DNA of 64,000 bases. Origin: Galactobacter caseinivorans. Lineage in GTDB: Bacteria; Actinomycetota; Actinomycetes; Actinomycetales; Micrococcaceae. How positions within the stretch are numbered: position 1 is the first letter of the stretch; every line of letters begins with the position of its first letter. A program made the position numbers and the translations under genes. This document shows, piece after piece, positions 1-64,000 of this stretch. The notes beneath the pieces were generated by a model. That model saw nothing but the letters and a program-made list of their open reading frames with translations, did no database searches and had not been told where the DNA came from. The DNA lies in NCBI RefSeq assembly GCF_003640665.1, contig NZ_QQXL01000001.1, forward strand, positions 124,001 through 188,000, read 5' to 3'.

Positions 1-165
1 GGCGTCGGTCTTGGTGACGAGGCCAATCTTGACCTCTTCGCCACCGCCGCCGGAGCCACTGCCGCTGTCGTTGCCTGCCGCGCAACCGGAGGTGGTGACC
101 ACCATGGTTGCTGCAGCGAGGGCGCCGGCGGCCATCATCATGCGGCGAGAGAATGTGAACTTCAT
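1..165 (-). CDS. Sugar ABC transporter substrate-binding lipoprotein (N-terminal fragment)
   Basis: Only the first 55 codons are inside the window. The start at 165 follows an AAAGGAG ribosome site. The N-terminus has two arginines, a hydrophobic stretch and the lipobox TSGC with the modified cysteine at residue 28, then a Gly/Ser linker. The first folded residues (EEVKIGLVTKTDA) match the opening beta-strand of periplasmic sugar-binding proteins of the ribose/xylose class. It would sit on the outer face of the membrane and deliver a sugar to an ABC permease beyond the left edge. It is divergent from a LacI regulator, which is the usual arrangement for a locally controlled sugar importer. The sugar cannot be told. 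Confidence 0.75.
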   Translation of the reverse strand, partial: MKFTFSRRMMMAAGALAAATMVVTTSGCAAGNDSGSGSGGGGEEVKIGLVTKTDA

Positions 166-222
166 GAGTGCGCTCCTTTAAAACAAGGGGTGAGGCTGTG
201 ATGTCCGTCATAGTATCCACGA

Positions 223-247
223 CGCAAGCGCTTGCGCAAGCGCTTTC
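223..247. promoter_or_regulatory. Tandem overlapping LacI-family operators
   Basis: 223-236 is a perfect 14-bp palindrome (CGCAAGCGCTTGCG). A second, imperfect copy (GCAAGCGCTTTC) follows at 236-247, with centres 12 bp apart. The central CG flanked by A/T-rich half-sites is the classic LacI/CcpA-type operator. It lies between the divergent binding-protein gene and the LacI gene, so it is probably the site for that regulator. Confidence 0.7.
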
Positions 248-305
248 GCGAACTCCGGACCCAATGCTAGCGTGAGTTCACCCAAAGCGGGCACTCAAAG
301 GGAGA

Positions 306-1316
306 ATGTGCACTGTGGTCACGATCAACGAAGTAGCGCAGCGCGCAGGGGTCTCTGCCAGCACCGTCTCGCACGTTCTCAACAAGACTCGTCCCGTCAA
401 CCAGGACACCCGCGAACGCGTGGAGCGCGCCGTGGAGGAACTGGGCTATCGGCGCAGCGCCGTGGCCAGGACCCTGGCCGGGGGCAAGTCCAACACCATC
501 GGCCTGGTCATCTCCGGCCTGAGCAACGCCTACTTTGGCCCCCTGCTCGCGGCCATTGAGCGCGGCGTCACCGCCGCCGGCTACGTGTTGGTCATCGGGG
601 ACTCGCATGATGAGGCCACCATGGAACGCCGCGTGGTGGAGTCCCTGCTTGACCGCCATGTGGACGGCCTGCTCGTGGCTCCCTCCCCGGGCTTCCTCGA
701 GTCAAGCGCCAACGTGGTGGCGCAGGCGGGAACCCCGCTGGTCGCCATTGACCGTTCCATCGACGTCGATTGCGATCAGGTGGTCCCGGAGAACCGGCTC
801 GCCACCCAGGAATTGACGGAGCACCTGTTGTGGCACGGGCACCGGCGGATCGCCGTCATGTCCGGCCTGCCGGGGCTGGATTCCACGGAGGAGCGCCGCG
901 CCGGCTACATCGATGCCTTGGAGCGGCGCGGCCTCAGCGTGGATCCCGACCTCATCGCTGTGGCGGATTCTGGCTCGGAGCAGGCCAGGGCCGCCACCGC
1001 CAAGCTGTTCTCCGCCCCGGACCGCCCCGGGGCCCTCCTGACCCTGAACAACGCCATGACCATCGGCGCCCTGCGCGGCCTCAAGGACGTGGGGCTGGAG
1101 GTCCCGCGTGACGTGGCGTTGGTCGCGTATGACGACTTCGAGTGGAGCGATCTGTTTGAACCCGGCCTGACCGCCGTGGCGCAGGACATCGACGCGATGG
1201 GGGCACTCGCCGTCGAGCGACTGTTGGCCCGCATCAACGGCGACACCGAGCCGGCCCAGACGCACGTGATCGCCACCGACTTCCGGCTGCGCTCCTCCTG
1301 CGGCTGCCCCAGCTAG
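306..1316 (+). CDS. LacI-family transcriptional regulator
   Basis: A sugar-responsive repressor of about 336 residues, the normal family length. The N-terminus (VTINEVAQRAGVSASTVSHVLN) is a standard LacI helix-turn-helix plus hinge. The rest is a periplasmic-binding-protein-like effector domain with the typical GLVISGLSNAYFGPLL and VALVAYDDFEWSDLF segments. Start choice: ATG 306 is only three bases from AAAGGGAG, so GTG 315, which gives the family-typical MVTINEV start, may be the real one. Its neighbour across the double operator is a sugar-binding lipoprotein, so it most likely represses that import operon and itself. Confidence 0.9.
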   Translation: MCTVVTINEVAQRAGVSASTVSHVLNKTRPVNQDTRERVERAVEELGYRRSAVARTLAGGKSNTIGLVISGLSNAYFGPLLAAIERGVTAAGYVLVIGDSHDEATMERRVVESLLDRHVDGLLVAPSPGFLESSANVVAQAGTPLVAIDRSIDVDCDQVVPENRLATQELTEHLLWHGHRRIAVMSGLPGLDSTEERRAGYIDALERRGLSVDPDLIAVADSGSEQARAATAKLFSAPDRPGALLTLNNAMTIGALRGLKDVGLEVPRDVALVAYDDFEWSDLFEPGLTAVAQDIDAMGALAVERLLARINGDTEPAQTHVIATDFRLRSSCGCPS

Positions 1317-1346
1317 CCGCGGCCCGGTCAGCCACAGCCCAGCCAC

Positions 1347-1352
1347 TAGGCT
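1347..1352 (+). promoter_or_regulatory. -10 box of a probable leaderless mRNA (D-amino-acid oxidase gene)
   Basis: TAGGCT ends exactly six bases before ATG 1359 (-12 to -7 relative to the A of ATG). No ribosome site is visible before the ATG, so transcription probably starts at the start codon. Confidence 0.55.
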
Positions 1353-1358
1353 CGTCGC

Positions 1359-2426
1359 ATGCCTTCCGCGCCTCACCGCACCAGCCCTGACGAGATCACA
1401 CCGCCCCGCACCATCGCGGTGATTGGCGCGGGCGTGGTGGGGCTGACGTGCGCGCTGGAACTGGCGCGCGCAGGGCACCTGGTCACGATGGTTGCGGATG
1501 CCAGCGCGGAGGACTCGGTCTCTGGGGTGGCCGGCGGGATCTGGTTCCCGCACCAATCGGAGGGTTCCCCGCGCGCCGCGCGGCTGCTCGCGGACTCCTT
1601 TGAGGCCTTCCGAGCCCTGGCCCATTCCGTTCCGGAGGCCGGCGTGGACCTGCGCCGTGGCGTGTGGGTGGCGCGGGGCGCCGCCTCTGATGACGCGTGG
1701 GTGGATTCGCTCGGTGCCTCGGCGGACGGCGGCCCCGCCGGGCGGGCAGCCATCGCGGCGCTGCCTCACCACCAATGGCCCGACGGCGCCACGGACGCCT
1801 TCTCCTGCTCCCTTCCCGTGGTCGACATGCCCACCTACCTGCCGTGGTTGCGCGCCCAGTGCGCCGCGGCAGGGGTGCGGGTGGTGAGGTCCACGGCCGA
1901 TTCGGTGGCGCATGCCGCGTCGGTCGCGGCGCGGGAGGGCAACCCAGCGGACCTGGTGGTGGTCGCGGCAGGGGCGCGCTCGGGGGATCTGCTCGGGGAC
2001 ACCAGCGGATTCCCGGTGCGCGGCCAGGTGGTGCGGCTGGAGCAACCACAGGATCGGAACGGCGCCCCGATCATCACCGAGTGGTTCATGGATGATGACC
2101 ACCCGGACGGCATGATCTACGTGATCCCGCGCCGCGGGGACATCGTGGTGGGCGGCACGGACGACGTTGGCGCCGCGGACACCACCTGGGATGCGCGCAC
2201 CGAGGCGGCCATCCTGGCCCGCGCGGTGGCTGCTGTCCCGGCGCTGGCCGGTCTGCGCGTGATCAGCCGCGGCGTGGGTCTGCGCCCCGCCCGCCCGTCC
2301 CTGCGGCTGGAGGCCGTGGCCGCTCATCCGGTCCAGGTCATCGCCGCCTACGGCTTTGGCGGCGCGGGCGTCACGCTCTCCTGGGGCGCCGCGGCGGAGG
2401 TCGCCTCGCTGGTGGGGTCCAGCTGA
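1359..2426 (+). CDS. FAD-dependent D-amino-acid oxidase
   Basis: It oxidises D-amino acids to 2-oxo acids with release of ammonia and hydrogen peroxide. The 355-residue length fits the family. A Rossmann FAD motif (VIGAGVVGLTCALELARAG) starts near residue 20. The C-terminal GLRPARPSLRLE is the DAAO signature, with the substrate-carboxylate arginine region, and is followed by a second flavin loop (YGFGGAGVTLSWG). The gene stands alone between the LacI gene and a convergent MarR gene. A glycine oxidase-like specificity is a less likely alternative. Confidence 0.88.
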   Translation: MPSAPHRTSPDEITPPRTIAVIGAGVVGLTCALELARAGHLVTMVADASAEDSVSGVAGGIWFPHQSEGSPRAARLLADSFEAFRALAHSVPEAGVDLRRGVWVARGAASDDAWVDSLGASADGGPAGRAAIAALPHHQWPDGATDAFSCSLPVVDMPTYLPWLRAQCAAAGVRVVRSTADSVAHAASVAAREGNPADLVVVAAGARSGDLLGDTSGFPVRGQVVRLEQPQDRNGAPIITEWFMDDDHPDGMIYVIPRRGDIVVGGTDDVGAADTTWDARTEAAILARAVAAVPALAGLRVISRGVGLRPARPSLRLEAVAAHPVQVIAAYGFGGAGVTLSWGAAAEVASLVGSS

Positions 2427-2456
2427 CGGCCGGCTCGGAGCCGGCCGCGAACGCCG

Positions 2457-2924
2457 CTAAGCGCCGGCCTCGATCTCGTCCCAATACGCCCGTGACACCG
2501 TGGTGACGCGCTCCATCAAACCGCGCAGCGCAGCGACGTCGTCCGGGTTCAGGCGTGAGCCCACCGCATCCGCCCACTGCAACTGATCGCGCTGGGTGGC
2601 CTCCAGGACCTGCCGGCCGGCCTCCGTGGGCACCAGCAGCTTGGCGCGTGCGTGGCGCGGGTTGGTGGCCCAGTCGCCCCACCCCAACTCCACGACGTCG
2701 TCCGCGACGCGCTGCACGCTCTGGCGCGCCAGGCCAAGGGTGCGGGCGATGTCCGCGACCGATTGCGCCTGCGCCAGGGCCGCCCCCAGGACCTGCCACC
2801 GGGCGGGGGTCAGCCCGTGGCGCTCGGCGACGGACTCTGCCGCGTAGAGAAACTCGGCCTGGAGTTCGGAGACGGGGACCACCAGGGAGGTCAGCGCGAG
2901 GGCATCGGGAGAGGGCGCGGGCAA
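2457..2924 (-). CDS. MarR-family transcriptional regulator
   Basis: About 155 residues with a winged-helix domain. The recognition region LTPARWQVLGAALAQAQSVADIARTLGLARQSVQRVADDV and the wing (NPRHARAKLLVPTEAGR) are MarR-like. A longer in-frame extension to 3032 exists but is low complexity. TTG 2924, preceded by GAAAGG, gives the usual length and is my choice. It lies downstream of the Lrp gene on the same strand. The target and ligand are unknown; by family it would be a small-molecule-responsive dimeric repressor. Confidence 0.8.
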   Translation of the reverse strand: MPAPSPDALALTSLVVPVSELQAEFLYAAESVAERHGLTPARWQVLGAALAQAQSVADIARTLGLARQSVQRVADDVVELGWGDWATNPRHARAKLLVPTEAGRQVLEATQRDQLQWADAVGSRLNPDDVAALRGLMERVTTVSRAYWDEIEAGA

Positions 2925-3065
2925 GGGGACCTTTCGCGGGGCGTGAGCCCAAGAGCGGAGCTGGGAAGCAGAGCCGGAGGAAACGTGGAGCGGACCAGTT
3001 GACAGTACCCTGCCGAACCTGCCGGGGGCCAACCTCGACGGGGTCGACGGGCCCGGTCGGTACGG

Positions 3066-3542
3066 CTACGTCTCGGAGTCCTCAAAGATGAGGTGGGTCT
3101 GCGTATCCATGACCTCTGGCATGGCCTGGAGCACCTCAAAGACCACGCGCCGCAGGGCGGTATTGTCCGTGGCGCGCACCAGCAGGATCACGTCGAAGGT
3201 GCCGCCGACCAGCGCCACATGGTGCACCTCCGGGATGCGGCGCAGCGTGGCCTGCAGCTCGCGCCAGGAGTGCTGGCGCAGCTTGAGAGTCACGTAGGCG
3301 CTGGAGCGCAGCCCCATCTTGGCTGGATCCGTCCTGACCGTGAACCCGGTGATGACCTCGCGCTCGCGGAGGCGGGCGATGCGCTGATAGGCGTGGGCGC
3401 GGGAGATGTGCACGGTGGTGGCGATCGCGGAGACGGAGGCGCGTCCGTCCTGGGCCAGGGCGTCGATGATGGCGCGGTCTGTCTCGTCCAGCTCCGTGGT
3501 GGTCTCTGCACGCTCCGGCACGGTGGCCCCTCTCCGGGCCAT
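3066..3542 (-). CDS. Lrp/AsnC-family regulator, probable BkdR-type
   Basis: 158 residues: an N-terminal HTH (LDETDRAIIDALAQDGRASVSAIATTVHISRAHAYQRI...) and a C-terminal RAM/AsnC ligand domain ending in MDTQTHLIFED. ATG 3542 gives the family length; in-frame sequence to 3671 is not Lrp-like. It is transcribed away from the E1alpha-E1beta-E2 operon over a 146-bp gap that contains a dyad. In many bacteria an Lrp/AsnC protein next to branched-chain 2-oxoacid dehydrogenase genes controls them in response to branched-chain amino acids. That role is inferred here from context. Confidence 0.87.
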   Translation of the reverse strand: MARRGATVPERAETTTELDETDRAIIDALAQDGRASVSAIATTVHISRAHAYQRIARLREREVITGFTVRTDPAKMGLRSSAYVTLKLRQHSWRELQATLRRIPEVHHVALVGGTFDVILLVRATDNTALRRVVFEVLQAMPEVMDTQTHLIFEDSET

Positions 3543-3554
3543 GGGGAGCCCGCA

Positions 3555-3577
3555 CTTTGTCCAACCCGGGAACAAAG
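3555..3577. promoter_or_regulatory. Dyad between lrp-like gene and 2-oxoacid dehydrogenase operon
   Basis: CTTTGT (3555-3560) and ACAAAG (3572-3577) are perfect inverted arms around an 11-bp centre. The 23-bp span and position between the divergent genes fit an Lrp/AsnC operator. Confidence 0.45.
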
Positions 3578-3688
3578 CACACGGCCCGGTATGGACATTC
3601 TGACTCAGAAAGCTGCTCCGGCGCACATCCCGTCCGCACTTGGCGTCTGGACTGGCGAAGAATCGCCTCAAAAATGGAGAATGACAGC

Positions 3689-4918
3689 ATGGATCAGCAT
3701 GTGAGTCAGGCCACAGCCCCGGCCAACGGGGGCACCGCGGAAGAGAACCGCACGGACGCGCGGGTGCGCCAAGCCAGCACCGGCTTCGGGATCAGCGTGG
3801 AGGACTACCTCCTTCCCACGCGCGGTCGCATCCAGATGCTCGGCCATGACGGCTCGGTGCTTCCGGTCAACGAACAGGGGATTGCCCCCGGGCACAATTA
3901 CCCGGTTCCGGAGGACGAGCGGCTGCTGCGCGCCTACGAACAGCTGGTGCTCGGCCGCCGCATCAACGACCAAAACGCCGCGCTGGTGCGCCAGGGCCGC
4001 ATGGCCGTGTACCCCTCAAGCCACGGGCAGGAGGCGTGCCAGGTGGCCGCCGCCTTTGCCCTGGAGAAGCGCGACTGGCTCTTCCCCACCTACCGCGACA
4101 CGGTGGCAGTGATCGCCCGCGGCGTGGACCCCAACCAGGTCATGACCTCCTTCCGCGGGGAGTGGCACCAGGGTTATGACCCCCTGGAGCACAACACCTC
4201 CGTGGAGGCCACCCCGCTGACCACCCAGCTGCTGCACGCAGTCGGCGTGGCTCACGCGGCCCGCCTGCGCGGCGAGGACACCGTGGTGTTGGCCATGTGC
4301 GGCGACGGCGCCACGAGCGAGGGTGACTTCCACGAGGCGCTGAACTTCGCCGCGGTCTTCCACCTGCCCGTCATCTTCTTTGTTCAGAACAACGGTTACG
4401 CCATCTCCGTACCGCTCTCCGCCCAGTCCGCCGCGCCCTCCCTTGCCCACAAGGCCGTGGGTTACGGCATGGCCGGCGAGCGCGTGGACGGCAACGACTT
4501 GATGGCGTTGCTTGCCGTGCTTGACCGGGCTGTGAGCATTGCCCGCGAGGGCTCCGGCCCGCTGCTGATTGAGGCGGAGACCTACCGCATGCAGGCGCAC
4601 ACCAACGCCGATGATGACACGCGCTACCGCCAGAGCGACGAGGTGGCGCAGTGGGTGGAACGCGACCCGGTGATCCGCATGCGCGCCTACCTTGACGAGC
4701 GCGGGCTGCTGACGGAAGCCGAGCAGACTCGCATCGCGGAGCTGGCGGAGGAGACGGCAAAGGACCTGCGGGACGCGATGAACGCGGACGTGCAGACGGA
4801 CCCGCTGGAGCTGTTCCGCCACGTCTTTGTGGAGCAGACCCCGCAGTTGAAGGAGCAGGAGGCCAAGCTGGCCGACGAACTGGCCCGTGAGGCAGAGCAG
4901 ACGGAGGAAACCCGATGA
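3689..4918 (+). CDS. 2-oxoacid dehydrogenase E1 alpha subunit (branched-chain or pyruvate type)
   Basis: E1alpha of a thiamine-diphosphate-dependent 2-oxoacid dehydrogenase, which decarboxylates the oxo acid and passes the acyl group to lipoyl-E2. The ThDP motif GDGATSEGDFHEALNFAAV...NN lies in the middle and the phosphorylation-loop-like segment HTNADDDTRYR follows. The length of 409 residues is normal. ATG 3689 is chosen because GGAGA precedes it by 8 bases; ATG 3674 has no site. Its stop overlaps the E1beta start (ATGA at 4915). No E3 gene is nearby. The adjacent Lrp-type gene favours branched-chain oxo acids; pyruvate cannot be excluded. Confidence 0.9.
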   Translation: MDQHVSQATAPANGGTAEENRTDARVRQASTGFGISVEDYLLPTRGRIQMLGHDGSVLPVNEQGIAPGHNYPVPEDERLLRAYEQLVLGRRINDQNAALVRQGRMAVYPSSHGQEACQVAAAFALEKRDWLFPTYRDTVAVIARGVDPNQVMTSFRGEWHQGYDPLEHNTSVEATPLTTQLLHAVGVAHAARLRGEDTVVLAMCGDGATSEGDFHEALNFAAVFHLPVIFFVQNNGYAISVPLSAQSAAPSLAHKAVGYGMAGERVDGNDLMALLAVLDRAVSIAREGSGPLLIEAETYRMQAHTNADDDTRYRQSDEVAQWVERDPVIRMRAYLDERGLLTEAEQTRIAELAEETAKDLRDAMNADVQTDPLELFRHVFVEQTPQLKEQEAKLADELAREAEQTEETR

Positions 4919-6036
4919 GCACGCAGGCCACCCCAGAGGTGAAGCAGGCAGACTTTGCCGGTGTTGACTCCCAGGCCCGCGGCGCGCACGTGGACCAGCC
5001 GGCACCGGCGCTGAAGAAGCAGGCGCCCAAGGCCGGCCCCACCACGTTGGCCGCGTCCCTGAACACCGCCCTGGCGGACGCCATGGCGGCGGATCCAAGC
5101 ATGGTGGTCTTTGGCGAGGATGTGGGCAAGCTGGGCGGCGTCTTCCGCATCACGGACGGCCTCCAGGATCGCTTTGGTCAGGAGCGTTGCTTTGACACGC
5201 CCCTGGCGGAGTCCGGGATTGCCGGCATGGCGGTGGGCATGGCCATGAATGGCATGCGCCCGGTCGTGGAGATGCAGTTTGACGCCTTCGCCTACCCCAG
5301 CCTTGAGCAGGTCTTTAGCCACATCGCGAAGATGCACAACCGCACCATGGGCAAGGTTCGCCTGCCCATCACCATCCGCATCCCCTACGCCGGCGGCGTG
5401 GGCGGCGTGGAGCACCACTGCGACTCGTCGGAGGGCTACTACGCCCACACTCCGGGGCTCAAGGTCTTCACGCCCTCCGGTGTGGAGGACGCCTACCTGA
5501 TGCTGCGCGAGGCCATCGCCAGCGATGACCCGGTGATCTTCTTTGAGCCCAAGAGCATGTACTGGTCCAAGGAAGAGGCGGACCTCGGCGCGCTGCGCGA
5601 GTCTTACGAGGCCGGCGACGCGGAGCGCACAGAGGGCACCGCGCGCGTGGTGCGTCCCGGCAAGGACGCGACCCTGATTGCGTACGGCCCCTCGGTTCCC
5701 ACCGCGTTTGCGGCGGCGGAGGTCGCGGCAGCTGAGGGCCTGGATCTGGAGGTCCTTGACCTGCGCACCATTGTGCCGCTGGATGATGCGGCCATCGACG
5801 CGAGCGTGCGCAAGACCGGCCGTGCCATCGTCATTGCGCAGTCCCAGGGCTTTGCCTCCGTCGCGAGCGAGCTGGTGGCCCGCGTGCAGGAACGCAACTT
5901 CCACTCCCTCTCCTCGCCGGTGCTGCGCGTGACCGGCTTCGACATCCCCTTCCCGGCCCCCAAGTTGGAGAAGCACCAGATTCCGAGCGTCGATCGCATC
6001 CTTGACGCCGTTGACGCACTGACGTGGGAGGACTGA
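4915..6036 (+). CDS. 2-oxoacid dehydrogenase E1 beta subunit
   Basis: The partner of E1alpha in an alpha2beta2 heterotetramer. The 373 residues start with about 35 low-complexity residues, then the transketolase-like Pyr domain (VFGEDVGKLGGVFRITDGL, ESGIAGMAVGMAMNGMRPVVEMQF) and the C-terminal domain (LDLRTIVPLDDAAIDASVRKTGR). The start overlaps the E1alpha stop by four bases and the stop overlaps the E2 start (TGATG at 6034), so the three are translationally coupled. The N-terminal extension is longer than usual for E1beta and may help binding to E2. Confidence 0.92.
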   Translation: MSTQATPEVKQADFAGVDSQARGAHVDQPAPALKKQAPKAGPTTLAASLNTALADAMAADPSMVVFGEDVGKLGGVFRITDGLQDRFGQERCFDTPLAESGIAGMAVGMAMNGMRPVVEMQFDAFAYPSLEQVFSHIAKMHNRTMGKVRLPITIRIPYAGGVGGVEHHCDSSEGYYAHTPGLKVFTPSGVEDAYLMLREAIASDDPVIFFEPKSMYWSKEEADLGALRESYEAGDAERTEGTARVVRPGKDATLIAYGPSVPTAFAAAEVAAAEGLDLEVLDLRTIVPLDDAAIDASVRKTGRAIVIAQSQGFASVASELVARVQERNFHSLSSPVLRVTGFDIPFPAPKLEKHQIPSVDRILDAVDALTWED

Positions 6037-7562
6037 TGACAACCGTGTCTATCCAGGCCAATACCTTTAACCTCCCCGACCTGGGAGAGGGCCTGACGGA
6101 GGCCGAGCTGGTCACCTGGAAGGTGGCCGTGGGCGAGAGCGTGGCGCTGGATCAGGTCATCGCAGAGGTGGAGACCGCCAAGAGCCTCGTGGAGGTTCCC
6201 ACCCCCTACGCAGGCACCGTCCTGGTGCTGCACGGGGCGGAGGGTGAGACCCTCGCCGTGGGCCGCCCGCTGATCACGGTGGGCCCGGAGGGCTCGGATC
6301 CCGCAGCGTTTGCCGCCGGTTCCGCCGGTTCCGCCGAGCAGGCGGAAGGCGCGCAGTCCTACCGCGAGGAGGAGCGCGCCGGCTCGGGATCCGGCAACGT
6401 CCTGATCGGATATGGCACCTCGGAGGAGGGCTCTCCCACGCGTCGCCGTCGCGGGCGCAGGGCGGCCCACGTTCCGGTGCAGGCTTCGGGGACGGCTTCG
6501 GAGACGGCGGCGGAGTCAAGGCCCCTGCCCGACGCCGCGGCGTCGGCTCCCACGGAGACCTCGCCTTCCGCAGGCGCACCGGCTCCCGCGCTGGCTGCCC
6601 GCGTCGTGAACCCCCTCGTGCGCCGCTTGGCACGCGACATGGGCGTGGACGTGGCGGCACTCTCCGGCTCCGGACCCGATGGGCTCGTGATGCGCGCCGA
6701 CGTGCACGCCGCCGCCTCCGGTGCCGGCCAGGCACCAGCCGCAGGCTCGGCCACCCAAGCCAACCCCGCGTCGTCGGGCAGTGGTTCCGGTGGAGCCAAC
6801 GCAGGGACGGCGTCCTCCGGCGCAGGCGCCGGGGAGCTGGACAAGCGCTCCGGGCTGGGGATCGCCAGCCGCACGCCCATCACCGGCGTGCGCAAGGTGG
6901 TGGCACAGACCATGTCCCGCTCGCGCCGAGAGATCCCGGAGGCCACCGTGTGGGTGGACGTGGACGCCACGGAGCTGCTCAAGCTGCGCCGCGGCATCCG
7001 CCCGGATGCCAACGGGCGCCGCCCGGGCGTGCTCGCGATCGTGGGTCGTTTTGTGGCCGCCGGCCTGCAGCGTGTACCGGAGCTGAACTCCCGGATTGAG
7101 CAGGCGGCGGATGGCTCAGAGGAGATCGTGACGCTGGACGGCGTGAACCTTGGCATCGCCGCCCAGACCGAGCGCGGGCTGGTGGTCCCCGCCGTGGAAC
7201 GCGCAGAGCGCCTCAGCGCGCGTGAACTGGACGCCGCCATCGCCGAGCTGATCAATACCGCCCGCGAGGGCAAGTGCACCCCGGCGCAGCTCACCCGAGG
7301 CACCTTCACGCTCAATAACTACGGGGTCTTTGATGTGGACGGTTCCGCCGCGATCATCAACCACCCGCAGGTCGCCATCCTTGGCCTGGGGCGCATCAAG
7401 GCGCGCCCGTGGGTCGTGGACGGGGAGATCGTGGTGCGCGAGATCACCGAGCTCACGCTGAGCTTTGATCACCGCGTGTGTGACGGCGGGGCGGCCAGTC
7501 GCTTCCTGCGCTTTGTCGCGGATGCCATCGAGCGCCCGGGAGAGGCGCTCGCGGAGCTCTGA
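6036..7562 (+). CDS. 2-oxoacid dehydrogenase E2 (dihydrolipoamide acyltransferase)
   Basis: The core acyltransferase of the complex, 508 residues. There is one N-terminal lipoyl domain with the lipoyl lysine in ETAKSL (about residue 47), an Ala/Pro/Ser-rich linker, a peripheral-subunit-binding domain (NPLVRRLARDMGVDVAALSGSGPDG), a second linker and the CAT catalytic domain ending with LSFDHRVCDGG (His and Asp of the HxxxDG active site). ATG 6036 overlaps the E1beta stop. The unusually long Ala/Gly/Ser linkers are typical of actinobacterial E2s. Tandem hairpins follow the stop. Confidence 0.93.
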   Translation: MTTVSIQANTFNLPDLGEGLTEAELVTWKVAVGESVALDQVIAEVETAKSLVEVPTPYAGTVLVLHGAEGETLAVGRPLITVGPEGSDPAAFAAGSAGSAEQAEGAQSYREEERAGSGSGNVLIGYGTSEEGSPTRRRRGRRAAHVPVQASGTASETAAESRPLPDAAASAPTETSPSAGAPAPALAARVVNPLVRRLARDMGVDVAALSGSGPDGLVMRADVHAAASGAGQAPAAGSATQANPASSGSGSGGANAGTASSGAGAGELDKRSGLGIASRTPITGVRKVVAQTMSRSRREIPEATVWVDVDATELLKLRRGIRPDANGRRPGVLAIVGRFVAAGLQRVPELNSRIEQAADGSEEIVTLDGVNLGIAAQTERGLVVPAVERAERLSARELDAAIAELINTAREGKCTPAQLTRGTFTLNNYGVFDVDGSAAIINHPQVAILGLGRIKARPWVVDGEIVVREITELTLSFDHRVCDGGAASRFLRFVADAIERPGEALAEL

Positions 7563-7574
7563 TTCCGGCGCTGC

Positions 7575-7606
7575 CGTGATGATGGCGCGCCGTGATGATG
7601 GCGCGC
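7575..7606 (+). repeat. Tandem 16-bp duplication
   Basis: The 16-mer CGTGATGATGGCGCGC occurs twice in direct contact (7575-7590, 7591-7606), immediately downstream of the E2 stop and just before two hairpins. Confidence 0.85.
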
Positions 7607-7674
7607 CAGGGACGCGGGGGCAACCCCGTCCCTGGCGCGGTCGGCCGGGTCCACCTTTGGTGGGCCCGGCCGAC
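7604..7674. terminator. Two successive strong hairpins after the E2 gene
   Basis: The first pairs GCGCCAGGGACG(cg)GGGG with CCCCGTCCCTGGCGC around GCAA. The second has 15-nt arms at 7640-7654 and 7660-7674 with one G-T pair and a 5-nt loop. There is no T-tract, so they would act as Rho-dependent or bidirectional barriers between the dehydrogenase operon and the next gene. Confidence 0.6.
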
Positions 7675-7680
7675 TAGTCT
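7675..7680 (+). promoter_or_regulatory. -10 box of a probable leaderless mRNA (MBL-fold gene)
   Basis: TAGTCT occupies -12 to -7 relative to ATG 7687, directly after the hairpin pair. No ribosome site is visible. Confidence 0.55.
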
Positions 7681-7686
7681 GAGCGC

Positions 7687-8568
7687 ATGGAGAGTACTGA
7701 ACGTGAGCACACCAGTGGGGCACAGAGCAGCGCGGCCGTGATGGCGGCTGGCTGGACCCGTGTGGGGGAGCGTGAATGGGTGCGCGTGGAGCAGCCATGC
7801 TCCGTGAACCTCGGCCTGATCATCGGCGAGGAACGCGCGCTGGTGATAGACACCGGCGCTGGGCCCCGCTCGGCCGGCCGTCACCTGGAGGCCGTGCGCC
7901 TGCTCACCGACCTGCCGCTGGTGGCGGTCAATACCCACCACCACCACGATCACGCCCTGGGCAATCACGCCTTGGCCGGCGCAGGCGTCACGGAGTTCTG
8001 GGCACACCAGGGCACCATCGACGCCCTGGATCAGAACGGTGAGGCCCAGCGTTCGTTGCTGAGTGAGGAGGACGGCGAGCCGGAGATGCGCGCCGCGTCC
8101 GGCCCAGGCACCCGCGTGCTCCCGCCCACTCACGCCGTCACCAGTTCACCCGTTGACCTTGACCTTGGCGGGCACCAGGTGACCCTGATGCACCTTGGCC
8201 GGGCCCACACGGCCGGGGATGTGGTGGTGGCCTCCGGGCCCATCCTCTTTGCCGGTGACATCGTGGAACAGGGCGGGCACCCGCAATTTGAGGACGCCTT
8301 CCCGGACGAGTGGCTGCGCGTCCTGGGCAAGATCATCGCGATTGACGAGCTGTACCAGCGCATTGTCCCCGGCCACGGCACCACCGTGGACGCGGACGAG
8401 GTCAGGGCCCACTACCACCGGCTGGCCCGCGCCATCCAGGTGGCGGACACAGCACTGAACGAGCACGAGAGCGATGCGACCAAGTCCATCCCGGTGCTGC
8501 CCTTTGGGCCCGTGCAGTCAAGGCACCTGCTCAACCGGCTCCGCGATACGAGGGCCGGCGCGCTCTAA
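7687..8568 (+). CDS. Metallo-beta-lactamase-fold hydrolase
   Basis: A 293-residue MBL-fold protein. The zinc motif THHHHDHALGNH is complete (near residues 80-91), the metal-binding histidine and aspartate follow in LMHLGRAHTAGD and LFAGDIVEQGGHP, and the last in VPGHG. This is the hydrolase pattern of the glyoxalase II/cyclase-like branch; substrates in the family range from thioesters to lactones, so none is assigned. It has its own promoter and is convergent with the PAP2 gene. Its stop codon lies in an 18-bp tandem duplication. Confidence 0.85.
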   Translation: MESTEREHTSGAQSSAAVMAAGWTRVGEREWVRVEQPCSVNLGLIIGEERALVIDTGAGPRSAGRHLEAVRLLTDLPLVAVNTHHHHDHALGNHALAGAGVTEFWAHQGTIDALDQNGEAQRSLLSEEDGEPEMRAASGPGTRVLPPTHAVTSSPVDLDLGGHQVTLMHLGRAHTAGDVVVASGPILFAGDIVEQGGHPQFEDAFPDEWLRVLGKIIAIDELYQRIVPGHGTTVDADEVRAHYHRLARAIQVADTALNEHESDATKSIPVLPFGPVQSRHLLNRLRDTRAGAL

Positions 8569-8591
8569 GGAGTCGGCGCGCTCTAAGAAGT
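8556..8591. repeat. Tandem 18-bp duplication spanning two convergent stop codons
   Basis: CGGCGCGCTCTAAGGAGT (8556-8573) is repeated at 8574-8591 with one change. The TAA of the MBL gene is in copy 1 and the TAG of the PAP2 gene (opposite strand) is in copy 2. Confidence 0.85.
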
Positions 8592-9683
8592 CGGAGCCGC
8601 ACCCGCGGCGGGGTCCCTCGGCAGCGAGTCAACCCAGCGCTCCAGCAGGGGGAAGACGCAGCAGGCCGCGGCCAGGCACAGCGTGAGCCCCACCATGAAG
8701 AACCACTGCAGGCTGGGTGCGTCCTCGGTGCCGGGGGAGCGTAGCTGAGGAATCAGGAGCACGGCGCACACCACCACGGCGGCCAGCCCCAGGATCGCCA
8801 GCGTCAGCGAGGCGCCACGCGCCAGCATGCCGGGGCGGGCATCCATGCGGCGCGGTGCCAGGCCGCGCAGGGCACGGGCCTTGGCGAGGGAGCGTTCGCG
8901 CAGAGCCACGCCCCACCCGGCCGCCACGCCGCAGAGCGCCACCACCAGGAACGCCCCGACGATGTCTGAGGGGCGGTGCCAGCCCATCACCAAGGTGCCC
9001 GCGCCGGCCACACCGGCCAGCACTGAGCCAAGCATGGCGATCCAGGGACGGGCAGCCCGCGGGGCCGCGAGCAACAGGGCCAACACGGCGGCGGCCGCGG
9101 CGGTGCTATGCCCGGAGGGGAAGGAGTTCATATTCGCCGCGGACACGCCAAGGTCGGGGCGCGTCAGGAAGTCGTGCTTCAGGAACTGGGTGGCGAGCAT
9201 GGCTGCGCCCCCGCCTGCCACGGCGATGAGCGGGACCACGACTTGGCGCCGGACCACCGCACTGATGAGCACGCCAGCAGCCCCGATGAGCCCCACTGCC
9301 AGCGGCAGCACGTCCAGGCTGACCTGCGCCTGATTGCGCTGGTACTGACCCCAGGCGGACTTCAACGCGCCCTCCAGGCTGCGCTCGTCCACCCACTGCC
9401 CGCGCACGGTCAGGATGAAGAGGGCGTACAAGGCCGCCACGCCCACCAGGGCACCGATGGGTAACAACCAGGCCCACCAGCGCGGGCCGCGCTGCTTGGC
9501 GCCGGTGGTCAGCAGATCGCGACCGGGCAGCGGATCGCGGCTGGGCCGCCCGGCGACTCCCAGACCGGTGGCACCGTCAACAGGGGCACCGTCGGCAGGG
9601 GCACCGTCGGCAGTGGCACCGCGATCGGTGGCCGCCGGGGGGTGTGCGGTCACCGGAATCTGGTCCGTGGAGGGGGAAATCAT
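8583..9683 (-). CDS. PAP2-family membrane phosphatase
   Basis: An integral membrane phosphatase of 366 residues with a Pro/Ala-rich cytoplasmic N-terminus of about 75 residues, then several transmembrane segments. The three PAP2 motifs are present: K...FLTRPD, PSGHS, and GWHRPSD. The class includes undecaprenyl-diphosphate and phosphatidic-acid phosphatases; the first would serve cell-wall lipid recycling, but this is not proven. ATG 9683 is used because the in-frame extension to 9761 runs into the divergent menC promoter. The gene is divergent from menC. Confidence 0.85.
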   Translation of the reverse strand: MISPSTDQIPVTAHPPAATDRGATADGAPADGAPVDGATGLGVAGRPSRDPLPGRDLLTTGAKQRGPRWWAWLLPIGALVGVAALYALFILTVRGQWVDERSLEGALKSAWGQYQRNQAQVSLDVLPLAVGLIGAAGVLISAVVRRQVVVPLIAVAGGGAAMLATQFLKHDFLTRPDLGVSAANMNSFPSGHSTAAAAAVLALLLAAPRAARPWIAMLGSVLAGVAGAGTLVMGWHRPSDIVGAFLVVALCGVAAGWGVALRERSLAKARALRGLAPRRMDARPGMLARGASLTLAILGLAAVVVCAVLLIPQLRSPGTEDAPSLQWFFMVGLTLCLAAACCVFPLLERWVDSLPRDPAAGAAPTS

Positions 9684-9768
9684 CTGATTAGAGTCCCACG
9701 CCTGTCCGGGACCAGCCTGGGAAAGCGGCCAGAAATGGCCCGGATGTGGGGCACGCGACACCCCGGAC

Positions 9769-9774
9769 TACGGT
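9769..9774 (+). promoter_or_regulatory. -10 box close to the menC start
   Basis: TACGGT ends seven bases before ATG 9782; no ribosome site intervenes. A leaderless or near-leaderless transcript is likely. Confidence 0.45.
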
Positions 9775-9781
9775 GGTACCC

Positions 9782-10801
9782 ATGAGTTTGCTCCCCCTGC
9801 AGAGCCCCACGTTGCCCTCCGTCGAGGAGCTGCAAGAGCGCGCCCACGTGGTGTGCCTGCCCCTGCATGTGCGCTTCCGCGGCGTGGTGGAGCGCCAGGC
9901 GGTGCTGCTGGACGGGCCCCAGGGATGGTCGGAGTTTTCCCCCTTCCTCGAGTACGCCGACGCGGAGGCGGCGCGCTGGTTGGCCTGCGCCGTGGAGGCC
10001 GGCTGGGAGGGGCTGCCCGCTCCGGTGCGCACCGCGGTCCCCGTCAACGCGACGGTGCCCGCGATCCCGGCCAGCGACGTCGAGCAGTTGCTTGCTCGCT
10101 ACGACGCCCCCGGCACCGTCAAGGTCAAGGTTGCGGAGGCCGGGCAGACCCTGGCGGACGACGTGGCGCGGCTGGCTGCCGTGCGCGCGGTGCTGCCCCA
10201 AGCGCGGCTGCGCATCGACGCGAATCAGAGCTGGGGGCACCGCGAGGCGCTGGTGGCGTTGGAGGCGCTGGCCCCCTTCGGCCTGGAATACGCGGAGCAG
10301 CCGGTGCCCGGCATCGAGGGCCTGGCGCGGCTGCGCGAGGAGCTGGCACGGCGCGGCCTGCCGGTCCTGATCGCCGCGGACGAGTCGGTGCGCAAGGAGA
10401 GCGACCCGCTGGCCGTGGCGCAGGCCGGGGCCGCGGACCTGATTGTGGTCAAGGCCCAGCCCCTGGGCGGAGTCCGCCGCGCCCTGGAGATTGTTCGCCA
10501 GGCCGGGCTGCCCGCCGTGGTCTCCTCCGCGCTGGACACCTCGGTGGGCCTGCGCGTCGGCGCGGGGCTGGCAGCCGCGCTGCCGCAGCTTCCCTACGCC
10601 TGCGGCCTTGGCACCGGCTCGCTCTTTGTGAGCGACGTCGTGGAGCCGGGTTACGTGGCCAGCGGCGGCGAGCTTGACTTGCGCACCGTCGCGGCGGACC
10701 CGGCGCTCCTGGCCCGCCACGCGGCCTCTGCCGAGCGCAGGGAGTGGTGGATGGCGCGCCTGTCCCGAGCGCACGCGGTGCTGGCCGCGCAGGCACGCTA
10801 G
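9782..10801 (+). CDS. menC: o-Succinylbenzoate synthase
   Basis: An enolase-superfamily enzyme that dehydrates SHCHC to o-succinylbenzoate in menaquinone synthesis. It has 339 residues: an N-terminal capping domain, then a (beta/alpha) barrel with the catalytic lysine pair region (TVKVKVAE), RIDANQSW (metal Asp), EQPV (metal Glu), ADES (metal Asp) and VVKAQPLGG (second catalytic Lys). It reads into menD with a 65-bp gap, consistent with consecutive pathway steps. Fusion or misannotation as a dipeptide epimerase is unlikely given the adjacent menD. Confidence 0.92.
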   Translation: MSLLPLQSPTLPSVEELQERAHVVCLPLHVRFRGVVERQAVLLDGPQGWSEFSPFLEYADAEAARWLACAVEAGWEGLPAPVRTAVPVNATVPAIPASDVEQLLARYDAPGTVKVKVAEAGQTLADDVARLAAVRAVLPQARLRIDANQSWGHREALVALEALAPFGLEYAEQPVPGIEGLARLREELARRGLPVLIAADESVRKESDPLAVAQAGAADLIVVKAQPLGGVRRALEIVRQAGLPAVVSSALDTSVGLRVGAGLAAALPQLPYACGLGTGSLFVSDVVEPGYVASGGELDLRTVAADPALLARHAASAERREWWMARLSRAHAVLAAQAR

Positions 10802-10853
10802 ACGCACTCGCGGCGGCCACGGACCAACAGGGTCCCGCGCCGCCGGGCGGAAC

Positions 10854-10859
10854 TAGAAT
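10854..10859 (+). promoter_or_regulatory. -10 box close to the menD start
   Basis: TAGAAT lies seven bases before ATG 10867. This gives menD a possible promoter of its own at the end of menC. Confidence 0.4.
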
Positions 10860-10866
10860 GGAGGGT

Positions 10867-12693
10867 ATGAGCAACCCCGGGTTCAGCGCGTCAGCATCGG
10901 CCAGTCAGGAGAGCCCGGCGGAAGAGCTGATGGCCCCCGCGGCTGCCCGCAAGGCCGTGCAGGCGCTCACGGACGGGGGTGTGGCCTATGTGGTCCTGTG
11001 CCCCGGCTCCCGCAGCGCACCCCTGGCGTACGCGCTCGCCGAGGCGGAGCTGGCCGGGCGCATTGAGGTCATGGTGCGCATCGACGAACGCGACGCAGGG
11101 TTCCTTGCCGTGGGGCTTGCCGCGGCGTCCGGCCGCCCCGTCGCCGTCGTCACCACCTCTGGCACCGCGGTGGGGGAGCTGCTTCCGGCCATCATGGAGG
11201 CCAACCACGCAGGCTTGCCCCTCGTGGCCATCACGGCGGACCGCCCGGAGGAACTGCACGGGACCGGTTCCAACCAGACCACGGCGCAGGCGGGCCTCTT
11301 TGGTGAGCACGTCCGCCTCGCCACCACGGTGGGTGCGGGGCAGGACCCCACGCCCGCCGTCCGCGCCGCGTTGCTGGCAGCGGAGGGGTTGGTCCCCGCG
11401 GAGCAGGGCGGCACCGTAGACATAGCGCTCACGCCCCGCGGCCCGGTCCAGCTGAACCTGGCCTTCCGCGATCCGCTGGTCCCGGCAGACGACGCCGCTC
11501 TGGCCGGGCTACCCGCCCTGCCCCCGCGCCCGGCCCAGCTCAGCGACATCGAATGCTTGGAGCGGGACTCGAGCGACGCGGATGCCGCCGGCGCACAGAA
11601 CTCGGGCCTCTTTGCTTCGGCGGGACACTCCGCCCCGCCCCGCCGCACGGTGGTGGTGGCCGGCCACGACGCGGGGCCCCTGGCGGCGGATTTTGCCGCG
11701 GCGCTTGGGCTTCCACTGCTCGCTGAGCCCAGCTCTGACGCCCGCTTTGGCGTCACAGCTCTGTCCACCTACCAATACCTCTTGCCCACGCTGGGGGAGC
11801 AGGTGGAGGCCGTGGTGCTCTTTGGCCGCCCCACCCTCTCGCGGCCGGTCGCCGCGCTGCTGGGCCGCGCGGACGTCGAGTCGGTGCTCTTCCTGGCTGA
11901 GCCCGCGCCCTGGTTCACCCCCGGACGGCGCCGCGAGCGGATCGTGGAGTCCCTGGAGGAGCTGGCCGCGTTTGCCGGCACGGCCCCCGCCGGGTGGACG
12001 CGCTCCTGGCTGGACGCGGACGCCGCGGTGCGCGAGTCGCTGGAGTTGGTCCTGGCGGAGCATGAGTCAAAGACCGGGCGGCTCACCGGCCCGGGCCTGG
12101 CCGCCACGGTCTGGGACGCGCTGGACGGGCCGCTGGTCCTTGGCTCCAGCCGGCCGGTTCGCGACCTGGACCTGATGGCAGCGCCCCGCCGCGGGCGCGG
12201 GCCGCGCGTGTACGCCAACCGCGGGCTGGCCGGGATTGACGGCACGCTGGCCACGGCGGCGGGCGTGGCTCTGGCTGAGCGACGCCGCACGGTGGCGCTC
12301 ATGGGAGACGTCACCTTTTTGCACGACGCAGGCGGCCTGCTCACGCCCAGCTTTGAGCGCGAGCCGCGCCTGGACGTGATCGTGGCGCAGGACGATGGCG
12401 GAACCATCTTCTCCACGCTGGAGCACGGTGCGGTGGCGGCGCGTGGCCCCTACGCCCGCACGGTGACGCGCTACTTCCGCACGCCGCACGGGCTGGAGTT
12501 GGGGCCCATCGCGGAGGCCTTTGGCTGGGACGCCTCCACCGCCACCACGCACCAAGCAGTGAGTTCCTGGCTGGTGGAGGGCGCCACCGCGTCCGGCCGG
12601 CGCCTGTTGGAGGTCCCGGTGGAGCGGCGCGACCCCCGCGCCCTCCACCAGGCGCTCTCCCGGGCGGCGGCGGAGACCCTCACCCAGCGCTAG
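10867..12693 (+). CDS. menD: SEPHCHC synthase (menaquinone step 1)
   Basis: A ThDP enzyme that joins 2-oxoglutarate (decarboxylated) to isochorismate. It has 608 residues. Signatures: YVVLCPGSRSAPLAYAL near the N-terminus, RIDERDAGFLAVGLAAASGRPVAVVTTSGTA (catalytic Glu), HGTGSNQTTAQ, and the C-terminal ThDP domain NRGLAGIDGTLATAAG...GDVTFLHDAGG. ATG 10858 in frame is a possible alternative start; the first about 20 residues are not conserved. It follows menC and is convergent with the glnQ-like gene with only four bases between the stops. Confidence 0.93.
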   Translation: MSNPGFSASASASQESPAEELMAPAAARKAVQALTDGGVAYVVLCPGSRSAPLAYALAEAELAGRIEVMVRIDERDAGFLAVGLAAASGRPVAVVTTSGTAVGELLPAIMEANHAGLPLVAITADRPEELHGTGSNQTTAQAGLFGEHVRLATTVGAGQDPTPAVRAALLAAEGLVPAEQGGTVDIALTPRGPVQLNLAFRDPLVPADDAALAGLPALPPRPAQLSDIECLERDSSDADAAGAQNSGLFASAGHSAPPRRTVVVAGHDAGPLAADFAAALGLPLLAEPSSDARFGVTALSTYQYLLPTLGEQVEAVVLFGRPTLSRPVAALLGRADVESVLFLAEPAPWFTPGRRRERIVESLEELAAFAGTAPAGWTRSWLDADAAVRESLELVLAEHESKTGRLTGPGLAATVWDALDGPLVLGSSRPVRDLDLMAAPRRGRGPRVYANRGLAGIDGTLATAAGVALAERRRTVALMGDVTFLHDAGGLLTPSFEREPRLDVIVAQDDGGTIFSTLEHGAVAARGPYARTVTRYFRTPHGLELGPIAEAFGWDASTATTHQAVSSWLVEGATASGRRLLEVPVERRDPRALHQALSRAAAETLTQR

Positions 12694-12697
12694 GGGC

Positions 12698-13486
12698 CTA
12701 GTCCTCCTGGGCCGCCACGTGGTTGGGGTCAAGGACCCGGCGCAGGAAGTCCTGCGTGCGCGGCTGCTGCGGGTTGCCGATGACCTCCTCTGCGGGGCCC
12801 TGCTCCACCACCACGCCGCCGTCCATGAACACCACACGGTCCGCGACCTCGCGGGCAAAGCCCATCTCGTGGGTCACCACGACCATGGTCATGCCCTCCT
12901 GCGCCAGGCGGCGCATGATCGCCAGCACATCTCCCACGGTCTCCGGGTCAAGGGCCGAGGTGGGCTCGTCAAAGAGCATCAGCGTGGGGTCCATGGACAG
13001 CGAGCGGGCAATCGCCACGCGCTGCTGCTGGCCGCCAGAGAGCTCCCCGGGGAAGCGGGTCTCCAGCTCCGCCAGGCCCACGGAGCGCAGGTGCTTGCGG
13101 GCAATCGCCTCCGCCTCGGACCTGCTGCGCTTCAAGACCTGCATCTGAGAGACGGTGCAGTTCTTCAGGACGCTCAGGTGCGGAAAGAGGTTGAACTGCT
13201 GAAAGACCATGCCGACGGAGCGGCGCATCTTGTCCACGTCCACGTCCGGATCGGTGGCCGCATGCCCGCCCACCTCGATGGTGCCGGCGTTGGGGGTCTC
13301 CAACAGGTTGATGCAGCGCAGCAAGGTGGACTTGCCAGAACCGGATGGCCCCACCAGGCAGACCACCTCGCCGGGTGCCACCGCCAGGTCAATGCCCTTG
13401 AGTACCTCGTTGGAGCCGTAGGACTTGTGCAGACCAGTGATGCTCACGCCTGCGGTGCTCTGAATGGTGGCTGCGGAGCGGCTCAT
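12698..13486 (-). CDS. Polar amino-acid ABC transporter ATPase (GlnQ type)
   Basis: The ATPase subunit of the transporter, 262 residues. Walker A (GPSGSGKST), Q-loop ([11 protein letters not shown]), signature LSGGQQQR, Walker B ([14 protein letters not shown]) and the H-loop (VVVTHEM) are intact, with the GlnQ/HisP-type spacing. Its ATG overlaps the permease stop (ATGA at 13483-13486). With the permease and binding protein upstream it forms a complete importer for a polar amino acid or similar compound. Confidence 0.93.
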
Positions 13487-14394
13487 GCTTGGGTCCCCTT
13501 CGTCAGATCAGTTGTGCCCCGGGCGGCAGTTGCAGAGGGCGATGCAGGTCCAGCGAGGGAGCTCGCCGCCGCCGTCGCGGCCCCGTCCGATCTTCGGCGC
13601 TTGGGCCGGGAAGTCTGGTTGGTGCGCTTCTCAAACCAGCGGGCCAGCAAGCTCATAGGAAGAGTGATCACAAGATAAATGGCGCCGGCAACCATAAGTG
13701 GCGTCATGCCCGCCGGGTACTCGGTCATACCATTTCGACCGAAGGTGGTGAGCTCGTACTGGGACATCGTCATGCCCAAAACAAAGGCCAGCGACGTGTC
13801 CTTGGTCAGCAAGATGAACTCGTTGGTGAGTGGCGGAAGCACAATGCGGAAGGCCTGCGGAATCACGATGGTGACCATGGCTCGCCACTGCGGCATGCCA
13901 AGGGAACGGGCTGCCTCCATTTGCCCCTTGGGTACTGCCTGGAGCCCAGCGCGCAGAGTCTCTGCCATGTACGCCGCGGAGGAGAGGCCAAGAGCCACCA
14001 TGACATTGACCCATTGCGGCCACGTTGTGCCGAAGGCGATGGGCAGGCCGAAGCCCATTGCGAGCAGCACTAGCAACACGGGCAGGCCGCGGAAGAACTC
14101 GATGTAGACAGTCGCGATCCACCTGTACGGGCCAAAACTTGAGGTCTTCATGAGAGCCAACATGGTGCCCAGAACCAACCCGAAGGCGAAGGACGTCACG
14201 GTGTACAGCAAGGTGTTTTTTAGGCCGACAAGGATGATCTCAGGGAACATCCCGCCCACTGCACCGAACCTGAAGAATGACTCGATAACTAGGGGCCAAT
14301 TAACCAGCAGGACAAGCAGAATAACAGATAAGACCAGAATGCCTAGCTGGATTCCTTTGCTCAAACGCGAGCGTTGGCGAGTGGTGAGTACCAT
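13483..14394 (-). CDS. Polar amino-acid ABC transporter permease (HisM/GlnP type)
   Basis: 303 residues with about five or six transmembrane helices and the EAA loop ([23 protein letters not shown]) that contacts the ATPase. The cytoplasmic tail is basic and Ala/Ser-rich. One permease gene suffices for a homodimer. It is translationally coupled to the ATPase gene. Its base composition is visibly more A+T-rich than the flanking men genes, as is part of the binding-protein gene, so the transporter may have been acquired. Substrate unknown. Confidence 0.92.
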
Positions 14395-14440
14395 GGAGGG
14401 TGCCTTTCACTGCACGTGGGTGGAGCCAAGGGGTGATGCG

Positions 14441-14474
14441 CCGGTGGGCGGGGCGTTCCAGCCCCACCCACCGG
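14441..14474 (-). terminator. Intercistronic hairpin between binding-protein and permease genes
   Basis: 14-nt arms (14441-14454 and 14461-14474) with a single C-A mismatch and a 6-nt loop, no T-tract. In ABC operons such stem-loops usually protect or attenuate so that the binding protein is made in excess of the permease. Confidence 0.6.
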
Positions 14475-14491
14475 TTCGGCGACTGCCAGAA

Positions 14492-15280
14492 TTAGGCGTC
14501 GCCGAACCACTTCTTCTTGATCTCGTCCATTTTGCCGTCGGATTCCATGGTCTTGAGAGTGTCATTGACGAGCGTCAGCATGGCCGTGTCGCCCTTCTTA
14601 ACTGCAACACCCAGCTGCTCGCCCGTCTTGATTTCCTCCACTACCTCCAGGTCATCCTTGCCCTTGATGCCGTAGCGAAGAATGGACTGGTTGCCCAGTG
14701 ATGCATCGGTGGTGCCAGCGATTAGCGATTGCACCTGCAACTCGCCTGTCTCAAAGGCGGTTGCCTCGATGTCCTTCTCCTTGGCGTAGTCGGAACCGGT
14801 GGTGGAACCCTGAACCGAGACCTTCTTGCCCTTGGCAGAATCAAGATTCGTGATGCCCGAGCCCTTCTTGGCCACCAGTACCAAGTCGTCATCCAAGTAA
14901 GGCGTGGAGAAGTCCATGTTGCCCTTGCGCTTTTCTGTGATGGAGATGCCAGAAACGGCGATGTCGCACTGAGACTTGAACAGGCCAGATTGGATGGAAT
15001 CGAAGCCCGCCTTAACGACGTTGAGCTCCGCTCCGGCCTTCTTGGCGATTTCCGTTGCGATATCCATATCGAAGCCCACGTACTTGCCCCCCTCTTCATA
15101 TTCGAAGGGCTTGTAGGGGACGTCGGAGCAGACTGTCAGTTTGCCGGGGTACTTCAGCGCGAACACGGAACCCCCGCCGGAGCTGCTGGCGGCAGGCGTG
15201 CCGCCGCCGCCACAGGCGGAAAGGGACAGGGCGGTCGCGGCGAATGCTGCCGCGACGATGGCAAGGGACTGACGGCGCAT
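14492..15280 (-). CDS. Amino-acid ABC transporter substrate-binding lipoprotein
   Basis: 262 residues with a signal peptide and lipobox LSAC (lipid-modified Cys 23). It is a SBP_bac_3 protein: LTVCSDVPYKPFEYEEGG, GFDMDIATEIAKKAGAEL, AVSGISITEKRKGNMDFSTPY. ATG 15280 is chosen for its AGAGGA ribosome site and signal peptide; codons upstream to 15343 lack both. It is the first gene of the transporter operon, separated from the permease gene by 97 bp with a hairpin. The general fold binds polar amino acids; the exact ligand is not readable. Confidence 0.92.
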   Translation of the reverse strand: MRRQSLAIVAAAFAATALSLSACGGGGTPAASSSGGGSVFALKYPGKLTVCSDVPYKPFEYEEGGKYVGFDMDIATEIAKKAGAELNVVKAGFDSIQSGLFKSQCDIAVSGISITEKRKGNMDFSTPYLDDDLVLVAKKGSGITNLDSAKGKKVSVQGSTTGSDYAKEKDIEATAFETGELQVQSLIAGTTDASLGNQSILRYGIKGKDDLEVVEEIKTGEQLGVAVKKGDTAMLTLVNDTLKTMESDGKMDEIKKKWFGDA

Positions 15281-15433
15281 GGAGATTCCTCTTTCGGCAC
15301 AGGCTGAGTGATGCCCCAGTCTAACCGCCATGCTGTGGCTCATGTCACAGGCCCACGCAAAGTTGACAAGGAGGCGTCACAGAACGGAAACCGCACCGCC
15401 GTCGCACCGCCGTCGGGCCGCCGACTGCCGCGC

Positions 15434-16750
15434 TCAGGGCGCGCCGAGCGCCTGCAGCATGGGCCGCATCTTGGCCCAGGTCTCTGCCAATTCCGCCGGG
15501 GCCTCTGAGTCGGCCACGATCCCGCACCCGGCCCATAGCCGGACCGCATCCGCGCCGTCCGGGCCACGCTCAACCATGCCCCCGCGCAGGGCGATGCCAA
15601 ACTCGCCGTTGCCCGCGGCGTCCACCCACCCCACTGGCCCCGCGTAGGCGCCGCGATCCACGGCCTCCAGCTCGCGGATGATCTCCCCGGCGCGGGTGCG
15701 CGGGGTGCCGCAGACCGCGGCGGTGGGGTGCACAATCTCCAACAGGTCCAACGCGCCGGGGGTCCCGCCGTCCGGGCGCGGGGCCAGGCAGGCGCGGACG
15801 TCGGAGGCAAGGTGCCACACGTTGGGCAGCTGCAAAACAAAGGGCTCGTTCGGCGCCTCCAGGGAGGAGACCAACGGTCCAAGGGCCTCCGTGAAGGAGT
15901 CGATCGCGAACTGGTGCTCCCTGCGCTGCTTGGCGTCCGCTACCAAGGACGCCGTGGCAGCGTCGTCGCCCGCCGTGGCCCCGGCGGCCCGGTCAAGCGT
16001 GCCCGCAAGGACGCGCGCGCGGGCCGTGCCGTCCAGCACCTGAATCAGCATCTCCGGGGTGGCGCCGATCAGGCCGTCCACGCCGTAGGTCCAGCAGTCC
16101 ACGTATCGCACGGAGAGCTCGCGGAGGGTGTCCGCCACCGGGGTGGGTCCGTCCAGCTGGACCACCGCGTCGCGGGCCAGCACAATCTTCTCCACCTCGC
16201 CGGCGCGAATGCGCGCCACCCCGGCGTGCACCGAGGCCTGAAAACCCTCCTCTGTGATGCGTCCGGGCCGTACCGCCGTGGCCCGCGCCCCGTGACTCTC
16301 CACGGAGTCGGCCACGAGCTCAGCCAGCCGGGCCTCCGCGCCCTCTGCGCTCAGCTGAACGGCGGGATCCGCGGTGGCCCAGGTGATCCACGCGCCGTCG
16401 GCGTTGCGCCCCAGCTGGATCTCCGGAACCACCAGGCGCGAGTCAAAGGAGGACGCGCGTGAAAAACCAAAGGAGGCAAAGGCGCTCAGGCCGGTTCCCG
16501 GCTGCCCGACGACGTCTGTGACCTGGGCGTTCTGCGCCAGCTCGCTGAACCAGGCAGAGAGTGACGCAAAGCGGGTGGGGCCGCTGGCAAGGGCGCGGGT
16601 CGCCTCCCCAAAGCCGAGCATGCCGCGCTCGTGGTGGGCCCACACCAGGGTGGAGTCACCTGCCAGCTCAGCCAGGAAGGGGGCGGAACCGGCAAGGGCG
16701 CGGGGCGCGGTCAGCACCCGGAGTGCGGGGCCCTGTGGGATGGAGATCAT
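15434..16750 (-). CDS. menF: Isochorismate synthase
   Basis: It converts chorismate to isochorismate, the entry to menaquinone. 438 residues with the chorismate-binding C-terminal domain: GEVEKIVLARDAVV, GATPEMLIQV, LAGTLDRAAG, HPTAAVCGTPR, RGAYAGPVGWVDAAGNGEFGIALR. The family also includes siderophore EntC and anthranilate synthase. The divergent menG and nearby menC/menD, and the absence of siderophore genes, support MenF. Confidence 0.9.
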   Translation of the reverse strand: MISIPQGPALRVLTAPRALAGSAPFLAELAGDSTLVWAHHERGMLGFGEATRALASGPTRFASLSAWFSELAQNAQVTDVVGQPGTGLSAFASFGFSRASSFDSRLVVPEIQLGRNADGAWITWATADPAVQLSAEGAEARLAELVADSVESHGARATAVRPGRITEEGFQASVHAGVARIRAGEVEKIVLARDAVVQLDGPTPVADTLRELSVRYVDCWTYGVDGLIGATPEMLIQVLDGTARARVLAGTLDRAAGATAGDDAATASLVADAKQRREHQFAIDSFTEALGPLVSSLEAPNEPFVLQLPNVWHLASDVRACLAPRPDGGTPGALDLLEIVHPTAAVCGTPRTRAGEIIRELEAVDRGAYAGPVGWVDAAGNGEFGIALRGGMVERGPDGADAVRLWAGCGIVADSEAPAELAETWAKMRPMLQALGAP

Positions 16751-16879
16751 GGCCGCTCGAGTCTACCCGCGCCGGGCGTCAGGACTGCGCGGGCGCGGGC
16801 ACGTCCGCGCGCGTGAGGTGCACCACCCGGCGGTGGGCCCAGTTTCCGTATCTGGGTGTTGGCGGGGGACACTGTCTAG

Positions 16880-17587
16880 GTGAGTCGCGCAACGCTGCAG
16901 AAGCAGCCCGAAGAGGTCCAGCGGATGTTCGACGGGGTGGCCCGTCGCTACGATCTGACGAACGACGTGTTGGCCCTGGGCCAGACCCGCCATTGGCGGC
17001 GCGTGGTGGTGGACGCGGTGGACGCCGTCCCCGGGCAGAAGGTCCTTGACCTCGCCGCGGGCACCGGCACCTCCTCCGAGCCGTACGCGGATGCAGGCGT
17101 GGACGTGGTGGCGTGTGATTTCTCCGAGGGGATGCTGGAGGTGGGGCGCCGCCGCCGCCCGGACATTAACTTTGTTCAGGGCGACGCCATGAATTTGCCG
17201 TTCGAGGACAACACCTTTGACGCGGCGACCATCAGCTTTGGTCTGCGCAATGTGCAGGACCCGGACAAGGCCATGCGAGAGATGCTGCGCGTGACCAAGC
17301 CCGGCGGCCGCCTGGTCATTGCCGAGTTCTCCGATCCCACCTTCGGCCCGTTCCGCACCGTGTACAAGGAGTACCTCATGCGGGCGCTCCCGTGGGTGGC
17401 CACCAAGGTCTCCTCCAACTCGGACGCCTACGTCTACCTGGCCGAATCCATCCAGGCCTGGCCCGCGCAGGACGCGCTGGCCCACCGCATCACCGCGGCA
17501 GGCTGGGAGGGCGTCAAGTATCGCAACCTCACCGGCGGCGTCGTGGCCGTGCACCGCGCGTTCAAGGCCACGCCGGCCGGCGCCTAA
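16880..17587 (+). CDS. menG: Demethylmenaquinone methyltransferase
   Basis: A SAM-dependent C-methyltransferase completing menaquinone (UbiE/MenG family). 235 residues. Motifs: [38 protein letters not shown] (SAM loop), [27 protein letters not shown], and [19 protein letters not shown] 16880 is the start. It is the first gene of an operon with a FAD reductase and a polyprenyl synthase, and divergent from menF across 129 bp. Confidence 0.94.
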
Positions 17588-17610
17588 CTCCAGCGGAAGA
17601 TCCCTCAAGC

Positions 17611-18942
17611 ATGCGCATCATCATCGCCGGCGGCGGCCCGGCCGGTTCAACGGCAGCCACCTACCTGGCCCGCGCCGGCCTGGACGTGGTGGTCCTGGAG
17701 AAGACGCACTACCCCCGCGAGAAGGTCTGCGGTGACGGCCTGACGCCGCGCGCCGTCAAGGAGATGCAACTCGTGGGGCTGGAGCACCGCGAGGAGGACG
17801 GCTGGCGCCGTCAGCAGGGGCTGCGGTTGGTGGCCAAGGGCAAGCGCGTGGACTTCCCCTTCGCGGAGCTCTCCGAGTTTCCCGGGTACGGGCTGGTGCG
17901 CACGCGCCTTGGCTTTGACGAGGAACTGGCCATGCTGGCCCGCGCCGCCGGCGCCACCATCCTTGAGGGCCACTCAGTCACGGAGGCGCTGCGCGATGAC
18001 TCCGGGCGGGTGACGGGGCTGCGCGCCCAGATCCTGGACGCGGCCGGGCGGCGCACCGGCGAGTCCGTGGACGTGCACGGTGACCTGGTGCTGGCGTGTG
18101 ATGGCAACTCCACCCGCACCGCACTGAGCCTGGGGCTGCCCAAGCGCGACGACCGCCCGCTCGGCGTGGCGTATCGCACCTATTACACCTCCCCGGAACA
18201 CAACATGGACTGGATGGAGGGCTGGCTTGAGCTCCCCGACGCCCAGGGCAAGCCGCTGCCGGGCTATGGCTGGGTCTTTGGCGTGGGGGATGGCACCTGC
18301 AATGTGGGGCTCGGCATCCTGAACTCCTCCAAGCACTTCGGCAAGCTGGATTACCGCAAGGTGCTCTCCAGCTGGACCGGCGGCATGGACGCCTCCCGCA
18401 CCTTTGATGCGGAGCATCAGGTGGGCGGCATCAAGGGCGCCGCCCTCCCCATGGGCTTCAACCGCACCCCGCACTACCTGCCCGGCGTGCTGCTGCTCGG
18501 GGACTCCGGCGGCATGGTCTCCCCGTTCAACGGTGAGGGGATCAGCTACGCCATGGAGGCCGCACGTTACGCCGCGGAGCTCATCATCGTGGCCTCCGCT
18601 GGCACGCGGGGCACCAGCAGGGCCGCGCAGGACGCCCTGCTGGCCACCTACCCGGACATCGTCCGGCAGGCCTGGGGCTCCCACTTCACGCTCGGCAAGG
18701 TCTTTGCCCGCCTGATCGGCAACCCCAAGGTCATGTCCTTGGCGCTCTCCACCGGCATGCAGGTTCCGCCGCTGATGCGCTTTGTGGTCAAGGCCATGGC
18801 GAACCTCACCGCCCAGGACAGCCCGGGCTTTGACGATAGAGTGATGCACGTGCTGGAGGGGCTCTTCCCTCCGGCTTCCAATCGTTCCCCCGCCCCCACG
18901 CGCGGCCTTTCCGGGCCGGCGCGGACCTCGACAACGAAGTAG
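17611..18942 (+). CDS. Geranylgeranyl-reductase-family FAD enzyme, MenJ-like
   Basis: 443 residues with an N-terminal FAD motif (IIIAGGGPAGSTAATYLARAGLDVVVLEK), the family segment YPREKVCGDGLTPRAVKEM and the second FAD loop LLLGDSGGMVSPFNGEGISYAMEA. In mycobacteria the homologue MenJ saturates one isoprene unit of menaquinone. Here it lies between menG and a polyprenyl synthase, which supports the same role. ATG 17611 follows GGAAGA. It probably works at the membrane. Confidence 0.85.
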   Translation: MRIIIAGGGPAGSTAATYLARAGLDVVVLEKTHYPREKVCGDGLTPRAVKEMQLVGLEHREEDGWRRQQGLRLVAKGKRVDFPFAELSEFPGYGLVRTRLGFDEELAMLARAAGATILEGHSVTEALRDDSGRVTGLRAQILDAAGRRTGESVDVHGDLVLACDGNSTRTALSLGLPKRDDRPLGVAYRTYYTSPEHNMDWMEGWLELPDAQGKPLPGYGWVFGVGDGTCNVGLGILNSSKHFGKLDYRKVLSSWTGGMDASRTFDAEHQVGGIKGAALPMGFNRTPHYLPGVLLLGDSGGMVSPFNGEGISYAMEAARYAAELIIVASAGTRGTSRAAQDALLATYPDIVRQAWGSHFTLGKVFARLIGNPKVMSLALSTGMQVPPLMRFVVKAMANLTAQDSPGFDDRVMHVLEGLFPPASNRSPAPTRGLSGPARTSTTK

Positions 18943-18953
18943 GACCGAGCAAC

Positions 18954-20048
18954 GTGAGTGAATCGTCCTGGACGTCCGCCGGCCATGGTGTCTCGGAGTC
19001 GATCAACTTCGACCCCACCACCCAGGCGCTGGCCGCCACCATCCAGTTGCCCGCGGGCTTCCGTGCCGTGGCGGAGGACGCCGCGTTTGGTCCTGCCGTG
19101 ATGTCCGGGATGGCCAAGGTGGAAAAGCGCCTGCTGGACGCGATTGCGAACTCCGATCCGGTCATTGACCGCGCCTCCCGTCACCTCGCGGAGGCCGGCG
19201 GCAAGCGCGTGCGCCCGCTGCTGGTCATCCTGGCCTCCCTGCTGGGCACCGGCGTCAACGACCGCGTGATCCAGGCCGCCACGATCGTGGAGATGACGCA
19301 CCTGGCCACGCTGTACCACGACGACGTGATGGACGACGCCCCGCTGCGCCGCGGCGCCCCCACGGCCCAGCAGGTCTGGGGCAACTCCGTGGCCATCCTC
19401 ACCGGAGACCTCATCCTCGCCAGGGCCTCCGTCCTTGGCGCGGAGCTTGGCCCGCGCGCCGTGGCGTTGCAGGCCCGCACCTTTGAGCGCCTGTGCTTGG
19501 GTCAGCTCCACGAGTTTGTTGGTCCCCGCGAGAGCGAGGACGCCGTGGAGCACTACCTGCAGGTCATGAGCGACAAGACGGCGTCGTTGATCGCGGCCGC
19601 GGGCGAGTACGGCACGCTCTTTGGCGAGGCAGACCAGGCCACGCAGCAGATCCTCACGGAGTACGGCGAGAAGGTGGGCATCGCCTTCCAGCTCGCGGAT
19701 GATGTGCTGGATGTGACCGGAGCCTCCAAGAAGTCCGGCAAGGTGGCGGGGACGGATCTGCGAGAGCGCGTCCCCACCCTGCCCGTGCTGTTGTTGCGCC
19801 AGGATGCCGCCGCGGGAGACGCTCAGGCGGCGCGCGTGGTGGAGCAGATCGACGCGGACCTCAGCAGCGACGAGGCGCTGGCCGCGGCAGTGCTTGCCTT
19901 GGCCGCCCAGCCCGCCACGCAGCGCGCGTGGGAGGTGGCCCTGCAGTGGTCGCGGGATGCTGTCCAGGTGCTGGCCCCGCTTCCGGAGGGCACCGTCAAG
20001 GAAGCCCTGGTGTCCTTCGCGGACGCCGTCGTGACCCGCGAGGGCTAA
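18954..20048 (+). CDS. Polyprenyl diphosphate synthase (menaquinone side chain)
   Basis: A trans-isoprenyl diphosphate synthase of 364 residues that builds the side chain attached by MenA. Both aspartate-rich motifs are present: DDVMD (residues 123-127) and DDVLD (249-253), with GGKRVRPLL binding the diphosphate. The residues before the first DDxxD (EMTHLATLYH) are small enough for long-chain products, so heptaprenyl or longer is likely. GTG 18954 is the start. The stop overlaps the convergent HIT stop by three bases (CTAA). Confidence 0.9.
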   Translation: MSESSWTSAGHGVSESINFDPTTQALAATIQLPAGFRAVAEDAAFGPAVMSGMAKVEKRLLDAIANSDPVIDRASRHLAEAGGKRVRPLLVILASLLGTGVNDRVIQAATIVEMTHLATLYHDDVMDDAPLRRGAPTAQQVWGNSVAILTGDLILARASVLGAELGPRAVALQARTFERLCLGQLHEFVGPRESEDAVEHYLQVMSDKTASLIAAAGEYGTLFGEADQATQQILTEYGEKVGIAFQLADDVLDVTGASKKSGKVAGTDLRERVPTLPVLLLRQDAAAGDAQAARVVEQIDADLSSDEALAAAVLALAAQPATQRAWEVALQWSRDAVQVLAPLPEGTVKEALVSFADAVVTREG

Positions 20049-20581
20049 GCCGGCGGCGCCACCACGTCGGCGCTGCTGAGGCCCTCGGCCGTCAGCACGC
20101 CCGCCAGGGCCGCGCCCAGTTCTGCCGCCTTGGCCCGGCGCACGTCCACCGGAACCCGGTGGCGCATCTGCCGGTACAGCGCGTCGTCATCCCACCGCGG
20201 GAACACGTGCAGGTGATAGTGCCACACATGCTGATTGCCCGCCGGTTCGTTGTGCTGGCGCACGCTGGTTCCCTGCGGCGCCCACGCCGCCTTCATGGCA
20301 AGCGCCACCCGACGCGACATGACCGCGATGGCCGCGTTCACGGCGTCGGGCAGGTCGTAGAGCGCCTCAAAGTGCGCGGAGGGAATCACCATGGCGTGAC
20401 CCTCATGATCGCCAAATCCGTCGCAGGCAATGAGGACGGAGACCAACTCGTCGCGGTACACCAGGTCGGTGGGCACGCAGAGATTGTCCGCGGAGAAGGG
20501 GACGGCCCCCTGCACCAGCTCACAAAACGGGCACGCGTAATCGCGCGGCGCGTGGCTGGTGAAGAGGGCCGCGGTGTTCAC
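20045..20581 (-). CDS. HIT-family hydrolase
   Basis: 178 residues. The histidine triad HYHLHVFPR is complete, with the preceding NQHVW and an N-terminal CPFCELVQG zinc knuckle. HIT proteins hydrolyse or transfer nucleotide phosphoramidates and adenylates. GTG 20581 overlaps the upstream stop (GTGA), so it is translationally coupled to the SUKH-like gene; longer in-frame sequence is arginine-rich and not HIT-like. Exact substrate unknown. Confidence 0.88.
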   Translation of the reverse strand: MNTAALFTSHAPRDYACPFCELVQGAVPFSADNLCVPTDLVYRDELVSVLIACDGFGDHEGHAMVIPSAHFEALYDLPDAVNAAIAVMSRRVALAMKAAWAPQGTSVRQHNEPAGNQHVWHYHLHVFPRWDDDALYRQMRHRVPVDVRRAKAAELGAALAGVLTAEGLSSADVVAPPA

Positions 20582-21069
20582 TTCTCGGAACCGTCCCTGG
20601 CGACCACATCCGGGTCCACATCGCCGGTGGCGTCCACGGTGCCAAGCGCAGGGAGGACCTCCTCGAAGACCCACGCGAAGTAGTCCATGAAGTATTCGCT
20701 CACGGTGGCGTCCATGGGAACCCAGCCGCCCTTGGCGTTGGGGCGGCGCGCAATCAGCGGATCCGGCACGTTGAGGGAGTCCACCGGGATGCCCCAGGTG
20801 TACGCCTCGTCCTCGTCCTCCATGAAGAGGAGGTAGCCATCCTCCACCTCCAGCTCGTCCGGGTCCCAGACAAAGTAGTAGGCCTCCATGAGGTCCTCCA
20901 CCGCGCCAACGGCCAGGTAAAGGTCCTCCAGGGCGGTGGGGATCTGAACCCCGGACTCGCGCAGGGCCTCTTGCAGCTCCTCGCGGGTGAGCCCGTCCTC
21001 GGGCTGCCAGGGTTGGTCAAAGTAGCTGGGGATCAGGGAACGGAAAGACTGCGTAAACGGCTCGGCCAT
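20578..21069 (-). CDS. SUKH/SMI1-KNR4-like acidic protein
   Basis: 163 residues, very acidic (stretches such as DPDELEVEDGYLLFMEDEDEAY). The layout (ESGVQIPTALEDLYLAVGAVEDLMEAYYFV, then WGIPVDSLN and a C-terminal DYFAWVFEEVLPAL) resembles SMI1/KNR4 domains, where the first helix and IP..L..LY pattern are typical. Many such proteins are immunity proteins for contact toxins, but no toxin is adjacent here and it is coupled to a HIT gene. The family call is tentative. Confidence 0.6.
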   Translation of the reverse strand: MAEPFTQSFRSLIPSYFDQPWQPEDGLTREELQEALRESGVQIPTALEDLYLAVGAVEDLMEAYYFVWDPDELEVEDGYLLFMEDEDEAYTWGIPVDSLNVPDPLIARRPNAKGGWVPMDATVSEYFMDYFAWVFEEVLPALGTVDATGDVDPDVVARDGSEK

Positions 21070-21075
21070 ACCCCA

Positions 21076-21081
21076 ATCGTA
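21076..21081 (-). promoter_or_regulatory. -10 box of a probable leaderless mRNA (SUKH-like gene)
   Basis: On the minus strand TACGAT occupies -12 to -7 relative to ATG 21069, with no ribosome site. Confidence 0.5.
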
Positions 21082-21122
21082 GGGCCACTCGGGGGCCAGC
21101 GGCGACCGCCGTGGTGAGCGAC

Positions 21123-22046
21123 TCAGATGGCCGGATGGGACCTGCGCCGCTGCTGGTGCAGGGCGTCGATGATCAGCACCACCACGGCCACCCAGACCAG
21201 GCAGAAACCGGCCCAGCGCTGCGGTGGCATGGGCTCGTGGAACACAAACACGGCGATGATGAACAGCAGCAGCGGGGCAATGTATTGCAGCATCGCGATG
21301 GTGGTGAGCGGCAGCCTGGCGGCCGCGGCGGCAAAGGCCAGGAGCGGCAGGGCCGTGGCGACGCCGGAGGCGGCCATGAGCCAGAAGTGGCCGGCGCCCT
21401 GCTGGAAGAGCGTCAGCGTGCCCTGCCCGGCCATGATGCCCATGACCACCGCGGCGATGGGGGTGAGCCAGGCGGTCTCCGCGGTGAGCCCCTCCAGGGC
21501 GCCAACGCTGCGTCCCACGCGGTTCTTGACCAGGCCGTACGTGCCAAAGGAGAACGCCAGGATGAGGCTGATCCAGGGCACCTGACCGTAGGCCACGGAC
21601 AAGACGGCCACCGCCAGCAAGCCGATCCCCATGGCCACCCACTGCAGGCGCGAGAGCCGCTCGCGCAACACCATCACGCCAAGCACCGTGGAGACCAACG
21701 GGTTGATGAAGTACCCCAGGGAGGCCTCCGCCGTATGCCCGGAGAGCACGGCAAAGGTGTAGGTGAGCCAGTTGCCCGCGATCAGGATCGACGCGGCGGC
21801 CAGCGTGAAGGTCAGGCGCGGGTTGGTGAAGACCGTCCAGAAGGAGCGCCAGGAACGCATCACGGTGAGCAAGATGGCGCACAGGAGCAGGGAGAAGATG
21901 ACCCGATCCGCCACCACCTCCACGGCGCTGGCAGACTCGATTGTCTTGAAGTACAGCGGCAGGAAGCCCCACATCACGTAGGCGGAAACGCCGGCGATGA
22001 AGCCGATCTTGTGGTGATTGGGTGCGGGAGGAGTGGACACGGTCAC
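21123..22046 (-). CDS. RarD-type EamA/DMT transporter
   Basis: 307 residues, ten predicted transmembrane segments in two EamA repeats. The N-terminal GFIAGVSAYVMWGFLPLYFKTI and the INPLVSTVLGVMVLRERLS segment are typical of RarD (chloramphenicol-sensitivity protein) homologues. It probably exports a metabolite; substrate unknown. GTG 22046 is used, with GTG 22040 also possible. It is divergent from the ferredoxin reductase gene across a 537-bp repeat-rich region. Confidence 0.85.
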   Translation of the reverse strand: MTVSTPPAPNHHKIGFIAGVSAYVMWGFLPLYFKTIESASAVEVVADRVIFSLLLCAILLTVMRSWRSFWTVFTNPRLTFTLAAASILIAGNWLTYTFAVLSGHTAEASLGYFINPLVSTVLGVMVLRERLSRLQWVAMGIGLLAVAVLSVAYGQVPWISLILAFSFGTYGLVKNRVGRSVGALEGLTAETAWLTPIAAVVMGIMAGQGTLTLFQQGAGHFWLMAASGVATALPLLAFAAAAARLPLTTIAMLQYIAPLLLFIIAVFVFHEPMPPQRWAGFCLVWVAVVVLIIDALHQQRRRSHPAI

Positions 22047-22206
22047 GATCCCTAGCAGACCACTCGTGCCTGCGCTTGTCACATCCGTGACGCCCCGCCG
22101 GCGGGAGGGCGGGGGTTGGCGGCGCGGTGGGCGGGCGGCGCGGTGGGTGGCGCGGTGTGCTCGACGGCGCGTGGCGGGGTAGGCGGCGGGGTGCGCGAGG
22201 AAACCC

Positions 22207-22315
22207 GGATCTGCTCATGTTTCGTGGATCTGCTCGCCTTTCATGGATCTGCTCCGTCCATTGGGGCGAGCAAATCCACCGAACACGAGCAAATCCATAG
22301 AACACGAGCAAATCC
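22207..22315. repeat. 19-bp-phased inverted repeat array, type A copy 1
   Basis: Forward 10-mers GGATCTGCTC at 22207, 22226 and 22245, then a 13-nt centre (22255-22267), then inverse 10-mers GAGCAAATCC at 22268, 22287 and 22306. Every step is exactly 19 bp. The spacers are partly complementary too, so the whole 109 bp could fold into one long imperfect hairpin. It lies between two divergent genes, so it is not a terminator. 19 is not a multiple of 3, so the repeat is not coding. Confidence 0.95.
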
Positions 22316-22451
22316 TCGGCGGGGGTCCCCGTCCGCCGTCGCCGCCGTCCCCGTCGTCCGCCGCCGCCCGCCGCCGTCCGTCGTCCCCGCCGCCCGCCGC
22401 CGTCCCCCGCCCCCGTCCGCCGTCCGCCGTCCCCGCCGCCCGCCGTCGTGC
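22313..22451 (+). repeat. 139-nt adenine-free low-complexity tract
   Basis: No A occurs on the plus strand from 22313 to 22451. The tract is made of irregular GTCC, GCC and GTCCGCC steps. It starts in the last unit of the phased array and ends about 130 bp before the ferredoxin reductase start. No protein frame through it looks real. Confidence 0.9.
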
Positions 22452-22583
22452 ACTCGCGTTCGTGGCGCATGTCACCTCTCAAGGCATCTTTCAGGCGGCC
22501 CGCTTAGGATTGTGGCTGGCCTGTGCACCCGCGCCGCGCGTGTGCCCACCTCAGAGGCCCCCGGATTTGTCGGAAGGATCCCC

Positions 22584-23990
22584 GTGCCGTCCCCCCTTGA
22601 GAACCGTCCCCTGCGTGTTGCGATCATCGGAGCCGGCCCGGCCGGCGTGTATGCGGCGGACATTCTGACCAAGGCCGAGCGGGAGTTTGAGGTCAGCATT
22701 GACCTGTTCGACCAGCACCCTGCGCCGTACGGACTCATCCGCTACGGCGTGGCCCCGGATCACCCGCGCATCAAGGGGATCGTGAAGGCGCTGCACAAGG
22801 TCCTGGATCGCGGGGACATCCGCTTCATCGGCGACGTGACCTACGGCCGCGACCTGCTCCTGTCTGACATCCGCGATCTCTACGACGCGGTCATCTTTGC
22901 CACCGGCGCCAACGACGACGCCGCGCTGAACATCCCGGGCGAGGAGCTGGAGGGCTCCTTTGGCGCCTCCGACGTGGTGTCTTGGTATGACGGGCACCCG
23001 GACGTGCCGCGCACCTGGCCGCTGAACGCCAAGGAGATCGCGGTCATCGGCAACGGCAACGTGGCCCTGGACGTGGCTCGTGTGCTGTCCAAGCACGCGG
23101 ATGACCTGCTGGTGACGGAGATCCCGGACAACGTGTACCAGGGCCTCAAGTCCTCGCCCGTCACGGATGTGCACGTCTTTGGGCGCCGCGGCCCCGCGCA
23201 GATCAAATTCACGCCGCTGGAACTGCGCGAGCTCTCCCACTCCAAGGACGTGGACATTGTCCTGTACCCGGAGGACTTCGAGTTTGACGCCGCCAGCGAT
23301 GAGGCCATCAAGAGCAACAACCAGGTCAAGACCATGGTCAACACCCTGACCAACTGGATCGTGGAGGAGCAGGACACGGGCGCCTCACGCCGCCTGCACC
23401 TGCACTTCCTGCAGTCTCCCGTGGAGATCTTGGGGGAGGACGGCAAGGTGGTTGGCCTGCGCATGGAGCGCCAGGAGTTGCAGGGGGATGCCAGCGTGAA
23501 GGGCACGGGGGAGATGGTGGATTACCCGGTCCAGGCCGTCTACCGCGCCATCGGCTACTTCGGCACCGAGGTGCCGGAGCTGGGCTTTGATGCCAAGCGC
23601 GGCGTGATCCCGAATCAGGGCGGCCGGGTGCTGGACGCCGACGGCGCTGTGGTCCCTGGGGTCTACACGACCGGCTGGATCAAGCGCGGCCCGGTGGGCC
23701 TGATTGGCCACACCAAGGGCGACGCGCTGGAGACCATTGGGCACCTGCTAGATGATCACGCCTCGCTGAAGCCGGCCACGCAGCCCTCAGAGGACGCGTT
23801 GATTCAGCTGCTCAACGAGCGCGGCATCGAGTTCACCACCTGGGAGGGCTGGCAGGCCCTTGATGCGCATGAGCGCGAGCTGGGCGCCGCCGCCACCGAG
23901 GCCGGGCCTGTGGCGCGCGAGCGCGTGAAGGTGGTCCCGCGCGAGGACATGGTGCGGATCGCGTTGGGGGTTCAGGCGCCCGTCGGCTGA
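22584..23990 (+). CDS. FprA-type NADPH-ferredoxin reductase
   Basis: 468 residues of the adrenodoxin-reductase-like class. N-terminal FAD motif VAIIGAGPAGVYAADIL, then HPAPYGLIRYGVAPDHPRIKGI, the NADP-binding AVIGNGNVALDVARVL, VFGRRGPAQIKFTPLELREL, and the C-terminal GWIKRGPVGLIGHTKGDALETI. It moves electrons between NADPH and ferredoxins. GTG 22584 is chosen because GGAAGGA precedes it by five bases. Upstream in-frame codons fall in the repeats and are not protein-like. Confidence 0.93.
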   Translation: MPSPLENRPLRVAIIGAGPAGVYAADILTKAEREFEVSIDLFDQHPAPYGLIRYGVAPDHPRIKGIVKALHKVLDRGDIRFIGDVTYGRDLLLSDIRDLYDAVIFATGANDDAALNIPGEELEGSFGASDVVSWYDGHPDVPRTWPLNAKEIAVIGNGNVALDVARVLSKHADDLLVTEIPDNVYQGLKSSPVTDVHVFGRRGPAQIKFTPLELRELSHSKDVDIVLYPEDFEFDAASDEAIKSNNQVKTMVNTLTNWIVEEQDTGASRRLHLHFLQSPVEILGEDGKVVGLRMERQELQGDASVKGTGEMVDYPVQAVYRAIGYFGTEVPELGFDAKRGVIPNQGGRVLDADGAVVPGVYTTGWIKRGPVGLIGHTKGDALETIGHLLDDHASLKPATQPSEDALIQLLNERGIEFTTWEGWQALDAHERELGAAATEAGPVARERVKVVPREDMVRIALGVQAPVG

Positions 23991-24060
23991 GGTTTCTGGG
24001 CCGCGCCGGCTCGCGGCGCCGGGCCCCCTGTCACCACTTATCCACATTTGCTGTGTAGTG

Positions 24061-24079
24061 ATGCAGTAAATCAGTGCAT
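24061..24079. promoter_or_regulatory. Palindromic operator candidate upstream of the MFS gene
   Basis: ATGCA (24061-24065) and TGCAT (24075-24079) are inverted around nine bases, with further partial symmetry. The site ends nine bases before the -10 box, where a repressor would block RNA polymerase. Confidence 0.4.
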
Positions 24080-24087
24080 TCCCGGTC

Positions 24088-24093
24088 TAGACT
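24088..24093 (+). promoter_or_regulatory. -10 box of a probable leaderless mRNA (MFS gene)
   Basis: TAGACT occupies -12 to -7 relative to GTG 24100. No ribosome site exists. Confidence 0.55.
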
Positions 24094-24099
24094 GCTCGG

Positions 24100-25416
24100 G
24101 TGCCCCGATTGCTTGCCGACATCACGCCCCTGAAGGTCTCGCCTGCGTATCGGCGGATCTTCTTCGGTAATGCCCTCTCCATCATCGGCACCGCCGTCAC
24201 GCTCATGGCGGTCAGCCTGGAGGTCTTTGAGCTGACCCAGTCCTCTGCGGCGGTCGGCATGATTGGGCTCTGCGCCCTGATCCCCTTGATTGTGGCCGGG
24301 CTCTACGGCGGGGCCATCGCGGACTCCTTTGACCGGCGCAAGGTGGCCCTGTGCTCCTCTCTGGTGCTCTGGTTCACCACCGTGCTCATCTGCGCGCAGG
24401 CGTGGGCGGGGCTGCAGCAGGTCTGGCTCCTCTACCTCCTCACCGCCATTCACTCCGCGGCCGGCGGCATCAATGCGCCTACGCGCGGGGCCATCATCCC
24501 GGCGCTGGTGGGAGACAAGCTGCTCCCGTCCGCCAATGCGCTGAACATGATCCTTGGCTCCGTCGGCATGATGGTGGCGCCCGTGATTGGCGGTTTTCTG
24601 GTGGCCACGGTGGGCTTCAAGTGGACCTACACCCTGGACGTGGTCACGTTTCTTGGCTCGCTGTACTCGGTGTGGCGGCTGCCGCCCATGCCGCCGTCGG
24701 AGAAGCGTGGCGTCCCCGGGTTCAAGGCCGTGTTCGACGGCTTTGCGTTCCTGGCCACGCGTCCCAACGTCCGCATGACCTTCCTGATTGACCTCTGCGC
24801 CATGATCCTGGCCGCGTCCAGGGCGCTGCTGCCTGCCATCGCCGCCTTTTCGCTGGGCGGAGGGACCGCGACCGTGGGCTTCCTCCTGGGGGCGGGCGCG
24901 GCTGGCTCGTTCCTCGGCGCCATCTTCTCCGGGCCTTTGGGTGGGGTGGTCCGCCAGGGGCGCGCGGTGTACTGGGCGGTCTCCGCGTGGGGGCTCACGA
25001 CCCTGGCGGTCGGAGCGGTGGTTCTCATGTGCCGTCCGGGGCCCGACGGCGCTGCGAACGTCTGGGGGGTCATCCTGGCTGTCCTTTTCCTGCTGGTAGG
25101 CGGCCTCGCGGATACGGTCAGCAGCGTGTTCCGCAACACGATCTTGCAGTCGGCCACCCCGGATCACCTCCGCGGGCGCCTGCAGGGAGTCTTTGTGGTG
25201 GTGGTCACGGGCGGGCCGCGGTTGGGGGACGCGATCGCCGGTGGACTCGCGACCGCCTGGGCCGTGGCGCTCGGTTCCTCCTCCGCCACCAACGGGGCGC
25301 CGGGCGAGGGTCTCACCCTGCTGCTGGGCGGCCTGGCCTGTGTGCTTGGTGCCGCATTGTTGATGCGCTGGCAGCCCGGGTTCTTGCAGTACGACTCCCG
25401 CGACCCCCAGCCGTGA
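24100..25416 (+). CDS. MFS transporter, EntS-like
   Basis: 438 residues, twelve predicted transmembrane segments. The N-terminal half (PAYRRIFFGNALSIIGTAVTLMAVSLEVFEL) and the loop GGAIADSFDRRKVAL between helices 2 and 3 are MFS signatures, of the EntS/MFS_3 class of drug or siderophore exporters. It stands alone with its own operator-like site and promoter. It might export an iron chelator, since efeUOB is nearby, but there is no direct evidence. Confidence 0.87.
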   Translation: MPRLLADITPLKVSPAYRRIFFGNALSIIGTAVTLMAVSLEVFELTQSSAAVGMIGLCALIPLIVAGLYGGAIADSFDRRKVALCSSLVLWFTTVLICAQAWAGLQQVWLLYLLTAIHSAAGGINAPTRGAIIPALVGDKLLPSANALNMILGSVGMMVAPVIGGFLVATVGFKWTYTLDVVTFLGSLYSVWRLPPMPPSEKRGVPGFKAVFDGFAFLATRPNVRMTFLIDLCAMILAASRALLPAIAAFSLGGGTATVGFLLGAGAAGSFLGAIFSGPLGGVVRQGRAVYWAVSAWGLTTLAVGAVVLMCRPGPDGAANVWGVILAVLFLLVGGLADTVSSVFRNTILQSATPDHLRGRLQGVFVVVVTGGPRLGDAIAGGLATAWAVALGSSSATNGAPGEGLTLLLGGLACVLGAALLMRWQPGFLQYDSRDPQP

Positions 25417-25560
25417 GGCTCGCCACCGTGAGAACTGGGCCGTGAGGTGCGCTACTTCCCGGGAACATGGCAGGCACTAGGCTCGTTCTCCTAAGGAAGA
25501 GCCCCTGCACCCCTCAACGTGGGACATGCGCAGCGGGCCTGCGGCGGAGAGGATTGAGCG

Positions 25561-26445
25561 GTGCACCGACACTTTAACGGCGTCAAGACGGCGGCCCTGA
25601 TGGGCGGCATGTTTGCCGTGCTCCTGGCGATCGGTGGGCTCATTGCCGCCAGCACGCGCAGCCCAGTGTTTATTTGGGTTTTTGCGCTGATCGGCGTGGC
25701 GACCACGGCGTATAGCTATTGGAACTCAGACAAGCTGGCGATTCGTTCCATGAACGCCGTGGGGGTCACGCCGGAGCAGCAGCCCGTCATGCACCGGATT
25801 GTGCACGAGCTCTCCACGCGCTCCGGACAACCCATGCCCCGCCTGTTTGTCTCCCCGACCAGCAGCCCCAACGCCTTCGCGACGGGCCGCAACCCTCAGC
25901 GCGCGGCCGTCTGCTGCACGGAGGGCATCCTGGAGTTGCTCTCCGAGCGGGAGCTGCGCGGTGTGCTTGGCCACGAGCTGATGCACGTCTACAACCGGGA
26001 CATCCTCACCTCCTCCGTGGCCGCGGCCCTGGCCGGCGTCATCACCTCCGTGGCGCAGTTCCTCATGTTCTTTGGCGGCGGCAGGGACGAGAACGGCCGG
26101 CCGGCGGGCAATCCGCTGGCCATGATCGCCATTGCCCTGCTGGCCCCGGTCGCGGCCTCGGTGATCCAGATGGCGGTCTCCCGCACGCGAGAATATGACG
26201 CGGACCAGGACGGCGCGGAGCTGACCGGGGACCCGGCGGCGCTGGCCTCTGCGCTGTACAAGATTGAGCACGGGATCCAGGCGGCGCCCCTGCCCAAGCA
26301 GACCCGCATCGAGAACACGGCGCACATGATGATCCAGAGCCCATTTGGCAAGGTGGCCAAGCTCTTCAGCACCCACCCGCCCACGCAGGATCGCATTGAG
26401 CGCCTGCGGGTGCAGGCGGAGCGGGAGGGGCGAACCTGGGGCTGA
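25561..26445 (+). CDS. htpX: Membrane zinc metalloprotease
   Basis: 294 residues of the M48 family, taking part in membrane-protein quality control. Two N-terminal membrane segments, then the HELMH zinc site at residues 138-142, two more hydrophobic segments, and the third zinc ligand region SRTREYDADQDGAELTG. The C-terminal STHPPTQDRIERL is the HtpX signature. GTG 25561 is the start; TAGGCT and CCTAAGGAAG lie upstream. A terminator follows. Confidence 0.93.
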   Translation: MHRHFNGVKTAALMGGMFAVLLAIGGLIAASTRSPVFIWVFALIGVATTAYSYWNSDKLAIRSMNAVGVTPEQQPVMHRIVHELSTRSGQPMPRLFVSPTSSPNAFATGRNPQRAAVCCTEGILELLSERELRGVLGHELMHVYNRDILTSSVAAALAGVITSVAQFLMFFGGGRDENGRPAGNPLAMIAIALLAPVAASVIQMAVSRTREYDADQDGAELTGDPAALASALYKIEHGIQAAPLPKQTRIENTAHMMIQSPFGKVAKLFSTHPPTQDRIERLRVQAEREGRTWG

Positions 26446-26472
26446 TCCGGCCCGGATTCGCTGAGAACTCGA

Positions 26473-26486
26473 TCACAATTTTGTGA
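26473..26486. promoter_or_regulatory. TCACAA-TT-TTGTGA palindrome
   Basis: Perfect 6-bp arms around TT, 28 bp after the htpX stop and before its terminator. It may be a regulator site or chance; it is far from the efeU start. Confidence 0.25.
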
Positions 26487-26496
26487 GGATCCCCTT

Positions 26497-26535
26497 GCCC
26501 GGGACGGCCTAGATCGTTGGCCGCCCGGGCGTTTT
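26497..26535 (+). terminator. Rho-independent terminator after htpX
   Basis: Arms GCCCGGGaCGGCC (26497-26509) and GGCCGCCCGGGC (26519-26530) with one bulged A, followed by GTTTTG. Confidence 0.75.
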
Positions 26536-26604
26536 GCTGCCCGGCGGCGGGCTGGGGCCCTTCGCGTCCCTGGGACCCGCGTCGTTTCGGGCGTATCCTC
26601 TGAT

Positions 26605-26643
26605 AGCGAAACGTCGCGTTTCGCTCATTCGTTAGGTGCACCT
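26605..26643. promoter_or_regulatory. Two palindromes upstream of efeU, one with a DtxR-like half-site
   Basis: 26605-26625 is AGCGAAACG-tcg-CGTTTCGCT, perfect 9-bp arms. 26634-26643 is the perfect palindrome AGGTGCACCT, preceded by TT to give TTAGGT, the half-site of the DtxR/IdeR iron box. Iron control of efeUOB is expected, but the box is not a full 19-bp consensus. Confidence 0.4.
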
Positions 26644-26679
26644 TCACGGCGACACCGGTGGCGCAAAGGACACGGAACC

Positions 26680-27675
26680 GTGCTGGGGAACTACATCATT
26701 GGCCTGCGCGAGGGCCTGGAAGCGGCCCTTGTGGTCGTCGTCTTGCTGGCTTACCTCAGCAAGACCGGGCGCTCCCACCTGAAGCCGCGCATCTGGGCGG
26801 GCATTATTCTCGCCATCCTGGTCTCGGTGGGCTTTGGCGCCCTCCTGACCTTTGGCCCGCGCGGCCTCACCTTCCAGGCGCAAGAGGCCATCGGTGGCGG
26901 GCTCTCCCTCGTGGCGGTCGGCTTTGTCACCTGGATGATTTTCTGGATGGGCAAGGCCTCCCACAACATGGCCAAGGAATTGCAGAACAAGGTGGACTCC
27001 GCCACTGAGCAGTCCGGCGGCGCAGGGTGGGCCCTGGTCTTCCTGGGCGCCGTGTCCGTGGGCCGTGAGGGCCTGGAGACCGCGCTCTTTGTGTGGGCCA
27101 ACGCGGACGTGGGCAATGGCGGCACCGCCGTCTCCACCCTCGGCGCCGTCCTTGGCATCCTGACCGCCGTGGTGATTGGCGTGCTGCTCAACCGCGGGGC
27201 CATGAAGTTCAACCTGTCCGCGTTCTTTACCTGGACCACGTACTTCCTGGTGTTTGTGGCGGCCGGCATCTTCTCCTATGCCATCACTGACCTGCAGGAG
27301 GCGGGCTTCCTTCCCGGCATCCACGACTACGCCTTCGACATCTCCGAATGGGCGTTGCAGGCGGATCCCTCCGGGGTGGGCCTGGCCATCGTCAAGGCCG
27401 TGTTCCAGCTGACCCCCGCCATGTCCCAGTTGGCCTTCGGCGCGTGGCTGCTCTACCTGGCCGTGATGCTGCCCATCTGCATCTGGCGCCACCGCCAGAT
27501 CATCGCCAAGCGCCGGGCCAAGGTGGCAGAAAAGGCCGCACCCGCGTCGGCACCCGCGGCCGCAGCCACGGCCGCACCCGCGGCGGCAGAACAAGCCAGC
27601 CACGCGGCGTCGGGCAGTGCGTCCACAGATCTGTCCTCCGCGCCCCGCGACTCACGCGCCCCCCGGCGCCCCTGA
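26680..27675 (+). CDS. efeU: Iron permease EfeU (FTR1 family)
   Basis: 331 residues with seven predicted transmembrane helices and the two REGLE iron-binding motifs (REGLEAAL at about residues 9-16 and REGLETALF in helix 4). The C-terminal 50 residues are Ala/Lys-rich and cytoplasmic. It carries iron across the membrane with EfeO and EfeB, encoded next in the same order as in known efeUOB operons. GTG 26680 follows AAAGGA. Confidence 0.93.
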   Translation: MLGNYIIGLREGLEAALVVVVLLAYLSKTGRSHLKPRIWAGIILAILVSVGFGALLTFGPRGLTFQAQEAIGGGLSLVAVGFVTWMIFWMGKASHNMAKELQNKVDSATEQSGGAGWALVFLGAVSVGREGLETALFVWANADVGNGGTAVSTLGAVLGILTAVVIGVLLNRGAMKFNLSAFFTWTTYFLVFVAAGIFSYAITDLQEAGFLPGIHDYAFDISEWALQADPSGVGLAIVKAVFQLTPAMSQLAFGAWLLYLAVMLPICIWRHRQIIAKRRAKVAEKAAPASAPAAAATAAPAAAEQASHAASGSASTDLSSAPRDSRAPRRP

Positions 27676-27745
27676 CTTCCCGAACTGATTTCTCCTCACC
27701 TTCATCCCCGCGGCACCCGCCGCCTCACTCCTTAAAGGATTCCCT

Positions 27746-28930
27746 GTGAAGAAGAGCCTCCTGGCCCCTGTCGGCGTTGTCGCCGTCGCCGCGTTGCTGC
27801 TGACCGGCTGCACGGATAACACCAAGACCAGCGCCGCCGCCGCGTCCAGCTCGGACGGCGTCATCACGGTCAGCGAGTCGGAGACCGAGTGCAAGGTGGG
27901 GGCCGCGGAGGCCCCCAGCGGCCAGGTCACCTTCCGCATCACCAACACGGGCAGCAAGGTCAACGAGTTTGAGCTGCTGGCCGCGGACGGCCTGCGCATC
28001 TTGGGCGAGCTGGAGAACATTGGCCCCGGCGTGACGCGGGACCTGCAGATGCAGGTGGAGCCCGGCGACTATCAGGTGGCCTGCGTCCCCGGGATGATCG
28101 GTGCTGGCACGCGCTTGCCCTTCAAGATCAGCGATTCCGGCGCCAAGGTGGAGGTCTCTGCGGACCGCGCCCAGCTGCAGAAGGACGCCGTCACCGGCTA
28201 CACCTCTTACGTGAAGGCCCAGTCCGCGCAGTTGCTGACCGGCACCCAGGAGTTTGTGAAGGCGTTCAAGGCCGGCGATGAGGCCAAGGCCAAGGAGCTT
28301 TACGCCAAGACTCGCACGCACTTTGAGCGGATTGAGCCGGTGGCGGAGTCCTTCGGCGATCTGGATCCCGCCATGGATCTGCGCCTGCCGGATGTGGAGT
28401 CCGGGACCGAGTGGACCGGCTGGCACCGCGCTGAGCGCGATCTGTGGCCGGACAAGGGCTACAAGGCCATGACGGAGGCGGAGCGCAAGAAGATCGGCGA
28501 CAAGCTGATGTCTGACACGCAGAAGCTGTACGACCTGGTCTACTCCTCTGACTTCAAGATCGACGTCAACACGATCGGCAACGGCGCCATGGGCCTCATG
28601 GACGAGGTTGCGGCCACCAAGGTCACGGGCGAGGAGGAGTTCTACTCCCGCACCGATCTCTATGACTTTGCCTCCAACGTTGATGGGGCCCGCGTGGCCT
28701 TTGAGACGCTGGAGCCGCTGCTCAAGAACTCCGGTGACGACGAGCTCATTGCGCAGCTGAAGGAGAAGTTCACGGCGGTGCAGACCCTGCTCGCCAAGTA
28801 CAAGGACGGCGAGGGCTACGTCTCTTACGACAAGCTCACCAAGGATCAGGTCAAGGAACTGGCGGATTCGGTGAATGCCCTTTCTGAGCCCCTTTCAAAG
28901 CTGACCAAGGCGGCAGTGAAGGTCAAGTAA
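27746..28930 (+). CDS. efeO: Iron uptake lipoprotein EfeO
   Basis: 394 residues: signal peptide with lipobox LTGC (Cys 22), an N-terminal cupredoxin-like domain (TFRITNTGSKVNEFELL, DYQVACVPGMIGAG) and a C-terminal imelysin (M75) domain whose HRAE gives the HxxE metal motif. It binds iron outside the membrane for EfeU. GTG 27746 follows AAAGGA. It lies 70 bp after efeU and 27 bp before efeB. Confidence 0.93.
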   Translation: MKKSLLAPVGVVAVAALLLTGCTDNTKTSAAAASSSDGVITVSESETECKVGAAEAPSGQVTFRITNTGSKVNEFELLAADGLRILGELENIGPGVTRDLQMQVEPGDYQVACVPGMIGAGTRLPFKISDSGAKVEVSADRAQLQKDAVTGYTSYVKAQSAQLLTGTQEFVKAFKAGDEAKAKELYAKTRTHFERIEPVAESFGDLDPAMDLRLPDVESGTEWTGWHRAERDLWPDKGYKAMTEAERKKIGDKLMSDTQKLYDLVYSSDFKIDVNTIGNGAMGLMDEVAATKVTGEEEFYSRTDLYDFASNVDGARVAFETLEPLLKNSGDDELIAQLKEKFTAVQTLLAKYKDGEGYVSYDKLTKDQVKELADSVNALSEPLSKLTKAAVKVK

Positions 28931-28957
28931 CGCACCCTCGCGAGTGAAGTGGACGTC

Positions 28958-30406
28958 ATGAATCAAGACCCAGGGGATGCCCGCCCCGCCCAGAATGCTG
29001 GCTCCGAGTCGGTGACGCCGTCACCGGATGCGTCGGCGCGGCCGGAGACGGAGGCGGACGCGGCGCGTTCAGGCCACGTGCCCGACGACGTTGCGGACAG
29101 CCGCGCGGGCCAGGGCACCTCGCGTCGTCGACTCCTTGGCGCTCTTGGCACCGGTGGCGCCGGACTGATCGTGGGGGCCGCGGCCACCGGTGTGGCGCTG
29201 GCGCCGCGCCTGGAGTCCGGGGCCGGGGCGGCACCGGAGCCGACGCAGGGTTCCGCCCCCGCCGGCGTGGTCTCCATGTTTGGTCCGCACCAGGCTGGGA
29301 TCGTGACGCCGGCGCAGGATCGGATGCACATGGCGGCGTTTGATCTGATTAAGCCGAATCTGAAGGACTTGGAATCGCTTCTGCGTGACTGGAGTTCGGC
29401 GATAGGTTACATGACTCAGGGGCTGCCGATTGGCGGTTCGCAAGGGGCGGGCGGTGCCGATCTGTTGTCCGCGCCGATGGACACCGGCGAGGCGGTGGGT
29501 CTCACCGCCGCTAATCTCACCGTCACGATTGGCTTTGGTCGCAGCTTGTTTGTGGATTCCAAGGGCAAGGATCGCTTGGGCCTGGGATCCAAGTTGCCGC
29601 AGGCGCTGATCGAGTTGCCGCACTTTGCCGGGGACATGCTGGAGAAGGCGCGTTCCGGCGGTGACATCGTGGTGCAGGCCTGCGCGGATGATCCGCAGGT
29701 GGCCGTGCACGCCGTCCGCAACCTGTCCCGCATCGCCTTTGGGCGCGCCAGCGTGCGGTGGAGCCAGATCGGGTTTGGGCGGACCTCCGCCACCTCCCGG
29801 GCCCAGGCCACGCCGCGCAACCTCTTTGGCTTCAAGGACGGCACGGCCAACCTGAAGGCGGAGGACCCAGAGCTGCTGGAGGATCACGTGTGGTCCACCG
29901 GGCTCACGGGGGAGCAGGCGTGGCTGAACAACGGCTCCTTCCTGGTGGCCCGGCGCATCCGCATGTTCATCGAGACGTGGGATCGCCAGGCGTTGGGGGA
30001 GCAGGAACGCAGCATTGGGCGCACCAAGTCCGTGGGCGCGCCGCTCTCCGGGGGCGAGGAGTTCACCGAGCCGGACTTTGCCAAGAAAGCGGAGGGCGGC
30101 TTGGCGATCGAGAAGGACTCGCACGTCTCGCTGGCCCACCCGCAGCAGAACAACGGCGTGCAGATGCTGCGCCGCGGCTACAACTACGCGGATGGGTCCG
30201 ACGGTCTTGGCCGGCTGGACGCCGGGCTGTTCTTCATCGCCTACGTCAAGGACCCACGCACGCACTACGTGCCCATGCAGAAGCGCATCTCGGCGCGGGA
30301 CATCATGCAGGAGTACGTGCGCCACACGGCCAGCGGGCTCTTCGCGGTGCCGCCCGGGCTCAACGGCGCCGGGGGATACCTGGGCCAGTCCCTGCTGGAG
30401 TCCTAG
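28958..30406 (+). CDS. efeB: Deferrochelatase/peroxidase EfeB (DyP type)
   Basis: 482 residues with a Tat signal (SRRRLLGALGTGG then a hydrophobic stretch) after an acidic leader of about 50 residues. DyP motifs: GFKDGT (catalytic Asp), HPQQNNGVQMLRRGYNY (haem-ligand His region) and RRIRMFIETWDRQAL. It is exported folded with haem and oxidises iron or releases it from haem. ATG 28958 is preferred to GTG 28949. The long leader before the twin arginine is unusual but the motif is clear. Confidence 0.92.
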   Translation: MNQDPGDARPAQNAGSESVTPSPDASARPETEADAARSGHVPDDVADSRAGQGTSRRRLLGALGTGGAGLIVGAAATGVALAPRLESGAGAAPEPTQGSAPAGVVSMFGPHQAGIVTPAQDRMHMAAFDLIKPNLKDLESLLRDWSSAIGYMTQGLPIGGSQGAGGADLLSAPMDTGEAVGLTAANLTVTIGFGRSLFVDSKGKDRLGLGSKLPQALIELPHFAGDMLEKARSGGDIVVQACADDPQVAVHAVRNLSRIAFGRASVRWSQIGFGRTSATSRAQATPRNLFGFKDGTANLKAEDPELLEDHVWSTGLTGEQAWLNNGSFLVARRIRMFIETWDRQALGEQERSIGRTKSVGAPLSGGEEFTEPDFAKKAEGGLAIEKDSHVSLAHPQQNNGVQMLRRGYNYADGSDGLGRLDAGLFFIAYVKDPRTHYVPMQKRISARDIMQEYVRHTASGLFAVPPGLNGAGGYLGQSLLES

Positions 30407-30479
30407 CGCCTGGCTGGTGATGTGTCCGCATGTCGTCAGGCTGGGCACGGCCTCGCGTCAGGCACGGCATCATGGGGGC

Positions 30480-30689
30480 ATGGGTCAAAACATGGACATC
30501 GAATGCGTCGGCGGGCTGTGGAACGGGCGCTGGATCAGCACGCCGCTGAACGAGCACGGGCAGCTGGCCCCTGCCCTGAACGATGAGGCGGGCAAGCCCT
30601 ACTACCGGCTGATCTTTGACCGCTGCATCATCGACGCCAACAATCACCACAGCTACGAGAACCCGCGCTTTGTGCCGGTGGTCCTCTAG
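30480..30689 (+). CDS. Small hypothetical protein
   Basis: 69 residues starting MGQNMDIECVGG; ATG 30492 is also possible. The sequence is rich in Trp, Tyr, Asn and His (LWNGRWISTPLNEHG, ANNHHSYENPRFVPVV) and has no membrane segment. It looks like a folded small soluble protein. I do not recognise a family. It stands alone between efeB and a repeat array that begins five bases after its stop. Confidence 0.6.
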   Translation: MGQNMDIECVGGLWNGRWISTPLNEHGQLAPALNDEAGKPYYRLIFDRCIIDANNHHSYENPRFVPVVL

Positions 30690-30693
30690 CCCT

Positions 30694-30874
30694 GGATCCG
30701 CTCGCCTTTCCCGGATCTGCACTGGCCCTTCCCGAACCTGCCTGGTCCCGGCGAGCTGCCGCCCCGGATCCGCTCGCCTTTCCCGGATCTGCTCACCTTT
30801 CATGGATTTGCTCCGTCCAATGGGCAGGGCAAATCCACGGAACACGAGCAAATCCACGGAACACGAGCAGATCC
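30694..30874. repeat. 19-bp-phased inverted repeat array, type A copy 2
   Basis: Forward units GGATCCGCTC or GGATYTGCTC at 30694, 30713 (variant), 30766, 30785 and 30804, a 13-nt centre (30814-30826, CGTCCAATGGGCA), then inverse units at 30827, 30846 and 30865. Steps are 19 bp except for one 53-bp interval with decayed sequence. Its inner part is nearly the same as copy 1 at 22207. Confidence 0.93.
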
Positions 30875-31057
30875 CGTTGATCGGACGCTCGACGCCTGGT
30901 CCGGCAGCGCGCTCCCAGGCTCATCACCCCGAACTCGCCGGACTCGCCGACCCTCCGAACACACCGAGCACACGGATCACCCCGATCACTCCGAACACAC
31001 CGAGGGCCGCCCCCTGCGTCCCTCGGATTCAAGGTGGTGCAGGCGGCGGCCCTCGAT

Positions 31058-31122
31058 GAGCCGGACTTGAGCCGGACTTGTGCCGGACCCGAGCGGACCC
31101 GAGCCGGACCCGAGCCGGGCGG
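31058..31122. repeat. Tandem 11-bp repeat, six copies
   Basis: Copies of GAGCCGGACYY start at 31058, 31069, 31080, 31091 (10 bp), 31101 and 31112. The repeat ends 13 bp before the yajQ stop. Confidence 0.85.
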
Positions 31123-31134
31123 GTCCGCGCAGGG

Positions 31135-31623
31135 TCAGCGCAGGTTCACGAACTGCAGATCGGCCTCGTCAAAGCCGCGCAGCATCGACATGACCTCCTG
31201 CAGGTCATCGCGGGACTTGGAGGACACGCGCAGCTCGTCGCCCTGGATGGAGGCCTTGACGGACTTGGGGCCCTCGTCGCGGATCAGCTTGGTGATCTTC
31301 TTGGCCACGTCCTGGGCAATGCCCTCCTTGATCTCCAGGTCCATGCGGTACTCCTTGCCGGAGGCAAAGGGGTCACCGATCTCCAGGGACTTGAGGGAGA
31401 TGCCGCGCTTGACGAGCTTGGACTCGAACACGTCCAGCACCGCCTTGGCGCGCTCCTCGGAGTTGGCCTTGATCAGCAGCTTCTCGCCGGAGAAGTCAAT
31501 CTCGGCGCCCACGCCCTTGAAGTCGTAGCGCTGGGCAATCTCCTTCTGGGCCTGGTTCAGGGCGTTGGCGACCTCCTGCTTGTCGACCTTGCTCACCACG
31601 TCAAACGTTGAATCGCTCGCCAT
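31135..31623 (-). CDS. yajQ: YajQ-family nucleotide-binding protein
   Basis: 162 residues, full length. The two ferredoxin-like halves are clear: SDSTFDVVSKVDKQEVANALNQAQKEIAQRYDFKG at the start and DLQFVNLR at the end. YajQ homologues bind nucleotides, including cyclic di-GMP in some species, and RNA. The start follows AGAGGAG. It is a monocistronic gene. Confidence 0.94.
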   Translation of the reverse strand: MASDSTFDVVSKVDKQEVANALNQAQKEIAQRYDFKGVGAEIDFSGEKLLIKANSEERAKAVLDVFESKLVKRGISLKSLEIGDPFASGKEYRMDLEIKEGIAQDVAKKITKLIRDEGPKSVKASIQGDELRVSSKSRDDLQEVMSMLRGFDEADLQFVNLR

Positions 31624-31740
31624 GTCACACTCCTCTTGCTTGGCTCAATACTGACTCGCGGAACACTTCTTGCCCCAAGCCTAGGGCGTTCGGTGCATGA
31701 TGGCCTGAATTGACCGGACCCGAACCCCTCTGAGGTACCC

Positions 31741-32190
31741 ATGGCAGCACGTCCAGACCGGCAGCTTCTGCACGGCACCTGGCACATCCGTCTCACTTCG
31801 TTGCCCATGTGGCGCAAGCGGCGCGCACCCACCTTGAGTTACCTGCCGATGCCGGATGGCTCAGTTCTGGACGTGGTTGCCTGGAAGGGGCGACGCCGCC
31901 TGCGCACCATCGTGGGATGGGACCGCCCCAGCGGTGAGGGTTGGCAGTGGCGCGGGGCCGGCTTGGTGACCAGGTTTACTCCCAGCCTGTGGTCCTTGGT
32001 GGTCTGGGAGGAGGAGGGTCAGTGGGCGGTGTCTCGCTTTGAGCGAACGCCGTTCACCCCGGCGGGCACGGACGTGATTTTCCGCGACGCCGAGCCGGAG
32101 GCGGCCGTGCTGGAGGCCGCCCGGGCGGCCTGCCTGGAACACCCAGCTACGGCGGACCTGGCCGGGGGTTTGTTTGCGCCGCCCCTGTAG
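31741..32190 (+). CDS. Lipocalin-like beta-barrel protein (tentative)
   Basis: 149 residues. The opening LLHGTWHIRLTSLPMWRKRRAP has the G-x-W of lipocalin-like barrels and is followed by alternating strands (LSYLPMPDGSVLDVVAWKG, TIVGWDRP, WQWRGAG, LWSLVVWEEEGQWAVSRFERTPFTPAG). The C-terminal third is helical. No signal peptide, so it is cytoplasmic and may bind a hydrophobic ligand. No neighbour helps. Real gene likely; function unknown. Confidence 0.65.
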   Translation: MAARPDRQLLHGTWHIRLTSLPMWRKRRAPTLSYLPMPDGSVLDVVAWKGRRRLRTIVGWDRPSGEGWQWRGAGLVTRFTPSLWSLVVWEEEGQWAVSRFERTPFTPAGTDVIFRDAEPEAAVLEAARAACLEHPATADLAGGLFAPPL

Positions 32191-32345
32191 CACCTCACCC
32201 CCTGCGCTCTCCGATCCGCAGGCGCCACGGCGCGCCACGTCGCGCCGCCCAGCCGCGGCCAGGGGCGCACCTCGATTTCGTGGACCGGCCCCTCACCAGG
32301 TAGACTCTTGTGTCGTCGCCGGAGTTCGCTCCGGAGGCTAGCCGC

Positions 32346-32430
32346 GGCAGATTACCCGAGCGGCCAAAGGGGGCTGACTGTAAATCAGCTGGTTATGCCT
32401 ACGGGGGTTCGAATCCCTCATCTGCCACCA
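32346..32430 (+). tRNA. tRNA-Tyr (GTA)
   Basis: 85 nt with encoded CCA. Acceptor GGCAGAT pairs with ATCTGCC; anticodon GTA at 32380-32382 in the loop between CTGACT and AATCAG; long variable arm as expected for Tyr; T-loop GGTTCGAAT. A strong terminator follows. Confidence 0.96.
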
Positions 32431-32436
32431 AGAATG

Positions 32437-32479
32437 AGCATCGCGGGAGACCATACAGGTCTCCCGCGATGCTTGTTTT
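32437..32479 (+). terminator. Terminator of tRNA-Tyr
   Basis: 16-nt arms (32437-32452, 32458-32473) with loop ATACA, followed by TGTTTT. Confidence 0.85.
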
Positions 32480-33003
32480 ACGGCAGGTTTAGTCTGGTTA
32501 AGCCCCTCCCGCAAGGCCTTTACCGCTCACCGAGAGTCGCATCAAGGCCGTGGATTCCCCGCCCTTGATTTGACAGGGGCCTGCCATTGACGAGACACTG
32601 ATCCTTACGCCCTGGACTAGGGGACACCCCATCGTCGGATCAGCACACGCTGCATCGCGACGAAGATGACGGAAGTACGGACCATGCAGCGCTCTCGAGG
32701 ACAACTCCAGTTTGGCCATGCCAAGCCAGTCCTCGCCGCGCCCTCGTCTCACGAGGAGCTACGCCGGTCTTGCACCTTCCGCCACCCAAGGGGAATCCAG
32801 AGCTGATCCACGGCACCGCCAAGGTGCCAGTGTTTTGAGCCCCGGACCCACGGTTCGGGGCTTCTTCCTTTCCTTACGCCTCCCTTGACGGGGAGGCGAG
32901 GATCCGCGGGAGGAGTGGCCTTGAGCCGCAACCTCCCACCACAGCCTGCAGCGTCGGCCGACGCCGCGGGAGGCGCGTGGGGATCACACCAAAGGAAAGT
33001 GAC
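32480..33003. other. Intergenic region upstream of rtcB
   Basis: 524 bp. 32480-32830 has lower GC and no recognisable gene. 32837-32863 is a hairpin (GAGCCCCG with CGGGGCTTC) followed by a pyrimidine tract, and 32877-32898 is a second (CGCCTCCC with GGGAGGCG). Further GGGAGG and CCTCCC blocks occur up to 32980. The last 160 bp may be a structured leader of rtcB. Confidence 0.5.
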
Positions 33004-34170
33004 ATGGAAAGGATCAATAGCCGGCTCATGAATTGGGCTTCCATCCTGGATGAGAAGACCCGTGAGCAGGCGATCACCACCTCAAAACTGCCGTTCATCT
33101 TCCCGCACCTGGCGCTCATGCCAGATGCGCACCTCGGTAAGGGAGCCACGGTCGGATCCGTGATCCCGACACTCGGGACCATCATCCCGGCCGCCGTGGG
33201 AGTGGACATCGGCTGCGGCATGATCGCGGTGCGGACTCAGTTCCGTGCCGAGGACCTGCCGGCCGATCGGAAGGAACTGCGCGAGTCCATTGAGCGCGCC
33301 GTTCCGCTCTCCGCGGGGCAGTACAACAACAAGGTGGTGGCCACCGCGCAGCCGCGTGTGGAGGAATTGGCCGCAATGGCCGAGCGGGCGGGTTTCGATC
33401 CCGCCTCGTACGCCGGGAACTGGACGCACCAGCTCGGCACGCTCGGCTCTGGCAACCACTTCATCGAGGTCTCCCTCGATGAGACGGATGCCGTTTGGCT
33501 GTTCCTGCACTCCGGTTCGCGCGGCGTGGGCAACAAGATTGCGCAGGCCCACATCAAGGTCGCCGCGGGTGTGGCTAAGCGCTACTGGATTGATCTGCCG
33601 GATCCGGACCTGGCGTACCTCGTGGAGGGAACGCCGGAGTTCAGCCGCTACATCAAGGAGCTGCGCTGGGCCCAGCACTTCGCGCTGCTCAACCGCGAGG
33701 AAATGATGGACCGGGTGATCCGGCAGGTCTCCGAGTGGGTGGGCACGCCAGTGCAGGAGCAGGAGCGCATCAACTGCCACCACAACTTCACCGAGTCGGA
33801 GAAGCACTTCGGCAAGCAGGTCTGGGTGTCCCGTAAGGGGGCCATCAAGGCCGGCGAGGGTGATTGGGGCCTGATCCCGGGTTCCATGGGCACTGCGTCC
33901 TACGTGGTCCAGGGCCGTGGCAACCCGGTGGCGCTGAACTCCTCGCCGCACGGCGCTGGGCGCGAATACTCGCGCTCGGCGGCGCGCAAAACCTTCACGG
34001 TGGAGCAGCTGCGCACCGCCATGGAGGGGATCGAGTACCGCGACACGGACGCGTTTGTGGACGAGATCCCGGCCGCCTACAAGCCGATCGACACGGTGAT
34101 GGAGGATGCCAAGGACCTGGTCCGGATCGTCCACACGCTGCGCCAGATCGTCAACGTGAAGGGTGACTGA
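33004..34170 (+). CDS. rtcB: RNA-splicing ligase RtcB
   Basis: 388 residues of the short bacterial RtcB class. It joins 2',3'-cyclic phosphate and 5'-OH RNA ends using GTP and Mn. Metal and GMP sites: MPDAHLGKGATVGSV, GVDIGCGMIAV (Cys 71), LGTLGSGNHFIEV, HSGSRGVGN, INCHHNF, and NSSPHGAGREYSR with the guanylated His. The start follows AAGGAAAG. No archease gene is near. A strong bidirectional terminator separates it from the convergent ThDP gene. Confidence 0.95.
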   Translation: MERINSRLMNWASILDEKTREQAITTSKLPFIFPHLALMPDAHLGKGATVGSVIPTLGTIIPAAVGVDIGCGMIAVRTQFRAEDLPADRKELRESIERAVPLSAGQYNNKVVATAQPRVEELAAMAERAGFDPASYAGNWTHQLGTLGSGNHFIEVSLDETDAVWLFLHSGSRGVGNKIAQAHIKVAAGVAKRYWIDLPDPDLAYLVEGTPEFSRYIKELRWAQHFALLNREEMMDRVIRQVSEWVGTPVQEQERINCHHNFTESEKHFGKQVWVSRKGAIKAGEGDWGLIPGSMGTASYVVQGRGNPVALNSSPHGAGREYSRSAARKTFTVEQLRTAMEGIEYRDTDAFVDEIPAAYKPIDTVMEDAKDLVRIVHTLRQIVNVKGD

Positions 34171-34199
34171 CGGGCCTGCGGCCCGGTGTTGCCTTCCTG

Positions 34200-34265
34200 T
34201 GCCCGACGCCGCGGGGTGAGCTTTCGCACCGAAAGCTCACCCCGCGTCGTCGGGCAGTTTTTTTT
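34200..34265. terminator. Bidirectional terminator between rtcB and ThDP enzyme genes
   Basis: A very long hairpin: about 26-nt arms (34200-34226, 34231-34256) with loop CACC, followed by GTTTTTTTT. It serves both convergent genes. Confidence 0.9.
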
Positions 34266-34297
34266 GAGAGGCGCGCCGTGGCCGGCGGCCCTGGGGG

Positions 34298-36004
34298 CTA
34301 GCGGTTCTGCGCGATGACCTCGTACTGGTGCGGCGCAATGATGGTGTCGGAGATGCGCATGTCCAGCAGCAGGAACGGGCGCTCATCCGCCGGCTGGGCG
34401 TTCCATTGCTTCAGCACGTCCAGGTCGGTGAGGGAGCGCACCAGCACGCCGCGCCCGCCAAAGGCCTCGGCCAGTTCGGTGAACGAGACCTCGGGGATGA
34501 GCATGGGGGAGCGCTCCAGGCCAAGCACGCCGTAGAGGTTCACCTCCGCGCCGTAGGCGGCGTCGTTCCAGACCACGGCCAGGCCGCGGCCGGCGCAGGT
34601 GCGCACCGCCGTCTCCAGGTCCGCCAGCGCCATGAGCCCGCCGCCGTCACCGGTCGTGAGCACCACGGTGGCCTCTGGGCGGGCGGTGCCCGCGCCGGGC
34701 ATGGAGGAGAAGCCGGTGCCGATGGTCTGGTAGGCGGTGCCGACCATCACCATGTTGTCCGGGCGCTTCACGTCCCAGTACATGTTGGCCCAGCCAAGGA
34801 AGTGCCCGCCGTCAGAGACCACCACCCGATCCTGGGGGAGCAGCTCACCCAAACGGGCGGCGACGGCGCGCGGGTCAAGGCGCCCGTCCTGCGCAAACTC
34901 GCCCTCCACCACGTGCTGGCGCAGAGCATCAAAGTCCAGGCCCTCCCGCCAGCCGGTGGCCAGCGGCGTGGTCCCCTGAACGTCGGGCGCAAACTCGCCA
35001 GCGGCGTCGTGCTCTGCCGCCTGCAGGCTCTTCACGCGCGCCGCGAGGTCTGCGGCCACCACGGCGGCATCGCCGCGAATGAAGGAGCCGACGTAGGGGT
35101 GGGTGGCCGTCGCGGCCGTGTCCACCTGGATCACGCGCGTGCCGGGGGCAAAGAGCTCACCAAAGCGCATCGTGAACTGGTTCAGCGAGGCGCCAAAGAC
35201 CACAGCAACATCCGCCGTGCGGACCAAGTCCATGGCGGCGGGCGCTCCGAAGCCGCCGGCAACCCCCAGGTCAAACTCGCTGCGCGGAAACAGGCCGCGG
35301 CCCAGGGCAGAGGAGGCGGTGACGGCGTGCGTCAGGTCCGCCAGCTGTCCAAGCGCCTGCCCCGCGCCGCTGAGCCAAGCCCCGCGGCCGCCTAGCAGGA
35401 AGGGGCGCTCGGCGGTCGCCAGGGCCTGGGCCACCTCTTGCAGCGTGGCCTCTGTGAACTCGCCCCGGGGTGCCAGCGGGGGCAGCGGGCGGATCGGAGC
35501 GGTCTCGGGGACCGGGCCGGCCTCTACCCGCGCCACGTCGTAGGGGATCGCCAGGACGGTGGGCACCTGGTAGCGCAGGGCATGCTCCACGGCGATGGCC
35601 GTGGTCGCTGCCGCGTCCGTGAGCCCCACCGTGTAGGTGCGCGCGCCCACCGCGGCGGCCATCCCAATCTGGTCAACGTCCCAGGGGCGCGGCCCGGACG
35701 TGGGCTCGTCACCCACCACCAGGACCAGCGGGACGCGCGCCTGCACGGCCTCCGCCAGGGCGGTGATGGTGTTGGTGAACCCGGCGCCGTAGGTGGTGGT
35801 CGCGATGGCCAACCCGCCTCCGGCGCGGAAGTGGGCGTCGGCGGCGAAGACGGCGCCTGCCTCGTGACGGGCCGCGGTGTAACCCACGTCCGTCTGACGC
35901 ACCAGGGCGTCAAGGAAATAGGCATTGCCGTTGCCCATCACGCCAAAGACGTGGTTGGCGTGGGAGGCAAGAGTGAGCGCAACGTGCGCGGAAACAGAGG
36001 GCAT
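34298..36004 (-). CDS. Thiamine-diphosphate-dependent enzyme, acetolactate synthase-like
   Basis: 568 residues with the three domains of the ThDP decarboxylase/synthase family. The N-terminal domain has the activating Glu in ARHEAGAVFAADA, and the C-terminal domain the ThDP motif GDGGGLMALADLETA...NDAAYG. The family includes acetolactate synthase, benzoylformate decarboxylase and others. No ilvN or ilvC gene is near, so the acetolactate synthase role is doubtful and the substrate is unknown. It is divergent from thioredoxin. Confidence 0.82.
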   Translation of the reverse strand: MPSVSAHVALTLASHANHVFGVMGNGNAYFLDALVRQTDVGYTAARHEAGAVFAADAHFRAGGGLAIATTTYGAGFTNTITALAEAVQARVPLVLVVGDEPTSGPRPWDVDQIGMAAAVGARTYTVGLTDAAATTAIAVEHALRYQVPTVLAIPYDVARVEAGPVPETAPIRPLPPLAPRGEFTEATLQEVAQALATAERPFLLGGRGAWLSGAGQALGQLADLTHAVTASSALGRGLFPRSEFDLGVAGGFGAPAAMDLVRTADVAVVFGASLNQFTMRFGELFAPGTRVIQVDTAATATHPYVGSFIRGDAAVVAADLAARVKSLQAAEHDAAGEFAPDVQGTTPLATGWREGLDFDALRQHVVEGEFAQDGRLDPRAVAARLGELLPQDRVVVSDGGHFLGWANMYWDVKRPDNMVMVGTAYQTIGTGFSSMPGAGTARPEATVVLTTGDGGGLMALADLETAVRTCAGRGLAVVWNDAAYGAEVNLYGVLGLERSPMLIPEVSFTELAEAFGGRGVLVRSLTDLDVLKQWNAQPADERPFLLLDMRISDTIIAPHQYEVIAQNR

Positions 36005-36239
36005 GGGAGGTGCCTAACGAGAGAGACGGGAAGGGAATCCGTATGTGTCTCGCTCGGCCGACCGGAGCGTGTTCACTGCATCGGCGCGGCTTCGTGCCCC
36101 TTTTTCGGGCACTGGCGGTGAAGGGACCGCCGGACGTGCAAAGTCTAGGGGAGAACAGGGGCGCACGGCGAGTGCTGGTGGGGGCCGCTCCCAACGGGGT
36201 GCGCCTCGCCGCAACGTCGCGTTTCCCCGCCCCTCTGGC

Positions 36240-36245
36240 TAAAGT
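36240..36245 (+). promoter_or_regulatory. -10 box of a probable leaderless mRNA (thioredoxin gene)
   Basis: TAAAGT occupies -12 to -7 relative to ATG 36252. Confidence 0.55.
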
Positions 36246-36251
36246 GGGGAC

Positions 36252-36653
36252 ATGGCTACTACAAATGTGACCGAGGCCACCTTCGGCCAGATCGTCGAAG
36301 AGAACCCGATCGTCTTCGTTGACTTCTGGGCCGCATGGTGTGGTCCATGCGTCGGCTTTGCGCCGGTGTATGAAGAGGTCTCCGGACAGCACCCCGATGT
36401 GGTCTTCGCCAAGGTGGACACCGAGGCGGAGCAGGCCCTCGCGGCCGCCGCCAACATCACCTCCATCCCCACGCTCATGGCCTTCCGTGACCGCGTGCTG
36501 GTCTATTCGGAGCCCGGCGCCCTGAACAAGACGCAGTTCACCGAGCTGGTGGAGGCCGTGAAGGCCATTGACATGGGAGAGGTCCACGCCCGCATCAATG
36601 CCGAGGAGCAGGCCCGCCAGGGTGTGGACCGCCCAGCCCCAGCCAGCGAATGA
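36252..36653 (+). CDS. Thioredoxin
   Basis: 133 residues. Active site WCGPC with Cys 30 and Cys 33 after VFVDFWAA; cis-proline in ITSIPTLMAFRD. The C-terminal about 25 residues extend beyond the usual 105-110 residue fold and are helical with a Pro/Ala end. It reduces disulfides in the cytoplasm. The 12 bp carrying its stop are duplicated with a second in-frame-like TAG 14 bp on. Confidence 0.92.
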   Translation: MATTNVTEATFGQIVEENPIVFVDFWAAWCGPCVGFAPVYEEVSGQHPDVVFAKVDTEAEQALAAAANITSIPTLMAFRDRVLVYSEPGALNKTQFTELVEAVKAIDMGEVHARINAEEQARQGVDRPAPASE

Positions 36654-36667
36654 CGGCCAGCGAATAG
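36642..36667 (+). repeat. Duplication of the thioredoxin stop region
   Basis: GCCAGCGAATGA (36642-36653) recurs as GCCAGCGAATAG (36656-36667), with the second copy also ending in a stop codon. Confidence 0.75.
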
Positions 36668-36830
36668 GGCGGCCACCTACGTACCCGACCAGCTACTCAT
36701 CCGGCCACCTACTCACCCTGCCGGCGCGTCGCCAACCTAGCCCAGCGTCGTCGGGCAGCTGGCAACTACTCCTCTGAATCCCACGTCTGAACCCACACCA
36801 TCTGCCCTGACCGAACCTTCCGGAGGCATC

Positions 36831-38582
36831 ATGTCCGTGCTAGACGAATCCCAGCGGAACTCCGCACCGTCCTCCACGGAAGGGCTGGAGGACCTGGCCC
36901 TGCTGGATGAGACGATCGGGGAGAACCTGCGCAGGATTGCGCAGCAGTACCCGGACGCGGATGCGGTCCTGGAGGCCGGCACCGGCAGATTCTGGAGCTA
37001 CGCGCGTCTCATGGAGGACGTGGACACGGTCTCCGCTGCGCTGATTGCCGCGGGGTTCGCCAAGGGGGATCGGGTGGGGCTGTGGGCCCCCAACAGTGCC
37101 GAGTGGACCTTGGTGCAATACGGTGCGGCCCAGGCCGGCGTGATCCTGGTGAACCTGAACCCGGCCTATCGCAGCCACGAGCTGAGCTTTGTGGTGAAGC
37201 AGTGCGGCATGCGGGCCCTGATTGTTGCCCCGCCGGATGCGCGCACCAACCCGCCCAACGTGGCGCGGGAGGTGGCGGCGCAATGCCCGGACCTGGAGAC
37301 CCTGATCATGCTTCCGCTCCCCGGGGAGGTGGATCAGGCGTCCTATCCGCACGCGGTTCCCGGCCGCCACGAGCGCCACGGGGAGGGGCTGCATCATCAC
37401 CAGAAGCACTTTGTGGAGAGCACCTGGTCTGAGGTGATGGAGGACTCGACGAAGGTCAGTGCGGAACAGTTGGCCCAGCGCGCGCAGTCGCTGCGCCCCA
37501 CGGATCCCATCAACCTGCAATACACCTCTGGCACCACGGGCTTTCCCAAGGGCGTGACCCTGACCCACTTCAACCTGTTGAACAATGGCTTCCACATCGG
37601 CGAGCTGCTGGGGTACACGGTGGAGGATTCTGTGGTGCTTCCCGTGCCCTTCTTCCACTGCTTTGGCATGGTGATTGGCAACCTGGCCGCCCTGTCCCAC
37701 GGCGCGGCGACCATCATCCCCTCCCGCACCTTTGAGCCAGCGGCCGCGCTCGCCGCGGTGCAGGAGTATGGCGCCACCAGCCTGTACGGCGTGCCGACCA
37801 TGTTCATTGCCGAGCTGGCGCTGCCTGACTTTGACGACTACAACCTCTCCTCGCTGCGCACCGGCGTCATGGCCGGCTCGCCGTGCCCGGTGGAGGTCAT
37901 GCGCAAGGTGATTGACCGCATGCACATGGGGGAGGTCGCCATCTGTTACGGCATGACGGAGACCAGCCCCGTCTCCACCATGACCCGCTCCAATGACAGC
38001 ATTGAGCAGCGCACCCGGACCGTAGGGCGCACCATGCCGGCGCTGGAATCAAAGGTCATTGACCCCGGAACCGGTGAGATCCTGCCGCGCGGGCGGACGG
38101 GGGAGCTGTGCACCCGTGGGTACTCGGTGATGGCCGGGTACTGGGATGAGCCGGAGCAGACGGCGGACGCTGTGGATGAGGACGGCTGGATGCACACGGG
38201 TGATTTGGCGAGCATGGATCCGGACGGCTACATCTCCATTGACGGGCGCATCAAAGACCTGATCATCCGCGGAGGGGAAAATATTTCCCCACGCGAGGTG
38301 GAGGAGTTCCTCTACGCCCACCCCTTGATCCAGGACGTGCAGGTGATTGGCGTCCCGGATGAGAAGTACGGCGAGGAGCTGATGGCCTGCATCGTCTTGG
38401 TGGACGGCGCAGAGACGCTGACACCGGATGATATCCGCGACTTTGCCTCCGGAACCATCGCCCATTACAAGGTCCCGCGCTACGTCCAGATCCTGGACGG
38501 CTTCCCCATGACCGTCTCTGGCAAGGTCCGCAAGGTGCAGATGCGTGAGGACGCGGCGCGGTTCCTGAGCGGCGGCAGCTAA
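36831..38582 (+). CDS. Long-chain acyl-CoA synthetase (AMP-forming)
   Basis: 583 residues of the ANL superfamily, activating fatty acids through an acyl-adenylate. Motifs: P-loop [69 protein letters not shown], and the C-terminal catalytic lysine in [12 protein letters not shown] His-rich insertion near residues 180-200 is seen in this FadD branch. The start follows TTCCGGAGG. It stands alone and is convergent with a DNA glycosylase gene. Confidence 0.9.
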
Positions 38583-38598
38583 CTCATCCGCCGCTGGC

Positions 38599-38634
38599 GA
38601 CGCCGGTGGTGACGCCGGTGGTGACGCCGTCACC
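38599..38634. terminator. Tandem 12-bp repeat and hairpin between convergent genes
   Basis: GACGCCGGTGGT occurs at 38599 and 38611. It runs into a small hairpin GGTGAC-gcc-GTCACC (38620-38634). No T-tract; a weak terminator at best. Confidence 0.4.
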
Positions 38635-38641
38635 GACGCCG

Positions 38642-39790
38642 CTAGTGCCGCCGGTGATCCTGCGGCGCCAGCCGCGGGCCGTAGGACGGGTTCTTGGCAC
38701 CGGACGCATACAGCAGCCGGACCACGCGCTGGCGATGCCCGGCCCACGGGGCGAGGAGCCGTTCCATGCCGGCGTCGTCCACGCGCCGCCCCGTCAGCGC
38801 CTGCCCCACCAGGTGGGCCACGTGGAAGTCTCCGAAGGAGACGTGGTCCGGCGCGCCGTGCGTGCGCTGCAGGGTCTCCGCCGCGGTCCACACGCCCACC
38901 CCGGGGAGGGAGCGTAGGGCCCTTTCCAGGGCCGCCAGCTCGACGGCGCCCGGCCGAGTGGGGACGCCTGCCTCCAGTCGGTGCCACGCACTTTCCCGCT
39001 CGGCGGCGGCCACCAGCGTGTTGCGCCGCGAGGCATCCACGCGCGCAGCGTGCCACTCCCACGAGGGGATGGCCCGCCACGCGGCGCCGGTCGGCGGCAG
39101 CATGAGCGCAACGGCTGCGCCGGCCCGGGGTGGAACGGCAGCGGTGCCCGTGGTGGGCCTGTGCCCCGGCCCGCCACGTGACACCACCACGTGCCCGGGC
39201 GCCCGCTCCCCAAAGCGGGTGACGAGCCGAGCCCAGGCGTAGTGGGCCTCCAGCCCTGTGACCCGTTGTTCCAGGATGATGGCGGTGAGGGTGTCCAACA
39301 CCCCGCCGCCGTGGGGGAGCTTCAGGCCCAGGCGCACCCTGCGCGTGGCGCGCACGGATTCCGGCAGCCGCTCGTGGAAGCCGGGCGCGTCAAAGTCCGT
39401 CCAGTCGTCGTCCCTGCCCAGCCACGCCGGCGCGGCCTCCAGCGCCGCCTGCGCTCCGGGCCCCCACGCGTCGAGCCGGATCTGGTCCCCGCGTTGCGGA
39501 TCAAGGAGGGTGCCACGCGTGGTGCCTCCCAGTCGCGCGTCGCGCGGATCTGCCTGGCGGGTGGCACCCGCCGCCACCTCGCGGGCGGCGCCGGGCACCA
39601 CGCTGAGCCGCACCGTTGCGGGGCCGGCGGCCAACCGCACGGCCCGCCACGCGCCGTCGGGCATCCAGCGCAGGGTCGGATCCCCGGGGCCGTGCTGCAG
39701 CGGGGCCAGGGTGGCGCGCACGTCCAGCGGCCCCTCCGGGGCCCACAGCCGGCTCGCGGCGGGGCCCTGCGCCCCGGTGTCCTCACGCAT
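38642..39790 (-). CDS. DNA-3-methyladenine glycosylase-like HhH-GPD protein
   Basis: 382 residues. The helix-hairpin-helix LPGVGVWTAAETLQ and the following HVSFGDFHVAHLVG carry the AlkA-type catalytic aspartate. N-terminal 100 residues form a beta domain as in AlkA; the stretch around residues 190-260 is Pro/Ala-rich and less conserved. It would excise alkylated bases from DNA. ATG 39790 is chosen because codons up to 39871 are Arg/Cys-rich and not conserved. Confidence 0.82.
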   Translation of the reverse strand: MREDTGAQGPAASRLWAPEGPLDVRATLAPLQHGPGDPTLRWMPDGAWRAVRLAAGPATVRLSVVPGAAREVAAGATRQADPRDARLGGTTRGTLLDPQRGDQIRLDAWGPGAQAALEAAPAWLGRDDDWTDFDAPGFHERLPESVRATRRVRLGLKLPHGGGVLDTLTAIILEQRVTGLEAHYAWARLVTRFGERAPGHVVVSRGGPGHRPTTGTAAVPPRAGAAVALMLPPTGAAWRAIPSWEWHAARVDASRRNTLVAAAERESAWHRLEAGVPTRPGAVELAALERALRSLPGVGVWTAAETLQRTHGAPDHVSFGDFHVAHLVGQALTGRRVDDAGMERLLAPWAGHRQRVVRLLYASGAKNPSYGPRLAPQDHRRH

Positions 39791-39938
39791 GCGACCATCC
39801 TGCCACCGGGCCCCGACGGTTCGCCTACACCGAAACGAACCCCGCCCACACGGAAACGAACCGCAGCGCATTCGGCCCGCAAACGCCAGCCTGTGAAGAT
39901 GTATGTCGCGCCACCAGCCATTTCCCCGTCATGATCGG

Positions 39939-39944
39939 TAGTTT
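39939..39944 (+). promoter_or_regulatory. -10 box close to the cystathionine beta-synthase start
   Basis: TAGTTT ends seven bases before ATG 39952. No ribosome site. Confidence 0.45.
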
Positions 39945-39951
39945 TGCGCAC

Positions 39952-41352
39952 ATGCGATATGCGGAGACTGTGTTGGACCTGATCGGGAAGACGCCGCTGG
40001 TGCGGCTGCATTCGGTGACCAAGGGGATCGGAGCCACGGTGCTGGCCAAGGTGGAATACCTCAACCCCGGCGGGTCCATCAAGGACCGCATCTCCCTGGA
40101 GATGATTGAGCGTGCGGAGGCCGCGGGCCTCCTGCGCCCCGGCGGCACCATTGTGGAGCCCACCAGCGGCAATACCGGTGTGGGGCTGGCCATGGTGGGC
40201 GCGCTGAAGGGCTACCCCACCGTCTTTGTCACGCCGGACAAGGTGGGGGAGGAGAAGCGCGCGGTGCTGCGGGCCTACGGCGCCGAGGTGGTCGTCACGG
40301 CCTCCTCTGTGGCGCCGGATTCCCCGGATTCCTACTACGGAGTCTCGGACGCGCTGGTGCAGCGCACGCCCGGCGCCTACAAGCCGGATCAGTTCTCCAA
40401 CCCCGCCGCGCCTGACTCCCACTACGCCACCACCGGGCCGGAGATCTGGGCGGACACGGACGGGCTGCTCACACACGTGGTGATCGGCGCCGGCACCGGC
40501 GGCACCATCACGGGCACCGGCCGCTATCTCAAGGAGGTGTCCGCGGACCGCGCCACCGGCCCCGTCACGGTCGTGGCCGCAGATCCCGCAGGCTCCGTCT
40601 ACTCCGGTGGGACCGGCCGCCCCTATTACACCGAGGGCGTGGGGGAGGACATGTGGCCGGGCAACTACGACCCCGCCGTCCCGGACCGCCTGGAGGCCGT
40701 CACCGACGCCGAATCCTTCGAGATGACGCGGCGCCTGGCCCGCGAGGAGGGGCTGCTGGTCGGCGGCTCCTCCGGCATGGCCGTGGTGGCCGCGCTGCGC
40801 GTGGCCAAGGACCTCCCGGACGACGCCGTGGTGGTCGTGATCCTGCCGGATTCCGGGCGCGGCTACATCGGCAAGATTTTTGACGACGCATGGATGCGCT
40901 CGCACGGCTTTGAGACGCGCGTTCCCCCGAAGGGCTCGGGAGAGCACCCCCTGCCCGACGCCGCGGGCACAGTGGGCGGCGCCCTCACCGGATCGCGCCG
41001 CCAGGCCCGCAAGGGGCTGCCAGCCACCGTGGACGTCGCGGCGGCACTCGTCTCGCTGGAGGCGGCGAAGGTTCCGGCGCTGCCGGTGCTCTCCTCCGAC
41101 ACCTGGCCCGCCCGCGAGGGCGAGGTGCGCGGCTCCGTCTCCGTCCAGGGCCTGCGCACGGCGCTGGCGGCCGGGACGGCACTGGGCGAAACCGCGCTCT
41201 CACGCGTGCTGGAGCCGGCGCTTCCCACTGTGGGCGCCGGCGAGGGGCTCACCGCCCTAATCGCCGCCTGGGCCGGCGCTGGCGCGGTCCCCGTGCTGCG
41301 CGGCGGCGAGTTGGTGGACGTGGTCACGCCCACCGACCTCAGCCTCGGATAA
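39952..41352 (+). CDS. Cystathionine beta-synthase
   Basis: 466 residues: a PLP fold-II domain (NPGGSIKDRIS with the PLP lysine 44, VEPTSGNTGVGLA, GTGGTITGTGRYLKE) and a C-terminal regulatory domain with two CBS-like segments. It condenses homocysteine and serine to cystathionine. ATG 39931 in frame is an alternative start. The gene is followed by a cystathionine gamma-lyase/synthase gene, giving a transsulfuration pair. Confidence 0.92.
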   Translation: MRYAETVLDLIGKTPLVRLHSVTKGIGATVLAKVEYLNPGGSIKDRISLEMIERAEAAGLLRPGGTIVEPTSGNTGVGLAMVGALKGYPTVFVTPDKVGEEKRAVLRAYGAEVVVTASSVAPDSPDSYYGVSDALVQRTPGAYKPDQFSNPAAPDSHYATTGPEIWADTDGLLTHVVIGAGTGGTITGTGRYLKEVSADRATGPVTVVAADPAGSVYSGGTGRPYYTEGVGEDMWPGNYDPAVPDRLEAVTDAESFEMTRRLAREEGLLVGGSSGMAVVAALRVAKDLPDDAVVVVILPDSGRGYIGKIFDDAWMRSHGFETRVPPKGSGEHPLPDAAGTVGGALTGSRRQARKGLPATVDVAAALVSLEAAKVPALPVLSSDTWPAREGEVRGSVSVQGLRTALAAGTALGETALSRVLEPALPTVGAGEGLTALIAAWAGAGAVPVLRGGELVDVVTPTDLSLG

Positions 41353-41411
41353 ACGCCCCACGGCCCTTCGCTTGGCGGCACCCGGTGCCGCACCCCGCAG
41401 ACACAGCTACG

Positions 41412-41471
41412 CGGTTCGTTACCGGCCAGCCCGGTTCGTCACCGGCCAGCCAAGTTCGTTACCGACCAGAC
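41412..41471 (+). repeat. Three tandem 20-bp repeats in the gamma-lyase leader
   Basis: CGGTTCGTTACCGGCCAGCC at 41412 is followed by a copy at 41432 with one change and a third at 41452 with four, then a partial unit AGTTCAG. They end 20 bp before the start codon of the next gene. Confidence 0.9.
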
Positions 41472-41490
41472 AGTTCAGAACAGGAATCGC

Positions 41491-42660
41491 ATGTCCTCGC
41501 AGAGCCAGCCCCAGACCCCCGGATTCAACACCCGCGCCGTGCACGCCGGGCAGGCCTGGGAGGAGAGCACGGGCGCGGTGATTCCGCCGCTGTACCTCTC
41601 CACCACGTACCACCCGCACCGCATCGGCGAGCTGCGCGGCGGCTACGACTATTCGCGCGGCACCAACCCCACCCGCGACTCGCTGCAGGAGCAGCTCGCG
41701 GCGCTGGAGGGTGGCCGCTTTGGTATCTCCTACGCCTCCGGGCTTGGCGCGGAGGACGCGATCCTGCGCGGGCTGCTGACCTCCGGCGACCACGTGGTCA
41801 TGGGCAATGACGTGTACGGGGGCACCTTCCGGTTGATCGACAGGATCCACGGCGGCGCCGGGATTGGCCACACGCCCGTTGACCTGGGGGACGTGGACGC
41901 GGTGCGCGCGGCCGTGCGCCAGAACCACGCGAAGATGCTCTGGATCGAGACCCCGTCCAATCCCATGATGAAGATCGCGGACATCGAGGCGCTGGTCGCC
42001 GTGGCCCACGAGGCCGGCGCGCTCGCCGTCGTGGACAACACCTTCGCCACGCCCTACCTGCAGCAGCCCCTGGCCCTGGGCGCCGACCTGGTGGTCCACT
42101 CCACCACCAAGTACCTGGGTGGGCACTCAGACGTGGTGGGTGGTTCCGTCATCACGGACAACCAGGAGCTGGCGGACAAGGTTCGCTTCATCCAGTTCGC
42201 CGCAGGCAACCAGTCCTCGCCCTTTGACGCGTACCTGACCACGCGCGGCATCAAGACGCTCGGCGTGCGCATGGATCGCCATGTGGCCAACGCGGAGGCC
42301 GTGGCGGACTGGCTCTTGGGCCGCAGCGAGGTCTCCCATGTGCTGTACCCGGGCTTGCCGGATCACCCGGGGCACCAGATCGCGGCGCGCCAGATGAGCG
42401 GCTTTGGCGGCATGGTCTCGGTGCGGCTGAAGGGCGGCGCGTCCGCGGCGCGCACCGTGGCAGAGGCCACGCGGGTCTTCACGCTGGCGGAGTCCCTGGG
42501 GGGCATCGAATCCCTCATGAATTACCCCTCAGAGATGACGCACGCCTCCGTGAAGGGCACCGAATTGGCCGTGCCGGAGGACCTGTTGCGCCTGTCCGTG
42601 GGCATCGAGGACGCGGCGGATCTGATCGGCGATCTGGAGCGGGCTTTCGGCCAGCTGTAG
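41491..42660 (+). CDS. Cystathionine gamma-lyase/gamma-synthase
   Basis: 389 residues of the Cys/Met metabolism PLP family. The PLP lysine is Lys 207 in HSTTKYLGGHSD; other marks are YDYSRGTNPTRDSLQ, YASGLGAEDAIL, and the C-terminal SLGGIESLMNYPSEMTHAS. Synthase and lyase cannot be separated by motifs alone. The adjacent cystathionine beta-synthase supports gamma-lyase (reverse transsulfuration to cysteine). A leader of three 20-bp repeats precedes it. Confidence 0.9.
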   Translation: MSSQSQPQTPGFNTRAVHAGQAWEESTGAVIPPLYLSTTYHPHRIGELRGGYDYSRGTNPTRDSLQEQLAALEGGRFGISYASGLGAEDAILRGLLTSGDHVVMGNDVYGGTFRLIDRIHGGAGIGHTPVDLGDVDAVRAAVRQNHAKMLWIETPSNPMMKIADIEALVAVAHEAGALAVVDNTFATPYLQQPLALGADLVVHSTTKYLGGHSDVVGGSVITDNQELADKVRFIQFAAGNQSSPFDAYLTTRGIKTLGVRMDRHVANAEAVADWLLGRSEVSHVLYPGLPDHPGHQIAARQMSGFGGMVSVRLKGGASAARTVAEATRVFTLAESLGGIESLMNYPSEMTHASVKGTELAVPEDLLRLSVGIEDAADLIGDLERAFGQL

Positions 42661-42663
42661 GTC

Positions 42664-43101
42664 TTACCGGCGCCGCGCGGCGCGGTCCGCCTGGCGCAGC
42701 TCGCGGCTCTTGGCCCGGCGGGCCTGGACCTGCTCCTTGAAGTAGGAGCGCGCGCCGGGCAGGTAGAGCAGCACCACGCCGATCAGCAGCGCGGCCGCCA
42801 GGGGCAGCAGGCGCGCGCCCTTGAGCAACATGGGCAGGCCGGCAATCAGGCCGAGCGCCGTCAGCGTGAGCCGCCCGGCCAGGTGGCCAAGGGCCAGGCG
42901 TAGGGTGCCCCAACCCACCACGAGCGCCAGCGCGCTGAGCCCGATGCCCAGCATCACGAACGCGGTGGTGGATTCGAAGCCGAGGAAGCTGGCCTGCGCC
43001 CAGGACGCCACCGCGAAGGCGGCAACGGCGATTCCGGCGGCGCCCCACCACCACACGGCCACCGTCAGGGAGCGGGGGCGTGGGGGGCGGGGCGTGGTCA
43101 T
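42664..43101 (-). CDS. Small membrane protein
   Basis: 145 residues with a short basic N-terminus, four hydrophobic segments (starting SLTVAVWWWGAAGIAVAAFAV) and an Arg/Lys/Gln-rich cytoplasmic tail of about 30 residues. I do not recognise the family. It ends four bases from the convergent gamma-lyase stop. Real gene likely because of the membrane pattern and the perfect leaderless promoter. Confidence 0.7.
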   Translation of the reverse strand: MTTPRPPRPRSLTVAVWWWGAAGIAVAAFAVASWAQASFLGFESTTAFVMLGIGLSALALVVGWGTLRLALGHLAGRLTLTALGLIAGLPMLLKGARLLPLAAALLIGVVLLYLPGARSYFKEQVQARRAKSRELRQADRAARRR

Positions 43102-43107
43102 GCTCCG

Positions 43108-43113
43108 AGCCTA
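43108..43113 (-). promoter_or_regulatory. -10 box of a probable leaderless mRNA (membrane protein gene)
   Basis: On the minus strand TAGGCT occupies -12 to -7 relative to ATG 43101. It lies just before the amidohydrolase stop. Confidence 0.55.
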
Positions 43114-43121
43114 CCGGCGGT

Positions 43122-44300
43122 TCAGAAGCGAGGCGCGCGTTCCTTGACCACCAGCGAGTGATTCTCGTGGTCGTAGTGGGCCACGTCCATGCCCTGGATC
43201 CAGACGCGCTCGGCCCGCTGCATCACATCCAACGGGTCCCCGCTCCACAGCACCACATCCGCCTGCTTGCCCGGCGTCAGCGAGCCCAGCTTGTCTTCCA
43301 GGCCAAGCACCTTGGCTGGGTTCAGGGTCACTGCACGCAGGGCGGTCTCGCGATCCAGCCCCTCCTTCACGGCAAAGGTGGCCTGGTGAATCAGGAAGTT
43401 AATGGGGATGACGGGGTGATCGGTGATGAGGCTAATCTCCACGCCGGCGCGGGCCAGCTTGCCCGGGTTGGCGATGGAGCGCCCGCGCAGCTCCGGCTTG
43501 GACTTGGTGGTGAGCAGCGGGCCAATCAGGACCGGAATCTCGCGCTCGGCCAGCACGTCCGCCAGCAGGTGGGCCTCCGTGCCGTGGTCAATGACCAGGC
43601 GGTAGCCAAACTCGTCCGCCAGGCGCATGGCCGTGGCGATGTCATCCGCGCGGTGGCAGTGCTGGCGCCACGGAATCTCGCGATCAAGCACGGCAGCGAG
43701 GGCCTCCAGCTTGACGTCGCGGCCCGGGCGCCCCTCGTCGATCCAGTTCTGGGCCTCCGCGAAAGCGGCACGGATCACCATGGCGGTGCCTAGGCGGGTG
43801 GAGGGGGTCTTGTCCTTGCCGCCAAAGACCTTCTTGGGGTTCTCCCCCAGCGCTGATTTCACGCCCGACGGCGCGCGGAGCAGCATGCTGTCAACCCACC
43901 TTCCGTGGGTGTGAAGCGCCGCCGCCTGGCCGCCGATCGGGTTGGCGGAGCCGGGGTTCACGTTCACCGTGGTGATGCCGCCGCCCAAGGCCTCGTTGAA
44001 GCCGGGGTCAAAGGGGTTGATGGCATCCAGGGCGCGCACGCCGGCCGTCACGGGATCGGTGCGCTCATTGGTGTCATCCTCGCTGGGGGCCTCTCCCTCC
44101 TCGTGGGTGCCAAGGTGCACATGGGCGTCCACCAGGCCCGGGAGCAGCCAGCCGCCCTTCGCGTCCAGGACCTCTGCTCCCTGGGGGAGCGCAAGGTCCG
44201 GGCCAAGGGCCTGGATCTTGCCGTCAGAGATCAGGAGCGTGCCGTCAAACTCGGGGGCATCGATGGGGACCACGTGGGCGTTGGTGATGGCGAGGGTCAT
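43122..44300 (-). CDS. Amidohydrolase (imidazolonepropionase-like)
   Basis: 392 residues. N-terminal beta domain, then DAHVHLGTH (first metal pair), WRQHCHRADD and LVIDHGTEAH (further metal histidines), and ISLITDHPVIP with the catalytic Asp. The C-terminus LGSLTPGKQADVVLWSGDPLD is the amidohydrolase signature. It hydrolyses an amide or similar bond in the cytoplasm; the substrate is unknown. ATG 44300 follows GAAGGA. Confidence 0.88.
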   Translation of the reverse strand: MTLAITNAHVVPIDAPEFDGTLLISDGKIQALGPDLALPQGAEVLDAKGGWLLPGLVDAHVHLGTHEEGEAPSEDDTNERTDPVTAGVRALDAINPFDPGFNEALGGGITTVNVNPGSANPIGGQAAALHTHGRWVDSMLLRAPSGVKSALGENPKKVFGGKDKTPSTRLGTAMVIRAAFAEAQNWIDEGRPGRDVKLEALAAVLDREIPWRQHCHRADDIATAMRLADEFGYRLVIDHGTEAHLLADVLAEREIPVLIGPLLTTKSKPELRGRSIANPGKLARAGVEISLITDHPVIPINFLIHQATFAVKEGLDRETALRAVTLNPAKVLGLEDKLGSLTPGKQADVVLWSGDPLDVMQRAERVWIQGMDVAHYDHENHSLVVKERAPRF

Positions 44301-44422
44301 GGGAATCCTTCGTTGAGGGGGCGGGGAATTCGCACTGGAGCCAGTGAAGTGGCTCACTCCCACGCTACCTGCGCCGAAGGTGACGTCTCTCACCGGACTC
44401 CCCGTCAACCGGCCCAAGCGGC

Positions 44423-44619
44423 TAGAGTGGGGGGACGCCGTTATCCGGCTTTCCCTCGTGTGTCATCGATTGAAGATGACTGTTGGTGTGTGCGCTTGTG
44501 TGAGCGCGTGTTGTCGTGGAGGGATTGCGCCGGTCACGGGCCAACCGTACCCGTGTCAAGGTGGTTCCCCACGAGGACCTCTCTTGCGCATGCCTACGTC
44601 CCCCACAGAGGAGAACCGC
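44423..44619 (+). promoter_or_regulatory. Promoter and long 5' leader of the DEAD-box gene
   Basis: TAGAGT at 44423-44428 is a good -10 box, which would place the mRNA start near 44435 and give a leader of about 185 nt. The leader includes a small hairpin (GTCATC with GATGAC, about 44461-44479) and GT-rich stretches. Long leaders are usual for cold-induced DEAD-box genes. Confidence 0.45.
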
Positions 44620-46845
44620 GTGACTACCAGCACGTCTGAAAACTTTGATCCCACCACCGAGGCCGTCGCCCCGGAAGCCGCCGCCAACGTCGAGCAGGCT
44701 GAAACCAAGACCGTGAAGACCGAGGCCGCGCAGGCCCCCGTCCAGGCCGAGACCCCGGCCACTGAGGCCGCCCCCGAGAAGGCCGAAGAGCCCACGGGCC
44801 CTACCTTCGCCGATTTGGGCCTTGACGCCCGCCTCCTGGCCGCCGTGACCGACTTGGGCTACGAGCGTCCCTCTCCCATCCAGGCCGCCACCATCCCGCT
44901 GCTGCTTGAGGGCCGCGACGTGGTGGGCCTGGCCCAGACCGGTACCGGCAAGACCGCCGCGTTTGCCGTCCCCGCGCTCTCTCGCATCGCCGAGCTCAAC
45001 GACGTCAACGGCAAGCCCAGCATCCCGCAGGTGCTGGTCCTGGCCCCGACCCGCGAGCTGGCCCTGCAGGTCGCGGAGGCCTTCAGCAGCTACGCCAAGT
45101 ACGTTGATCAGCTCAGCATCCTCCCCATCTACGGCGGCTCGCCCTACGGCCCCCAGCTCTCCGCGCTGCGTCGCGGCGTGCAGGTTGTTGTGGGCACCCC
45201 CGGCCGCGTGATTGATCACCTGGACCGCGGCGCGCTTGACCTCTCCGGCCTGCAGTACCTGGTCCTGGATGAGGCAGACGAGATGCTGCGCATGGGCTTC
45301 GCCGAAGAGGTGGACCACATCCTTGAGTCCACCCCCGCGGACAAGCAGGTTGCACTGTTCTCTGCCACTATGCCGCGCCAGATCCGCCGCATCGCCGAGA
45401 AGTACCTGCGCAACCCGGAGCAGGTCTCCGTGGATGCCGTCTCCAGCGCCGGCGTGAACATTCGCCAGCGTTACCTGCAGGTTATGCACTCCCACAAGCT
45501 GGACGTCATGGCGCGCATCCTTGAGACCGAGGATCACGACGGCATCATCGCCTTCGTCCGCACCAAGGTCGCCGCAGAGGACGTTGCCTCCAAGCTGAAG
45601 GCCCGCGGCTTCCGCGCCGTCGCCATCCACGGTGACATTGCCCAGCAGCAGCGCGAGCGCACGGTGGAAAACCTGCGCGAAGGCCAGATCGACATCCTGG
45701 TCGCCACCGACGTGGCCGCTCGTGGCCTGGACGTGGAGCGCATCAGCCACGTCTTCAACTACGACGTCCCCCACGACACCGAGTCCTACGTGCACCGCAT
45801 CGGCCGCACCGGCCGCGCCGGTCGCCAGGGCGACGCCGTCCTCTTCATCACCCCGCGTGAGCGCTTCCTGCTCAAGCACATCGAGAAGGCCACGGGCAAC
45901 GCCGTCACCGAGGTGCCGATTCCCGGCATCGAGGCCGTCAACAAGTCCCGCCTTGGCCGCCTGGCCGCCAAGGTCACCAAGGCCCGTTCCTCCAAGGACA
46001 TCTCGCAGTACCGCGAGCTCGTGACCGATTACCTGGCCGAGCACGATGTTGACCCCATCGAGGTCGCCGCGGCGTTTGCCCACCTGGCTCAGGGCGGTCG
46101 CCCGCTGTTGACTGAGGAAATCGCTGTGGCACCGCTGGCCAAGCAGGCCCGCGCAGGCAAGCGCACCCGCGACGCCTTTGCCTCCCGCGGCCCCAGCAAG
46201 CCGCTGGGCGCAGGAAACGCCACCTACCGCATCTCCGTTGGACACCAGCAGCGCGTGCTGCCCGGCTCCATCGTTGGCGCTCTCGCCAATGAGGGTGGAA
46301 TGCACTCCGGTGACATCGGTTCCATCGACATCCGTGCGGATCACTCGCTGATCGAGCTGCCCGCCAAGCTGTCCCCGGACACCCTGGCCAAGCTCTCCAG
46401 CACCCGCATCGGTGGGCGCCTGATCAACCTGGAGCCGGATACGGGCCGTCGCCCCTCCGATTCCTCTGACGAGGGCGATCGCCGTGCGCCGCGCCGCGAC
46501 AACCGTGGCGATGACCGTCGCGGGGATAACCGTCGCGACAAGTTCGCCGGCCGTGGCGAGCGTCGCGACGATCGTCGTGGCAGCTACGAGCGTCCCGAGC
46601 GCAACGACCGTGGCGGCGAGCGTGGTGGCTACGCCCGCCCCGAGCGCGGCGCGTCGGAGCAGCGCGATGATCGCCAGGGCTACGGCCGCAACGATCGTCG
46701 TGAGGCCCCGCGTGATGCAGATCGCACTTCTCGTCGCGAATCTGATGGTGATCGCGGCGGAAAGGGTGGTTTCCGCAGCGGCGGAAATTCCCGGAATGAC
46801 GGCGGTTTCCAGGGCGGTTACAAGTCCCGCAAGCCCCGTCACTAA
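44620..46845 (+). CDS. DEAD-box RNA helicase, DeaD/CsdA type
   Basis: 741 residues. After an acidic N-terminus of about 60 residues come the Q motif, AQTGTGKT (motif I), PTRELALQ (Ia), DEAD (II), SAT (III), ARGLDVERISHV (V) and HRIGRTGRAG (VI). Next is a DbpA-type RNA-binding domain (YRISVGHQQRVLPGSIVGALANEGG) and a tail of about 130 residues rich in Arg, Gly, Asp and Asn. It unwinds RNA in ribosome assembly and mRNA decay, often under cold stress. GTG 44620 is chosen for its GAGGAG site. Confidence 0.93.
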   Translation: MTTSTSENFDPTTEAVAPEAAANVEQAETKTVKTEAAQAPVQAETPATEAAPEKAEEPTGPTFADLGLDARLLAAVTDLGYERPSPIQAATIPLLLEGRDVVGLAQTGTGKTAAFAVPALSRIAELNDVNGKPSIPQVLVLAPTRELALQVAEAFSSYAKYVDQLSILPIYGGSPYGPQLSALRRGVQVVVGTPGRVIDHLDRGALDLSGLQYLVLDEADEMLRMGFAEEVDHILESTPADKQVALFSATMPRQIRRIAEKYLRNPEQVSVDAVSSAGVNIRQRYLQVMHSHKLDVMARILETEDHDGIIAFVRTKVAAEDVASKLKARGFRAVAIHGDIAQQQRERTVENLREGQIDILVATDVAARGLDVERISHVFNYDVPHDTESYVHRIGRTGRAGRQGDAVLFITPRERFLLKHIEKATGNAVTEVPIPGIEAVNKSRLGRLAAKVTKARSSKDISQYRELVTDYLAEHDVDPIEVAAAFAHLAQGGRPLLTEEIAVAPLAKQARAGKRTRDAFASRGPSKPLGAGNATYRISVGHQQRVLPGSIVGALANEGGMHSGDIGSIDIRADHSLIELPAKLSPDTLAKLSSTRIGGRLINLEPDTGRRPSDSSDEGDRRAPRRDNRGDDRRGDNRRDKFAGRGERRDDRRGSYERPERNDRGGERGGYARPERGASEQRDDRQGYGRNDRREAPRDADRTSRRESDGDRGGKGGFRSGGNSRNDGGFQGGYKSRKPRH

Positions 46846-46912
46846 GACTTCGAAACCGGGGGTTTCCCTCGATTTCGTCTGGCGCTGACGGGCTGGTAAG
46901 CTCGTCTGCGTT

Positions 46913-46984
46913 GCCCCCCTAGCTCAGTGGTAGAGCGCAGTCTTGGTAAGACTGAGGTCACGGGATCGATTCCCGTGGGGGGCT
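46913..46984 (+). tRNA. tRNA-Thr (GGT)
   Basis: 72 nt, no CCA encoded. Acceptor GCCCCCC pairs with GGGGGGC; anticodon loop TTGGTAA gives GGT; T-loop GATCGATTC. tRNA-Met follows 58 bp later. Confidence 0.95.
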
Positions 46985-46986
46985 CT

Positions 46987-47040
46987 GAATGGAGAGCCGC
47001 TCCGACCCGCTTTTGCGGAGCGGAGCGGCTCACTTCATTC
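46987..47040 (+). terminator. Hairpin between tRNA-Thr and tRNA-Met
   Basis: Stem GAGCCGCTCCG (46994-47004) with CGGAGCGGCTC (47021-47031), extended by GAATG with CATTC. No T-tract; it could aid 3' processing or termination. Confidence 0.5.
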
Positions 47041-47042
47041 GT

Positions 47043-47119
47043 GGCGGTGTAGCTCAGCTGGTTAGAGCGCACGACTCATAATCGTGAGGTCCCGGGATCG
47101 AGTCCCGGCACCGCTACCA
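47043..47119 (+). tRNA. tRNA-Met (CAT), elongator type
   Basis: 77 nt with encoded CCA. Acceptor GGCGGTG pairs with CACCGCT (G1-U72 wobble), A73. Anticodon CAT in the loop CTCATAA. It lacks the initiator C1-A72 mismatch and GGG anticodon stem. tRNA-Ile2 with lysidine is excluded only by similarity to actinobacterial elongator Met tRNAs. Confidence 0.92.
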
Positions 47120-47126
47120 AGGAAAG

Positions 47127-47148
47127 GCCCCGGGCAACCGGGGCTTTT
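47127..47148 (+). terminator. Terminator of tRNA-Met
   Basis: GCCCCGG-gcaa-CCGGGGC followed by TTTT. Confidence 0.85.
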
Positions 47149-47331
47149 CGCATTTCCTAGGCCACTCTGCGGCGGCTGTGGCGTGAGCCCTGACGTTAGC
47201 CCTGGCCTGGCCGACGCCGCCCACCGTGCGCCGTGGGGCGTAGTGCCACTTTCCACCGGGTTTTGGCCGTGCGCCCGAGTATTTGCCGTCCTTGCGGCGA
47301 AAAGCCGGTGGAGATCCGGGCCGCCATCCGC

Positions 47332-47398
47332 GGATTCCCCGAGATTTCATGGATCCCCCGTCGAGTGGGCGGGGGATCCACGCAAACCCGGGGGATCG
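47332..47398. repeat. 19-bp-phased inverted repeat array, type B copy 1
   Basis: Forward 9-mers GGATTCCCC (47332) and GGATCCCCC (47351), centre GTCGAGTGGGC, inverse GGGGGATCC (47371) and GGGGGATCG (47390). All steps are 19 bp. The spacer before the inner unit ends TTTCAT as in type A. It overlaps the 3' end of a frameshifted HTH gene. Confidence 0.93.
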
Positions 47399-48140
47399 AC
47401 GTTCGAGGCGTCCTGCGCGCCGCTGCGCAGCAGCGTCCCGGAGCCGAGGTAGACGCTGTTCTGCACTAAGGCGTAGGGGTCCAAGCCTGCAGTCGGATCG
47501 GCCCAGCAGTTACGGCCAAGCTGACGCGGATAGCTGATCCAGCCGCCGACTTCGCTGCCGGGGATGAGCAGCCCGCGGACCTTGCGGGTGCGCAGGTTGA
47601 CCGCGCGGAAGATAGGAGGCTCGGTCCCCGGCGCGGAAGGTGTCGGCGAGCATTCCGGTCGGGTGGTTGGGCTCGGACGAGATCGTGAGCAGCTTGCCGA
47701 CCTGCATCAGCTCCGGCTCCTCCAGCGCACCCCAGCTCACGCGGCCAGCTCCGGCGCCAGGAGGGCCTGCGTGGGTGACTGGCACCCGAGGCTAAGAACG
47801 CCTCGTAGTCGGTCAGCAGGGCCGTTTTCTGGGCCTCCGACAGGCTGCTGTTAGCCAGGACGGAAGCGACGACGTTAGGGGTGCGCTGCAGAACGGAGTC
47901 CAAGCCCAGGGTGCGCAGCGCGGCCGCGGTGACAGCGGCGGGGGAGAAGCGCAGGGCAGCGGGCAGAGCGTGGACTGTGCTCGGCGAGAGCAGCTCCGCG
48001 GGGGACTTGGTCAGGCGCTGGATGTTGCTGTGGGAGATGGGGTGGCCGGCCGCAGTGGCGAGCTCAGCGACCCGGCGCAGCCTCAGCTTCTGGGTGTCGA
48101 TGGCGTCCCGGATCAGGTCGCCCAGGGGATTGATGGACAT
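47347..48140 (-). pseudogene. Frameshifted HTH-domain protein gene
   Basis: The first about 120 codons (MSINPLGDLIRDAIDTQ..., then HPISHSNIQRLTKSP) read as an HTH protein like those of the XRE class. Near 47780 the frame changes: the continuation ALEEPELMQVGKLLTISSE is in another frame, and a third frame carries VNLRTRKVRGLLIPGSEVGG to a stop at 47347-47349 within the type B array. At least two frameshifts, so the protein is not made whole. The original role may have been regulation within a mobile element. Confidence 0.75.
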
Positions 48141-48802
48141 GGCACTCGCTCCGCTCTCAGTGGTGATCGGTCATGCCCAGGTGGTCGGGGCGTTTATGTG
48201 AACTCAGCTCGGAGTGGGCGACAGCTTGGGCTGGACGAGCCCCGGTCGGAGTTCCAGAAGAACGCCATTCGGGATGCCCCCCGTTGTGCCTCGGGGTGAC
48301 GGGGCGTAGCGCAAGGAGAAGGAGAGACGAAGTCTCATTCTTCGACTTCGTGACTCGCTCACGACCGTCGGCTCTGGCTTCGCCCCGCCGACGATCGAGG
48401 CTCGTCGGGGCAGTGAGATGGGATGGCGATGATGCGACGTTTGCGAGTAACGCGGAGTAGGCAAGGAACTACGTCTAGTGACGGCCCATGAGTGCATAAC
48501 CAGCCACCACGAGTCACGCGCGGACGAAGAGGGAGGTTCGGCGTCTAGCCCACAGGGTCCGCGATGACGGCCTCGAGGGTAATCCGGGTGAATGGGCTAT
48601 CTGAGGTCAAACGGAGCCGCAGGTGAGGTGGTGGATCGGCGGTGAGTGCGTAATTGGCTGGAGGAGCCGACCAGAACGACGAGCGTGCACTGAAGCACCA
48701 CGCGGCGCCGGTGCGCATCGGCAACGGTCTGCTCAGCAACGTGTCGTCCCAAGTGATCCGCAGGGTCGCTGTGGGCGTCCTGACCAAGTGCCAGGTCAAC
48801 TA
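48141..48802. other. Intergenic/degenerate region
   Basis: 662 bp. No credible gene. A hairpin CGAAGTC/GACTTCG lies at 48328-48350. 48545-48799 on the minus strand is open and ends in HLRLRLTSDSPFTRITLEAVIADPVG-like sequence that could be the last part of a lost gene, but I cannot place it. Confidence 0.4.
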
Positions 48803-49108
48803 GGCGACAACGCCGCAATGGAATCCTTCTGGGCACTGCAGCAAAAGAACGTCCTCAACCGGCAAACCTGGGCCACTCGCCAAGACCTGCTCCTGGCGAT
48901 CGTGACCTGGATCGAACGCACCTACCACCGCCGCCGCGCCCAAGACCGGCTCGGCGGCTTGACCCCCATCGAATACGAGAGCAAACTCGACACCACCCAG
49001 GCCCTCGCGGCCTCAACCGAAGTTGTCACCAACTCCTACACCAGTCCCCTCAGTGGTAGCGGGTGTGCTGGCCATTGTGGCCGGTGCTATCACCTACTGT
49101 TCGCGTGA
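48803..49108 (+). pseudogene. IS3-family transposase, 3' fragment
   Basis: The frame begins abruptly at GDNAAMESFW, where the glutamate is the third residue of the DDE catalytic triad, and continues LQQKNVLNRQTWATRQDLLLAIVTWIERTYHRRRAQDRLGGLTP, the typical end of IS3/IS150-type OrfB. The two catalytic aspartates and all upstream sequence are missing. The frame reads on to a stop at 49106 past the normal end. No terminal inverted repeats were found. Confidence 0.85.
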
Positions 49109-49216
49109 TGGAAATGGAGTTGTGCTCCGCATTCTTTGGACAGGTACTCCGTATTGCACGGGACCGTAAGGTAAAATGTTCATGGCAAACCTATTCACGC
49201 CTTAGGAGGTATAGTG

Positions 49217-49408
49217 ATGAAATTTGGATTGCTAATGGCAACAGGTGCTCTTCTCGTTGGAGTGCTTGCTATTTGGGGAATATTCCTAGTTTTCTCTGGC
49301 GACCCGGTGGTGGCGCGCAGCGGGCAGGCCCTCATACTGGTTGGCGTTGGAGTCGGGTTTTTGACTCTGGCGTTGCGAGCTATACAAAGGCGTAGATCGC
49401 TCAAATGA
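49217..49408 (+). CDS. Small two-helix membrane protein
   Basis: 63 residues, MKFGLLMATGALLVGVLAIWG start, two hydrophobic helices and a basic RRRS end. ATG 49217 lies seven bases after a strong AGGAGG site; GTG 49214 is closer. The composition is far more A+T-rich than the core genes. It lies in the accessory island. Family unknown. Confidence 0.65.
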   Translation: MKFGLLMATGALLVGVLAIWGIFLVFSGDPVVARSGQALILVGVGVGFLTLALRAIQRRRSLK

Positions 49409-49463
49409 GCTTGCTGGCGTGGCCCCGTTTTCCTTGATGGGAAACGGGGCTTCGCTCTGCCAC

Positions 49464-49865
49464 TCACGCGTGTAGCAAGCGGCCTCGGTTGCCGGCCACG
49501 TGTTGAGTTACGGTCTTTAATGGCTTGGTTTGCATCACGGGCACCGGCCCGCGTTGATTCGGAACAGCGTGTGGCCGACTTTCGCGTAGACGACCTTGCA
49601 GACCGCCGCTTTCGGCGCGGGCTGCAATGAGCGCCTGAATGGTCTGTGCGGAGGTGTTGGCATTGACGGCGTGCACGAGGGCCACGAGGACGCCGATCTT
49701 GGTCATCGCAAGGGCGGTCCGAAGCTCCTCACTGCCGACTAGCTCGCCGGTCTCAATGGCGGTCGTGATCTCTTCGAGGGTCTCGTTGGCGGAGGCCAGG
49801 GACCGCTCAATGGGCTTAGCCATCTCTTGGGCGTTGGCGATGATGCATTTCGTGTCGAGAGACAA
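49464..49865 (-). CDS. Hypothetical soluble helical protein
   Basis: 133 residues. The N-terminal 85 residues are helical and acidic (AKPIERSLASANETLEEITTAIETGELVGSEELRTALAMTKIG), followed by a basic, Pro-rich C-terminus (RESRPHAVPNQRGPVPV). Start TTG 49865 follows GAAAGGAA by five bases. It is next to the lipoprotein gene on the same strand with a 29-bp gap, so the two may be co-transcribed. Family unknown; phage origin plausible from context. Confidence 0.6.
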   Translation of the reverse strand: MSLDTKCIIANAQEMAKPIERSLASANETLEEITTAIETGELVGSEELRTALAMTKIGVLVALVHAVNANTSAQTIQALIAARAESGGLQGRLRESRPHAVPNQRGPVPVMQTKPLKTVTQHVAGNRGRLLHA

Positions 49866-49894
49866 GGACGTTCCTTTCGTTGGGCTGGCGAGAG

Positions 49895-50296
49895 CTAGTT
49901 GCCGCTGGTGTTTTCGAACTGGGGGAGGATCTGGGTCGGCTTGAACGTGACCTTGTAGAAGTCCGTGGAGACGTTCTTGCCCTCGATCTGCTCCACGAAG
50001 TAGGTGGTGTTGTCAGAGTGGCCCAAGAAGTGCTTCTTAAACTCGTCGGCACCGGTCTTGCAAGTGACCTCGAGCTGGTTCTCGGCGGTGTCGGCCTGGA
50101 TCGCACACAGCCCCTGAATCTCCAGGAGGTACTTGTCTGTGATGCCGTTGAAGAACGCGACCCGGCGGGCGACCTTGAAGTTGTCGGAGTCCTTGGAAAG
50201 GTTTTCTGAGGCAACGTCTGCGTCGTTGGCGCAGGCCGTCAGGGCGAGGGTGCAGGCTAGGAGTATGGCGGCGGCTGCCGCGAGGTGCTTTTTCAC
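49895..50296 (-). CDS. Phage-type small lipoprotein
   Basis: 133 residues with a signal peptide and lipobox LTAC (Cys 22). The mature part (SENLSKDSDNFKVARRVAFF, NGITDKYLLEIQGLCAI, LEVTCKTGADEFKKHFLGHSDN, YFVEQIEGKNVSTDFYKVTF) resembles the beta-sandwich lipoproteins of actinobacterial phages, which are thought to act at the surface of lysogens. I give this from memory of the family. GTG 50296 lies downstream of a terminator on the same strand. Confidence 0.7.
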   Translation of the reverse strand: MKKHLAAAAAILLACTLALTACANDADVASENLSKDSDNFKVARRVAFFNGITDKYLLEIQGLCAIQADTAENQLEVTCKTGADEFKKHFLGHSDNTTYFVEQIEGKNVSTDFYKVTFKPTQILPQFENTSGN

Positions 50297-50319
50297 GCGG
50301 GTCCTTACCTTTTGGGCAT

Positions 50320-50349
50320 AAAAAAGGCCGCCCTGGTGTGGAGCGGCCT
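50320..50349 (-). terminator. Minus-strand terminator upstream of the lipoprotein gene
   Basis: On the minus strand AGGCCGC and GCGGCCT arms are followed by TTTTTT. It lies before the lipoprotein start, so it ends an incoming transcript or attenuates the lipoprotein mRNA. Confidence 0.65.
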
Positions 50350-50525
50350 GACGAAAATCGGGTGGGGGAGGGGTGGCGACGTGCGCTTGTACCAAAGTTG
50401 ACATGTGTGGAGGAGTGGAACTGAGCCAACGATTTTGACAACGATTGTGCAACACCGGTTGTGGCGATGCCCGATTAGCCGTTAACTTTTGACGCGAAAG
50501 CAGACTCTTCGAGGGCGGGGAAATA

Positions 50526-51221
50526 ATGAAACTTTGCGGCCGCAAAGTAGCTGCAGGAGTTGTTGGCGCGCTCATGTTCGGAGTGCTGGCGTTGTCGGCG
50601 GGCTCCGCTAACGCGGCTATGCCGCCGGCCTCGTACAAGACGGAGCGCATCGAGTTTAAGGTTCGGGAGCGATTGCCGAATGGCAAATGGCGTAGCACTC
50701 CCGTGAGGACCGGGTTCTATGACAACGTGTCGCAAAAGGGTTGGGGGCAGGACAAGGCAGAGCATAGGCATAACATCAAGACCCAGGCATCGATTCGGTA
50801 CCTCGCCTCGGCGCCCACCATCGTGAAGTCCGGCACCTCATATGCCCACACGGTGTGGAGTAATGAGATTAAGTGCAAGAACGGAAGATGCACGGTCACG
50901 GATGAACGGGAAGTCAGGGGAGTCTTTGTGCGATCAGCGCTGAAGGTGCTCCACGGTGAGACAGTCGGTGGAGAGCTTGGTCTTCAGACCGCGTACTGCC
51001 TGAACCCTGACAAGGCCCTCCGGTGCCCCGACTGGGTCGACGTTGGCCTCGGCAAGGCTTGGTCTGCGGTGTCAGGAACTGTCGGGTTCGCTGGCAGGTC
51101 GGCTGCGACAACTTCCCTCCCAAGGGATGGGAAGTTGTACACAGCCACGACCGAGCGCATCGGCATCGGCAAGGCCGTCGACGCGGCAGAACTTGACGAA
51201 CTGATCGTCGGGGATGAGTAG
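50526..51221 (+). CDS. Secreted protein of unknown function
   Basis: 231 residues with a signal peptide (positive start, hydrophobic core, cleavage after SANA near residue 30). The mature protein has four cysteines in two close pairs (IKCKNGRCTV, AYCLNPDKALRCPDW), which could form disulfides outside the cell, and a basic N-terminal half. No family recognised. ATG 50526 is the start. The stop overlaps the next start by eight bases. Composition is lower in GC than the core. Confidence 0.7.
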   Translation: MKLCGRKVAAGVVGALMFGVLALSAGSANAAMPPASYKTERIEFKVRERLPNGKWRSTPVRTGFYDNVSQKGWGQDKAEHRHNIKTQASIRYLASAPTIVKSGTSYAHTVWSNEIKCKNGRCTVTDEREVRGVFVRSALKVLHGETVGGELGLQTAYCLNPDKALRCPDWVDVGLGKAWSAVSGTVGFAGRSAATTSLPRDGKLYTATTERIGIGKAVDAAELDELIVGDE

Positions 51222-51603
51222 CGGGTTGGTCACGGAACCCTCCGTGTTTTTTGAATTGACCGCGGGAATCGGGGAGGCGCTGAGGTTCGCGAGCTTCACG
51301 GGATCTGTGCACGCTGTTTCCGTGCTGTTATGGGAGCCACTGATTGTCAGCGTTACTTTCGAGGACGACGGCCTAAGAACGGTTGTGGTGGATGTGGACT
51401 TCTGGGCGGAGGGGACGGTACCGGTCCCTTCCGTTCGGGAACGCGGGTTTGACCTCGGCTTGCAGCAGATCGCTGAACCGGGGGAGTGGAACTCATCGCC
51501 TTCGAGGGAACTACTTGAGGTGCTTGCTTGTCCGGAACAGCCGCGTCTGTTCAGGATTGTTGGAAACGTGGAGGAAACCCTCCGATCCTGTAATAGCGGC
51601 TAG
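51214..51603 (+). CDS. Hypothetical protein coupled to the secreted-protein gene
   Basis: 129 residues, acidic, with beta-strand-like stretches (VSVTFEDDGLRTVVVDVDFWAEGTVPVPS) and no signal peptide or membrane helix. The start overlaps the stop of the secreted protein, so the two are translated together; an inhibitor/immunity or partner role is possible but not shown. A strong hairpin follows. Confidence 0.65.
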   Translation: MSSGLVTEPSVFFELTAGIGEALRFASFTGSVHAVSVLLWEPLIVSVTFEDDGLRTVVVDVDFWAEGTVPVPSVRERGFDLGLQQIAEPGEWNSSPSRELLEVLACPEQPRLFRIVGNVEETLRSCNSG

Positions 51604-51629
51604 CGCCAGGTTCCTGAGCAGTCGAGAGC

Positions 51630-51665
51630 CGAAAGGCTCCCACGATAATTCGTGGGAGCCTTTCG
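51630..51665. terminator. Terminator hairpin after the two-gene unit
   Basis: Perfect 15-nt arms (51630-51644, 51651-51665) around ATAATT. No T-tract follows on the plus strand. Confidence 0.7.
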
Positions 51666-51828
51666 AGCGGACGCTGTGACATCCCCTTGGCGGCCTGATC
51701 GGCGCGATGCCGTCGTGGCGAACTGGCACCCAAGCGTTCGGGGAACCCTCGGGCACACCAGACGACACCCATTTTTTGCCGGACCGCCCCTTCAAAGCCG
51801 ACCAGTCCACGGGCCGATGGCAACCTAG

Positions 51829-52074
51829 TCAGCGCTTCGACAGCGTCAGCCTCGGAGTGCCTCCAATGGGTGGGGCCCCAGCGTGTGCTGGGGCCTCGTC
51901 GGTTTTGTGGATGATGTGGACATCATGGGTGCGGGCGAGGGTTGTGGTGTCGCCGCGGGCGTTGGTGAGGGGGATGGGGTGGTCAAACCACCACCAATCG
52001 CCGTCGCGCGTGGCCGCGATGTCCAACTTGTTGCGCCTCAGCCCACACGCCACCTCGTGCAGCCGCGCCCTCAC
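51829..52074 (-). CDS. Small phage-like hypothetical protein
   Basis: 81 residues, RLHEVACGLRRNKLDIAAT then GDWWWFDHPIPLTNARGD. GTG 52074 overlaps the preceding stop (GTGA), as in compact phage operons. The 3' end contains a hairpin (51874-51895). It is the last gene of a minus-strand set whose other members are broken; this one has no visible defect. Function unknown. Confidence 0.55.
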   Translation of the reverse strand: MRARLHEVACGLRRNKLDIAATRDGDWWWFDHPIPLTNARGDTTTLARTHDVHIIHKTDEAPAHAGAPPIGGTPRLTLSKR

Positions 52075-52253
52075 GCTTCCACAACCTTGGCGGGCTTCCA
52101 CCCGACGAAGGTGACCTCCTTGGGCGTCCAAGCATGGGTCTCACCTTCCGAGTCAGTCCCTTACCAGAGCACGCCTTCCGGCTTGTCGGCTTGGTTGACG
52201 ACCTGGGTCATCCCGGGGCGGAGGTGGTCCGCCTCATGAGCTTGCTTGTCCAC
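52071..52253 (-). pseudogene. Small phage-like gene with an in-frame stop
   Basis: GTG 52253, seven bases after AAGGAG, opens VDKQAHEADHLRPGMTQVVNQ and reads to EGVLW, then TAA at 52161-52163. The same frame continues GTDSEGETHAWTPKEVTFVG and KPAKVVEA to TGA 52071, which overlaps the next start. One base change from TAC or TAT would restore the protein. Confidence 0.55.
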
Positions 52254-52269
52254 GGTCAGGCTCCTTCGA

Positions 52270-52380
52270 TTAGGCCCACGCACAACACGAGGGCACAAAA
52301 AGGCCGCCCACCAGGACGGCCATAGTCTTCGGGAACCGGGAGAAGAGATCCTCCACCCAGTTGAGACGCTCAGGTTTCAT
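52270..52380 (-). CDS. Very small membrane protein, possibly truncated by frameshift
   Basis: 36 residues: MKPERLNWVEDLFSRFPKTM then a hydrophobic end. A frame one base away continues the hydrophobic helix (ALVLCVGLIEGA) to a stop beside the ribosome site of the next gene, so the original protein was probably longer. The start overlaps the end of the upstream phage-like gene. The 3' part coincides with a minus-strand terminator (52297-52321). Confidence 0.45.
   Translation of the reverse strand: MKPERLNWVEDLFSRFPKTMAVLVGGLFVPSCCAWA
52297..52321 (-). terminator. Minus-strand terminator-like hairpin
   Basis: GGCCG(a)TCC and GGCGGCC arms followed by TTTTTG on the minus strand. It shares AAAAAGGCCGCCC with the hairpin at 50320. 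Confidence 0.5.
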
Positions 52381-52995
52381 TAGCGCGCTCCGCCCAAGGG
52401 CTTGCTGCGGCAGCGCGGGACGGGCAAGTTTCGGTCTCCGCTTCCAGGGCGGTGATCTGCGCCTGCAGCTTGTCAATCCGGACTTGTCGGCGGGCTCGGG
52501 CGCGGCTGGCCGTGACTTCCGCAATCGGCTTGAAGTCCCCAACCTCTGCGACCAGGATCTCGGCGTCACCACCCCAACGCCGCACGATGGCCTGCTTGTC
52601 ACGAGCGGAAGAGCGTGACTTGTACGTTTTGGTCTGGGATGGCCAAAAGAAGTCGGGGCGCTCAAGGGCCCAGCGGTCGCCCTGCGCGGCCGCGATGGCT
52701 ACCCATTCGTCCCAGCCCTCTGGCTTCTATCCGGCCTTGAGGTGATGCAACTGGTGGTTGCCTTCGATCTCGATGTGGTCGATGGCCTCAGTCGGGGCGC
52801 ACAAGGGTGTTCCCGTGGCGTTTGCCGGTCTCCGTGTCGATGAACCAGTTGATGTAGAAGAACTGATTGCGGAGTACGACGGATGGCGGTGGTGTGGGCC
52901 GTCTTTGGGATTCCCGTTCTTGTCCGTGCGCGCGCCGCGCTGGTCCAGGAGCAGGCCCTTGGAGTAGTCCCTGTGCGCATACCCTGCCCTCGCGT
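52370..52995 (-). pseudogene. Broken phage-like structural/conserved protein gene
   Basis: Consecutive fragments in different frames: AGYAHRDYSKGLLLDQRGAR then TDKNGNPKDGP; FFYINWFIDTETGKRHGNT; TEAIDHIEIEGNHQLHHLKAG; after a TAG, KPEGWDEWVAIAAAQGDRWA and on through a coiled-coil-like ARARRQVRIDKLQAQITALE to a stop at 52370. At least two frameshifts and one nonsense codon. The pieces have the character of an actinophage protein, but I cannot name it. The 5' end abuts a type B repeat array. Confidence 0.65.
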
Positions 52996-53081
52996 GGATC
53001 CCTCTCGTTCGCGTGGATCCCCCGAGATTTCATGGATCCCCCGTCGAGTGGGTGGGGGATCCACGAAAACCCGGGGGATCG
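52996..53081. repeat. 19-bp-phased inverted repeat array, type B copy 2
   Basis: Forward 9-mers GGATCCCTC (52996), GGATCCCCC (53015, 53034), centre GTCGAGTGGGT, inverse GGGGGATCC (53054) and GGGGGATCG (53073). All steps are 19 bp. 53015-53081 matches 47332-47398 in the same orientation at 64 of 67 positions. Confidence 0.95.
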
Positions 53082-53237
53082 GTGGGATGAACCTGAGCGG
53101 CGCGGATCGGCGAACAACGTTTCGCCGGGCGTTCGCAGCGCATCCGGACAACGAACGTCCTAGCACCCACAACCCGGTGGGCATCCGCTAGACCGGTCGC
53201 GAGGGTCCATCCCAGTTGAACCCAGCCCGGCAGCTGC

Positions 53238-54185
53238 CTACCCGCGCGCGGTGAGCGTGGACCCGGCGCTGGCCGACACCACGAGTGCCACGGCCATCAA
53301 CCCTAGGACCGACGGCGCCTGGGACAGCAGCAGGAATCCGGCGAGTGTGGCCACGGCCGGCTCCAGGGACAGCAGGATCCCGAAGACGGGCTTGGGTAGG
53401 CGCTTCATGGCAGCGAATTCGAGCGAGTAGGGGATCAAGGAGGCCAGCAGCGAGGCCGGGATGGCGATGAGCAGCAGCGTGGGATCTCCCACGAGAGCGG
53501 GCAGCGCGGTCGGAAGCCCAATCGGCATCATGAGCACCGCGGCCACCACCAGGCCACCGGCCAGGCCCTGTGCCCCTGGCAGGCTCTGGCCAATCCGCTG
53601 GCCAACCAAGATGTAGGCGGCCCAGGCGGCGGCAGCGATCAGGATGAAGCCGACGCCCACTGGGTCAAGGGGTGTGCCTGTGAGGCTCTCCACGAAGAAG
53701 AGCGCCATGCCCGCCAGGGCGAGCAGGATCCAGATTCCCTCGCGCCAGCGCCGGGCGAGGACCGCGGTCAGGATGAGCGGCCCCATGAACTCGATCGCGA
53801 CGGCGGTGCCTAGGGGCACGCGCTCAATGCCCGCGTAGAAGAAGCCGTTCATGAGCGCCAGGCTCACGCCAAAGAGCACCACGCCGATCCACTGCCGTTT
53901 GGTCCACCTCCAGGCCTTGGGTCGAACCAGGACCAGGAGTACCAGCGCGGCGATGCCGATGCGAAGGCTGTTCATGCCCCAGGCGCCCACATGCGGGAAG
54001 AGCATGAACGCCAGCGCCGCCCCAAATTGCAGGGACACGGAGGAGCACAGGACCAACAGCGCGGCACCGACGGTGGACTTGCGGTGGCTCGCGGCACTGT
54101 CCGTACCGAGCGGTGCCAGCGGTTCAAGGGGTTCCAGCGAGGTCTGCGGCGTCTGCGAGGGGGTCACGGGCTGGGGAGTGGGCAT
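53238..54185 (-). CDS. EamA-family exporter, RhtA-like
   Basis: 315 residues: a Pro/Thr-rich N-terminus of about 38 residues and ten transmembrane segments in two EamA repeats. SVSLQFGAALAFMLFPHVGAWG and ALMNGFFYAGIERVPLGTAVAIEFMGPL are typical of the RhtA (threonine/homoserine exporter) branch. It is divergent from a LysR gene with a perfect palindrome between them, so its expression is probably LysR-controlled. Substrate: an amino acid by family inference. Confidence 0.88.
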   Translation of the reverse strand: MPTPQPVTPSQTPQTSLEPLEPLAPLGTDSAASHRKSTVGAALLVLCSSVSLQFGAALAFMLFPHVGAWGMNSLRIGIAALVLLVLVRPKAWRWTKRQWIGVVLFGVSLALMNGFFYAGIERVPLGTAVAIEFMGPLILTAVLARRWREGIWILLALAGMALFFVESLTGTPLDPVGVGFILIAAAAWAAYILVGQRIGQSLPGAQGLAGGLVVAAVLMMPIGLPTALPALVGDPTLLLIAIPASLLASLIPYSLEFAAMKRLPKPVFGILLSLEPAVATLAGFLLLSQAPSVLGLMAVALVVSASAGSTLTARG

Positions 54186-54227
54186 GTACCCAGCATTCAG
54201 TACCTCAGAAGGTGTAGTCCAGTTATG

Positions 54228-54243
54228 GTTTGTTGCAACAAAC
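54228..54243. promoter_or_regulatory. LysR operator candidate
   Basis: GTTTGTTGCAACAAAC is a perfect 16-bp palindrome with the T-N11-A core of LysR boxes. It lies between the divergent exporter and LysR genes, 25 bp from the LysR start. Confidence 0.65.
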
Positions 54244-54267
54244 TATTAGCTGCCCTTAAGGATGAGA

Positions 54268-55206
54268 ATGTTGCAACTCAGCCGGCTCCGCGTCCTGGCA
54301 GAGGTCCATCGTTGCGGCTCCCTCACGGCCGCCGCCACGGGCCTTCGCTACACGCCCTCTGCCATCTCGCAGCAGATCTCCCGGTTGGAGAGGGAGACCG
54401 GCACGGTGCTGCTGGAGAAGGTGGGACGGGGCGTGCGCCTGACCCCCGCGGCGGTGCGCCTGGTGGGCCACGCGGAGGAGGTCATGACGCGCCTGGAGCT
54501 TGCGGAGGCGGAGCTGGCGGCCGGGGACGTGACGGCCAGGGGTCGCCTGCGCGTGGCCTCCTTCCAGACCGTGCTCCTTGAGCTGGTGCCCCGCGCGCTC
54601 ACGTGGCTCGCCGAGCGTCACCCCGAGCTGGACGTGGAGCTGATCCACCGGGAGGCGGGCAGCTCCACGGACGCCCTGCTCAATCACGAGTTTGATGTGG
54701 TGCTCGGCGAGGAGTTTCCCGGCAGCCCGTCGCCCGTCCAGACGGGCCTGCACCGCGTGGAGGTCTGCACCGACCCCCTGCGGCTGGCCCTCCCGGAGCA
54801 TCCGACGGCGGGCGGCCTGCCCTCCACGGTGGGGAGCCTGGCGGAGCTGGCGACGGCGCGCTTCTCCGTTGACCCGGCCGGCATGCCGATGGGGGACTGG
54901 GTGCGTTCGGTGTGCCGGGGCGCGGGCTTTGAGCCGCTGCTGCGTTGCGAGACCGTGGACCCGCTGCTGCAGGTGCAGCTGGTGCGCACCGGGCACGCGG
55001 CGGCGTTCCTTCCCGGGCTCATCGCGCCGGGCCAGCTGCGCGGAGTCAACCTCTTTGACCTCGCGGAGCTGCCCCGGCGCTCGCTGTATACCTTGGTGCG
55101 CGACGGCGCTGTGAACCGGCCGGGCATCGTTGCGGTACGTTCCGCGCTGGAAGCGGCGGTGCAACGATTGAGCCCGCCCGCCGTCGTCGGGCAGTTGGCG
55201 CCGTAG
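54268..55206 (+). CDS. LysR-family transcriptional regulator
   Basis: 312 residues. N-terminal winged HTH (LQLSRLRVLAEVHRCGSLTAAATGLRYTPSAISQQISRLE) and a C-terminal two-lobed effector domain. The pattern fits the ArgP/unclassified LysR branch next to amino-acid exporters. ATG 54268 has AAGGA five bases before it and is preferred to ATG 54262. It probably binds the palindrome upstream and switches the divergent exporter on when its amino acid is abundant. Confidence 0.9.
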   Translation: MLQLSRLRVLAEVHRCGSLTAAATGLRYTPSAISQQISRLERETGTVLLEKVGRGVRLTPAAVRLVGHAEEVMTRLELAEAELAAGDVTARGRLRVASFQTVLLELVPRALTWLAERHPELDVELIHREAGSSTDALLNHEFDVVLGEEFPGSPSPVQTGLHRVEVCTDPLRLALPEHPTAGGLPSTVGSLAELATARFSVDPAGMPMGDWVRSVCRGAGFEPLLRCETVDPLLQVQLVRTGHAAAFLPGLIAPGQLRGVNLFDLAELPRRSLYTLVRDGAVNRPGIVAVRSALEAAVQRLSPPAVVGQLAP

Positions 55207-55214
55207 AAGGCCCC

Positions 55215-58200
55215 CTACCGCACCGCGGGGCCCAGCCGCGAGCCGTCCTCGCGCTGCAGCGCCACGATGCTGGCGAAGGACGGGCTGCCCTTCAGCGCCG
55301 GCCCCTGATCTCGCAACTCCGTGCCGACTGTGCCCTCGCCGGGCACCACGCGTAGCGCCTCGCCGTTGACGAAGAACTCCACGGGGTCGGTGCCCGTCTC
55401 TGCGAAGGCCTCAAAGCGATCCCGCGTCACGGTGAATCGCACGCGAGTGCCGCGCCAGGTCAGGCGGAACGTCAGGCTGGGCCAGTCGGCAGGCAGGCGG
55501 GGGCTGAAGCGCCACACGCCGTCGTCGTCTCGCAGCCCACCAAAGCCGTTGACCAGCGCCGCCCACACACCGCCGGTGCTGGCCACGTGCACGCCGTCTG
55601 AGGTGTTGTGGTGCAGGTTCATCAGGTCCACGTCCAGGGCATGCAGGAAGTAGTGCATGGCCAGCTGCGCGTAGCCCACCTCCGCGGCCACGATGGATTG
55701 CACCGTGGCGGAGAGGGTGGAGTCGCCGGTGGTTAACGGGTCGTAGTAGTCAAAGTCCGCTCGCTTTTGCTCCGCCGTGAAGCGGGAGGAGCGCAGCCAC
55801 AGGGCCAGCACGGTGTCCGCCTGCTTCAGGACCTGGAAGCGGTACAGCACCAGCGGGTGGTAGTGCAGCAACAGAGGGTGCTTGTTGGGCGGGGTGCCCG
55901 GGACGTCCCAGACCTCCTTGTCAAGGAAGGAGGCGTCCTGCTGATGCACGCCAAGCGCCTCGTCAAAGCCCACAAACATCCCGGCGGCTGCGGCCAGCCA
56001 GGCCTCGGGCTCATCCGGCTGCAGCGCCAGCTCGGTGACCAGCGTGCGGTACGCCTCCGGGTCCGTGCTCGCCAGGCGCTGAACCGTCCGCGCGGCCTCC
56101 TCCAGGTTGAAGGCGGCCATCACGTTGGTATACGCATTGTCGTTGACCAGCGCCGTGTATTCGTCCGGCCCGGTGACCCCGTGCAGGTGGAAGTGCAGGC
56201 CGTCAGAGGCCTTGCGCCAAAAGCCGAGGGAGAGCCACATGCGGGCCGTCTCCACAAACACCTCTGCGCCGCCGCTGCTGAGCAGGTCAAGGTCAGCGGT
56301 GGCCTGCAGGTAGTGGGACAGCGCGGAGGAGATGTCAGCGTTGATGTGGTACTGCGCGCTGCCGGCGGGGAAGTAGGCGCTGGCCTCCTCCCCGTTGATG
56401 GTGCGCCAGGGGAACAGCGCGCCCTCCTCGTTGAGCATCCGGGCGCGTTCGCGCGCCTTGGGCAGCATGTTGATGCGGGCGCGCAGGGCGTTGCGCGCCC
56501 ACTGCGGGGAGGTGTAGCTCAGGAAGGGGACCACAAAGATCTCGGTGTCCCAGAAGTAGTGGCCGGAGTAGCCGTTACCGGACACACCCTTGGCTGAGAT
56601 GCCCTGGCCGTCCGCGCGGGCCGCCGCCTGGGCCAGCTGCCACAGGTTCCAGCGCACGGAGCGCTGGGTGGCGGGCAGGCTACCGCCCACCTCCACGTCG
56701 GAGCGCTCCCAGAAGGCGCGCGCCCACTTGGCCTGCTGGTCAAAGACGGAGGCGGCGCCGCCGCGCATGGCGGTCGCCACGGAGCGCCCGGCGCGCGAGC
56801 GCATCTCCAGGGCCGGCTGGCGGCGCGAGGAATGGTAGGTCACGTACTTCACCAGGCGGACGGCCTCGCCGGCGTGCAGGTCAATGTCCACCCACTCATC
56901 CAGGCGGTCCGGGCTGCGGCGCGTGCCGGTACGCGCCCGGCCGGCGCCGCCGTCGGGGTAGCGCACCTCGTGGCCCACGCCGGTCGCCACGGTCATGCCG
57001 GAGTTGCGCACGGAGAAGGAGAGCACGTCCACGCCGTCGTCGTTCCAGTTCCCGGCCGGGACCAGCGGGTGCTCATCCACCGCCTCAGATTTGCGCGGGT
57101 CACCAATCCCTTCAGGGCCCGACGCCGCGTAGTCGGCTTGAGCGGGCGAGGGCACCTTATCCGCCGCTCCCGGATCAATCAGGGTGGAGCGCAGGTGGAT
57201 GTGTGCGTCCGCATCCAGCGGGCGCACGGAGTACTCAAAGAGCGCCAGGTGGCGCTGTTCAAAGGAGACCAGCTGGCGCACGCGCACCTCCACACGGTCC
57301 CCGCGGGCGGTGCGCCACTGGGTCCTGGAGGTCAGGGTGCCGTCGCGGAAGTCCAGGCGCGTCTCGGCCAGGTCCACCTCGGTGCGCCCCAATTCAAGGG
57401 CCTCATCATCCACATACACCAGGAAGCCGCGGGCGTCCGGGGCCGGGATCATGGTCTGCCCGCTCTCCGCCTGCCCGTAGGAGTTCTCCGGGTAGGCGAT
57501 CCGCCAGGTCTCGTGCAGGCCGTTGATGAAGGTGCCGTTGCGGTGTTGGCCGCCATCCGGGCCCTGCCAGCGCAGCCCAAGGAAGCCGTTGCCGGTGGAG
57601 TAGACGGTCTCATCCTCCAGGCTGGGGGCATCTTCGGCTCGGGGGTCGCTCAGGGACCAGGTGTCCGCCACGGCATCGTCGCCGGCCTTGACCAGCTCCG
57701 CCAGGTCATCCACCACCGTGTCCGCGCCGGCCTCCAGGAGCGCCGAGTGCGGCTGATCGCGGGCCACACCAATCACCAGGCCAAAGTCGCCCGCGGCCCC
57801 GGCCGCCACACCAGAGATGGCGTCCTCCACCACGATGCATTCGGACGGGCGCCAGCCCAGCTCCTCCGCTCCGGCCAGGTACGTATCCGGGGAAGGCTTG
57901 CCAGGCAGCCGGCGGGCGGCCGCCACCTGGCCGTCAATCACGACGGGGAAGCGGTGGGCCAGCCCCGCGGCGCGCAGCACCTCGCGCGCGTTCCGGGAGG
58001 AGGACACCACGGCGACCTCGAGACCCGCCTCAACCACGTGGTCCACGTACGCCACAGAGCCCGGGTAGGGCTGCACGCCGTCGCGCTCCAGGATCTCGGT
58101 GAACGCCTGATTCTTGCGGTTGCCGAGGGCGCACACCGTGCCAAAGTCCGGTGCGTCGCTCGGGTCGCCGTCAGGCAGCGACAGCCCGCGATCCTGCAAA

Positions 58201-58439
58201 ACTGCCCGCACGCCGTCGTACCGTGGCTTGCCGTCCACCAGGGTCAGGTAGTCCTGATCACTCAGCGCGTCGCTGCGAGAAAGGTGGTCAAAGAACTCGC
58301 CAAAGGCCTGCTTCCAGGCGTGGCGGTGCACATCCGCGGTGGGCGTCAGGACCCCGTCCAAGTCAAAGAGCACGGCACGAGCGTCCCGAAGGCGCTGGGG
58401 CACAGGGCGCGGGGTGTGCGGGGCGGTACTGGCAGACAC
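55215..58439 (-). CDS. Fused HAD beta-phosphoglucomutase and GH65 glycoside phosphorylase
   Basis: 1074 residues. Residues 1-260 are a HAD domain (FDLDGVLT with nucleophile Asp 26 and Asp 28, VVSSSRNAREVL, KPSPDTY, CIVVEDAISGVAAG), of the beta-phosphoglucomutase type. The rest is a GH65 enzyme with the general acid Glu 760 in GVTGPDEYT, and the phosphate-site region further on (HKHPLLLHYHPLV is nearby). Together they would split trehalose, maltose or kojibiose with phosphate to glucose plus beta-glucose-1-phosphate, then make glucose-6-phosphate. GTG 58439 follows CGGAGGA. Confidence 0.9.
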   Translation of the reverse strand: MSASTAPHTPRPVPQRLRDARAVLFDLDGVLTPTADVHRHAWKQAFGEFFDHLSRSDALSDQDYLTLVDGKPRYDGVRAVLQDRGLSLPDGDPSDAPDFGTVCALGNRKNQAFTEILERDGVQPYPGSVAYVDHVVEAGLEVAVVSSSRNAREVLRAAGLAHRFPVVIDGQVAAARRLPGKPSPDTYLAGAEELGWRPSECIVVEDAISGVAAGAAGDFGLVIGVARDQPHSALLEAGADTVVDDLAELVKAGDDAVADTWSLSDPRAEDAPSLEDETVYSTGNGFLGLRWQGPDGGQHRNGTFINGLHETWRIAYPENSYGQAESGQTMIPAPDARGFLVYVDDEALELGRTEVDLAETRLDFRDGTLTSRTQWRTARGDRVEVRVRQLVSFEQRHLALFEYSVRPLDADAHIHLRSTLIDPGAADKVPSPAQADYAASGPEGIGDPRKSEAVDEHPLVPAGNWNDDGVDVLSFSVRNSGMTVATGVGHEVRYPDGGAGRARTGTRRSPDRLDEWVDIDLHAGEAVRLVKYVTYHSSRRQPALEMRSRAGRSVATAMRGGAASVFDQQAKWARAFWERSDVEVGGSLPATQRSVRWNLWQLAQAAARADGQGISAKGVSGNGYSGHYFWDTEIFVVPFLSYTSPQWARNALRARINMLPKARERARMLNEEGALFPWRTINGEEASAYFPAGSAQYHINADISSALSHYLQATADLDLLSSGGAEVFVETARMWLSLGFWRKASDGLHFHLHGVTGPDEYTALVNDNAYTNVMAAFNLEEAARTVQRLASTDPEAYRTLVTELALQPDEPEAWLAAAAGMFVGFDEALGVHQQDASFLDKEVWDVPGTPPNKHPLLLHYHPLVLYRFQVLKQADTVLALWLRSSRFTAEQKRADFDYYDPLTTGDSTLSATVQSIVAAEVGYAQLAMHYFLHALDVDLMNLHHNTSDGVHVASTGGVWAALVNGFGGLRDDDGVWRFSPRLPADWPSLTFRLTWRGTRVRFTVTRDRFEAFAETGTDPVEFFVNGEALRVVPGEGTVGTELRDQGPALKGSPSFASIVALQREDGSRLGPAVR

Positions 58440-58586
58440 AGAGTCCTCCGGAAGCTGGTGTGGGGAAAGCACCCTGTCCACGCTATGAACGGCGGTGCTC
58501 CTGGTCAAGCGAATCCGAATGTGACGCCGCGCGCCATGGGCGCCTGGACGCCCGCCGCGATGCCCACCCGCCCCCAGCGCCGCCCG

Positions 58587-58592
58587 TAGACT
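58587..58592 (+). promoter_or_regulatory. -10 box close to the DUF3188-like gene start
   Basis: TAGACT ends seven bases before ATG 58600; no ribosome site intervenes. Confidence 0.5.
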
Positions 58593-58599
58593 GGGGCCC

Positions 58600-58866
58600 A
58601 TGCTCAACTGGGACACGGCCTCCACGGCCACGAAGGTCAGCCTGCTCGGGGCCATTGGCCTCATGGTCGCGGGGCTCATCCTCGCGCTGGTGGGCGCCTC
58701 CACCCAGAACAAGCCGCTGATGTTCATCGCGCTGGGCCTCCTGGCCCTTGGCATCATCACCCACCTGGTGGGTTTTGGGATCCGCGCGGCGGAACAACGC
58801 AGGAACATCCGTGGCAACCACTCAGGAACGGGCGGGCAGCGCCCCGCGAGGAAGGGGCGCATGTGA
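58600..58866 (+). CDS. Small membrane protein, DUF3188-like
   Basis: 88 residues with two transmembrane helices (KVSLLGAIGLMVAGLILALVG, MFIALGLLALGIITHLVGFG) and a basic tail. This matches a small actinobacterial family often found before MaoC-type genes. The stop overlaps the next start (GTGA at 58863). First gene of a unit leading to murB. Function unknown. Confidence 0.75.
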   Translation: MLNWDTASTATKVSLLGAIGLMVAGLILALVGASTQNKPLMFIALGLLALGIITHLVGFGIRAAEQRRNIRGNHSGTGGQRPARKGRM

Positions 58867-59309
58867 GCGTCAACGCAGATTTGCAGGGCAGGGTCTACCC
58901 ACCGGCGCCGCCGTACAGCGTGGGACGCGAGGGCATCCGCGCCTTTGCCGCCGCCGTGAAGGCCACCCACCCCGTCCACTCGGACCTGGACGCGGCGCTC
59001 GCCGCGGGGCACGCGGATCTGGTGGCGCCGCCCACCTTCGCCGTCGTGATCGCCCAGAACGCAGAGGGCGCCTACATCCAGGATCCGGAGTCCGGGATCG
59101 ACTTTGCGCGGGTGGTGCACGCGGAGGAGCGCTTCACCCATCACCGCGCCATAGTGGCGGGGGACCAGATCACCGCCACGGTCAGCGTCGAGCGCGCCAG
59201 GGCCGTGGGCACGGGCGGCATGGTGGTGACCCGCACGGAATTGGTGGGCGCTGACGGGGAGCCGGTCACCACCGTGCTCTCCACCCTGATGGTGCGAGGA
59301 GAGGACTGA
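58863..59309 (+). CDS. MaoC-type dehydratase subunit (N-terminal hotdog, HadA-like)
   Basis: 148 residues of the MaoC_dehydrat_N class: YSVGREGIRAFAAAVKATHP, DLVAPPTFAVVIAQN, then FTHHRAIVAGDQITATVSVE. It lacks the catalytic Asp-His pair of the partner protein, as in mycobacterial HadA/HadC, so it should form a heterodimer with the next gene product. Likely (3R)-hydroxyacyl-ACP dehydratase or a related activity. GTG 58863 overlaps the preceding stop. Confidence 0.85.
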   Translation: MSVNADLQGRVYPPAPPYSVGREGIRAFAAAVKATHPVHSDLDAALAAGHADLVAPPTFAVVIAQNAEGAYIQDPESGIDFARVVHAEERFTHHRAIVAGDQITATVSVERARAVGTGGMVVTRTELVGADGEPVTTVLSTLMVRGED

Positions 59310-59311
59310 AC

Positions 59312-59764
59312 ATGAGCATCACCCTTGATTCCCTTGAGGTGGGCCAGGAGTTGGCTCGCACCACCGTGGCGCTGAACCGGGCGGACCTGGTCCGCTACGC
59401 CGGCGCCTCCGGCGACTTCAATCCCATTCACTGGAATGATCGCTTCGCGACGGAGGTGGGTCTGCCGGGTGTGATTGCCCACGGCATGCTCACCATGGGC
59501 GCGGCCGTGCAGCTGGTCACCGACTGGATTGGTGATCCCACGGCGATTCTTGACTACCAGACCCGCTTTGCCGCGATGGTTCCCGTTCCCGACCCGGCGG
59601 GGTCCGCGCCGGACCAGGCGGACGGCGCGCAGCTGAGCGTCGTCGCGAGCGTGGGCAAGCTGGATGCCGCCGCCGGCACGGTGCGCGTTGACCTGCTCGT
59701 GACGCTGGGGGAAGAGAAGGTCCTGACCAAGTCCCAGGCAGTGGTCAAGGTGGCACAGGCGTGA
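59312..59764 (+). CDS. MaoC-type dehydratase catalytic subunit (HadB-like)
   Basis: 150 residues with the hydratase-2 motif YAGASGDFNPIHWNDRFATEVGLPGVIAHGM containing the catalytic Asp and His. It starts two bases after the preceding stop and its own stop overlaps murB. It would dehydrate 3-hydroxyacyl thioesters with its HadA-like partner. The link with murB is a conserved actinobacterial gene order; the functional reason is unclear. Confidence 0.88.
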   Translation: MSITLDSLEVGQELARTTVALNRADLVRYAGASGDFNPIHWNDRFATEVGLPGVIAHGMLTMGAAVQLVTDWIGDPTAILDYQTRFAAMVPVPDPAGSAPDQADGAQLSVVASVGKLDAAAGTVRVDLLVTLGEEKVLTKSQAVVKVAQA

Positions 59765-60837
59765 GCGGTGTGAGGCTGGCGGAGCTCACCACGCTGCGCG
59801 TTGGCGGGCCAGCGGACACGCTGGTGGCGGCCACCAGCCGCGAAGAGATCGTGGAGCACGTGAGGGCGGCGGACGCCGCGCGGGAGCCGTTGCTGGTGCT
59901 CGGCGGCGGTTCAAACCTCCTGATCGACGACGCCGGGTGGCGCGGGACCGTTCTGGGCATGGGTACCAGCGGGGTCACGGTGGGGGAGCCCACCGGCGCG
60001 GGCGGCGGCCGCCTGGTCACCGTGCAGGCGGGCCACGACTGGGACGCCGTGGTGGCCCAGACCGTGGAGGAGGGGCTCAGTGGCTTAGAGGCCCTCTCCG
60101 GCATCCCTGGCTCCGCCGGTGCCACACCGGTGCAAAACGTGGGGGCCTACGGCGCGGATGTGTCCCAGACCTTGGTGCGGGTCACCGTCTTTGACCGCGC
60201 CACGGATCAGGTCAAGGAGCTCAGCGTGGGGGATCTGCGCATGGGCTATCGCGACTCCCTCCTGAAGCGCAGCACCGAGAACGGCTCGCCGCGCTACGTG
60301 GTCCTTGATGCCACGTTCCAGCTCTTTGCGGACGAGGACCGCCCGGTTGCCTTTGCGCAGCTGGCGCAGGCCCTCGGCGTGAGTGTGGGGGATCGGGTCC
60401 CGGCGCCTCAGGTGCGTGAGGCGGTGCTCGCGCTACGTGCCTCCAAGGGGATGGTTCTGGATCGTCATGATCCCGATACCTACTCCTGCGGCTCCTTCTT
60501 CACCAACCCGGTGGTGTCGCCAGCGCTCGCGCAGACGCTTCCGCAGGACGCGCCGCGCTTCCCGGTGCAGGAGTCTGAGGGCCTCAAGCTCTCCGCCGCC
60601 TGGCTGATTGATCACGCGGGCTTCCACAAGGGTTTTGGGCTGCCCGGCATGCCCGGAGAGGCCCTGGCCGGTGGGCGGGCCTCGCTCTCCACCAAGCACA
60701 CCCTGGCGCTGACCAACCGCGGCCAGGCCAGCAGCGCGGACGTGCTTGCTGTGGCGCGTGCGGTGAGAGACGGCGTGAAGGACGCGTGGGGCATCGAGCT
60801 GCACCACGAGCCGCTGCTGATCAACTGCACGCTCTAA
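59761..60837 (+). CDS. murB: UDP-N-acetylenolpyruvoylglucosamine reductase
   Basis: 358 residues. FAD-binding PCMH domain (TTLRVGGPADTLVA, LLVLGGGSNLLI, LSGIPGSAGATPVQNVGAYG) and C-terminal substrate domain with YRDSLLK, SCGSFFTNPVV (catalytic Ser) and a final Glu region (GIELHHEPLLI). It makes UDP-MurNAc for peptidoglycan. GTG 59761 overlaps the MaoC stop (GTGA). Confidence 0.94.
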   Translation: MSGVRLAELTTLRVGGPADTLVAATSREEIVEHVRAADAAREPLLVLGGGSNLLIDDAGWRGTVLGMGTSGVTVGEPTGAGGGRLVTVQAGHDWDAVVAQTVEEGLSGLEALSGIPGSAGATPVQNVGAYGADVSQTLVRVTVFDRATDQVKELSVGDLRMGYRDSLLKRSTENGSPRYVVLDATFQLFADEDRPVAFAQLAQALGVSVGDRVPAPQVREAVLALRASKGMVLDRHDPDTYSCGSFFTNPVVSPALAQTLPQDAPRFPVQESEGLKLSAAWLIDHAGFHKGFGLPGMPGEALAGGRASLSTKHTLALTNRGQASSADVLAVARAVRDGVKDAWGIELHHEPLLINCTL

Positions 60838-60909
60838 AGTGGGGCGCCGCCGCGGGATCACCGCGGCGTGGCACTTCACATAGGAGGCAAGCGGGGCCAG
60901 GATGGGGTG

Positions 60910-61125
60910 ATGGACAACATCATTCCGGATGCATCTGACATCGATAACCAGCCCACCACCAGCCTGGAGAAGGCCCACTCCATGGCCGTGCACAACCTGG
61001 AGCAGGCGGATCACCTGTTGGCCCAGGCCACGCAGGACGGCGCCCCGGCGGAGCGCCTGGAGCAGCTGCGTCATCTGCGTGAGGTGGCCAAAGAGGACCT
61101 GGAGCGCACCCGCCGGAACCTCTGA
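60910..61125 (+). CDS. Small helical protein
   Basis: 71 residues: an acidic start (MDNIIPDASDIDNQ) and an amphipathic helical rest (LEKAHSMAVHNLEQADHLLAQATQDG, LEQLRHLREVAKEDLERTRRNL) that could form a helical hairpin or coiled coil. AGGATGGGG precedes ATG 60910; a stronger AGGAGG at 60882 is too far for it. No family recognised. It follows murB by 72 bp. Confidence 0.6.
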   Translation: MDNIIPDASDIDNQPTTSLEKAHSMAVHNLEQADHLLAQATQDGAPAERLEQLRHLREVAKEDLERTRRNL

Positions 61126-61141
61126 GCGGCGTCGGGCCCAG

Positions 61142-62077
61142 CTACAGCGTGGCGGGGCCCTCTGGGCTTCCCTTGCTTTCTAGGGCGTGGGGACGCGACG
61201 AAGCGGGTGGCCGGTTCGTTTCTTCGTGCTGTGTCGCTGCCCAGTTGGCGAGGAGAGCGAGCGCGTCTGCCGCGGGCGTGCTCGGCTCCGCCCCGTACGT
61301 GGTGAGGGTGAGCCCCGGATCGGCAGGCAGATCCAACACGTCGTAGGTGATCTCGATGAGCCCGACGATGGGGTTGATGATCCGTTTGGTGCCGGTGAGG
61401 TGCATCCTCACGTCGTGTCCGGCCCACCGGGTGCGGAACTCGTCGCTGCGGGTCACGAGTTCCCCGACCAGGTCGGTGAGGTCCCGGTCGTAGGGATTGA
61501 GCCCCGCCTCGTGGCGGAGCAGCGCAACCATCCCATCCGCTGCCTCGTCCCAATCCGGGTAAAAGTCATGCCGACGCGGGTCCAAGAAGGTGAACCTGAC
61601 GATGTTCGGCGGCTCCACCGGGTCATCGAAGACCGGCGCGTAGAGGGCCCGGAAGAGCGGGTTGCAGGCCATCACGTCGTTGCGGGCGTTTCTCACGAAG
61701 GCCGGCGTGCTGAGCATCGAATCCAGGAGCCGCTCAATGCTGGGCCGCACCGGTGAGGCCCGTGGGCGCCGCGCGGCGCTCTTGGGGCGGGCGGCGCGGG
61801 CCAGGTTAAACAGGTGAAGACGCTCTGCCTCATCGAGTCGCAGCGCACGCGCCACCGCGTCCAGTACGTCGTCGGATACGCCATTGATGTGGCCCTTTTC
61901 CAGGCGCGCGTACCACTCCGTGCTCACCCCGGCCAGGACGGCGACCTCCTCCCGCCGCAGCCCCGGTACACGGCGCCGCCCGCCTGCTGGCGGCAGGCCG
62001 ACGTCGTGCGGTGTCAGCTTGGCGCGGCGGGTGGCGAGGAAGTCGCGAATCGCGCTCCGGTGATCGGAAGGTTCCAT
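61142..62077 (-). CDS. XRE-family regulator with MmyB-like ligand domain
   Basis: 311 residues. N-terminal HTH_31 domain (AIRDFLATRRAKLTP, VPGLRREEVAVLAGVSTEWYARLEKG) and the MmyB-like C-terminal domain (FLDPRRHDFYPDWDEAADGMVALLR, VRMHLTGTKRIINPIVG). These proteins often repress a divergent dehydrogenase or transporter gene. Here the divergent gene is an MFS exporter and a nested palindrome lies between the two. Confidence 0.9.
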   Translation of the reverse strand: MEPSDHRSAIRDFLATRRAKLTPHDVGLPPAGGRRRVPGLRREEVAVLAGVSTEWYARLEKGHINGVSDDVLDAVARALRLDEAERLHLFNLARAARPKSAARRPRASPVRPSIERLLDSMLSTPAFVRNARNDVMACNPLFRALYAPVFDDPVEPPNIVRFTFLDPRRHDFYPDWDEAADGMVALLRHEAGLNPYDRDLTDLVGELVTRSDEFRTRWAGHDVRMHLTGTKRIINPIVGLIEITYDVLDLPADPGLTLTTYGAEPSTPAADALALLANWAATQHEETNRPPASSRPHALESKGSPEGPATL

Positions 62078-62084
62078 GCATTCA

Positions 62085-62090
62085 ACGCTA
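62085..62090 (-). promoter_or_regulatory. -10 box of the XRE regulator gene
   Basis: On the minus strand TAGCGT ends seven bases before ATG 62077. No ribosome site. Confidence 0.5.
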
Positions 62091-62112
62091 CTCCGGCTCC
62101 CGGGCGCTAGAG

Positions 62113-62139
62113 AGGGGGTAGTTCATACCCCCTATGAAC
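62113..62139. promoter_or_regulatory. Nested inverted repeats between XRE and MFS genes
   Basis: AGGGGGTA-gttca-TACCCCCT (62113-62133) overlaps GTTCATA-ccccc-TATGAAC (62121-62139). Both are perfect. The second is a likely operator for the XRE regulator. Confidence 0.6.
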
Positions 62140-62219
62140 GCGCTCTCCCGCGCCTGGTCTGCGGCTGATGTCATGGATGCACATCAACACGTCAGCACTC
62201 TCAGGAGAGAACACCCCAC

Positions 62220-63488
62220 ATGAGTACGCACCACCTGGAAGCCGCCCCCCACACGGAGAGCGGGAACACCACACCCGCGCAACCCCGGCTGCCCTTGGTG
62301 GTCTACGTCTTGGCGCTGGGCACCTTCTTGATGCTGACCACCGAGTTTGTGGTCGCGGGCATCCTCCCGGAGGTCGCCGGGGACTTGAAGATCTCCCTTG
62401 CGCAGGCGGGCGGCCTCATCACGGTGTTCGCGGTGGGCATGATCATCGGTGCCCCGCTCATGGCGTTACTGACCATGCGACTCTCCAAGCGGTTGACGCT
62501 TGTCCTTGCACTGGTGGTGTTTATCGTCGGGCATGTGGTGGTGGGCCTTGCCTCGGACTTTTCGGTGTTGCTCGCCGCTCGGTTTGTCACCGCGGTCGCC
62601 ACCGGCGCGTTCTGGGCGGTCTCGGCGGTGGTCGCCACGCGGGCCGCGGGTGCGCAGGCCGGCGCCCGGGCCATGGGCATTGTGAGCGCAGGCGGCGCAC
62701 TGGCCACGGTGCTCGGCGTGCCCATCGGGGCCTTCGTGGCCCAGATGGCCGGCTGGCGCGGGACGTTCTGGTTCCTGGCCGTTGCCGCCACGGTGGCCGT
62801 GGTCTTTGTGGCCCGTTTGGTGCCGGAGGAGGGTCCCAGCACTCAGGTGTCATCGGTGCGCACCCAGTTCAGCGGGCTGCGCTCTGGCCGGCTGTGGCTG
62901 GCGCTGCTGGCCTGCACCACCACGACCGGCGGCGTGCTTGCCGCCTACTCCTACATCTCTCCCATCCTCACCGAACAGGCGGGCATCGCCACCGCGTTGG
63001 TGCCCCTGGTGCTGACCGGCTTTGGAGTGGGCTCGTTCATCGGCACCATCGTTGGCGGGCGGTTTGGGGACAAGCACCCGGGATTGATCACCATTCTCAC
63101 GCCCGCCGTCACCACCGCGCTGCTCATCGCCATCAGCGCCACCACGGGGCTTCCCTGGGTCATGACGGCACTGGTCGTGGTCCTTGGGCTGTTCGGGCTC
63201 AGCGCCAATGGCGTGCTGATCCACCTCGCCGTCACCTTCTCTGGGAAGGCCGCGACCCTTGGATCCGCGCTGGCCGTCTCTGCCTTCAACGCCGGCACGG
63301 CCATCGGCACAGCGGTCGCTGGGGCCACGCTCTCTAGCTCGTGGGGCATCCACGGCCCGGCCGCTGTCGGCGCCGTGATCGTCTTCCTGACGCTGGTGCC
63401 GACCATCGCCCTGGCGCTCCTCCAGCGCCGTAAGGCACGGTCGGCGTCACCAACGCAGGCCAAGGGGATGGCCAGCGCCGAGCGCTAG
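62220..63488 (+). CDS. MFS exporter, DHA1 family (AraJ/YdhP-like)
   Basis: 422 residues with twelve transmembrane segments. [25 protein letters not shown] opens the family and [11 protein letters not shown] marks motif C. It probably expels a drug or sugar-like compound; induction through the divergent XRE regulator is likely. ATG 62220 follows CAGGAGAG by about ten bases. Its stop overlaps the convergent asd stop within CTAG. Confidence 0.9.
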
Positions 63489-64000
63489 AGCTCCCCGAGC
63501 GCGATCTTGAGCATGCGGCGCAACGGCTCCGCAGCACCCCAGAGCAGCTGATCTCCCACGGTGAAGGCGGAGAGGTACTGCGGGCCCATCTCCAGCTTGC
63601 GCAGGCGGCCCACCGGAACCGTGAGGGTGCCGGAGGCCGCCACCGGGGTGAGGTCTCGCATGGAGTCCTCCTTGGTATTGGGTACCACCTTGCTCCACTC
63701 GTTGTCCTCATCCAGGATGCGCGTGATCTCCTCGATGGACAGGTCCTGTGTGAGCTTGATGGTCAGGGCCTGCGAGTGGGAGCGCATGGCGCCGATCCGC
63801 ACGCACAGGCCGTCCACGACGATCGCGTCTGCGCCGGAGCGGCCCAGGATCTTGTTGGTCTCCACCCCGGCCTTCCACTCCTCCTTGGACTGCCCATTGC
63901 CCAGATCCGCGTCGATCCAGGGGATCAGGTTGCCGGCCAGGGGGACTCCAAACTGGCTGGCGTCCAGCTCCGGGGAGCGCTGAGCTGCCAGGACCTGGCG
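63485..64000 (-). CDS. asd: Aspartate-semialdehyde dehydrogenase (C-terminal part)
   Basis: The last 171 codons; the gene continues beyond the right edge. [19 protein letters not shown] then [10 protein letters not shown] and [22 protein letters not shown] match the C-terminal catalytic domain, with the active-site His in RSHSQA and the Arg in RIGAMR. It reduces aspartyl phosphate in lysine, threonine and methionine synthesis. The N-terminal NADP domain and the catalytic Cys are outside the window. Confidence 0.95.

Follow-up and report, generated by a model that had tools for sequence, protein, structure and literature searches.

An interrupted palindrome with a 19-bp step

The window analysed here is a 64,000-nucleotide stretch of the Galactobacter caseinivorans genome (G000). 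In it, the genes for an EamA transporter (21123-22082, minus strand) and a pyridine-nucleotide oxidoreductase (from 22584, plus strand) diverge from an intergenic space that holds array A, a 109-bp interrupted palindrome at 22207-22315 (palindromes are given without a strand throughout). By direct reading, it is built from 3+3 ten-bp units at 19-bp steps, with the plus units GGATCTGCTC at 22207, 22226 and 22245 and the inverse units GAGCAAATCC at 22268, 22287 and 22306. Between the arms lies a 13-nt centre, CGTCCATTGGGGC (22255-22267), and since the dyad axis runs through CCAWTGG in this centre, the palindrome comprises the full 109 bp. An earlier note on this DNA had described the same arrangement in the same divergent setting, and we confirmed both: all six units are exact 10-mers and the steps are exactly 19 bp. 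Its judgement that such regularity lies beyond chance also stands. GGATYTGCTC with at most one mismatch occurs 30 times in the window, versus a mean of 8.1 (s.d. 2.9, maximum 18) in 100 dinucleotide-preserving shuffles of the window, none of which reached 30. The excess matches come from array A together with a second array at about 30694-30874, which the note had not mentioned.

The note had further proposed a hairpin of about 48 bp with partly complementary 9-nt spacers. A stem of this kind is possible, but it is less perfect than proposed, with 36 of 48 pairs Watson-Crick and 3 further G-U pairs on the plus strand, and the complementarity of the spacers is indeed partial, at just 5/9 and 4/9 matching positions. 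CRISPR was rejected in agreement with the note, as direct repeats with unique spacers of about 30 nt are absent and the array has similar 9-nt spacers and inverted halves instead; on the anatomy of the array, it is likewise neither a terminator nor a coding sequence. GC-rich low-complexity tracts surround A, GGCGGGCGGCGCGGTG-like before it (22100-22206) and CCGCCGTCC-like after it (22316-22460); they are missing from the same spacer in sister species, and similar tracts lie beside copy C described below.

Copies in this genome and arrays in relatives

A search of the whole genome yielded four copies, A to D, every one of them 3+3 with the same centre and with 79-86% identity to A. Copy B, a second 109-bp 3+3 array in the window (30766-30874), lies in a convergent intergenic space and has 86% identity with A where the two align; upstream of it is a partial extra left arm, GCCCTGGATCCGCTCGCCTTTCCCGGATCTGC (30689-30741, plus strand), 97% identical to the left arm of B. 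Copy C (C15:71769-71877) occupies a divergent and copy D (C14:27108-27216) a tandem intergenic space, so that the setting of A is not a constant feature. Most of the 13-nt centre is invariant among the four, and their G+C content is 52-57%, versus 68% across the window. The earlier note had stated that its reading would fail if the array occurred nowhere else in this or related genomes; instead, this genome holds four of them, and the same architecture with other units recurs in relatives. An assembly artefact was ruled out because the four diverged copies sit on three contigs.

Within the genus sample the element is restricted to this genome, as none was detected in the three other genomes, and at the two loci that were compared (A and D) the spacers of sister species are shorter and array-free. 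At copy D, the enoyl-CoA hydratase and PfkB genes are separated by 224 bp here versus 73, 110 and 145 bp in relatives, and by 115 bp (224 - 109) once the element is subtracted. The RarD-FprA spacer at copy A measures about 540 bp versus about 216-227 bp in two relatives retaining the gene pair, a difference to which low-complexity expansion also contributes. Using blastn, the array matched its own genome alone among 398 genomes of the family and had no match in plasmids and phages, and the pattern GAGCAAATC N10 GAGCAAATC gave scattered matches in public genomes and viral contigs, none of them 3+3. Because blastn matched the own genome alone, a covariance model of A-D was needed to reach relatives. 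Across the same 398 genomes it revealed the same architecture with a different unit sequence in other genera, as well as a second type (E) within the window. A look-alike inverted motif with a 19-bp step, GGATTTGCTCTTGCTCAGAGCAAATCC N9 GAGCAAATCC, is present in a metagenome-assembled genome of the gammaproteobacterium Luteimonas (L031:998) and is probably a coincidence.

We then compared conservation of the unit sequence with conservation of pairing. Across the 24 units of copies A-D, 8 of 10 positions hardly vary and the remaining ones switch between T and C; the spacers keep TT at unit positions 14-15 and T at position 19 with few exceptions. Complementarity between matched arm units does not exceed that between unmatched ones, the spacers are closer to their neighbours within the same arm than to their pairing partners, and compensatory changes are absent from all pairs in the four copies. 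In the C14 type, another family of this genome, the variable positions differ between the arms, again without compensation. With the unit sequence conserved and the pairing not, a DNA-binding protein is indicated instead of an RNA. In one family from another genome (G002), two positions are changed on both sides with pairing retained, and judging from these double changes a hairpin or cruciform form may also matter.

A nuclease-like gene family beside the palindromes

The end of copy C lies 114 bp upstream of the start of a single-copy gene, gene C (G000:C15:71992-73125, 379 aa), whose product combines an N-terminal AbiEi-like winged helix-turn-helix (wHTH) with a C-terminal Vsr/REase-like domain related to MTES_1575/DUF559; the MTES_1575 REase has a Vsr fold (PMC3710099). 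By tblastn with the gene C protein, homologues were found directly beside arrays in five genomes (G002, G310, G166, G167 and G012), those in G002 and G310 each sitting between two arrays; the weak covariance-model matches in other genera thus adjoin homologues of gene C. The family shares the motifs ES.GES.R, DF.W and EF[DE]G..K. Its proteins match AbiEi_4, MTES_1575, DUF559 and the PADLOC AbiEi profiles with modest scores, the Pfam scores lying mostly below the gathering cut-offs, including most of those for MTES_1575/DUF559; AbiEi_4 exceeds its cut-off in two of six proteins, is weak in two and is absent in two, gene C included. A PADLOC AbiEi profile was the best match for 3 of 4 proteins (E-values 5e-6 to 1e-11), among them gene C, which is without a significant Pfam match and whose AbiEi assignment comes from the PADLOC profiles (5e-6) and the alignment. 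In the alignment of six proteins, E..GES.R, D231, E242 and K248 are retained, gene C having EFEG in place of EFDG. Gene C also carries a low-complexity insert and has one palindrome copy only, upstream. Taken together with the divergence of A-D, these features suggest that the pair may be inactive and the partner of A-D perhaps decayed. Profile searches found no relatives in solved structures, viral contigs or phages, and no partner protein matched the Y1 (IS200/IS605-like) transposase families. Solitary AbiEi/DUF559-like proteins gave seven matches in this genome and are present in 33 of 38 genomes of the family tested.

To avoid circularity, the association was examined in 60 further genes gathered by protein profile alone and not used for the covariance model, from a sample with one genome per species. 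In about 17 kb around each gene, palindromes were sought with an arm of 26 and complementarity of 80% or more, both arbitrary thresholds, with 460 long ORFs elsewhere in the same regions as controls, these being mechanical ORFs rather than annotated genes. A palindrome lay within 300 bp of 42/60 family genes versus 50/460 controls (Fisher 2e-22), and 24 family genes were bracketed on both sides versus one control (Fisher 6e-24); 18 of the 60 had no palindrome at the threshold used. By distance, 67 palindromes were no more than 300 bp from a family gene, the intervals of 300-600 bp and 600-1500 bp held 4 and 2, and the other 770 kb held 57; 35 genes had one upstream and 31 one downstream. The two palindromes bracketing a gene matched each other with a mean of 0.83, versus 0.41 with those of other genes, and 24 of 24 such pairs exceeded the 95th percentile. 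Protein and palindrome similarity are correlated (Mantel r = 0.17, 0/500 permutations), an effect that is weak and possibly confounded by shared genome or ancestry. By the way bracketing was defined, each bracketed gene is the only ORF between its palindromes, and in the four annotated records from the plasmid collection no toxin gene is adjacent.

The 20 more distant homologues intended as a negative control were themselves positive, with a palindrome at 13 and bracketing at 5, indicating that the association extends beyond the closest subfamily. Among 26 loci outside the family in the phylum sample, 13 had a palindrome and 3 were bracketed. In Collinsella aerofaciens (NZ_OY725717.1), WP_148332043.1 stands between two palindromes, and the same record contains eight places that match. 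Beside the bracketed gene of G310, a longer run of units of about 20 bp, TGCAGGGACATTCCGCGGGGAACCGGACAGAG-like (L106:6030-6300), suggests unit amplification beyond 3+3.

The 60 genes were not selected for 19-bp repetition, and the step reappears among them. In the 42 genes with a palindrome, the self-similarity of the arms reaches 0.386 at lag 19 versus a mean of 0.263 elsewhere, with lags 18-20 left out of that mean (Wilcoxon 3e-9), and 19 is exactly the best lag in 22 of the 42. Palindromes far from family genes have no lag-19 peak. The step recognised in array A thus marks the group as a whole but not every member: the C14 type, for one, lacks the phase, and G002 has a step of 20.

Further palindrome types are dispersed in this genome. 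For all four paralogues whose palindromes were tested, a separate dispersed family was found; with the orphan E type as the fifth, the families occupy 14, 7, 8, 14 and 10 places, a total of at least 53 that includes flanking copies, and the three sister genomes have none of them. One gene of this genome bracketed by palindromes is at G000:C14:202171. Members of the C14 type end sharply at shared boundaries, their flanks are unrelated, and no target-site duplication is evident in 13 copies. Outside some C14-type copies, as in the L255 flanks (G000:C11:373262), the sequence is inverted-complementary, GGGCCCATGC...GCATGGGCCC, perhaps reflecting insertion into pre-existing hairpins. The E type is represented in the window by palindrome 1 (52999-53102), with an architecture related to that of A and a different unit, GGATCCCYC, at 19-bp steps (exact at 53015-53042, inverse at 53054-53081), and by palindrome 2 (47329-47398); it has at least 10 copies in the genome, for which no partner gene was found. 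Directly beside palindrome 2 is a dispersed copy of the C18 type (TTTCCACCGGGTTTTSGCC and its inverse, 47250-47314), the type whose palindrome flanks the AbiEi-REase gene at G000:C18:75944-76891. The two types stand side by side, about 80-150 bp apart, at several places in this genome (window 47250-47398, C16:120183-120755, C16:221070-221217 and C19:85543-85773), as if moving or maintained as a pair. G002 (L100:7055) and G003 (L103:5735) share an orthologous, nearly identical palindrome at the same locus, and at least one dispersed copy is therefore older than their split.

Interpretation and comparison with known systems

Our favoured reading, which we hold to be rather probable, is that gene C is the partner of a palindromic element of which array A is one dispersed, non-autonomous copy, spread in trans in a REPIN/RAYT-like manner. 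The earlier note had offered a small mobile element and a phased binding array as separate possibilities. The dispersed copies, the relatives lacking the array at the compared loci and the linked gene for an AbiEi-like wHTH protein favour both, and the two are probably right together. Since known AbiEi proteins bind inverted repeats with one monomer per repeat (PMC3985639, PMC7319586), each 10-bp unit is proposed as the site for one wHTH monomer, and the 19-bp-stepped units inverted about the centre would let several monomers load on one element. Each family gene tends to have, on one side or both, a palindrome sequence that is specific to it. The REase-like domain of the linked protein would cut at or near the loaded palindrome, and copying or repair after the cut would presumably place copies at other intergenic sites.

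The palindromes could instead be operator arrays only, with the AbiEi-like regulator controlling its own gene and the dispersed copies serving as sites of a regulon, nothing being moved by the protein. Classical AbiEi proteins do autoregulate through inverted repeats (PMC3985639, PMC7319586), divergent promoters flank copy A, and it is the unit sequence rather than pairing that is conserved. Yet palindromes lie downstream of the 60 genes about as often as upstream, copies B and D stand at convergent and post-stop positions, and the dispersed copies are complete and sharply bounded elements, have unrelated flanks and are missing from sister species, which makes a purely regulatory role unlikely. 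It is also conceivable that another enzyme, or replication slippage or recombination, mobilises the palindromes, the AbiEi-REase genes being passengers or simply inserting at or tolerating such hairpins. No transposition of the palindromes was observed, and neither target-site duplication nor transposition chemistry was seen, which leaves room for such an origin, as do the partnerless E type and the extra inverted complementarity in some flanks. Against it, the palindrome is gene-specific and identical on both sides of a gene, and each of four tested paralogue palindromes forms a dispersed family of its own; we regard this explanation as quite improbable. Finally, a structured RNA, as the earlier note had also suggested, or a transcription terminator or insulator hairpin would agree with the strong folds predicted on both strands (-57 to -74 kcal/mol, z -6 to -9). 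The array has no Rfam match, A has no T-tract at its end, a hairpin needs no 19-bp phasing, and the pairing comparison above, in which matched arms fared no better than unmatched ones and compensatory changes were lacking, goes against it; we consider an RNA or hairpin function highly implausible, with the reservation made above for the G002 family.

More broadly, solitary AbiEi/DUF559-like proteins are frequent in actinobacteria, where they are annotated as antitoxins or hypothetical. The gene-palindrome link gives each of them a candidate substrate and makes this open annotation problem directly testable by binding and cleavage. The pairing of a palindrome with a nuclease-like gene appears to represent a kind of selfish repeat system not described before. 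We call it new because it did not fall within the known systems compared below and because a limited open-access search, preprints not included, found no prior report linking AbiEi/DUF559 proteins with REPIN/RAYT-like palindromes or the motif.

With MITEs and ERIC/Correia-type repeats, the palindromes share their short (66-109 bp), non-autonomous, intergenic form and sharp ends. Unlike MITEs, they are linked to a gene that is not a known transposase; no target-site duplication was seen, no parental IS with matching ends was found, and the comparison with plasmids and phages gave no match. The AbiE type IV toxin-antitoxin systems (AbiEi antitoxins, Rv2827c) are similar in the N-terminal wHTH and in having inverted repeats near their own gene, the known AbiEi repeats being 23 bp long and separated by 3 or 13 bp. 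They differ in that the C-terminal domain here is REase-like, the bracket holds a single gene without a partner toxin, and palindromes also lie downstream and are dispersed. The closest resemblance in organisation that we noted is to REPIN/RAYT (TnpA-REP) systems and TIRtrons (PMC3116915, PMC3733652, PMC8266576). As in REPIN/RAYT, intergenic palindromes stand on both sides of a single-copy gene, each gene has its own palindrome, and the palindromes are dispersed as species-specific, non-autonomous copies. In contrast to RAYTs, the partner is an AbiEi-like wHTH joined to a Vsr/REase-like domain and not an HUH tyrosine transposase; in contrast to REPINs, the palindromes have no GTAG/CGTC tag, ending in GGAT.../...ATCC (A-D) or TTTGCGC.../...GCGCAAA (C14 type), and their arm units repeat at 19 bp. 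Given the different partner and the missing tag, the palindrome system is not a member of REPIN/RAYT. Whether solitary AbiEi-REase genes and their own palindromes constitute a new class of selfish system, convergent with REPIN/RAYT but with unrelated chemistry, we consider evenly balanced; if they do, REPIN-like repeats would have arisen a second time, independently.

Follow-up and report, generated by a model that had tools for sequence, protein, structure and literature searches.

The window analysed here comprises 64,000 nucleotides of Galactobacter caseinivorans (positions 124,001 to 188,000 of contig NZ_QQXL01000001.1) and carries four arrays of short repeated boxes, two of type A and two of type B (Table 1). 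The type B pair stands at the ends of a decayed insertion, which separates a tRNA-Met gene from an EamA gene and is filled out by orphan ORFs, together with an integrase-core fragment and a phage-type recombination directionality factor; in genome G001 the same tRNA-Met/EamA pair lies 143 bp apart and the insertion is missing. A reading of the sequence without database searches (hereafter the sequence-only reading) had placed B1 and B2 at 47332-47398 and 53015-53081, which proved correct, and the two arrays form 70-bp direct repeats of 94% identity. All elements follow a common plan, in which two, sometimes more, direct boxes of about 10 bp are followed by mirror-image boxes (++--) with a step of 19-20 bp, and the resulting four-box block measures 59-70 bp across all classes. 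The window has four copies of TTTCATGGAT, where 0.04 would be expected, and 18 matches to the B core, arrays counted in, against 14 expected, which indicates no enrichment outside the arrays.

Table 1. Repeat arrays and associated features, in coordinates of the window
Feature	Position	Strand	Description
A1	22207..22315	+	Type A, 3 + 3 units; flanking genes divergent
A2	30694..30874	+	Type A, 3 + 3 units at 30766-30874; degenerate forward units also at 30694 and 30713
C element	47253..47311		59-bp palindrome CCACCGGGTTTT...AAAAGCCGGTGG; 21 bp before B1
B1	47332..47398	+	Type B, four boxes: 2 forward + 2 inverse units, 19-bp step
Decayed insertion	47399..52995		Between tRNA-Met and EamA gene; B1 and B2 at its ends
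Integrase-core fragment	48623-49108	+	Inside the insertion
Phage-type recombination directionality factor	49895-50296	-	Inside the insertion
B2	52996..53081	+	Type B; four-box block 53015-53081 plus extra degenerate forward unit at 52996
Decayed C element (probable)	53122..53180		9 of 32 arm positions changed, interior still 27 bp; 41 bp after B2

The elements called C are 59-bp palindromes built on B-type arms, in the B register but with a different interior. Their arms differ from those of B at 7-9 of 32 positions, against a background minimum of 10 over 626 kb. In a strict pattern search of the whole genome, complemented by a tolerant scan over 464 kb, C adjoined 10 of the 13 B arrays and none of the four A arrays. 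The sole class-specific partner found for an array type is DNA, this palindrome beside the B arrays, and not a gene.

Census and scaffold of the A and B arrays

A covariance model applied to the whole genome gave 17 arrays, four of type A and 13 of type B, which coexist in this genome. All of them lie outside called genes, the calls being those of our own simple ORF scorer and not of a published gene finder, and their contexts (4 divergent, 3 convergent and 10 tandem) are similar to the background (41/26/105). The 19-bp step, already pointed out as common to both types, was confirmed in every array, and the arms of any one array are all of the same type. Extra units, some of them degenerate, occur in B2, A2 and C19, where arms have grown or shrunk, and the copies at C16 go back to local duplication, segmental or in tandem.

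The sequence-only reading had proposed that different cores were exchanged inside a fixed scaffold. Outside the core, A and B differ on average at 12.8 of 30 columns, where 21.6 would be expected at the same base composition, and distances within each class are 7.7-8.3 of 30 columns, with just 2 of 30 for the sister copies B1 and B2. The likeness between the two core classes held in the genome-wide survey, and the presence of different cores in a common scaffold goes beyond chance and extends to C; the exchange as an event did not find the same backing. On the scaffold columns alone, A arrays still group with A arrays, and a divergence of two subfamilies consequently explains the data equally well. 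The two types resemble subfamilies that have drifted apart, and they give no proof of an abrupt exchange of the core. Neither is the scaffold as fixed as first described. TTTCAT stands ahead of the inner forward unit in four of the 17 arrays, exactly those of the window, its place being taken elsewhere mostly by TTTCG-type sequences, and 10 of 17 have ACGNAA, as part of the proposed ACG-AA-AC, behind their inner inverse unit. From the GTC...TGGG centre, GTC is present in all 17 arrays and TGGG in eight. The length of the centre also varies, since the inner block measures 33 bp in A and 29 bp in B. Altogether, the original observation is largely upheld, and it is broader than first described.

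Further core classes and a nearly constant step

An unbiased search for steps of 12-40 bp was carried out over 1.22 Mb (41% of 2.95 Mb). Once low-complexity or mostly coding matches were removed, it yielded 16 intergenic arrays, 12 with a step of 19 and four with a step of 20, among them three classes with cores not seen before: D, with a length of 70 bp, E, with 59 bp, and F, with 66 bp. Looser matching blurs the step signal, with 18 of 24 arrays at 19-20 against 1 and 4 in two control readings of 11 arrays each; a match of the relaxed scan at step 38 corresponds to the double step of a B array. In a congener we found counterparts with other cores, such as TTTGCC elements, and also two arrays at step 30. 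A scan for four TTTGC boxes at steps of 14-26 bp gave matches at step 20 only, six in the G. caseinivorans genome, all of 66 bp, and two in the congener, both of 67 bp. Classes D, E and F and the TTTGCC elements of the congener resemble A and B in architecture only. The sequence of the boxes varies by subfamily, and it also varied in the more limited comparison of two related species, while the spacing is nearly constant at 19 or 20 bp. Instead of one family, A/B, D, E and F might be several of independent origin that converged on one geometry.

The A/B family itself is restricted to one species among those searched, since the covariance model matched no other of 197 genomes of the bacterial family. 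A relaxed A/B pattern had given matches in 40 of these genomes besides its own (about nine for the reversed control), which were regarded as unrelated in view of the result with the covariance model. A pattern scan of broader genome contigs produced 12 matches in scattered phyla, close to the roughly 14 estimated by chance under uniform bases. No match to the core-A pattern was found in viral contigs, and the only one for core B (L158) was discarded as a coincidence: it is a single hairpin that lacks 19-bp units and sits in unrelated DNA close to where a contig ends.

As regards mobility, the elements have the terminal inverted repeats of miniature inverted-repeat transposable elements (MITEs), and none of 30 elements is flanked by direct repeats of at least 5 bp (mean 1.67 against a null of 1.66). 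The A-type dimer does not occur in the genome outside the four A arrays. A search for Y1/RAYT transposases (PF01797) gave no match in this genome and was positive in 5 of 14 control genomes, so mobilisation by a RAYT was rejected; the model for Mu/Tn7-type transposases (PF09299) had zero matches in any control genome. The type A array compared with plasmids had no plasmid match. As for defence or other partner genes, the large ORFs that two B arrays enclose on L099 gave no more than one SWIM-type match (PADLOC/Pfam) and weak matches to DUFs.

What may read the boxes

Single units of A, B and E fold at 0 to -0.8 kcal/mol and those of D and F no better than most shuffles (z of 0.37 and -0.89), whereas entire arrays outperform shuffles by a wide margin, with z from -5.4 to -8.2 in three of them. 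This strong folding, together with the position of A2, A3, C18a and C18b at 5-30 bp past a stop codon, would suit RNA hairpins acting as terminators or stabilising the 3′ end of mRNAs, as proposed for REP elements. We consider such a role rather unlikely. Four of the 17 arrays lie between divergent genes, with contexts that follow the background, and the four arrays of the window are absent from a list of terminator-like sites defined by a stem-loop plus a T run. Moreover, no Rfam family was found at the arrays in 11 stretches, and for classes A to F (4-13 samples per class) the arms within an element pair no better than arms from different elements of the same class, which fits conserved sequence boxes better than a conserved fold. 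The latter result also weighs against a purely mutational origin, where slippage of tandem units, together with template switching at quasi-palindromes, would build and homogenise the arrays without any reader and core classes would be chance-amplified seeds. The extra units and variable arm sizes of B2, A2 and C19 and the local duplications behind the C16 copies speak for it, and homogenisation of inverted-repeat arms by template switching has been described (PMC8604942 and PMC8794818). However, homogenised arms should match better within than between arrays, and this origin gives no cause for a single step of 19-20 bp, for lengths proper to each class (59, 66, 67 and 70 bp) or for the same array at unlinked sites. 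It is, in our opinion, an unlikely explanation.

That such closely related copies as B1 and B2 bracket a 5.6-kb segment carrying a phage recombination directionality factor and missing from G001 raises the question of whether genomic islands use B arrays for attachment or recombination, with the core as the recombinase site. Nonetheless, most arrays adjoin ordinary housekeeping genes and no islands, the homology of B1 and B2 ends at the array ends, and the integrase-core fragment was the only integrase recognised among the island ORFs tested. Moreover, A1 and the B array C18a sit between conserved neighbours, which are adjacent without any array in congener G002, and no island is present at either site; altogether, a role as attachment or recombination sites seems improbable. 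Finally, the sequence-only reading had also suggested that a methyltransferase could read the core, and by inspection GATC, GGATC or the BamHI-like GGATCC does occur in most B and many A units. However, GGATCC, GATC and GGATC are neither rare nor in excess (0.93, 0.97 and 0.95 of expectation), half of the type A boxes (GGATTTGCTC) lack GATC, GATC-free boxes being present in the inverse arms of A, and the boxes of D, E and F rest on other sequences. A methylation or restriction system as the reader is thus very hard to sustain.

The explanation we favour, to which as a whole we give an even chance, is that A and B are two core classes of a lineage-restricted family of REP- or MITE-like intergenic repeats. 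These elements would have spread as whole copies, slippage would add or remove boxes in the arms, and the step of 19-20 bp, about two helical turns, would have been kept because a dimeric protein bound the boxes as double-stranded DNA. Such a protein is a plausible candidate for the reader of the boxes, most likely a mobilising enzyme either lost or not yet recognised, and new core classes might arise when boxes and reader drift or change together. A bolder and doubtful extension is that these are geometry-first repeats, with ++-- boxes fixed 19-20 bp apart and a box sequence that works as a replaceable 'address' for paralogous DNA-binding or mobilising proteins, with a separate set of addresses in each species.

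Palindromic repeats of bacteria are mostly identified through their sequence and through single units that fold on themselves. The REPIN layout consists of two self-palindromic units, from which the ++-- order departs, and integron attC sites contain box pairs. As described in one study (PMC3733652), REP elements of the GTAG- and CGTC-tagged superfamilies are single stem-loops with an unpaired tag, CGTC-type families lack a dedicated transposase and some REP families are species-specific. Our arrays are likewise short, intergenic, repeated, palindromic in head-to-head pairs and, as those REP families, proper to one species; unlike REP, a single unit folds no better than shuffles, and the palindrome arises where a pair of direct boxes meets a pair of inverted ones, at a step of 19-20 bp. 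They share with REPINs (PMC3116915) the condition of hairpin-forming sequences repeated throughout one genome, though here in a genome without a Y1/RAYT transposase. Prokaryotic MITEs, according to a further report (PMC10969869), are non-coding, shorter than 500 bp, mostly intergenic, bounded by inverted repeats and typically AT-rich. The arrays agree in all but the last feature, as they are GC-rich, and differ too in having no target-site duplication and a fixed internal geometry of 19-20 bp; a partial survey of transposases found no autonomous partner of the MITE kind. Searches based on sequence or single units would miss a family that is held together by its geometry and whose cores are unrelated. 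If a reader exists, paralogues with specificities that correspond to the core classes are to be expected, and A, B, C, D, E and F, together with the set of the congener, offer a natural series for asking what reads the boxes.

Two core classes on a related scaffold

Arrays of this family are built of direct units in series, a short centre and inverted units in series, with a full unit of 19 bp in both classes that comprises GGATYTGCTC and a GTGTTTCGT-like spacer in type A, and GGATCCCCY and a GGGTTTTCGT-like spacer in type B. The two type B arrays that the sequence-only reading had located in the window, B1 and B2, were recovered at the same positions, where they make up a direct repeat of 70 bp with 94% identity. 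Through the whole Galactobacter caseinivorans assembly (2,949,884 bases, 19 contigs), a core-agnostic scaffold pattern gave 8 arrays, and a covariance model built from 8 arrays extended the census to 17, of which 4 are type A and 13 type B, type A dimers being confined to 4 sites.

That reading had also advanced the exchange of cores inside a fixed scaffold. The 19-bp step and the GTC were indeed present in all 17 arrays, whereas TTTCAT was kept in 4, TGGG in 8 and ACGNAA in 10 of them. On 30 non-core columns, the mean distance between A and B was 12.8 in comparison with 21.6 expected from base composition (7.7 within A, 8.3 within B), so both classes are related, in agreement with different cores on related scaffolds. 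On the other hand, arms of A and B never occurred in the same array, and the nearest neighbours of A arrays on the non-core columns were other A arrays, so there is no mosaic to prove a core swap.

B1 and B2 bracket a decayed insertion (window 47399-52995) between the tRNA-Met and an EamA gene, which lie 6.1 kb apart in this genome versus 143 bp in the congener G001. Within the insertion are an integrase-core fragment and a phage recombination directionality factor, whose DNA is 73-75% identical to mycobacteriophage genes. As each array is the closest relative of the other (2 differences in 30) and homology stops at the array ends, they seem to be duplicates of a single array. A different gene cluster precedes the same EamA gene in the congener G002.

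Geometry beyond sequence

Searches for a pair of direct boxes opposed by an inverted pair, free of any sequence assumption, initially recovered the A and B arrays (steps 14-32; 464 kb of this genome and 326 kb of congener sequence), the remaining matches being judged low-complexity or coding repeats. With the addition of 361 kb and 400 kb of sequence, three further classes surfaced: D, E and F (see table). A strict scan over steps 12-40 yielded 16 intergenic arrays, 12 at step 19, 4 at step 20 and none elsewhere. Looser matching gave 24 arrays, 18 of them at step 19-20, while reversed and complemented-only controls each yielded 11 arrays, of which 1 and 4, respectively, fell at those steps. 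In G002 (712,001 bases), the strict scan found four arrays, two of them at step 30 and a single one at each of steps 19 and 20, all with cores different from those of G. caseinivorans.

Features of the arrays and related elements
Feature	Location	Boxes or core	Step (bp)	Length (bp)
Type A array A1	window 22207-22315			
Type A array A2	window 30766-30874			
Type B array B1	window 47332-47398			
Type B array B2	window 53015-53081			
Palindrome C, probable decayed copy	window 53122-53180			
Class D		GGTTTGCGGC	20	70
Class E		AAGCCCGCTT	19	59
Class F		TTTGCCGTG	20	66
G002 array, same inverted layout	L211 18835-18950	TCGCGAGTGCC	30	
G002 array, same inverted layout	L217 15021-15136	TCGCGAGTGCC	30	

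A scan for TTTGC boxes (steps 14-26) gave matches at step 20 only, six in G. caseinivorans (all of 66 bp) and two in G002 (both of 67 bp). TTTGC at fixed places is common to D, F and the G002 set, with variable flanking box letters (GGC, CGTG or CCC), and this set is the clearest example of a core that has changed within a fixed frame, one that spans species. Altogether, the initial observation holds, in part as described, and extends further; a geometry that outlives its sequence is a finding worth pursuing.

Another element, the 59-bp palindrome C (CCACCGGGTTTTCGCC, 27 variable bases and GGCGAAAACCCGGTGG), adjoins 10 of the 13 B arrays and none of the A arrays, with 13 copies in the stretches read, including a probable decayed one. 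The B block keeps the register of C, with arms CCCCCGGGTTTTCG and a total of 59 bp, and where the scan picked it up, 7-9 of 32 positions separated it from the C arms, with nothing under 10 differences in 626 kb of background. With C, the B scaffold accommodates a third core. The B-C association is weaker than 10/13 suggests, because four copies (C16a-d) share long flanks and two (C16f-g) are a tandem copy, and these are not independent.

More repeated palindromes form the TGCCCGACGCCGC, TGCCACCTCATACGACAAACGCCGTC and GCTTTGCGCCTCAATGTGTGCGGATGCAG families (stretches L133, L135, L137, L139, L098 and L103, and window 34200-34256), and G002 has its own further set. Stretch L171 contains a SAM riboswitch (5889-5984) and a ZMP/ZTP riboswitch (15332-15415), which starts 150 bp after a D element.

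Fold, mobility and a possible reader

Selection for a fold should raise pairing within an element, and no such rise was seen, in small samples. In every class, arms of one element paired no better than arms from different elements (B, 293 versus 294.3 under the null; C, 285 versus 301.6); A, D and E fell short of the null and F matched it. Whole elements fold strongly, single units weakly or not at all. The window arrays lack a T run and so are not terminator-like, no Rfam family matched at the arrays, and no target-site duplication was found. These results favour elements that may spread as whole copies and whose boxes, spaced by about two helical turns, would be conserved as double-stranded sequence. 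We hypothesize that a dimeric protein, DNA-binding or mobilising, would be the natural candidate to read these boxes. The Y1 transposase is absent from this genome, and word counts gave no restriction signature.

Distribution and genomic setting

Covariance-model searches over 3 congeners and 197 family genomes (this one included), with stricter filters for the large sets, found the A/B family in G. caseinivorans only, a weak match in the congener G003 (E 0.156) being taken as chance. An exact pattern did not detect the family outside this genome among 59 genomes, and the 12 scattered matches to an exact pattern in 84,980 species are about chance; C was absent from 98 other genomes searched. 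Both neighbours are kept in G002 at the A1 site and at that of the B array beside purA, and no array occurs there at either (gaps of 271 versus 537 bp and of 173 versus 221 bp, respectively). The doubled gap at A1 is due to the GC-rich, CCG-type simple repeats around it (window 22100-22450).

Lineage-specific intergenic palindromic repeats are a known kind, and tagged REPs (PMC3733652) and prokaryotic MITEs (PMC10969869) are the nearest ones described, judging from the available parts of these articles. For the geometry itself, four-box arrays (++--) at 19-20 bp, no description was found, judged by titles and the openings of abstracts, in the covered portion of the literature on bacterial palindromic repeats, which includes few subscription papers. 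A 2025 REP survey, in its available part, tabulates three Actinomycetota species (PMC12306157).

All 17 A/B arrays lie outside called genes, in 4 divergent, 3 convergent and 10 tandem contexts (background 41, 26 and 105). Their neighbours have no common function (transporters, purA, purH, an ArsR/CDF pair, AlkA, enoyl-CoA hydratase, tRNA genes and others), and by that test the arrays are not a regulon. In L102, a near-perfect palindrome of ~34 bp, presumably an operator, separates a cation-efflux gene from an ArsR-type regulator, and the type B array at 4793 follows it by ~60 bp. The ORF adjoining the type A array A4 (L105 4993-6132) weakly resembles the AbiEi antitoxin (PADLOC E 5e-6), and two genes lie between type B arrays in L099 (4242-8989), one weakly DUF7824-like and the other encoding a SWIM zinc-finger protein (PADLOC SWIM_XIII 3.5e-34).
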